This document shows positions 1 to 24,578 of a stretch of 24,578 nucleotides of DNA, in pieces. The stretch comes from a virus, in the IMG/VR virus record IMGVR_UViG_3300035698_012329, positions 1 through 24,578 of that record; one strand, given 5' to 3'. Position 1 is the first letter of the stretch. Each line of letters begins with the position of its first letter. The position numbers were made by a program, and so were the translations under genes. The notes under the pieces are model-generated. The model made no database searches. It was given only the letters and a program-made list of their open reading frames with translations, and had not been told where the DNA came from.

Positions 1-1
1 C

Positions 2-25
2 GAAATCGTAGAGCCGATGCGATAA
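2..25 (+). CDS. C-terminal tail of an upstream gene (partial, possibly portal)
   Basis: The frame starting at base 2 reads seven sense codons (EIVEPMR) and then TAA at 23-25, eight bases before the GTG of the minor head protein. In gpF-type phages the gene before the minor head protein is the portal protein, so this may be its last residues. The alternative frame starting at base 1 stays open to a TGA at 82-84 and would overlap the next gene. Too little is visible to name the protein. Confidence 0.3.
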   Translation, partial: EIVEPMR

Positions 26-32
26 TCGAGCC

Positions 33-917
33 GTGTCGGTCGCTCAGGTTCTCAAACGTCATGACGACTTCGCCGATTCACTGATCGAGCGCTTCGACTC
101 TCGGATTCGGGTTCTAGCCCTTCGCGCGTCCGTCAGGGCTTCTAACGAGATCCGGGAGCGTCTAACCCTCACGCAAGGCGCTCAGGGCGCTCTGATCGCT
201 CCCACGGCGGCGAATCAGGTAGTTCTACGCCAAGCAGACAAGATCTTTTTGAAGCATCTTCGCGAGCTTGGCTATACGACCACGGTCCAAGGCTTCGCCC
301 GTCAGTTCCCGCGTCAGCTCAAGTTCATTCCCGAGATCTTCGGCGAGATCAACAAAACCTTAGTGACGCCTCTCCCGGTTCCGACCTTCGGGCCAGATCA
401 GAATCGGTTCTTCGGCTCGCTCACGATCAACGCTCAAAGGACACTGGAAACCGAGGCGGCTCGCGTCGCCGGGCTCATGGTCGAGCAGACGCTCGCGACG
501 GTCGGCGCGGTTCGATTCGAGACGTATCTTGAGGCGATTGCGACCACGGCGGGACGGCTACAGCCTCACGTCTCGGCGCTCGCCGCTACGACGTTCTCAT
601 CGTTTTTTCGGAACGTGAACAAAGCCGCTTTCGACTCGGTTCAGGAAGGTTTCGACGAAGGCGAAGAGTTGCTGTATGTTTTCAATGGCCCTAAGGACAA
701 GCTCAACCGGCCATTTTGTCGCGAGGTGTTGCACGCTAACCGCCCGCGAACCGAGGCTGAGATCAACGATCTCGACAATCGGAGCAAGCTCGGCCCGGTC
801 TTTCTTGCGGCGGGCGGGTTCAACTGTCGGCACGTTTGGATCGTGGCGACTCGGAACGGCCGCATCCTGACGCGGCGCTCGAAAGACAAGCACCGCCCCC
901 GGCGCGGTAAGGCTTAG
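33..917 (+). CDS. Minor head / head morphogenesis protein, Mu gpF-like
   Basis: Members of this family sit at or near the portal in the capsid and are needed for head assembly; some are ejected with the DNA. The 294-residue protein has a long helical, charged N-terminal two thirds and a compact C-terminal domain. That domain has the family's Cys/His signature: FC near residue 232, then a GG-F-N-C-R-H-V-W block around C265. The start is GTG at 33, with an in-frame TAG at 9-11 upstream; an adjacent frame ends at 23-25. Downstream it converges with a minus-strand gene, and the two stop codons interlock at 914-917. Its position ahead of neck genes supports the call. Known of the family: gpF-type C-terminal domain. 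Inferred: exact role in this phage. Confidence 0.75.
   Translation: MSVAQVLKRHDDFADSLIERFDSRIRVLALRASVRASNEIRERLTLTQGAQGALIAPTAANQVVLRQADKIFLKHLRELGYTTTVQGFARQFPRQLKFIPEIFGEINKTLVTPLPVPTFGPDQNRFFGSLTINAQRTLETEAARVAGLMVEQTLATVGAVRFETYLEAIATTAGRLQPHVSALAATTFSSFFRNVNKAAFDSVQEGFDEGEELLYVFNGPKDKLNRPFCREVLHANRPRTEAEINDLDNRSKLGPVFLAAGGFNCRHVWIVATRNGRILTRRSKDKHRPRRGKA
881..908 (-). terminator. Possible minus-strand terminator inside the end of the minor head gene
   Basis: Read on the minus strand, ACCGC, a 7-nt loop and GCGGT form a short hairpin (892-908), followed by GCTTGTCTTT. It lies just past the stop of the minus-strand gene ending at 914 and could end that transcript. The stem is only 5 bp and the T tract is imperfect. 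Confidence 0.3.
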
Positions 918-1108
918 CAGCGAGCCCAGGGCTCGACGCGGGCGCGGGCCTCGGCGTAGATCTTGCCGAGGGTCCGGTCGTAGTCTTTGGCGTAGATCGT
1001 GACGCAGCGTTGCCGATCGGTCCGGTTGTCGAGCGAGTAGTGAACGCGGGCTTTGTTGGTTCCGTCGGTCACGTGATACTTGTTGAAGCGGATGGTTTTG
1101 GTGGTCAT
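914..1108 (-). CDS. Small basic hypothetical protein
   Basis: A 64-residue, Lys/Arg-rich protein with no family I recognise. The sequence is consistent with a small mixed alpha/beta protein (alternating hydrophobics in RVHYSLDN and CVTIYAK). Support for it being a gene comes from context: a near-consensus sigma-70 promoter (TTGACT, 18 nt, TATACT) ends about 25 bp upstream, and an AGAGAGG ribosome-binding site sits 11 nt before the ATG. It converges on the minor head gene with overlapping stop codons. Being transcribed against the late operon suggests expression at a different time, for example from a prophage. No function is assigned. Confidence 0.6.
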   Translation of the reverse strand: MTTKTIRFNKYHVTDGTNKARVHYSLDNRTDRQRCVTIYAKDYDRTLGKIYAEARARVEPWARC

Positions 1109-1119
1109 GGTTTTCTTTC

Positions 1120-1141
1120 CCTCTCTATATATAGTATAGCA
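1120..1141. repeat. 22-bp direct repeat, copy 1 (promoter block)
   Basis: Identical to 2128-2149. It contains the -10 box and ribosome-binding site of promoter P1; flanking bases, including the -35 boxes, differ between the two copies. Confidence 0.9.
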
Positions 1142-1162
1142 TACAGACTACGATATAGTCAA
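1120..1162 (-). promoter_or_regulatory. Sigma-70 promoter P1 for the 64-residue gene
   Basis: On the minus strand the -35 TTGACT (1157-1162) and -10 TATACT (1133-1138) are separated by 18 nt. The -10 and the start of the transcript lie in a 22-bp block (1120-1141) repeated exactly at 2128-2149. The block ends with AGAGAGG, which serves as the ribosome-binding site, so promoter and translation signal were copied together. Confidence 0.75.
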
Positions 1163-1185
1163 CAATCAGGCAAAGAAAACCGCCC

Positions 1186-1377
1186 CTATTCGGTCCGCAT
1201 CGCGAGCCGAATCGACTCGATCGCCTGCTGATAGAGAGCCGTCATTTTTAGGCCGTGCTCATCGTCGCCGAGCCCGTCCATGAGATCGCCCGCGAAGTTC
1301 TCGATCGCGACGCGAACCGTCATGGCTTCGCCTTCGGTCAGGCGCTCGCCGTTGATATAGATCGTCGGTTCAGGCAT
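1186..1377 (-). CDS. Small acidic hypothetical protein
   Basis: A 63-residue acidic protein, predicted mostly helical after a short beta start (TIYINGERL). The pattern L-T-E-G-E-A-M-T-V-R-V-A with a following amphipathic helix is of a kind I have seen in small phage proteins, but I cannot attach a function. The ATG lies 3 nt after the stop codon of the 245-residue gene upstream (TAA GCC ATG), so the two are almost certainly translated from one mRNA made at promoter P2. It ends about 23 bp before the -35 box of P1. Confidence 0.65.
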   Translation of the reverse strand: MPEPTIYINGERLTEGEAMTVRVAIENFAGDLMDGLGDDEHGLKMTALYQQAIESIRLAMRTE

Positions 1378-1380
1378 GGC

Positions 1381-2118
1381 TTAGGCAACCTCCGCGTAGT
1401 ATCCGAGCTTGTCGAGTGCGTTACCGATATGGTGATCGGCGGGAATCCCGGCTTGCTCTTTGAGGTGAGCGTGCCAGATCGCGCGGGCTTCGTTCGTGCT
1501 CTCCCAAGCTTTCATTCCGACTGCCGCGCCGAATTTGCAGTCTTGAGCTAGCCGGTTGGCGCGTTGGCGAAGTTCGGCGTCTCCCATCGGCTCACGATCG
1601 AGGCGGCAAGCGCTCAGGGCGAAGAACGCTTTCCGGCCGTCCGAGAGTTCTAGACCGACTCGGCGGTTTGAGCGGTCCGGCGTGTTGTAGCCCTTGCGGT
1701 AGAAGTGCCCATGAGCCCCGATCCAGAACACGCGCCCTCGCGTTCCCTTCGGGTAGCTTTCGCCCTTATGCTTGGCGTTGCGGATCAGCCTCAACTCGGT
1801 TCCGATCTCGGCGTTCTGCGGCTCGAAAGTGTCGTTATGCTCGGCTTCCCGGATCGTGCCGAAAATGTAGTCGGCGAAGGCAGCGACCGCTTTTTCGACG
1901 ATCTCGACCGTCGGATCACATAGGGGAGTTGAGTCGATGTAGCCCTTCGCCCATCCGGCGAAGCGTGTCGAGCCGGTCAGCTTCTTTCCGAACGTCCCGG
2001 TCGTCTCATCGAAGAACGCGGCGTAGAAGTCGCTATCGTGATATCCGTTATCCTCCCAAGTGCAGAGCCGGTATTTGGCGGAAGTGAGTTGTAGGGGGAA
2101 GGTTTTGGTTTCGGTCAT
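1381..2118 (-). CDS. Hypothetical protein, first gene of the P2 minus-strand unit
   Basis: A 245-residue protein I do not recognise. The N-terminal half (to about residue 90) is rich in aromatic residues. A basic, Gly-rich central part (about 105-170: GTELRLIRN, KGTRGRVFWIG, GRKAFFALSACRL) looks like a small beta-barrel of the SH3/KOW kind. The C-terminal third is helical and acidic. I chose ATG 2118 rather than an upstream in-frame start at 2169 because the latter lies upstream of the -10 box and would not be transcribed. AGAGAGG sits 9 nt before this ATG. It is coupled to the 63-residue gene downstream. Possible roles such as superinfection control are guesses from its opposing orientation. 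Confidence 0.7.
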   Translation of the reverse strand: MTETKTFPLQLTSAKYRLCTWEDNGYHDSDFYAAFFDETTGTFGKKLTGSTRFAGWAKGYIDSTPLCDPTVEIVEKAVAAFADYIFGTIREAEHNDTFEPQNAEIGTELRLIRNAKHKGESYPKGTRGRVFWIGAHGHFYRKGYNTPDRSNRRVGLELSDGRKAFFALSACRLDREPMGDAELRQRANRLAQDCKFGAAVGMKAWESTNEARAIWHAHLKEQAGIPADHHIGNALDKLGYYAEVA

Positions 2119-2127
2119 TCTGTTTTG

Positions 2128-2149
2128 CCTCTCTATATATAGTATAGCA
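2128..2149. repeat. 22-bp direct repeat, copy 2 (promoter block)
   Basis: Identical to 1120-1141, in the same orientation, about 1 kb apart. It carries the -10 box and ribosome-binding site of promoter P2. Confidence 0.9.
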
Positions 2150-2169
2150 AACGTGGTACACCATGTCAA
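2128..2169 (-). promoter_or_regulatory. Near-consensus sigma-70 promoter P2
   Basis: On the minus strand: perfect -35 TTGACA (2164-2169), a 17-nt spacer and -10 TATACT (2141-2146), followed by the 22-bp block shared with P1. The -35 box overlaps the ATG (2163) of the plus-strand resolvase gene, so polymerase bound here would cover that start. This is the best promoter in the window. Confidence 0.85.
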
Positions 2170-2528
2170 CTACAATCAGCATTGAAATCGAAGGTCCGAT
2201 CCCGTCGAAGAAAAACCAGTGGGGGAAGCGGCGCGGCGGCGTCGGCTTGCCAGCTCAGGCGCGGGCCGAAGTGGACGCGATCACGTGGCGGATCATCGCG
2301 GCTTGGGGCAAGCGTCCTATGGTTCGGAACGAACGGATCACCTTTCGTTTCTGGTCACCACGCAAGGATCGCGATAACCTGTACACAACGGTTCTCGATT
2401 GCATGGCGGCGGCAAACATGATAGAAGACGACCGGGCCGAAGCGATGAACGGCGAGCACGTCCTGACGCCGCTCATTCGAGATCGACGCGAGCGAGTAGT
2501 GATCGAAGTTGAACGATGCCACTTGTGA
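2163..2528 (+). CDS. RusA-family Holliday junction resolvase / endonuclease
   Basis: RusA enzymes are small dimeric, metal-dependent nucleases that cut four-way DNA junctions, here probably clearing branched phage DNA before packaging. The 121-residue protein has the family order: a beta strand then P-S-K-K-N (14-18), a central D-x-D-N (D69, D71, N72) and N-M-I-E-D-D (D89, D90), matching the metal-binding aspartates. The basic residue four places after the second Asp in E. coli RusA (Lys76) is Thr75 here. The length matches the family. The ATG overlaps the -35 box of the opposing promoter P2, and the 3' end overlaps the next gene by 13 nt. It sits among head and neck genes rather than in a replication module. 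Confidence 0.85.
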   Translation: MSTTISIEIEGPIPSKKNQWGKRRGGVGLPAQARAEVDAITWRIIAAWGKRPMVRNERITFRFWSPRKDRDNLYTTVLDCMAAANMIEDDRAEAMNGEHVLTPLIRDRRERVVIEVERCHL

Positions 2529-3352
2529 TCCGAAACCGTAGGGGAGCGCCTTCGAAAGTGATTGTCGAGCGCCTGACGGCGTTCCGGCCAACGCAGAGCG
2601 ATCTAACGGCGATGGCTGTTTTGCTTCAATCGCGCACGCTGGAACGCACCGGATCAGGGATCGATAAGGATGGCGCACCGTTCGCCGACTATTCGACGAC
2701 GGGGCCGATTTACGTCGATATTGGCGCGAAGAGCGGGCGGCGCACCACGAAACAGAAAGTCTCGGCGGCTAAGCGGTTCGCTCGCAAGGTCGGGATCTCA
2801 ACCTCGATTCTTGGAAAGGCCCGCAAGGTCAAGAGCAAGGCGGAAAAAGCGGCCGATCGGTTGAAGGTCAAGACGGCGGGCGGCTCGAATCCGGGGCTCG
2901 ATCGAATCCGGGAGATCTATCAGGGGCCGTTCCGGCGCATCAACCCGGATCGGAAGAAAGGCGGCGTCACTCCCATCGGCGGCATTACGCCGGGCGGCTA
3001 TCTCAAGGCGGCGAGCTACAAGGATTTCAAGTTCAACATTCTAGGCCGGTCGGCGGTCGATCTGTTCGGCCATCGAGCCCCGCACATGATGCAACAGCTT
3101 GTCGTAAAGCTACAGGGATCGGGAACGGCTGTGAAGCCGCGCGAATCGCCCGCGCCGAGCAAGTCCGTATCCACGAAGGCGAGCGCCGTTCTGCTAGGCT
3201 TTTTCGGAGAGATCGTAGGTCAGGCTCTCGCTCATGCCGAGGGGCGCGGAAACCTCCCGAGACGCGACTTTTTCGGCATTGGGCGCGGCGACTCGAAGAG
3301 CATGATCGACGAACTTTTGAGGCGGGTCCGAATCCGTCAAAACAGGCTGTGA
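2516..3352 (+). CDS. Neck / virion morphogenesis protein (Mu gpG or HK97 gp10-like)
   Basis: A 278-residue, strongly basic protein. The N-terminal part contains the pattern expected in this class: a helix, R-T-x-E-R-T-G-S-G-I, then D-G-A-P-F-A-D-Y-S (about residues 40-60). The C-terminal part has A-L-A-H-A-E-G-R-G, then L-P-R-R-D-F-F-G and an amphipathic helix, the typical end of tail-completion or neck proteins. The middle is an unusually long Lys/Arg-rich insertion (about 65-150) that may contact DNA or scaffold. It overlaps the resolvase gene by 13 nt and is followed after 3 nt by the probable tail terminator. Assignment rests on motif shape and gene order. Confidence 0.6.
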   Translation: MPLVIRNRRGAPSKVIVERLTAFRPTQSDLTAMAVLLQSRTLERTGSGIDKDGAPFADYSTTGPIYVDIGAKSGRRTTKQKVSAAKRFARKVGISTSILGKARKVKSKAEKAADRLKVKTAGGSNPGLDRIREIYQGPFRRINPDRKKGGVTPIGGITPGGYLKAASYKDFKFNILGRSAVDLFGHRAPHMMQQLVVKLQGSGTAVKPRESPAPSKSVSTKASAVLLGFFGEIVGQALAHAEGRGNLPRRDFFGIGRGDSKSMIDELLRRVRIRQNRL

Positions 3353-3355
3353 GAT

Positions 3356-3904
3356 ATGGCGCGCGAACTCATCAACACACCGAAAGCACTCCTAGACGGG
3401 GTGTATGATCGCCTCTCCGATCCGACCAACGGCTATAACCCGATCGTCGAACAGCTCGGCGACGCGAACGGCGTCACCTTCGGGACCGATATCAACTTCG
3501 ACGCGGGATCGGGGAACTTCTTCCGGGCTCGCTTGTCGGCTGAGGGTGTGATGAAATCGGGGCGTCACATCTTCCCTCAGATGACGCTTTTTTTAGAGGC
3601 CCTAAGAGCGACGAATCGGATCAAGTCTCAGACGTTCTTCGGGGAGATCACCGTAGGGGTAGACGTGTTTTTGACGGACGGAAGGCAGCAACCGCCCGAC
3701 GAACAAGAGATCGTGAAAGCTACCGTTTCGGCGGCTCTCATGACGATATTCGGGGACATCGACGATCGGAGCTGGGGCGACGATGAGATCACGTTCTCGA
3801 ATAGCTATGCTGCAAATTTCGAGGCCCTTCGCTTCGACGGTCACAATTGGCTCGATGTCATCAGATTTCGAGCAACTTTCGAGTGTGGCCCGATCCCTGT
3901 TTAG
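3356..3904 (+). CDS. Probable tail terminator / tail completion protein
   Basis: A 182-residue acidic protein with alternating beta strands and helices and no clear motif. Small proteins between the neck protein and major tail protein are usually tail terminators (lambda gpU-like), which cap the tube and join it to the head. The segment with helices and a surface-exposed loop (about residues 60-135) and the beta-rich C terminus fit that fold only loosely. The ATG follows the preceding stop by 3 nt, giving tight coupling. Call by position, not by motif. Confidence 0.5.
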   Translation: MARELINTPKALLDGVYDRLSDPTNGYNPIVEQLGDANGVTFGTDINFDAGSGNFFRARLSAEGVMKSGRHIFPQMTLFLEALRATNRIKSQTFFGEITVGVDVFLTDGRQQPPDEQEIVKATVSAALMTIFGDIDDRSWGDDEITFSNSYAANFEALRFDGHNWLDVIRFRATFECGPIPV

Positions 3905-3928
3905 CCCCTGAGAGGATAGAGAGGATTC

Positions 3929-4351
3929 ATGGAAAAGAAAGCATACCGATTCATCGGAACCCGATCCGCCATCGCGGGGAAGGGCGGCTTTCGGCGCTAT
4001 GGTCAGAAATTCATGCTCACCGATGCCGAAGCGGACAGCTTCGTTTTTCGGCGGGGCGGCGTTCCTGCTGTGCCTGATGCCGATTGGGAAAAGGAATGGA
4101 AGGGGTGTGAGGTGCAATTGCCCGGCAGCGGGAAAGTTGGCGTCGAAGCGTTCGATCAGCCTTCCTCGCATCAAGACGCGCCCGAATCATTCAGTAGCCG
4201 GAAGAGCAATCTTGCCGGTCTCTATAACGAACTGGTCGCCTCGGCGGCTGGAAAGAGGGCGGCGAAACCCTCTGTGCAGTCGCAACCGGCGGCACCGGCA
4301 CCGGCACCGCCGCTACCCAAGTCGTCGAAAGACGTAGGGAAGGAGGGCTAA
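3929..4351 (+). CDS. Small hypothetical tail-region protein with Pro/Ala-rich end
   Basis: A 140-residue protein. The first about 60 residues form a compact domain with basic and aromatic residues (KKAYRFIGTR, GFRRYGQKF). The C-terminal 40 residues are low complexity, with alternating Ala and Pro and Lys, likely disordered. A GAGAGGATTC ribosome-binding site directly precedes the ATG. It ends 3 nt before the major tail protein GTG, and its last codons contain the AGGAGG used by that gene. Function unknown; a head-tail joining or tube-decorating role is possible from position. Confidence 0.65.
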   Translation: MEKKAYRFIGTRSAIAGKGGFRRYGQKFMLTDAEADSFVFRRGGVPAVPDADWEKEWKGCEVQLPGSGKVGVEAFDQPSSHQDAPESFSSRKSNLAGLYNELVASAAGKRAAKPSVQSQPAAPAPAPPLPKSSKDVGKEG

Positions 4352-4354
4352 GAC

Positions 4355-5593
4355 GTGGCAGGAAATCGCGTTTCAAACGTTAACCAGCTCGCGTACATGG
4401 AGATCCAGGGCGCGACGGGTGTAATCAACAACACTTCCGGGACGGCAGACGTAGCGGCGACTGATGCGGTTCGCATCGCTTCGCTTCGTCTCGGCAATCA
4501 GCGGGACCGGATCGAGACTCGAAACAAGACGGGAACCCGTTCGCGGAATGCCGGAACGGCGGGCCGTCGGCGTGCGCCGTGGTCGCTCGATCTCGATCTG
4601 AATCCGAGCGGCGTTCTCGGCACCGCGCCGGACTGTTTCGCGTTGCTGCAATCGGCTTTCGGTCAGGCGTTCTCGGCGGGCTCGGGAACGGCTACCATTA
4701 CGGGCGCTGCTGACAATGGCTCGGGAGCGATCCGGCTCACGGCAACCTCTCACGGGCTCACCACTGGCGATCACGTGTGGGTTTCGGCAGTTACCGGAAC
4801 CGTCGAAGCCAACGGCTTTTGGCGGGTGGTGGTCTCCGACGCGAACAACTTCGATTTGTACGGGTCGGTCTTTGCCGTCACCTACGTTTCGGGCGGCACC
4901 GCGAAGAAATCCACGATCGCGTGGGAGTTGTCCGATGCTTGCGTCCCCATGACTCTGTGGGATTTCGTCGGCGTCGCTTCCGCCGAACAGCAAGCGGGCG
5001 TCAATCTGATTCCCTCTGTTGTTCGCTTCGTCATGGGCGAAGATCAACTTCGGCTGGAAGCCGAGGGCGTGGGCGGTTGGTCGCTGTCGAACAACGGATT
5101 CGCGGCGGCTTCGACCACTGAGAAAGCGGGCCTGACTTCGTTTCCGAGCGAGCCATCGAGCCCGGTCACGAACGGTGGGATCATTCAAGGCACGATCGGC
5201 GCTTTGGTGATCGACGGAATCAACATGTCCACCGTTAGCCGGGTCGTCGTCACGTTCAATACGGGCGTGGTGGTGGACGAAAACGATTGGAACTCCAATC
5301 TTCCGGCCGATTTCGAGGCCGATAATCGGACCGTCAGCATCGAGATCACGCTGAAAGAAACCACCGGAACCGCGATCAACAATGTGAAAGCGAAATCTCT
5401 CGCCGGGACTCCCGTCGATGTTTGGATCAGGAGCGGCAACACCGAAGGCAACGCCTTCGGGTGGTTCCTAGAGAACGTCGAATTCACGCCGCATGAGCGT
5501 TCCGACGGCGAGCGCTCTATGAACGTCGATCTCTCGGGTCAGGCAACCGCCGACGCGGGCTCGATCAATGAGCTAGCCATGTTTGCAGGCTAG
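4355..5593 (+). CDS. Major tail (tube) protein with inserted beta module
   Basis: Tube subunit that polymerises around the tape measure. The 412-residue protein is beta-rich, low in Lys and Cys, and is placed directly before the chaperone pair and tape measure, the standard position. Residues about 114-186 hold an extra module (S-H-G-L-T-T-G-D, then E-A-N-G-F-W, then F-D-L-Y-G-S) also found in the hub and the 1329-residue tip protein; databases often label such phage modules E1 FCCH-like, from memory. The GTG start is fixed by AGGAGGG 7 nt upstream (4341-4347). The insertion likely decorates the tube surface. A strong hairpin follows the stop. Confidence 0.75.
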   Translation: MAGNRVSNVNQLAYMEIQGATGVINNTSGTADVAATDAVRIASLRLGNQRDRIETRNKTGTRSRNAGTAGRRRAPWSLDLDLNPSGVLGTAPDCFALLQSAFGQAFSAGSGTATITGAADNGSGAIRLTATSHGLTTGDHVWVSAVTGTVEANGFWRVVVSDANNFDLYGSVFAVTYVSGGTAKKSTIAWELSDACVPMTLWDFVGVASAEQQAGVNLIPSVVRFVMGEDQLRLEAEGVGGWSLSNNGFAAASTTEKAGLTSFPSEPSSPVTNGGIIQGTIGALVIDGINMSTVSRVVVTFNTGVVVDENDWNSNLPADFEADNRTVSIEITLKETTGTAINNVKAKSLAGTPVDVWIRSGNTEGNAFGWFLENVEFTPHERSDGERSMNVDLSGQATADAGSINELAMFAG

Positions 5594-5600
5594 TAGCTTC

Positions 5601-5629
5601 GGAGGGGGCCGCGCCTTGCGGCCTCTTCC
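5601..5629 (+). other. 12-bp stem-loop after the major tail gene
   Basis: Bases 5601-5612 pair fully with 5618-5629 (two G-U pairs) around a 5-nt loop. No T tract follows, so it is not a classic terminator. It may protect the 3' end of the abundant tail-protein message or partly reduce read-through into the chaperones. Confidence 0.6.
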
Positions 5630-5653
5630 ACAACATCAGCGAAGGTGAACGGA

Positions 5654-6232
5654 ATGGCTTACAGAATCAAAAGAACGGCAGACAAATTTCAGACGACGGA
5701 AGCGCCCGGCTTGATCGTCACGCTCCGGCGTTGGTCGGATCGCGAACGAATGGCGATGCAAGATGAGATCGCCGACCTCAATCAAAGCTCTGTTGCGATT
5801 TTGGACGAATTGCAACCCCTACAGGATCGATGGAACGAATCAGACAAGTTCGCTCGGGACTGGTACAAAGAACACGGCGAAAACGTAGAGCCGGACTGGG
5901 AACAGTTCGCCGGAAAGCGACTCGCCGGGAGCGAGCGGGTTCACTTCCTGAACCTCTCAAACAAGATCACCATCGTTAACGCGGAAATTCGCGATCAGTG
6001 GATGACGAAGGGGATCGTTTCGATCGAGGGATTCGAGATCGAGGAAGGTCAAGAAACCCGTCAGGGCACGATCGATGAGTTCGTCGAATTCGCCGATGAT
6101 CCCGTGATCGCCGCCGTCTACAACCGGGTCCGGGTCTTGGCCGGTCTGTTCGGGGATGAGGAAAAAAACTCAGAGTCGCCTACCATTTCAGTCGAACCGG
6201 CGGCTGGCGAAACGAAAGGTTCGATTGCGTGA
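5654..6232 (+). CDS. Tail assembly chaperone, upstream frame (gpG-like)
   Basis: In siphophages a pair of chaperones, the short form and a frameshifted long form, coats the tape measure during tail assembly. This 192-residue, mainly helical, acidic protein lies between the major tail gene and the tape measure. I chose ATG 5654 over the in-frame GTG 5645 because GAAGGTG ends 6 nt before the ATG. The slippery heptamer A-AAA-AAC in this reading frame (6163-6169) is 20 codons before the stop. The last 20 residues (Ser/Glu/Ala-rich) are replaced when the frame shifts. Its stop overlaps the next frame's GTG. Confidence 0.75.
   Translation: MAYRIKRTADKFQTTEAPGLIVTLRRWSDRERMAMQDEIADLNQSSVAILDELQPLQDRWNESDKFARDWYKEHGENVEPDWEQFAGKRLAGSERVHFLNLSNKITIVNAEIRDQWMTKGIVSIEGFEIEEGQETRQGTIDEFVEFADDPVIAAVYNRVRVLAGLFGDEEKNSESPTISVEPAAGETKGSIA
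6163..6169 (+). other. Programmed -1 frameshift site A AAA AAC
   Basis: Codons read GAA AAA AAC in the zero frame, so the heptamer is A AAA AAC, a highly efficient bacterial -1 slip sequence. After slipping, translation continues from CTC at 6169 with no stop until 6597. A purine-rich, Shine-Dalgarno-like GGGGATGAGG lies just upstream, similar in idea to the E. coli dnaX stimulator. A weak TCGCC/GGCGA pairing downstream is possible. Confidence 0.85.
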
Positions 6233-6597
6233 AGTGTCGGCACTTCGGACACTACCACGGGCGGAACTGCCGCAAGTACCCAGAATTAGAGGCCCGCTGG
6301 AATGCGGATCTAAAACCGTGGTGGAGTCCGAGGTACGAAACTGCCGAGCAGAAACCTGTCGAGATCGAAGAGTTGGCGACGGCGGAATGTCCCGTCTCGC
6401 TCATCACTCAAGACTCGATAGACTTGCTGGAAAGGTTTTTCAGGATGCAGGCGGTCAAAGATGCCGTCGGCGTCGTTTCCGGGCCGGATGCAGATCCCGG
6501 AAAATGGCCTGCAAGGCTGGTCGATGCGTTGGTAGTGATTCAAGGCGAGCGAGACGCGGCTGAAGAAATTCGGCACCGGGTCAGCCGCAAGGGGTAG
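6229..6597 (+). CDS. Tail assembly chaperone, frameshifted C-terminal part (gpGT-like)
   Basis: As a stand-alone ORF this is 122 residues from a GTG overlapping the previous stop. However the same frame is open back to the slippery site at 6163-6169, so the main product is probably a -1 fusion: 172 residues from the upstream frame plus 142 from this one (314 in total). Only the fusion contains the first Cys of a C-V-K-C motif (TGC 6226-6228) that precedes C-R-K-Y-P, so it alone has the complete Cys/His cluster typical of small metal-binding phage domains. The rest is helical and acidic. It ends 3 nt before the tape measure GTG, as expected for the long chaperone. Confidence 0.75.
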   Translation: MKCRHFGHYHGRNCRKYPELEARWNADLKPWWSPRYETAEQKPVEIEELATAECPVSLITQDSIDLLERFFRMQAVKDAVGVVSGPDADPGKWPARLVDALVVIQGERDAAEEIRHRVSRKG

Positions 6598-6600
6598 AGC

Positions 6601-9600
6601 GTGGGTGTAACTGAACGCTTCGACGTAGAATTCGACGTAACCGGCGATGGCAATCGAGAGATCAACACCGCCAAGCGTAACGCCGATGACTTGGAGCGCG
6701 CAGTACGCGGCGCGTCGGGCGCTGTGGGCGGGCTCACTAACAGCCTGTCTACAGTCGCTCCGACGAAACTCGATGCAGTCCGTAGAGAGGCTGTCAGCAC
6801 CGCAAGTCAGCTCGAAGATGTCCGGCAACAGATCGAGCGGATCGGCCGGAGTAGCCTCAGGGCTAACCAGATGTTCGGTGTTGGGGCCGGACTTCTCGGG
6901 AAAGAGAAAAACCTCGAAGCCGGACTGATCGCGAGAGAGCGGGACATCGTTCGCGAGCTGGCGAACCTCAAGCGCATCGAAGAGCAAGCCCGCAAGATCG
7001 AAGCGGCGCGTACCAGTCTACGGCGCAATCAACTCACAAGCACCGGAACCGAGAGGGCCGCTTCGGCGGGCCTTGGTCTTCCTAAACTGAATGCGGGCAA
7101 GATCCTTTCCGGGGGGCTCGGTTTCTTGGCGGGCGGCGGCGTCGGCGCTCTTCTCGGCGGTAGCCTTGCCGCCTTGGGGGCGGCTGAGGGCGCTCGCGAC
7201 TTGGTTCGATTTGCCGATGCGGCTCTACAGGCTTCGGCTCGCATCGAACAGCTCAGGGACAATCAGGGCGTTCTACGCGAGCAGTTCGGCGTAACGGCTC
7301 GGGAAATCGCGGTTACCGAGTCGGCGCTTTCGAGCTTGGGCCTGACCGAACGCCAGCGGCTCACCTCGATTCAGGACTTGACGCGGGCGCAAGCTCGACA
7401 AGCCGAAGTCGCCGGGCTTGTTCAGATCGCGCTCGATGGCGCGGCTCGCGAAGGCCTTTCGACGGAACGGGCGATCGAATCGCTCACGATCGGCATTAAG
7501 CGCGGCTCTTCGCTGATCCTCGATAACATCGGCGTCGTCGTCGATGGCACCGAAGCGAATCGGAAGTATGCGGAGAGCCTAGGTCTCGCGAGCGCTGAAA
7601 GCCTGACCGCTGAACAGCGTAGCCGCGCCCTGATCGAAGCTCTGCTGAGGCAGAGTGGGGCTAGCGGAGAGGCGGCGGCGGGCGTCGGCTCGATCGCCGA
7701 TACGCTTACGCAACTCGATCAGGCTCAATTGAAGGTGAGCGCTACGGCGGGCAAGCTGTTTCAGCCCGTCGCCAAAGCTGGTGCGACCGCTTATCTAGAC
7801 GTTCTGAACGGTATCAACTCGGCGCTCGATCGGCTGTTGCCTCGATTGCCCTTCGGGCCGGGCGGCGAAGATCCGATCCAGATCGACAACTTGGCGAGAG
7901 GCCAGCAACGGCTAACCCAAGCCGGTTTTGATCCGAGAGGGCTCGCCGACAAAGCGCTACAGCCCTTCGTCGAACAGATCGGCAAGCTCACGCAAGCCGA
8001 GTTCAACCGCCGCAAGTCCGCCGATGATCTGTTGCCGATCGAGGGGAACGGTCCGCAACTGGTGAACGGTCGGATCGAGGATCTGACTCAGGCCGATATC
8101 TTCAATCGGAATGTAGAGGCGATCGAGTCGGCTCAGAAACGCATCGAAGGCGCATCGACCAACGCCAATCAGGCGGCGGCGGCGATCGAGAAAGTCGCCG
8201 CCTCGATCCGAAGCCAAGCCGAGACGCTTCGGGTAGCTCAGGAAGCGGAATCGAGGACCGGATTCGATCGGCTCAATTTCGAGCGGGCCAAGGCGGTTCA
8301 GGAAGTCGATAAACAGATCGCCGACCTTCAACGGAAGTTCTCGGCGGATGCCCTGATCGGTGATCTCCGTAAGCAGTTCGGCGACATCATCACGCCGGAT
8401 CAGATCGCGAAGATTCGCGAGACGTTTGATCCGGCGACTGTTGCGCCGTTCCTGTCTCAACTCAGGGCGGCGCGGGCGGACATCAGCGCGGCGTTCGATC
8501 TGAAAGACATCGCCGAGACGGAACGCCTGATCGGAGAGATCGCCAAGGCTCAAGAGCGAGCCGCCGGGCAAGCCGAGAACTTCCGGCGCTCGCTGTTTGC
8601 CGCGAACCAAGATCTAAAAGAGCGATCGATCGAGCCGGTGCAGATCGACGAATCGGCGCTAAGGCGTCAGGCTCAGGATCAGCGCCGAATCGCTCAATCC
8701 GTGGGTCAGCAACTCGGCGGGTTCGATTTCACGAATACGACGCAAAGCGCTCAGGCGATCGAGGCTGTGAACGCCGCCGCTTTGCGGGCGCTCGAACAGC
8801 AAACAGCCGCTCGCGAACGCTTGGCTGAGCTTTCCGCCGGGCCGGGCGGCGAGTTGGACGCGGCGCGGGCCATCGCCGACATTCGGGTTCAGTCGGCTCT
8901 CGACGAATTGGCTCTTCGCCAGCGGCTCTCGACGACTGAGAATGAACGGCTCTCGAATCTACTCGATGCAGCAAGCCAGATCCGGCAAGTTCAGATCGAC
9001 GCCGAGCTGGCGGTATCGGAGGAACGGAACCGGCAGCTAGAGAGCTTCCGCGAAGCTTTCGGGCGAACGATTGACGCCGTACAGCAACGCGGCCTCTCAG
9101 GCGTTCAGGAAGTGCTACAGACCTTTCTCGGCACTGTGCAACGGCAGATCCTAACGAATCTCGCGACTGAGGGCTTCAAGGCGATCCAGGGCGGCGGGTT
9201 TGAGGGTTTGCAGCTTCCGGGGCAGACCGACGATGAAGGCAACCTGAATCTGTTCGGGCGGCTGCTACAGGGGACGCCTTTTGCTCAAGATCCCGAGCAA
9301 CGCGCGATCCGGCTCCAGGTCGATGCTCTCGGCTCAAACGAACAAGCCTTGCGCGATGTCGAGCGGGCTTTGCGTCAGGTCGTCGGGTCGGTGGACGCTG
9401 GCAGCGGCGGCGGCTTCCTCGGCGGCGAACTTCCGGGACTGCTGAATCAGATCGGCGGCTTCGCGGGCGGAACGGCGGCTGAGATCATCCGCGATGCGTC
9501 TCAGCTAAACAACAGCGTCGGACAGATCCGGGAAGGGGCTCAGCCTCAGGTGGCTACCATCGAAGGCGCGATCGTGAACGCTCCTCTACTCGAAGCCGCG

Positions 9601-10341
9601 ATCGAGCGGAGCGTTCAGGCGTCGAAGGATATCAAGTTCAGCGTCGATAAGGGGCTCGGCGATCTCACGAAAGACAACCGGCAAGCAATCGAAAGCTCTG
9701 CGGCGAACGCTCGACCAAGCCCGGCGTCCGGGGCCGCTGTGGACGCGGCGCGATCGACTGCCGATGCGGCCGATAAGGCGGCGGCGGCGTCGAAAGAGGG
9801 CAGTGAGAAACTCTCAACCCTGAGTCGGAACCTCTCGACCGGGTTCGCCCTTGCCGCTTCGGGCTTCGGGATTCGCGAAGGGATCAAACAGGGCGGCGTC
9901 CGCGGCGCGATCACGGTGGGCGGCTCGGCGGCTTCGGCGATCGGGACCACGCTCGGCGCGTTTAACGTCTTGCCCGGCGTCGGTCAAGCTCTCCAGATCG
10001 GCGGGGCCGTGGCTACGTTCGTCTCATCGCTGTTCGGCGGCGGCGGCAACCGGGGCGAAAAGTTCCGGGAGCAAGTCGAGGCGTCGCTCGAAGCGAACAG
10101 CTTCACCGCTCCGGCGGCGCTCAATCGCACCTTCGACACTTCCGGCGCGGAAATCGATTTCGACGCACGCGGAAACCCGCGCCCGATCATCATCAATGAT
10201 AATCGGCAAGCGAACATCAACGCTCTCGATGCTAGGAGCATCCTTGACCGGGGCCGGGACATCGCCGATGCTTTGTTGCCGTCGCTGCAAACCGATCATC
10301 CGATCATTCCTGAGTTGCGGGCTCAACTCTTGGGCGCATAA
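6601..10341 (+). CDS. Tape measure protein
   Basis: Sets tail length and passes into the tube lumen. The 1246 residues are largely helical and coiled-coil, rich in Ala, Gln, Arg and Glu (for example about 700-830). A Gly/Ala/Leu hydrophobic segment lies near residues 164-197 and a second at about 1080-1147, typical membrane-active parts that may help DNA cross the cell envelope. The last 60 residues are polar. By the rule of about 0.15 nm per residue, the tail would be near 190 nm. The GTG start has AGGGG 6 nt upstream. The stop TAA shares its last A with the ATG of the next gene. No lysozyme or peptidase motif was seen. Confidence 0.9.
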   Translation: MGVTERFDVEFDVTGDGNREINTAKRNADDLERAVRGASGAVGGLTNSLSTVAPTKLDAVRREAVSTASQLEDVRQQIERIGRSSLRANQMFGVGAGLLGKEKNLEAGLIARERDIVRELANLKRIEEQARKIEAARTSLRRNQLTSTGTERAASAGLGLPKLNAGKILSGGLGFLAGGGVGALLGGSLAALGAAEGARDLVRFADAALQASARIEQLRDNQGVLREQFGVTAREIAVTESALSSLGLTERQRLTSIQDLTRAQARQAEVAGLVQIALDGAAREGLSTERAIESLTIGIKRGSSLILDNIGVVVDGTEANRKYAESLGLASAESLTAEQRSRALIEALLRQSGASGEAAAGVGSIADTLTQLDQAQLKVSATAGKLFQPVAKAGATAYLDVLNGINSALDRLLPRLPFGPGGEDPIQIDNLARGQQRLTQAGFDPRGLADKALQPFVEQIGKLTQAEFNRRKSADDLLPIEGNGPQLVNGRIEDLTQADIFNRNVEAIESAQKRIEGASTNANQAAAAIEKVAASIRSQAETLRVAQEAESRTGFDRLNFERAKAVQEVDKQIADLQRKFSADALIGDLRKQFGDIITPDQIAKIRETFDPATVAPFLSQLRAARADISAAFDLKDIAETERLIGEIAKAQERAAGQAENFRRSLFAANQDLKERSIEPVQIDESALRRQAQDQRRIAQSVGQQLGGFDFTNTTQSAQAIEAVNAAALRALEQQTAARERLAELSAGPGGELDAARAIADIRVQSALDELALRQRLSTTENERLSNLLDAASQIRQVQIDAELAVSEERNRQLESFREAFGRTIDAVQQRGLSGVQEVLQTFLGTVQRQILTNLATEGFKAIQGGGFEGLQLPGQTDDEGNLNLFGRLLQGTPFAQDPEQRAIRLQVDALGSNEQALRDVERALRQVVGSVDAGSGGGFLGGELPGLLNQIGGFAGGTAAEIIRDASQLNNSVGQIREGAQPQVATIEGAIVNAPLLEAAIERSVQASKDIKFSVDKGLGDLTKDNRQAIESSAANARPSPASGAAVDAARSTADAADKAAAASKEGSEKLSTLSRNLSTGFALAASGFGIREGIKQGGVRGAITVGGSAASAIGTTLGAFNVLPGVGQALQIGGAVATFVSSLFGGGGNRGEKFREQVEASLEANSFTAPAALNRTFDTSGAEIDFDARGNPRPIIINDNRQANINALDARSILDRGRDIADALLPSLQTDHPIIPELRAQLLGA

Positions 10342-11402
10342 TGGCAAGCTTCCCGACACTTTCGAGCGGCGCGGAAATCCGCTATCCGGCGGAACGGCTG
10401 ATTCACTTCGGCGTTACGGCGCAACGGTTCGCCGATGACACGGAACGGCGTTGGCTCGATCATGCCGAGTTGAACGAATGGGCCTTGACCCTGACAAGCC
10501 TCAAGGGCTACGACGTGTCCGTTATCCGGGCGTTTTGGATCTCGGCGAAAGGGGCCTTCGATAAGACGTTCGATCTGACCGTCACGATCGATTCGACGCC
10601 GGTCACCTTCACGAATCTACGCTTTACCGATGATTCGTTTCCAGCCGTCGAAACGAATGACGGGAGAGCTACGATCACGCTCGGCGTGATCCAGGTCATT
10701 CCTCAAGGCGAGACGCCGGTAGACGTGGTTTCGGATGGCTTGCAAGCGCTCTACGTGTTCGATGAGGGGGCCGGTCAAGTTCTCGGCGACTCTTCGGGTC
10801 TTGGTCGCGATGCTCAGCTAGGAACCACCGCCGGAACTGATGCAAACGATCCGAGCTGGAATTCGGAAGGCCTAGAGTTTGCCGACGGCGATCTCTGCGA
10901 CGCACCGGCGGCCATCGCCTCGGATGCCTTCACCGTATGCGCCGCCGTAAAGTGGACTTCGGGGCAGAATGCGCCGGTCGCTACCTTCAAGGGGGCCAAC
11001 TTCCCGGCAATCTACGCCGGAGCGCCGTTCAATTCGGGCCGCCCGATTATTTGGATGGGCGCGTCAATCTTCGCTTACTTTGAGCTGGCGAGCCCGGTCG
11101 ATCTGACCGATGGCGGCTGGCATTTCCTGGTGTTCTCTGCGGCGGGCAAGGCAACCGGCGACGTTCCGAGCTTCGCTCTTCGCGCCGACGGGACCGATCA
11201 GGGCGTACAAAGCACCTCGGCGACTGGCAGTGAGACGACAAAGGTCGGTTTCTATGTCGGTGATTTCGTCGGGGCCGCTGTTGGTGCGGCGTTTCGGATC
11301 GGATTCTTGAGCGTTCACAATCGGGTTCTGACCGATGACGAAAAGGATCTGATGCGGGACTACGCGACGCAGCAACTCTCAGGGCGTATAACGTTACCGT
11401 AA
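10341..11402 (+). CDS. Distal-tail-like protein with C-terminal LamG-like domain
   Basis: A 353-residue tail-tip protein. Residues 1 to about 125 look like the distal tail or DUF2460-type proteins that follow the tape measure (F-P-T-L-S-S-G-A near the start, then W-A-L, A-F-W, and a beta-rich end). From about residue 134 a second domain begins, L-Q-A-L-Y-V-F-D-E-G then D-S-S-G-L-G-R-D-A, and it ends with L-S-V-H-N-R-V-L-T-D-D-E. This is the typical frame of a LamG/concanavalin-like jelly roll, a fold often used to bind sugars. I infer a tip adhesin. The ATG overlaps the tape measure stop by one base. Confidence 0.75.
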   Translation: MASFPTLSSGAEIRYPAERLIHFGVTAQRFADDTERRWLDHAELNEWALTLTSLKGYDVSVIRAFWISAKGAFDKTFDLTVTIDSTPVTFTNLRFTDDSFPAVETNDGRATITLGVIQVIPQGETPVDVVSDGLQALYVFDEGAGQVLGDSSGLGRDAQLGTTAGTDANDPSWNSEGLEFADGDLCDAPAAIASDAFTVCAAVKWTSGQNAPVATFKGANFPAIYAGAPFNSGRPIIWMGASIFAYFELASPVDLTDGGWHFLVFSAAGKATGDVPSFALRADGTDQGVQSTSATGSETTKVGFYVGDFVGAAVGAAFRIGFLSVHNRVLTDDEKDLMRDYATQQLSGRITLP

Positions 11403-11425
11403 AGACGAACGTTCCGAACTTTCTC

Positions 11426-11455
11426 TTGACAGCCTAAACTATCACGGGTTAGCGT
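11426..11455 (+). promoter_or_regulatory. Candidate promoter for the 67-residue ORF
   Basis: Perfect -35 TTGACA (11426-11431), an 18-nt spacer and a weak -10 TAGCGT (11450-11455) that keeps the key T, A and final T. The predicted start of transcription falls at or next to the ATG at 11463, so the transcript would be leaderless. Confidence 0.45.
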
Positions 11456-11462
11456 TAGTTTC

Positions 11463-11666
11463 ATGAGCGCAATTGCAGTTCTTGAGACGCCGACGGTCCG
11501 GCGCGAAGTTGTTCGCGCCGATGGTCCCTTCCCTGTTTTCGATGAGTGGCCGCTGTCCCGTGGCCGTGTCCAGTGGTTTCGCCGCCTGACGATACGCGAT
11601 TCCCGAGGACGCGAGTACGAAGAGATCGAGGCCGGTCCGATCTTCGATCATGAGGTAGCGGCGTAA
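11463..11666 (+). CDS. Small hypothetical protein of the tRNA island
   Basis: A 67-residue protein, not recognised, with many charged residues and a hydrophobic beta-like N terminus (MSAIAVLETP). No ribosome-binding site precedes the ATG, but a TTGACA/TAGCGT promoter places the likely transcript start at the ATG. It opens the accessory island that splits the tail-tip genes. The acidic C terminus (EEIEAGPIFDHE) is unremarkable. It could be a real moron gene or a chance ORF; the promoter favours the former. Confidence 0.45.
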   Translation: MSAIAVLETPTVRREVVRADGPFPVFDEWPLSRGRVQWFRRLTIRDSRGREYEEIEAGPIFDHEVAA

Positions 11667-11674
11667 AACTCCGC

Positions 11675-11702
11675 TTGCATTCCGTATCAGTTATGGTATG
11701 AT
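11675..11702 (+). promoter_or_regulatory. Extended -10 promoter of the tRNA-Met cassette
   Basis: TTGCAT (11675-11680), 16 nt, then TGG-TATGAT (-10 at 11697-11702, five of six matches with the extended TGN). Transcription would begin near 11709 and run through the 71-residue ORF and the initiator-like tRNA to the terminator ending at 12134. Confidence 0.55.
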
Positions 11703-11770
11703 ATGTCCAGATCGATCGAGAGGGGGGCCGCTGTTCTTCCGGTAAGGAATAGGGGGTTTTACCTGAAACG

Positions 11771-11806
11771 ATGCCAATGCAACGGCGGTTCTCCTCGATA
11801 ATCTGA
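11771..11806 (+). CDS. Possible 11-residue leader peptide
   Basis: ATG 11771 reads MPMQRRFSSII and stops at TGA 11804-11806, whose A is the A of the next ATG (TGATG). A GGGGG tract lies 14 nt upstream. Such an overlap suggests translational coupling to the 71-residue ORF; evidence is slight. Confidence 0.25.
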   Translation: MPMQRRFSSII

Positions 11807-12021
11807 TGAAGCAAGCAACCCTATTCGCGATGACGCCTATGAAGAGTTCGATGAGGAACGCGATTCGTCAACGGCTCCAGGGCTACGAAGTGCGTCAAGC
11901 GGCGAGAGAGGCGAAACGCCGGAGGCGGCGCACGCCGAAGCCGGAAGGTGCTATGCTCCCGGTTCAGGTGACGATCGAGGAATATGCAGGGGGAAGTCTG
12001 GTGACTAGGTGGGGCTCATAA
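11806..12021 (+). CDS. Small basic hypothetical ORF ending inside a tRNA
   Basis: A 71-residue, very Arg/Lys-rich ORF (a run of basic residues around 36-45), which could bind nucleic acid. No strong ribosome-binding site is present; a TGATG overlap with a tiny upstream ORF could couple it. Its stop TAA (12019-12021) is formed by bases of the anticodon loop of the tRNA-Met-like gene, so its last 12 codons lie within the tRNA. That makes it either an overlapping gene or an ORF left open by chance when the tRNA arrived. Confidence 0.35.
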   Translation: MKQATLFAMTPMKSSMRNAIRQRLQGYEVRQAAREAKRRRRRTPKPEGAMLPVQVTIEEYAGGSLVTRWGS

Positions 12022-12058
12022 CCCTACTGTGGCGGGTTCGATTCCCGTCCCTGCTACC
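11985..12058 (+). tRNA. tRNA-Met(CAT), initiator-like, with degenerate D arm
   Basis: Acceptor stem TGCAGGG/CCCTGCT, anticodon arm TGGGG-CTCATAA-CCCTA (anticodon CAT at 12017-12019), 5-nt variable loop, T arm GCGGG-TTCGATT-CCCGT, discriminator A at 12056. It shows the marks of initiator tRNAs: unpaired 1-72, G2-C71, C3-G70, an A11-T24 pair and three G-C pairs at 29-31/39-41 with the loop CTCATAA. The D arm is short (3 bp, 6-nt loop), position 8 is G instead of T, and one extra base precedes the anticodon stem. The 3' end reads ACCG, so CCA is not encoded. It may be functional or a decaying copy. Confidence 0.6.
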
Positions 12059-12061
12059 GGG

Positions 12062-12088
12062 ATGGTCGATTTTAGGGCTGACGACCAT
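12062..12088 (+). other. 7-bp inverted repeat after the tRNA-Met
   Basis: ATGGTCG (12062-12068) pairs perfectly with CGACCAT (12082-12088) around a 13-nt loop. It lies immediately 3' of the tRNA and could guide 3' processing, or may be incidental. Confidence 0.4.
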
Positions 12089-12106
12089 TGTCTAAAACGA
12101 AACCTC

Positions 12107-12134
12107 GGGGGAGTGAAAGGCTCCCCAACTTTTT
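12107..12134 (+). terminator. Rho-independent terminator
   Basis: GGGGAG (12108-12113) pairs with CTCCCC (12121-12126) around a 7-nt loop and is followed by AACTTTTT. It closes the transcription unit that starts at 11675-11702 and contains the tRNA-Met-like gene. Confidence 0.7.
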
Positions 12135-12137
12135 GCC

Positions 12138-12401
12138 ATGATGACTCGATTCCAATTCCTGACCCTGCCGTTCGCGGCTCTCTTCGCGTGGCTCGGCAAG
12201 GCTGAGCCGGAGAGCCCTGAGAGCTTCCCGCACCTTGCGGCAGAATATCGGGTCGATCCGATGCTGGCGGGCGGTTACAATTGCCGCTGTGCGTGGATCA
12301 CTGGCGTCGGGTTTGCGCTCGGCGACGTTGTGGACATCGGCGGCTCGGTTGCTCGGGTGACGAAAGTCCAGGGTCTTTCTGTTTATGTTGAGGGCCTGTA
12401 G
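12138..12401 (+). CDS. Small protein with gpF-like Cys motif
   Basis: An 87-residue protein. Residues 5-20 are hydrophobic (FQFLTLPFAALFAWLG), possibly a membrane anchor or a signal. Residues 42-54 read M-L-A-G-G-Y-N-C-R-C-A-W-I, strikingly like the C-terminal block of the minor head protein in this window (A-A-G-G-F-N-C-R-H-V-W-I near C265). The rest (G-D-V-V-D-I-G-G, V-T-K-V-Q-G) looks beta-rich. No ribosome-binding site is seen, and the ATG directly follows the terminator. The stop TAG is supplied by bases 8-10 of tRNA-Ala. It could be a remnant of a gpF-type domain. Confidence 0.5.
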   Translation: MMTRFQFLTLPFAALFAWLGKAEPESPESFPHLAAEYRVDPMLAGGYNCRCAWITGVGFALGDVVDIGGSVARVTKVQGLSVYVEGL

Positions 12402-12468
12402 CTCAGTCCGGTAGAGCGGCTGTTTTGCAATCAGCGGGTCAGAGGTTCAAATCCTCTCAGGTCCACCA
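12392..12468 (+). tRNA. tRNA-Ala(TGC) with encoded CCA
   Basis: A canonical 77-nt cloverleaf: acceptor GGGCCTG/CAGGTCC, D arm GCTC/GAGC, anticodon stem GCTGT/TCAGC with one T-T mismatch, loop TTTGCAA (anticodon TGC at 12426-12428), T arm AGAGG-TTCAAAT-CCTCT, then A73 and CCA. Pair G3-T70 is present, the main alanine identity element, which rules out a shifted reading as Cys(GCA). All arms have normal length. Confidence 0.92.
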
Positions 12469-12485
12469 CTCAATTTCAGACCGTC

Positions 12486-12491
12486 TATCAT
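12486..12491 (+). promoter_or_regulatory. TANNNT box before the second distal-tail-like gene
   Basis: TATCAT lies 6 nt before GTG 12498 and there is no ribosome-binding site in between. No good -35 is visible. It could start a leaderless mRNA, restoring expression of the tail genes after the island. Confidence 0.3.
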
Positions 12492-12497
12492 AGTGGC

Positions 12498-13316
12498 GTG
12501 GCGATCTACTTTCCTCAGCACAACGGGGTTACGACAACGCTCCCGTGGCGCTATGAAGATCTCTTCGACACGCTCAGATCCAACATGCCGACGGGGCAGC
12601 AATACGCACGATCGCGGCGGGCCGTCCCGCTTGGCCGTTGGTCGCTGAATTTTGCCGATATTCCCGACACGTTCCGAACCGTCGTTACTGAGTTCTACAA
12701 GTCCATGAAAGGCCCTCTGTCTGAGTTCACCTTTCTCCATCCCAGCGGGAACCTGATCCCCTACTCGGAAGATTTCAGCGATGCCTCATGGACTCAGGGC
12801 GGCTCGCTGTCGGATGGCGGCGCTCAGACCGATCCTTTCGGCGGCTCGCTCGCTCAGAGGCTAACCGGCGGCGGGGCCGATAATTCCTTGTCGGCCGAAT
12901 TCCTTCCCGACGGCGACGCCTTGACGGTTACGGCGGGCGATCCGCTTTGGTTCTGCTTTTCCGTATGGGCCAAGGCGGCTTCGTCTTCGCAGACTCTAGA
13001 GCTGAGCATTCCGGGTCAGGTCGCACGCGAACATTCCTTACCTCAGGGCGTGTGGAAACGAATCCATCTCGCCTACCAAGCTGACGCCGATAGCGCACTG
13101 AGCGCGAAGATCGGCGGTAGCTCGACGTGGGGAGCCGTGTCGATCGACTTGTTCGGCGCTCAAGTCGTACCGATGCCGGGGCCGGGCATGTATTCCAAGA
13201 CGCCGGGGAACGCGGGCCTGAGGGCGAAGTGTCGCTTCGCCGAGTCGCCGTTCGGGATGCGAACCGCCGGGCCTCAACAGAATTCCGGTCAACTGGTGGT
13301 TGTCGAGTATGCCTGA
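12498..13316 (+). CDS. Distal-tail-like protein with inserted carbohydrate-binding-like domain
   Basis: A 272-residue tail-tip protein. Residues 1-84 form the first half of a distal-tail-type domain (R-W-S-L-N-F-A-D-I, then F-Y-K-S-M-K-G-P-L-S-E-F-T-F-L-H-P). At residue 85 a different domain begins, N-L-I-P-Y-S-E-D-F-S-D-A-S-W-T, with later F-S-V-W-A-K-A and D-L-F-G-A-Q-V, the common layout of CBM-like beta sandwiches seen in phage tail proteins. From about 236 the distal-tail domain resumes (C-R-F-A-E-S-P-F, ending L-V-V-V-E-Y-A). The start is GTG, without a ribosome-binding site. It probably builds the tail tip with the hub protein. Confidence 0.7.
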   Translation: MAIYFPQHNGVTTTLPWRYEDLFDTLRSNMPTGQQYARSRRAVPLGRWSLNFADIPDTFRTVVTEFYKSMKGPLSEFTFLHPSGNLIPYSEDFSDASWTQGGSLSDGGAQTDPFGGSLAQRLTGGGADNSLSAEFLPDGDALTVTAGDPLWFCFSVWAKAASSSQTLELSIPGQVAREHSLPQGVWKRIHLAYQADADSALSAKIGGSSTWGAVSIDLFGAQVVPMPGPGMYSKTPGNAGLRAKCRFAESPFGMRTAGPQQNSGQLVVVEYA

Positions 13317-13374
13317 TCCATTCCAGGGGCAAGACGGGCACTTTGTGACGCGGTGGAACCGCCGGAGACTCTAA
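13309..13374 (+). CDS. Possible 21-residue linker ORF
   Basis: ATG 13309 lies in the last codons of the preceding gene (ATGCCTGA, shared with its stop) and the ORF stops at TAA 13372-13374, two bases before the hub ATG. It would encode MPDPFQGQDGHFVTRWNRRRL (acidic start, basic end). Its position suggests it keeps ribosomes moving between genes, or it is a tiny real protein. Confidence 0.35.
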   Translation: MPDPFQGQDGHFVTRWNRRRL

Positions 13375-13376
13375 CG

Positions 13377-16300
13377 ATGGCTGTTGCCGCGATCAATACC
13401 GAAAAGGAAAAGAAACCCGTAAGCGCCGCGCCGCTGCTGCTGTTTGAGTGGCTCTATGCGGATGGGACATACTTCCGCGCCTCTACGCATCCGGTCGATG
13501 AGGCCAGCGGCGGGAACAAGGTCAACATTTCGGGCGCCCCATTCGACGGCAAGGCGTTTCTTCCTCGGATCAAGTCTCAGAACATCGACACAACGCAAGC
13601 TCAGGGCTCGCTCGGGATCGATATCGTCCCGGCGGTTTCTTGCATCTTGGCGAACGGCGATGGGTTCGTATTCTCGAATTTTGAGGGGAACCCGGCGCGC
13701 GGATTCAAGGGCGCTCAGCTACAGGTGTGGCTCGTCTTCTGGGAAGTCGGTACGACCAACTTTTCGAGCGACTGGCGTTCGGTGTTCCTCGGTCTGTCCG
13801 ATCCGCCATCGCGAGTTGAGGAAGACGAATTCCAGGTCGGCGCAACGGCGAATACGAACCTCGGCAAGATCAATCTTCCGCCGACACGGATTCAGATCCG
13901 CTGTCCGTGGGCGTTCCCACGCAATGCGGAACAGCGCCAAGCGGCGAAAGACGACACAGAAAGCATCTTTTACCCATGCGGCTATTCCGCCGATCTGAGC
14001 GGCGGCGTGGGCAATCTGGACGGCGGGGACGCCTTCACGGAATGCAACTTCACGAAGCCGAACTGTATTGAGCGGGGCATGTTTACCGAGGACGGCTCGG
14101 CGAATCCCACGGGCCGGTACGGCGGCATTCAATTCGAGCCGCTTCCGACTCGCCGGACAAGGCCTGTCGGCGGCGATTTCGAGACGCTGGAACAGCAACG
14201 AAACATCGCCGCCTATAACGATTTCGTCCCGTTGGTCTACGGTATGCAGTGGATCGACGCGATCCCGTTGAACATCTTGCGCGATGGCAACCTGACCGGC
14301 TTTGAGGTTTTGCTCTGTCAGGGCGAAGTAGACAAGGTTCAGAGGGTCGTTTGTAACGGCGTGGAGATGTTCAGAAAGGACACTCTGAACGCAGATCCGA
14401 ACATCTCCGGCTGGTGGGAATGGGTGAACACCGGCGACCGCAACGGCGCTCAGAACACGGACGCACTGTACAAAGATACGTCCGGGAACAAGCTTGGCGA
14501 TCCCTACGGTTCGCTTGCCGTGATCTTCGTCAAGGTTCCTCGCCAGCTCCACGATTCCGCCGAGCCGCCCTCGATCCAGGTCTTGCTACAGGGGAAGAAA
14601 GTCAGGGTCTACACGGACACCTCGACGTTTACGACGGTCTGGAGCGAGAACCCGTTTTGGCAGAAACTTGATCTGCTGGTGCAAACGAACTTCACCTATG
14701 CAGCGATCAACCGGCAGACCTTCATCGACGCCGCTGCAATCGCTGATGAGGTGATCGATTTCACTGATCCCGACACCGGAGCGACGACCACCTACCGCTA
14801 TCAAAGCGGCTTCACGTTGCGGCGGCGACGGTCCGCATCGGACATCATTCGGGGCCTGCGGAATGCGACCGACTCGCTTCTCTACTTCGATGAGAACGGA
14901 CTGTTGGCGATCAGGATCAAGCGTTCGCTTGCCGATCAGCAAGGCTCGGCGGTTTCGGGGTCGAACTACAACACCGCGATCGAGTCCAAGACTTCGGACG
15001 GCTCGACGGCGGATGGCTACGCCGCTTACAAATTCGACGAATCGAACATCCTTGTCGATCAGAACGGACGGCGGCGCTTCCGGCTGATCGCCCAACCGAC
15101 GAACGCAACGCCGACTCATATAACGGTCCTGCTGCAAAACCGCTTCCGGCAGTACAAGCAAGATTCGGTTCAGGTGCGGGATTCTTCGGCGATCGTGAAG
15201 GCGGGCCGGGAGGTGACGGCGAGCGTCCCGATCGACGGGATCATTCTCACGGATCAGGCGAAGCGAATAGCGTCTCGGATCATCGCCGAGGGCGTGGGCG
15301 GCAATACGCGGAACGATGACGGCGGGACGTGGGAGTTTGAGCTCTGGAGTTCCGTGAATGCGATCCACCTACAGATCGGCGATATCGTTCTTTTGCAATG
15401 GCCTGAGCTGGCGCTCGATCACGGGCTCGAAAGCCCTTCGGCGACGCCGATCCTAGGGGTCTTGGCTCGCCTGACCGCATTCGCTCCGGCGACGAACGCC
15501 GCCGAGATCCGAATCAGGGTGGCGACGATCAGAGATCAGGTGTGGTGGTTGGACACCTTCGGCCAGAAAGACGAAGTTGCAAACGAGGACAGTCATCGCG
15601 ACGCCGAGCCGCGCCCGTCCTATCCGTGGCAAGCCTTCCAGGTTCAGCCATCCTCAGGCGATCCGATCCTAGCGACGACAAACTACTTTTTCGGATTGGC
15701 GCAACGCTACGTGACGCTCGCCGACTCGACGGCTAAGGCGTTTCTCGATGTCTCGGGAAAGCTCCCGGTCAACATCTTTTCGGCTGAAACCTATCCGCCG
15801 AATGTCCCGGTCCAAGGCTCGACGGCGAACACCGGCGGCTCGATCGCGGGCGGCTTTACCTACTACATTCGGCTAGTGACGAAGGAAGCGACCGGCAACT
15901 CATCGAAGCTGACGGGGCCATCGAATCCGATCATCGTTGAAGTTCCCGCCGGAACCGATACGAACACGATCAGCGCGATCGATTGTTCGTGGCCTGATGG
16001 CGCGGTCGGCTACATGGTGTTCGCCGGGTCGAATCCGAACCGGCTCACCTTCCAATCGCAAACCGACGGAACGCCGCCCGCAACGGTCACAATTACAGCT
16101 CTAAATGAGGCCCACTGGGGACTCCCGGATTCGGAACTTGACGTTATCAAAGTCAAGGTGAAGCGGATCGTCCATAGCGGCGTTTTCGGCGTCCAGATCT
16201 CGGCTGTCACAGCGACCACGATCGAGGTGATCGGCGCTCTGTGGACCACGGACGAATGGGCGGGGTACGTCTGCTCCGTGATCGGATTCCAGGGGGATTC

Positions 16301-17441
16301 GCAAGCAATCCCGATCGCCAACTTCGCTATCGACTCGAACACCTCGGACACGCTCACGCTGACCGGGGGTAGCCCTGACCCAACGGCTATTGGAGTCGAA
16401 GCGCTCGACGTGCTTGTGATGCGAGCCCGTGCTACCACGGTCACGGCGAACACGATCGGATGCGCCAAATTCGACAACTCGCTAGCCGTCGAAGCCGTGA
16501 AATCTGTCGAGCTGGCGACGAATGCTAGCCCGATCGTGGTGACCTCCACCGGGCACGGCTACGTGACAAGCAATCAGGTTCGGATCGACTTCGCGGGCGG
16601 GAATACGAATGCGAACGGAATCCACGCGATCACGCGGCTTGACGATGATACGTTTTCGCTGGACAGCTCCACCGGGAACGCCGCCTATACGGGCGGCGGG
16701 ATCGTTCGCAGACTTACCGAGGGCCTGACGCCTGACTCTGAGATCGGGACCGTCGTCAGGGTCTTGCACGGCACCGGCAAGGGGCAGACTCGGACCGTGA
16801 TCGACAACAGCGAAACGGTCTACACCCTCGATCGCGATTGGGACGTAGAGCCCGATGACGAATCGATATGGATCGTCGAAGTTCCGCAATGGGATCAGGT
16901 GATCGAAACGTCTCCGATCGACAACAGCGTTCCGCCGACGGCGGGGCTTGTCGAGACGATCGCGGTTCCCTTTGACAACTTGCTCAATCAAGCTGTGCTG
17001 GTGATGCCGTTCACTGCCGACGGCGGTGATAACGAGAGCTGGGAGCACTTGAACGATGCTCTAGATATCTTCATGTTCGGATCGGCCGGAGCGACCGGCG
17101 GATTCCAGGGCGGGCGGGCCTTCGTGATCCAGGGGACACTCGCGATCGGCTCGGATCAAACGCCGATCAACCGGACACGCGCCGCCGCTACCGTGGTCGC
17201 CGTGCAAGCCGAAGTCAAGATAGCGCCCACCGGCGCAAGCATTACGATCGAGATCTACGTCGATGCTTCGGTATGGCTCACGCTCTCGATCACGGCTACG
17301 ACCTTGTTTGCGGAGGCGACGCAAGGGGAGTTGGCCGCCGCCGGGCCGATCCCGGCAGACGCAAAGCTGAGGGTCGATCTGACTTCGGTCGGTACGACTG
17401 AGCCGGGCGCGGATCTCTCCGTTCAGCTATTCTTTTCATAG
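13377..17441 (+). CDS. Tail tip hub protein, gpL-like plus gpJ-like fusion
   Basis: A 1354-residue protein that likely forms the tip hub contacting the receptor and closing the tube. The N-terminal about 240 residues carry four Cys (C176, C201, C223, C230) in R-C-P-W, Y-P-C-G-Y, T-E-C-N-F and P-N-C-I-E, followed by Y-G-G-I-Q-F. The order and the 7-residue spacing of the last two recall the iron-sulfur domain of lambda gpL. The centre (about 250-760) resembles gpJ-type hubs. A fibronectin-III-like segment (about 800-900), the shared HG-TGD-type module (about 1043-1112) and a beta-rich C terminus follow. I chose ATG 13377, with GGAG 9 nt upstream, over GTG 13353. Confidence 0.75.
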   Translation: MAVAAINTEKEKKPVSAAPLLLFEWLYADGTYFRASTHPVDEASGGNKVNISGAPFDGKAFLPRIKSQNIDTTQAQGSLGIDIVPAVSCILANGDGFVFSNFEGNPARGFKGAQLQVWLVFWEVGTTNFSSDWRSVFLGLSDPPSRVEEDEFQVGATANTNLGKINLPPTRIQIRCPWAFPRNAEQRQAAKDDTESIFYPCGYSADLSGGVGNLDGGDAFTECNFTKPNCIERGMFTEDGSANPTGRYGGIQFEPLPTRRTRPVGGDFETLEQQRNIAAYNDFVPLVYGMQWIDAIPLNILRDGNLTGFEVLLCQGEVDKVQRVVCNGVEMFRKDTLNADPNISGWWEWVNTGDRNGAQNTDALYKDTSGNKLGDPYGSLAVIFVKVPRQLHDSAEPPSIQVLLQGKKVRVYTDTSTFTTVWSENPFWQKLDLLVQTNFTYAAINRQTFIDAAAIADEVIDFTDPDTGATTTYRYQSGFTLRRRRSASDIIRGLRNATDSLLYFDENGLLAIRIKRSLADQQGSAVSGSNYNTAIESKTSDGSTADGYAAYKFDESNILVDQNGRRRFRLIAQPTNATPTHITVLLQNRFRQYKQDSVQVRDSSAIVKAGREVTASVPIDGIILTDQAKRIASRIIAEGVGGNTRNDDGGTWEFELWSSVNAIHLQIGDIVLLQWPELALDHGLESPSATPILGVLARLTAFAPATNAAEIRIRVATIRDQVWWLDTFGQKDEVANEDSHRDAEPRPSYPWQAFQVQPSSGDPILATTNYFFGLAQRYVTLADSTAKAFLDVSGKLPVNIFSAETYPPNVPVQGSTANTGGSIAGGFTYYIRLVTKEATGNSSKLTGPSNPIIVEVPAGTDTNTISAIDCSWPDGAVGYMVFAGSNPNRLTFQSQTDGTPPATVTITALNEAHWGLPDSELDVIKVKVKRIVHSGVFGVQISAVTATTIEVIGALWTTDEWAGYVCSVIGFQGDSQAIPIANFAIDSNTSDTLTLTGGSPDPTAIGVEALDVLVMRARATTVTANTIGCAKFDNSLAVEAVKSVELATNASPIVVTSTGHGYVTSNQVRIDFAGGNTNANGIHAITRLDDDTFSLDSSTGNAAYTGGGIVRRLTEGLTPDSEIGTVVRVLHGTGKGQTRTVIDNSETVYTLDRDWDVEPDDESIWIVEVPQWDQVIETSPIDNSVPPTAGLVETIAVPFDNLLNQAVLVMPFTADGGDNESWEHLNDALDIFMFGSAGATGGFQGGRAFVIQGTLAIGSDQTPINRTRAAATVVAVQAEVKIAPTGASITIEIYVDASVWLTLSITATTLFAEATQGELAAAGPIPADAKLRVDLTSVGTTEPGADLSVQLFFS

Positions 17442-17446
17442 GCCCG

Positions 17447-17487
17447 GCGTTGCCGCCCCGTGGTGGAGAGCCACGGGGCGGCAACGC
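17447..17487 (+). terminator. Perfect 17-bp hairpin after the hub gene
   Basis: Bases 17447-17463 pair without mismatch with 17471-17487 around the loop TGGAGAG. It is G+C-rich but has no T tract, so it may act with Rho, slow polymerase, or protect the 3' end of the tail message. It begins 6 bp after the hub stop codon. Confidence 0.6.
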
Positions 17488-17633
17488 GGAAAGCCAGCCC
17501 TATTCGTCTCGTGCCTTCCCGGCAGCGATGCAACTCGGGAACCAAGGCCAGTCGGCGAACTGCCCCTGCCGTCCGAGTCTCATGAACTTGAGACGATCGA
17601 GGGGGAAACCCTTCGGTTTGCTGACGCCGGGCC
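17488..17633 (+). other. Non-coding stretch between hairpin and Cys-rich gene
   Basis: No convincing gene is seen. Small inverted repeats are present: GTCTC/GAGAC (17577-17594) and AAACC/GGTTT around 17606-17619. ORFs here look like chance readings of the hairpin arm. Confidence 0.4.
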
Positions 17634-17642
17634 TGCTAGAAT
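17634..17642 (+). promoter_or_regulatory. Extended -10 box before the Cys-rich gene
   Basis: TGC-TAGAAT with the hexamer at 17637-17642, 7 nt before ATG 17650. No ribosome-binding site lies between them, so a leaderless transcript is likely. No strong -35 is present, as is usual for extended -10 promoters. Confidence 0.5.
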
Positions 17643-17649
17643 TTCCGAT

Positions 17650-17901
17650 ATGGAAGTTCCGAACGATGTCACAATCTTTGTTTGCGGTCGCCGCTCCGGC
17701 AAGACGCCGACTTGCATCTATCCGCTGTCAGGACCGAAAGCGGGCCAACTCTGCGGGCGTTCGCGAGAGATGTTTATCGATGGCGCTCCATACTGCCGCG
17801 CCCACGGCCAACGGCAAGTAACCGCCATCAGTTCCGAACAGAGTTCAGAACGGGGCCTTCGTGGGATCGATCTAGGCGATCCGAGCGGCCTCAGGTCGTA
17901 G
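17650..17901 (+). CDS. Small Cys-rich, probable zinc-binding protein
   Basis: An 83-residue protein. Cys at 12, 22, 35 and 49 with His 52 (C-x9-C, then C-G-R, then Y-C-R-A-H) suggest one metal site. The spacing C-x9-C and the Y-C-x2-H ending match the C-terminal finger of the HTH protein encoded at 22942-23307, so the two share a type of zinc knuckle. The tail after residue 55 is polar and probably flexible. An extended -10 box directly upstream implies its own leaderless promoter. DNA or RNA binding is a reasonable guess, not shown. Confidence 0.6.
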   Translation: MEVPNDVTIFVCGRRSGKTPTCIYPLSGPKAGQLCGRSREMFIDGAPYCRAHGQRQVTAISSEQSSERGLRGIDLGDPSGLRS

Positions 17902-17907
17902 CGTCCA

Positions 17908-17942
17908 CTCTCGCCGAGTAAACGCCGTGTACGCGGCGAGAG
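17908..17942 (+). other. 9-bp inverted repeat before the HAD gene
   Basis: CTCTCGCCG (17908-17916) pairs with CGGCGAGAG (17934-17942) around 17 nt. It ends 10 nt before the GGGGG ribosome-binding site of the next gene, so it may form in the mRNA leader and affect its translation, or partly terminate the transcript from 17650. Confidence 0.45.
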
Positions 17943-17964
17943 CTTGGCGAATGGGGGTTATCCT

Positions 17965-18477
17965 ATGCAGGTGCAAAGACCAATTCTGTTTCTAGACATC
18001 GACGGCGTTGTTATCACGCTCCGAAGCATTCAAGCTGGCAAGGGAAATCCGAGCGCTTCGATCAAGAAAGTAGATCATGACGCCGTGGTTCAACTGAATC
18101 GAGTCATCGAGACAACCGGCGCGGCGGTGGTGCTTAGCAGCACGTGGCGCGAACTCTACGACGGCGACCTTGGGCGGCTCGCCGAGTTGCTGGCAAGCTG
18201 GGAAATCCGTTGTGATCTGATCGGCAAGACGCCGCGCCTGACCGGACCGGCGCGTACAGATAGCGGATTCGAGTATGAGGCGGCTCGACCTAGGGGCGAA
18301 GAGATCGCGTCTTGGCTCGCCAACAATCCCGGGCATGGTCCCGTAGCGATCATCGATGAAGAATCGGATATGGGGGCAATTCTCCGAAAGCGGTTGGTCA
18401 AGACTGAATTCGAGACGGGCCTGACCGCGCCGCTCGCCGACCGCGCGATATGGCTTTTGCAGGGGAACGATGCCTGA
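17965..18477 (+). CDS. HAD-fold hydrolase-like protein (SAK-HAD type)
   Basis: A 170-residue haloacid dehalogenase-fold protein. Motif I is F-L-D-I-D-G (D11, D13), motif II is L-S-S-T-W-R (58-62) and the acidic motif is I-I-D-E-E-S-D (D131, D135). L-S-S-T-W-R and the final G-L-T match the family described as the HAD domain of Swiss Army Knife RNA-repair proteins, from memory. Such enzymes remove phosphates, perhaps from nucleic acid ends. The second acidic residue of the usual DD pair is Glu132. ATG 17965 is chosen (GGGGG 7 nt upstream) over an in-frame TTG at 17944. It overlaps the next gene by 8 nt. Confidence 0.75.
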   Translation: MQVQRPILFLDIDGVVITLRSIQAGKGNPSASIKKVDHDAVVQLNRVIETTGAAVVLSSTWRELYDGDLGRLAELLASWEIRCDLIGKTPRLTGPARTDSGFEYEAARPRGEEIASWLANNPGHGPVAIIDEESDMGAILRKRLVKTEFETGLTAPLADRAIWLLQGNDA

Positions 18478-21400
18478 GAGCTTCAAATTCCTCTCGCCTC
18501 ATCGGACCGTCTTTCAGCAAGGCTTCGACCGGCGCGGCGCTCAGTCGGCAATCTATGAGGCCAGCTCATCGGGCTTCAAGATCGCGGGCCGATGCTCGGC
18601 TCATGGCGATTTTGCGGTAGTGGTCCTAGGGGACATCGACAATCGACTCGAACCGCTCCCGATCCGTCACCTTCCTCTGACGGGGCCGATGACGGGGGTT
18701 CAACTCCAGTACGACTACCTAAGCAGCGGGGTTCAGCCGCTCGACTCGCGAAAGTTCGCGTCGATCCCCTGGCGTCACCTCGAATTCGCTCTGACGGACG
18801 GACAGACCACCTCGAAAAGTCTCGATCTGTTCGATCGAGCCACGCTACAGAGCGGCACATTCACGGCGGCTTCTGGTACGTTCACCTTCACTGAGACGGG
18901 GATCATGAAGAACGGCGATCGAGTCGGTCTGTGGTACGGGAACCGGCTCATCGAGTACGCGGTCCCGGGTGGCGTCGATGTCGATCTGAACTATTCAAAC
19001 AGCGGCGGAACCGGAGTCAATCACACCCTGACGACTCCGGCTGGAACGTACACCTATACGCAACTCGGCGGCGATAGTTCTAGCGCCGTGGCTACTGGCG
19101 TGGCTGCTGCTGCTGCTGCTGATCCGTGGATTGTGCCGACAGCGAACGCGAACGTCGTTTCGTGCCGTTCCAAGAAAAGCGACAAGAGCACGTTCAACGT
19201 TTCGGGAGTCGATGGCGGGTTCTTCGGCTCGCAAGGTCCGGCAACGCTTCACAGCATCACGCCGACCACCTTCGCGAGCGAGTTCGCGGCTCTCATCAAT
19301 GCAACCGACTGGAATGCAGTCGCCATCGATTACGGGCTTTATGCCACATCGAGCGGCGCGGTCCTGACGATCAAGGCGGGCCGTCATGGGCTCTGCGATG
19401 TCGCCGTGGATGGCGTGACAGTCACCTACAGTTCCGGCGTTCACCGCTTTAATGGCATGGCCGGAAGCTCCACGATCTACATCGACGGTTCGGCTTACAC
19501 GGTTTCAAGCGTCGATTCGCCCTCTCAGGTAACGCTCGCCGCTGGCGGGACCGGCGGGGCGCTGGCGGCTAAGCCATTCTCGGCTGAGGTGGGCGGAATC
19601 GATGGGAACAAGATCCAGATCTATCGAGAGGCGACGCGGGCGATCTCCGGCAGCGTGGACACCTCAGGGACAACGGTCACGTGGCAGACCGGAACGCAAT
19701 TCTCGAATCTGGTTGCGGACCGCTACATCACGATCGACGGGGCCGGCTACATCATCGATTCGGTCGATTCGGCGACTCAGATCACGCTCGCCAGCTCGGC
19801 GGGAACCCTGAGCGGGAAAGCATTCTCGGCTGTCGAGGAAGAGAACGCCGCGATCACCACGTCAGCCGAGACGCTGAAACTCTCCGGCGGCGCGTCCGAT
19901 GTCACTTGGCGCGTCACGATCGATTTTGACGAAGTGATTACGCTCCCGAGTTCCGGCTCTGGTCGTCTGAGGGATATGCGGCGGGCGTGGTGGACCTTCG
20001 CGCCTCAAGTCGCCGACGGGACCGATTACGTCGCCTCGGATTGGGATGTCACCTTCTCGAACTGGACGATCACCGACGCCTCAAGCAATGCGGATCTGAC
20101 CTATCCGGGCGCGGGTTCGGTTGTCGTCGGCAACCGGGACAAGTGGGTTCGCTACGCCGGAACCTGGGCAGAGCAGGAAGGGTTTTTTTATCACGGCTGG
20201 GCGCGGGCTTCGCAGACCACCGGCGATAAGGTCACGATCCGCTACGCCTCGAATCAGAGTCATGATCTTTGGCTCGGCTGGTCGAAGTACGCCGATCGCG
20301 GCAAGATCGATGTTTCGGTCGATGGGGACAGCGCTACGACGCATGACGCCTACCTGAGCGCCGAGCCATCGGTAGAGACGCAGGAACCGCTACGGACTTC
20401 GCTTGCGGCCGGACCGCATATTGTAGAGATCACGATCCGATCGGACAAGAATTCGTCAAGCAGCGGCAAGTGGTTCTATTTTGATTTCCTCCACGTCGTA
20501 GTTCCTTCGACCACCATTGCGGACGATCCGAACCCGGTTCACACCGATCGAGGGTTTGCTACCGATTTCGACACTGACCACACGTTGCAAATGACGCCGC
20601 AACGGCTTGTCTGGAATCTCGAAAAAACCGGCTACCGAGGGACGATCAACCATTTTTGCGGCGTGTTCTTCTATCCGCAACGCAACCGGAAGGCTTCGAC
20701 CGGATCACAGCCGAGCGTGGCGATCACCTTTGCGGGCACCTTCCGGGACGGCGAGAGCGTCATTCTGAACATCTCGGGAACGTCGGTAGGTAAGACGATC
20801 AGCAAAGCTGAGAGCCGGGCCGATGTCATCCGGCATTTCGTGTACTTCATCAATGAGACGTTTGTAGGCGTGTTCGCATCGTCAAGCGGCGACGTTCTCA
20901 CGATCAAGAATCGAGAGTATCTGTTCGATTTCACCTTCGCGGTTTCAACGAACGATTCCGTCGATGGCACCTTGACGCCTGTCGGCGATCTCCAGCAAGG
21001 AACCGAGGGGATCTGGGAAGTAGACGATTCCGTAGCGTTCAATTACGGATTTACGAAGTGGCATGAGGACTTTGCCGACGCGGTGGCCTCATCGTCTGAT
21101 TTGACGGATGTCGTTTTTACCTACGGTTTTGAGGAGTTGAATCCGCCTGAGGATGGCTCGAATAAGTGGGCGGCGCGGTTCTATGACGGCTTGCGGGTCT
21201 TGACCGCTACCGGGTTCGGCACCGAAGCTGAGGGCCGGATAACGGACGCCACGAACGCGAGCCCGATCGTGGCGACTTGCCCGGGTCATGGGTACGACAC
21301 GGGCGATTCGATCGGGGTTCTGAACGTGGTCGGAAACACGGCGGCCAATGGCACTTGGGACATTGCCGTTCTGGACGCGGATACGTTTGAGCTGGTCGGA

Positions 21401-22459
21401 TCGACCGGGAACGGCGCGTTCAGCTATACGCAGTCTGTAGACCTGATTCCGATCTGTCGGCGGAACCTCAAGACGGTTCACCTCGCCTTTAATACACCGG
21501 TCACGAACTACTTCAAAAAGGTCTATCTCGAAACGGCGCGGATCATGAACGATGCGAGCCTGACGCCGTGGGCGCAATTCGGCGAGAATACGTGGTGGTT
21601 TTTCTCGCGCGATAGCTGCATCATCACCGGCGCAACGGCGGCGAACCCTGTCGAGATCACTACCGCCGAGCCTCACGGCTGGACTACGGGCGATGAGGGA
21701 TACGTCGCCGGGCTTCGCAACTTCCCGAGCGCGAACGGGCTCCAAGATATCACCGTGACGGGCTCGACCACCTTCACGCTCGACGGCGTGGACGGATCAG
21801 CCGAGGGGCCTTTCGACGGCTCGAATAGCCCTCGCGTGGTCGGCGGCTCGATGGCGTTCTACGATGACGACACGAAAACGGATGCGGCAACGGATCTAGG
21901 TCGCGCCTTGGTCAAGATCGACACGCAAGACACAGATCCCAGCGCTCACACTGACGACTTCGATTTTTTGAAGGCCCGCATCTTCGGCCACATCGACGCC
22001 ATCATCGATCACGTCCTGGCGACCTACGCGGGCGCGAAGTTTGAGCACCTTCTACCGCTCGACACGAACGCATCCGATGTTTATTGGCGGGATGCTCTGC
22101 CGTTCCCTCAGGGCGGCCGGACGAACCATGAGGCGAACATCCCTGACGAATTCAAAGCGAAAGCCGGGAGCGGGCTCGACCGGCTCGTGATCGAGGCTCT
22201 GAGCTTCGTCGCTCAGTACCGAGACTCAGACGAAGCTGTTCTGGCGATGCGTCACATGGTCGATAACGAATCGTGGGCGTTCGCCGATATGGACTTTCTC
22301 GCTTGCATCTTCACGTCGTCGCCGCCGTGGGAGGCGGTTTATCTCGAATGGGAACGGCTCGGGATGCGTCAGTACCGGATGTTTGCGTTCGATCACTACG
22401 TTCTGTACTCACGGGCTTTCCGGCTACCCAGCTACCGGAACCGGGTCGATTTCATCTGA
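18470..22459 (+). CDS. Large tail tip / fibre structural protein
   Basis: A 1329-residue beta-rich protein, last of the tail genes and presumably exposed on the virion. The N-terminal 110 residues may attach it to the tip. It then has repeated small beta domains: a pair at about 336 and 420 (Y-I-D-G-S-A-Y / T-I-D-G-A-G-Y, each leading to S-V-D-S and Q-x-T-L), a second pair around 260-320 and 760-830 (S-G-x-V-L-T-I-K), and two HG-TGD modules (about 923-990 and 1050-1120). The last 130 residues are helical and aromatic. No enzyme motif was seen. A non-contractile tail sheath protein is an alternative name. It overlaps the HAD gene by 8 nt (ATGCCTGA). Confidence 0.65.
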   Translation: MPESFKFLSPHRTVFQQGFDRRGAQSAIYEASSSGFKIAGRCSAHGDFAVVVLGDIDNRLEPLPIRHLPLTGPMTGVQLQYDYLSSGVQPLDSRKFASIPWRHLEFALTDGQTTSKSLDLFDRATLQSGTFTAASGTFTFTETGIMKNGDRVGLWYGNRLIEYAVPGGVDVDLNYSNSGGTGVNHTLTTPAGTYTYTQLGGDSSSAVATGVAAAAAADPWIVPTANANVVSCRSKKSDKSTFNVSGVDGGFFGSQGPATLHSITPTTFASEFAALINATDWNAVAIDYGLYATSSGAVLTIKAGRHGLCDVAVDGVTVTYSSGVHRFNGMAGSSTIYIDGSAYTVSSVDSPSQVTLAAGGTGGALAAKPFSAEVGGIDGNKIQIYREATRAISGSVDTSGTTVTWQTGTQFSNLVADRYITIDGAGYIIDSVDSATQITLASSAGTLSGKAFSAVEEENAAITTSAETLKLSGGASDVTWRVTIDFDEVITLPSSGSGRLRDMRRAWWTFAPQVADGTDYVASDWDVTFSNWTITDASSNADLTYPGAGSVVVGNRDKWVRYAGTWAEQEGFFYHGWARASQTTGDKVTIRYASNQSHDLWLGWSKYADRGKIDVSVDGDSATTHDAYLSAEPSVETQEPLRTSLAAGPHIVEITIRSDKNSSSSGKWFYFDFLHVVVPSTTIADDPNPVHTDRGFATDFDTDHTLQMTPQRLVWNLEKTGYRGTINHFCGVFFYPQRNRKASTGSQPSVAITFAGTFRDGESVILNISGTSVGKTISKAESRADVIRHFVYFINETFVGVFASSSGDVLTIKNREYLFDFTFAVSTNDSVDGTLTPVGDLQQGTEGIWEVDDSVAFNYGFTKWHEDFADAVASSSDLTDVVFTYGFEELNPPEDGSNKWAARFYDGLRVLTATGFGTEAEGRITDATNASPIVATCPGHGYDTGDSIGVLNVVGNTAANGTWDIAVLDADTFELVGSTGNGAFSYTQSVDLIPICRRNLKTVHLAFNTPVTNYFKKVYLETARIMNDASLTPWAQFGENTWWFFSRDSCIITGATAANPVEITTAEPHGWTTGDEGYVAGLRNFPSANGLQDITVTGSTTFTLDGVDGSAEGPFDGSNSPRVVGGSMAFYDDDTKTDAATDLGRALVKIDTQDTDPSAHTDDFDFLKARIFGHIDAIIDHVLATYAGAKFEHLLPLDTNASDVYWRDALPFPQGGRTNHEANIPDEFKAKAGSGLDRLVIEALSFVAQYRDSDEAVLAMRHMVDNESWAFADMDFLACIFTSSPPWEAVYLEWERLGMRQYRMFAFDHYVLYSRAFRLPSYRNRVDFI

Positions 22460-22465
22460 TACAGT
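22457..22465 (+). promoter_or_regulatory. Extended -10 box before the 57-residue ORF
   Basis: TGA-TACAGT, where TGA is also the stop codon of the 1329-residue gene. The hexamer ends 7 nt before ATG 22473. A nearly identical TGA-TACACT precedes the minus-strand gene at 23798. Confidence 0.4.
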
Positions 22466-22472
22466 GTCAGTC

Positions 22473-22646
22473 ATGAGCTACTTTGTGAGACTGATTCCGA
22501 ATCGTGTTCTGTACTTTTTTCTCGTGATCGCGTTCGCCCGTGGACTTCCATGTTTCCAGCCGCAAAGATCATGTCTTTCCGACGGGCAAGGGACGATCGG
22601 CGGCTTGGATGCAGCGCCCCGTCAGGGAATAGGCGCGGTGCAATAG
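22473..22646 (+). CDS. Small hydrophobic hypothetical protein
   Basis: A 57-residue ORF. Residues 4-22 (a Phe/Leu/Val-rich run with Arg near both ends) could be one membrane helix; the rest is polar with two Cys. There is no ribosome-binding site, but an extended -10 box 7 nt upstream suggests a leaderless transcript. Small one-helix proteins after tail genes can be lysis accessories, but this one has no diagnostic motif. It may also be a chance ORF. Confidence 0.35.
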   Translation: MSYFVRLIPNRVLYFFLVIAFARGLPCFQPQRSCLSDGQGTIGGLDAAPRQGIGAVQ

Positions 22647-22700
22647 ATCATTGCCGAGGACTCCGGCCATTAGGCGCGGTCCTTGTCCCTGAGCGCCGCT
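22647..22700. other. Convergent junction with short repeats
   Basis: This short gap separates plus- and minus-strand genes. GGCGC (22673-22677) can pair with GCGCC (22693-22697). The 10-mer TAGGCGCGGT occurs at 22630-22639 (just before) and again at 22671-22680. No T tract is visible. Confidence 0.35.
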
Positions 22701-22937
22701 CTACTCTGTTTCACCATAAGACCTCTCTTGATCTTGCAAGTGGGTCTGAATCTCTTCGACGGCTTTCAATGAGTTCCGCAAGTCTGCCGCGATGCGTCTC
22801 AAAGAGCTATGCCACTCGCTCGGGTACGGCGGCATTGTGGGGTGAAGACTCTCGCTCAGTTGAAGCGATTTTTGAGAGGCCCGCGCCGCTTTCCCGCCGA
22901 TCAATACAAGTTGGTTTTCGATGTCGTTAAGGCTCAT
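22701..22937 (-). CDS. Small helical hypothetical protein
   Basis: A 78-residue protein, last in the minus-strand operon. It is predicted to be two amphipathic helices (M-S-L-N-D-I-E-N-Q-L-V near the start; A-A-D-L-R-N-S-L-K-A-V-E-E-I later), suited to coiled-coil pairing. I chose the ATG at 22937, 4 nt after the stop of the 121-residue gene, over a start at 23006 that would overlap that gene by 65 nt. Operon membership suggests a partner of the regulators upstream. No known family is recognised. Confidence 0.55.
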   Translation of the reverse strand: MSLNDIENQLVLIGGKAARASQKSLQLSESLHPTMPPYPSEWHSSLRRIAADLRNSLKAVEEIQTHLQDQERSYGETE

Positions 22938-22941
22938 AGTT

Positions 22942-23307
22942 CTATCCGTTGGGGTGCTTGTGGCAGTAGCCGGAATCGCCCGCCGGGTTCTGGCAAGGCT
23001 TGTCATGCTTGGTCGTCGCCTTGCACTTGGGGCCGTGTAGCACGCGAGCGCCGCGCGGTCTGCCTGCGGGCCATCCCGTCTTGCGATTCTTCACCTTGGC
23101 GAGATCTTTCGGGTCGATGAGCCACAAGCTCACGCGCCGACCGTTGCGATTCTCCATGTCCATTTCGGTATTCATGAGCCCCGTCGCCGCGTCCATCGCG
23201 GGTAGCCGTTGCTGCTGAATGAACCGCTGAACCCGACTGCGGTTCAGTCCGAGCTTTTCGGCGGCTTCTTTCGCCGTGATTTTGTTGTGTCCGTCTGTTG
23301 CTGGCAT
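22942..23307 (-). CDS. Putative DNA-binding protein: HTH, AT-hook-like and zinc-finger-like parts
   Basis: A 121-residue protein with three parts. Residues 9-40 (I-T-A-K-E-A-A-E-K-L-G-L-N-R-S-R-V-Q-R-F-I) are a helix-turn-helix as in excisionase or MerR-type proteins, closed by W-L-I-D-P-K-D-L near 62-69. Residues 78-86 (G-W-P-A-G-R-P-R-G) contain an AT-hook core, G-R-P. Residues 95-118 carry C95, C105, C115 and H118 in C-K-A-T-T-K-x3-P-C-Q-N-P-A-G, then G-Y-C-H-K-H, a small zinc-knuckle layout. It likely regulates phage genes, perhaps its own operon. Its start overlaps the 84-residue gene by 64 nt. Confidence 0.7.
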   Translation of the reverse strand: MPATDGHNKITAKEAAEKLGLNRSRVQRFIQQQRLPAMDAATGLMNTEMDMENRNGRRVSLWLIDPKDLAKVKNRKTGWPAGRPRGARVLHGPKCKATTKHDKPCQNPAGDSGYCHKHPNG

Positions 23308-23498
23308 TCTCGACTCCTAAGCTGATGTCGAAGCAAATCGGCTGCTATCTGCTCGAAACGTTCCTGAGAGATCAGCGCGCCTCGGCGCTCGAACTGATCG
23401 GCGTAGCCTATTGGGAATTGAATTGCGTCCATGATTCCCAGATCGACACTCAGGACTCGATTCTGTAGCCTTTGCTTCAACCTGTCGAATATCGTCAT
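23244..23498 (-). CDS. Small hypothetical operon protein
   Basis: An 84-residue protein, not recognised. Residues 1-60 are well-mixed hydrophobic and charged (I-F-D-R-L-K-Q-R-L, D-A-I-Q-F-P-I-G-Y) and probably folded; the C terminus is Lys/Arg/Ser-rich. It is in the same frame as the 90-residue gene upstream, from which it is separated by one TGA and nine codons. A competing ORF in another frame (23529 to 23317) starts with an ATGA overlap on that same TGA, but its composition degrades after about 16 residues, so I prefer this frame. It overlaps the HTH gene by 64 nt. Confidence 0.5.
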   Translation of the reverse strand: MTIFDRLKQRLQNRVLSVDLGIMDAIQFPIGYADQFERRGALISQERFEQIAADLLRHQLRSRECQQQTDTTKSRRKKPPKSSD

Positions 23499-23525
23499 GC
23501 TCTCTTTGCGCTTGCTCGAATTGCG

Positions 23526-23798
23526 TCATCTTTGCGGCGCTTCGTCGAACAGAGAGAGGTTATCGGGAACGTCGCCGGGAAGCCATTGTTTCGTGGCGTG
23601 GTCCCGGCGAACGATTCCGCTTGCTTTAAGCCTTCCGAGGTAGCGGCTCGCGATCCCAGCGCCGTAGAGCGGGCGATCGTGAATCGCTTCGGTGATGTCT
23701 TGATCGTGATCCCATAGCCGGAGAGAAAACTCTAGAATCCCGGTCGGCCGGTCGGCGTCCCTGAGAATCCCTAGCGCTTTGTTGGCGAGTGGCGTCAC
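23526..23798 (-). CDS. Putative winged-helix DNA-binding protein
   Basis: A 90-residue protein at the head of the minus-strand operon. The order helix (T-P-L-A-N-K-A-L-G-I-L-R), a probable recognition helix (G-I-A-S-R-Y-L-G-R-L-K-A-S-G-I-V) and a basic wing (R-R-D-H-A-T-K-Q-W) is that of a winged helix, and L-K-A-S-G-I-V is a common way such helices end. The start is GTG. It has no ribosome-binding site but TGA-TACACT ends 6 nt before, so it is likely leaderless. Its divergent neighbour is the secreted protein gene, which it might control. Confidence 0.6.
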   Translation of the reverse strand: MTPLANKALGILRDADRPTGILEFSLRLWDHDQDITEAIHDRPLYGAGIASRYLGRLKASGIVRRDHATKQWLPGDVPDNLSLFDEAPQR

Positions 23799-23804
23799 GT
23801 CTAT

Positions 23805-23829
23805 AGTGTATCAGGTTAGATACTGTCAA
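23805..23829 (-). promoter_or_regulatory. Promoter of the minus-strand operon
   Basis: On the minus strand, TGA-TACACT (hexamer 23805-23810) lies 6 nt before GTG 23798 and would give a leaderless mRNA. A perfect TTGACA (23824-23829) is only 13 nt upstream of it; with an 18-nt spacer it would pair with TATAGA (23800-23805), whose transcript would start past the GTG. The first reading fits the gene better. Confidence 0.5.
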
Positions 23830-23836
23830 CTACGAT

Positions 23837-23866
23837 TCGACAACGTTTCGAACCTTGTTCTACAAT
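23837..23866 (+). promoter_or_regulatory. Sigma-70 promoter of the secreted-protein gene
   Basis: TCGACA (23837-23842), 18 nt, TACAAT (23861-23866). The transcript would begin near 23873, exactly at the hairpin GCGGG-TAGAA-CCCGC (23873-23887), which is followed by AGGAG. A stem-loop at the very 5' end can protect a message from decay. Confidence 0.6.
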
Positions 23867-23903
23867 CGAATGGCGGGTAGAACCCGCTAGGAGAAAACGA
23901 ACC

Positions 23904-24578
23904 TTGAAACACCTTCTGATTGCGATACTTTGCGCCTTCCCGCTGCTAGCTGCTACGCCGGGCGGCGGCTTGCTCACTGCCCCGGCTTCGGGCTTTGTGG
24001 CTCTCGGGTCCGGCATGGTCCAACACGTCGAAGTCTGCCGCGTTCCGGGCGGCGGGACGAATAAGATGTTCTTCACCAATTCGCCGGGCACTGCGGACAA
24101 GTCAACTCTGATCGGCATCTTTCGCGTCTTGTGGCACAACAGCGCGGGCGGGCCGTCCGAATGCTGGTCGCTCACCGATCACACCGCCGAGGACGGGATC
24201 AACCTCGCGAACATTCACGTCGGCTCGCAATCCTACGATGAACACGTGACGGTTTCGACCTATTCGAGCGGCATCACGGCGACTTCAACTTTGCAACTCA
24301 AGGGCGGTCCGTATCCGTCCTATCCGAGCGGCGTCTATGCTCAGGTTCCCGGCTGGAACGGCTACGCCTACGAATGCACCGGCGCTATCGGTCCGTCTGG
24401 AACGCGAGCTTGTGATCTTGCGGCGGGTCGCTACATCGGCGCGAATACGGGCGGGAGTTTCGCCGTGGTGCAAGTCCAGGTTCCGCCGGGCGTCTCGCTG
24501 AACACGCTTGTCGGTCAACTCGATCCGTTCTGGCCGGGTGGAACCGAATTGACTCGGACGATGCGAATCCTCAGCTCG
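23904..24578 (+). CDS. Secreted protein of unknown function (partial, runs off the window)
   Basis: From TTG 23904 the frame is open for 225 codons to the window end. It begins with a clear Sec signal peptide: M-K-H, a hydrophobic core L-L-I-A-I-L-C-A-F-P-L-L, then A-A-T-P, with signal peptidase I cleavage likely near residue 17; the core Cys lacks a lipobox context. The mature part is Gly/Ser/Thr/Tyr-rich and beta-like, with several Cys that could pair outside the cell. AGGAG lies 10 nt before the TTG, and a good promoter with a 5' hairpin precedes it. A phage gene for an exported protein suggests a moron or a flanking host gene. Confidence 0.7.
   Translation, partial: MKHLLIAILCAFPLLAATPGGGLLTAPASGFVALGSGMVQHVEVCRVPGGGTNKMFFTNSPGTADKSTLIGIFRVLWHNSAGGPSECWSLTDHTAEDGINLANIHVGSQSYDEHVTVSTYSSGITATSTLQLKGGPYPSYPSGVYAQVPGWNGYAYECTGAIGPSGTRACDLAAGRYIGANTGGSFAVVQVQVPPGVSLNTLVGQLDPFWPGGTELTRTMRILSS

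What the first reader, a model, noticed from the sequence alone, without database searches (positions are those of the whole stretch)
6150..6232. Perfect in-frame A AAA AAC slippery site joins the tail chaperones
The heptamer 6163-6169 is in the zero frame and the -1 frame is open from 6169 to 6597, so a 314-residue fusion is expected. The downstream ORF starting at GTG 6229 is then an artefact or minor product. The fusion adds the first Cys (codon 6226-6228) that completes a C-x2-C cluster, an independent sign that the upstream extension is translated. A purine-rich SD-like sequence sits directly upstream.
Basis: partly seen in the sequence, partly recalled or inferred. Interest (0 to 1): 0.75.

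Follow-up and report, generated by a model that had tools for sequence, protein, structure and literature searches.

The report
Frameshifted tail chaperone with cysteine cluster
A phage tail-assembly gene pair is joined by a programmed one-base ribosomal slip, as in phage lambda, and relatives show that the joined protein carries a conserved four-cysteine, probably zinc-binding, module just past the slip.

Summary
A AAA AAC lies at 6163-6169 in the zero frame of G (ATG 5654 to 6232). The -1 frame is open from 6160 to the TAG at 6595-6597, 3 nt before the tape-measure gene. The fusion is 314 aa.

The heptamer alone is not rare in the window, but comparison settles the matter. Five distinct relatives of the -1 product (35-46% identity, encoded downstream of a related major tail protein) all keep A AAA AAC at this junction and all four cysteines (C-x2-C-x10-C...CP). 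None has an ATG, GTG or TTG in the -1 frame before the cluster, so GTG 6229 is private to the window. Upstream of it the -1 frame shows purifying selection: 67/156 changed codons are synonymous, against 22/170 in the zero frame. Ten of ten cysteine-type T domains found independently through the tape-measure protein have a slippery heptamer 45-69 nt before the CxxC. Two isolated phages (Alteromonas P24, Agrobacterium JP1) share the layout, with T unannotated or truncated.

The mechanism is the known lambda gpG/gpGT frameshift, so this is a new member of a known kind. The four-Cys T module is the fresher part; zinc binding is inferred. The SD-like stimulator is weak and not conserved in near relatives.

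The parts
5654..6232 (+). Gene G: tail assembly chaperone, 192 aa (zero frame, stop at 6230-6232). Predicted ordered to about residue 167; the tail after the slip site is disordered.
   Evidence: AF2 mean pLDDT 81, residues 168-192 below 50. No Pfam/PHROG/PDB-fold match, so G is identified by position and by relatives in the same position. GTG 5645 is an alternative start.
6163..6169 (+). A AAA AAC slippery heptamer in the zero frame
   Evidence: conserved in L156-L163
6160..6597 (+). T reading frame (-1), translated only as a C-terminal extension of G; stop TAG 6595-6597
   Evidence: profile match of the sister T family to this frame, E = 5.8e-5 among 355 window frames (next best 5.8)
6226..6390 (+). 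Four conserved cysteine codons of T: 6226-6228, 6235-6237, 6268-6270, 6388-6390 (C-x2-C-x10-C-x39-C-P), candidate zinc site
   Evidence: Alignments (C22, C25, C36, C76 and P77 invariant in the six close sequences; C22, C25, C76 and P77 also invariant in the 18-sequence set)
6229..6231 (+). GTG, the mechanical start of the separate downstream ORF; probably not a real start
   Evidence: Absent from all relatives; weak SD, -3.4 kcal/mol; would remove the invariant first Cys
6170..6228 (+). Dual-coding stretch: zero-frame tail of G (NSESPTISVEP...) over the -1 frame (LRVAYHFSRTGGWRNERFDC)
   Evidence: T frame 67/156 changed codons synonymous, zero frame 22/170; T-frame codon positions 1, 2, 3 differ at 25, 20 and 46%
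4355..5593 (+). Probable major tail (tube) protein gene upstream
   Evidence: Position and size; homologue upstream of G in L156-L159 and L161 (E down to 6e-68); carries an E1_FCCH-like module
6601..10341 (+). Tape measure protein gene downstream
   Evidence: 1246 aa; residues 188-357 match the tape measure protein of OP947162, whose domain matches T5-type tape measure proteins

Best explanation
This is the G/GT tail-assembly-chaperone locus of a long-tailed phage. Most ribosomes read gene G to its stop at 6230-6232 and make a 192-aa chaperone with a disordered tail. At A AAA AAC (6163-6169) a minority slip back one base (AAA AAC re-pairs as AAA AAA) and continue in the -1 frame to 6597, making a 314-aa GT fusion. 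T is made only as this extension; the ORF starting at GTG 6229 is not a separate gene. By analogy with lambda, G and GT coat the tape measure protein and T recruits the tail tube protein, with the slip rate setting the G:GT ratio. In this clade T begins with a predicted helix right after the junction, followed by a four-Cys module that most likely binds zinc and stabilises T, then two helices. Shown here: heptamer, frames, conservation, selection on the -1 frame, missing alternative starts, gene order. Inferred: that the shift is ribosomal, its rate, the partners, and zinc.
For: Heptamer in register and -1 frame open to 3 nt before the tape measure gene. Five distinct relatives with the same heptamer, four Cys and no start codon before CxxC. 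-1-frame purifying selection upstream of GTG 6229. Same gene order with a homologous major tail protein. Ten of ten Cys-type T domains from an independent tape-measure search carry a slippery heptamer 45-69 nt before CxxC. Isolated phages OP947162, P24 and JP1 share the layout. The sister family adds a GGAG-type SD (41 of 44) and a 9-bp hairpin 7 nt after the heptamer, paired in 99.7% of cells. G-T frameshifting in long-tailed phages is established (PMC5009743).
Against: No expression data. A_AAA_AAC is less shift-prone than A_AAA_AAG in E. coli (PMC5009743), although low efficiency is what lambda needs. No significant or conserved stimulator was found in the window clade: SD -5.7 kcal/mol and not conserved, downstream structure z = -0.2. 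G has no recognisable sequence or PDB-fold relative. The AF2 model of the Cys region is low confidence, so zinc geometry is untested.
Confidence: 0.93

Rival explanations
1. T is a separate gene started at GTG 6229 by re-initiation or translational coupling with the G stop at 6230-6232; the heptamer is incidental.
For: GTG 6229 overlaps the G stop in the classic GTGA arrangement, and a weak GAAAGG lies upstream (-3.4 kcal/mol).
Against: No relative has any ATG, GTG or TTG before the CxxC. The first Cys lies before the GTG and is invariant. Codons 4-22 of the -1 frame, all upstream of GTG 6229, evolve under protein constraint. In relatives the G stop lies at varied places 76-130 nt after the heptamer, so coupling is not conserved.
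Confidence: 0.03
2. The frame change happens by transcriptional slippage on the A run (RNA polymerase adds or drops A), giving a mixed mRNA population and the same fusion protein.
For: The window has seven consecutive A (6162-6168) and OP947162 a longer run.
Against: Close relatives L157, L158 and L161 have only six A before the C, short for efficient polymerase slippage (general knowledge, not tested here). What is conserved is the X XXY YYZ register, not run length. The sister family has an SD and a hairpin placed as ribosomal stimulators.
Confidence: 0.03
3. Assembly or sequencing error in a homopolymer: G and T are really one continuous gene.
For: The site is a homopolymer in a single IMG/VR virus record.
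Against: The same frame break at the same place occurs in five independent relatives, in many more sister loci from many samples, and in isolated phage genomes. The zero-frame tails differ in length.
Confidence: 0.01

Closest known systems
Phage lambda gpG / gpGT tail assembly chaperones (Levin 1993; Xu 2004, 2013, 2014, as reviewed in PMC5009743)
   Same: Two overlapping ORFs between the major tail protein and tape measure genes, joined by a -1 slip on a heptamer near the end of G; T lacks its own conserved start.
   Different: No detectable sequence similarity found to described chaperone families. T carries four conserved Cys, a feature I do not recall in lambda T. The heptamer is A AAA AAC; from memory lambda uses G GGA AAG. 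Efficiency and G:GT ratio are unknown here.
HCTV-2-type haloarchaeal siphovirus g-t site (A_AAA_AAC, PMC5009743)
   Same: Same heptamer in the same gene position.
   Different: Archaeal host; no relationship of the proteins was tested.
Alteromonas phage P24 and Agrobacterium phage JP1 G-T regions (MK241539, PQ741606)
   Same: A AAA AAC at the end of G, -1 frame with KKL..., C-x2-C, further Cys and CP before the helices, directly upstream of the tape measure gene.
   Different: They match the sister T family (31-34% identity to L068 T), not the window directly. In P24 the T region is unannotated and in JP1 only its last part is annotated, without a frameshift.

Membership tests
lambda-type G/GT frameshifted tail assembly chaperones | Two overlapping ORFs directly between the major tail protein gene and the tape measure gene | tested here: met
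   Window order MTP 4355, G 5654, T 6160-6597, TMP 6601. MTP homologues lie at the same place in relatives. TMP identified.
lambda-type G/GT frameshifted tail assembly chaperones | Slippery heptamer X XXY YYZ in the G frame within the overlap, conserved in relatives | tested here: met
lambda-type G/GT frameshifted tail assembly chaperones | T has no conserved start of its own and is selected in the -1 frame from the slip site on | tested here: met
lambda-type G/GT frameshifted tail assembly chaperones | Homology of G or T to a described chaperone family (Pfam/PHROG/PDB) | tested here: not met
   No significant match for G or T; no PDB fold match for G. The kind is defined by arrangement and function despite low sequence similarity (PMC5009743), so this lowers only the claim of sequence-family membership.
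lambda-type G/GT frameshifted tail assembly chaperones | Both G and GT made at an unequal ratio; G binds tape measure, T binds tube protein; neither in the virion | not testable with these tools
   Needs proteomics, reporters and pull-downs
Four-Cys zinc-binding module in T | Four cysteines conserved across divergent relatives | tested here: met
   the same order in P24, JP1 and OP947162
Four-Cys zinc-binding module in T | Zinc bound, cysteines clustered in space | tested here: inconclusive
   AF2 model of T has pLDDT below 50 over most of the cysteine region

The most novel reading that the evidence does not exclude
A widespread, undescribed class of phage tail chaperones in which the frameshift-only T domain opens with a conserved four-cysteine zinc module, so that only the minor GT product, not G, is a metalloprotein. 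Metal availability could then tune tail initiation.
Probability: 0.55. Interest if true: 0.5.

Novelty: new member of a known kind. Interest (0 to 1): 0.36.

Why it matters
It fixes the gene model (one 314-aa product instead of two unrelated ORFs) in a phage whose tail chaperones match no family in the libraries searched, and in isolated phages where T is missing or truncated in the record. It also exposes a recurrent four-Cys module made only by frameshifting, which gives a clean test of what T does: remove the metal site and ask whether tube recruitment fails.

Tried and rejected
Direct searches with G, T, tape measure and hub proteins found no relatives in viral contigs or GenBank phages except one weak tape-measure match; relatives came only through that match and then through T alignments. 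SD stimulator in the window: energy within the random range, not conserved in near relatives. Downstream stimulator in the window: a 10-bp stem 6189-6198/6218-6227 exists but starts 19 nt after the heptamer, z = -0.2, and is not shared by relatives. Covariation for the sister-family hairpin: none, because its columns hardly vary. CCHC zinc-knuckle reading of CVKCRHFGHYHGRNC: rejected because the histidines are not conserved in L161. T5 as a comparison: the large ORF before pb2 reads like a homing-endonuclease-type protein rather than T (judged by eye). Rfam: no match. Literature: no held paper found that describes a cysteine or zinc motif in T; most subscription papers are not held.

Full report
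Observation. In the window the G frame reads ...GGG GAT GAG GAA AAA AAC TCA... at 6152-6172, so the heptamer A AAA AAC at 6163-6169 is exactly in register for a -1 slip. The -1 frame is closed by TGA at 6157-6159, then open to TAG 6595-6597. The tape measure ORF opens at GTG 6601. G from ATG 5654 is 192 aa; the fusion is 172 + 142 = 314 aa. AAAAAAC as a word occurs four times in the window, which is not unusual, so the claim needs comparative support.

Finding relatives. The phage is an orphan: G, T, tape measure and hub found no relatives in viral contigs or in 50,697 phage records, apart from one weak tape-measure match to Rhodobacteraceae phage LS06-2018-MD06. A two-sequence alignment of that tape-measure region retrieved 80 viral and 3 genomic loci. 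Most of these have an overlapping ORF pair with a slippery heptamer upstream of the tape measure gene. A subset has a CxxC-containing -1 extension. One such group (L068 type) was used to fetch 70 loci. An alignment of the window T with L068 T fetched eight loci encoding direct relatives of the window T at 35-46% identity, five of them distinct.

All five distinct relatives carry AAAAAAC at the same point, reading KKLRVAYH in the -1 frame, and all four cysteines C22, C25, C36 and C76 (T numbering) plus P77 are invariant. None has ATG, GTG or TTG in the -1 frame between its upstream stop and the CxxC, so T cannot start there independently and the window's GTG 6229 is a private accident. The search pattern demanded Lys-Lys-Leu, so relatives lacking KK could be missed; Lys codon choice was free, yet all are AAA AAA. 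A less biased check uses loci fetched by tape measure alone: all ten genuine Cys-type T frames (including the window and OP947162) have a slippery heptamer 45-69 nt before the CxxC. The frames listed there without a heptamer (L009, L048, L070 and one in L047) are arginine-rich or empty matches that I judged by eye not to be T.

Selection. In 6172-6228, upstream of GTG 6229, pairwise differences among the six sequences fall at 25, 20 and 46% of T-frame codon positions 1, 2 and 3. Amino-acid identity is 0.69 in the T frame against 0.45-0.46 in the other two. Of changed codons, 67/156 are synonymous in T against 22/170 in the G frame. The -1 frame is therefore translated and selected upstream of the putative GTG start. 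The G tail (KNSESPTTS...) looks conserved because it overprints T, and AF2 finds it disordered.

Homology to the sister family. A profile of L068-type T finds window frame 6160-6594 at E = 5.8e-5 among 355 six-frame ORFs of the window; the next is 5.8. In the 18-sequence alignment K1, K2, L3, A6, H8, C22, C25, C76, P77 and A122 are invariant. Isolated phages Alteromonas P24 and Agrobacterium JP1 match the sister family and show the same junction and cysteines. In the Rhodobacteraceae phage the site is A AAA AAA and the G ORF is labelled ribonucleotide reductase.

Stimulators. In the sister family a GGAG-type SD lies about 10 nt upstream in 41 of 44 loci, and a nine-pair hairpin starts 7 nt after the heptamer with 99.7% of cells paired, though with no covariation because it hardly varies. 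In the window clade neither is convincing: the SD-like stretch is -5.7 kcal/mol against a random 5% quantile of -6.9 and is absent from L156-L158, and downstream folding has z = -0.2 in the window (among its close relatives only L161 reaches -2.5). I therefore do not claim a stimulator for the window.

Mechanism. The best reading is the lambda G/GT system: a low-frequency -1 slip yields GT, G binds tape measure, T recruits tube protein, and neither remains in the virion (known for lambda; PMC5009743; inferred here). The four-Cys module is most simply a structural zinc site in T, unproven: the AF2 model is poor there while the C-terminal helices are fairly confident. Transcriptional slippage is disfavoured because three relatives have only six A.

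Novelty. Frameshifted tail chaperones are long known, so this is a new member of a known kind. The conserved four-Cys T domain was not found described in the held literature and the window T matches no Pfam or PHROG family at a significant level. That is the part with most to offer.

Noticed in passing
window 4739-4906, 16542-16709, 21287-21412: One E1_FCCH-like module recurs in the major tail protein (E 9e-4), the hub-like protein (0.04) and the 18470-22456 protein (4e-4), all below Pfam's cut-off. The hub copy also matches the tail protein region of relative L156, which suggests module sharing between tube and tip.
   Followed up: partly
window 18470-22456: 1329-aa protein with a match to the TIM barrel of non-contractile tail sheath proteins (PF23845, E = 1.1e-10, residues 695-742).
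   Followed up: no
window 17944-18474: HAD domain of Swiss Army Knife RNA repair proteins (PF18143, E = 2e-27) inside the tail gene cluster.
   Followed up: no
window 2163-2525: Weak RusA-like resolvase match (E = 0.009, below cut-off) inside the head-tail gene cluster.
   Followed up: no
window 22942-23307 (minus): HTH_17 protein with a C-terminal Cys/His tail (DUF5763, E = 9e-6, just below cut-off) on the opposite strand.
   Followed up: no
L164 3501-3800; L165 3501-3854; L002 4598-5535: In public records of isolated phages the T region is unannotated (P24), reduced to its last part (JP1) or split into small ORFs, with G called ribonucleotide reductase (OP947162).
   Followed up: yes
L086 2501-2564 and 34 related loci: In the sister T family the hairpin after the heptamer keeps GTT (Val) and TGC (Cys) codons invariant in 35 sequences, hinting at RNA-level constraint.
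   Followed up: partly
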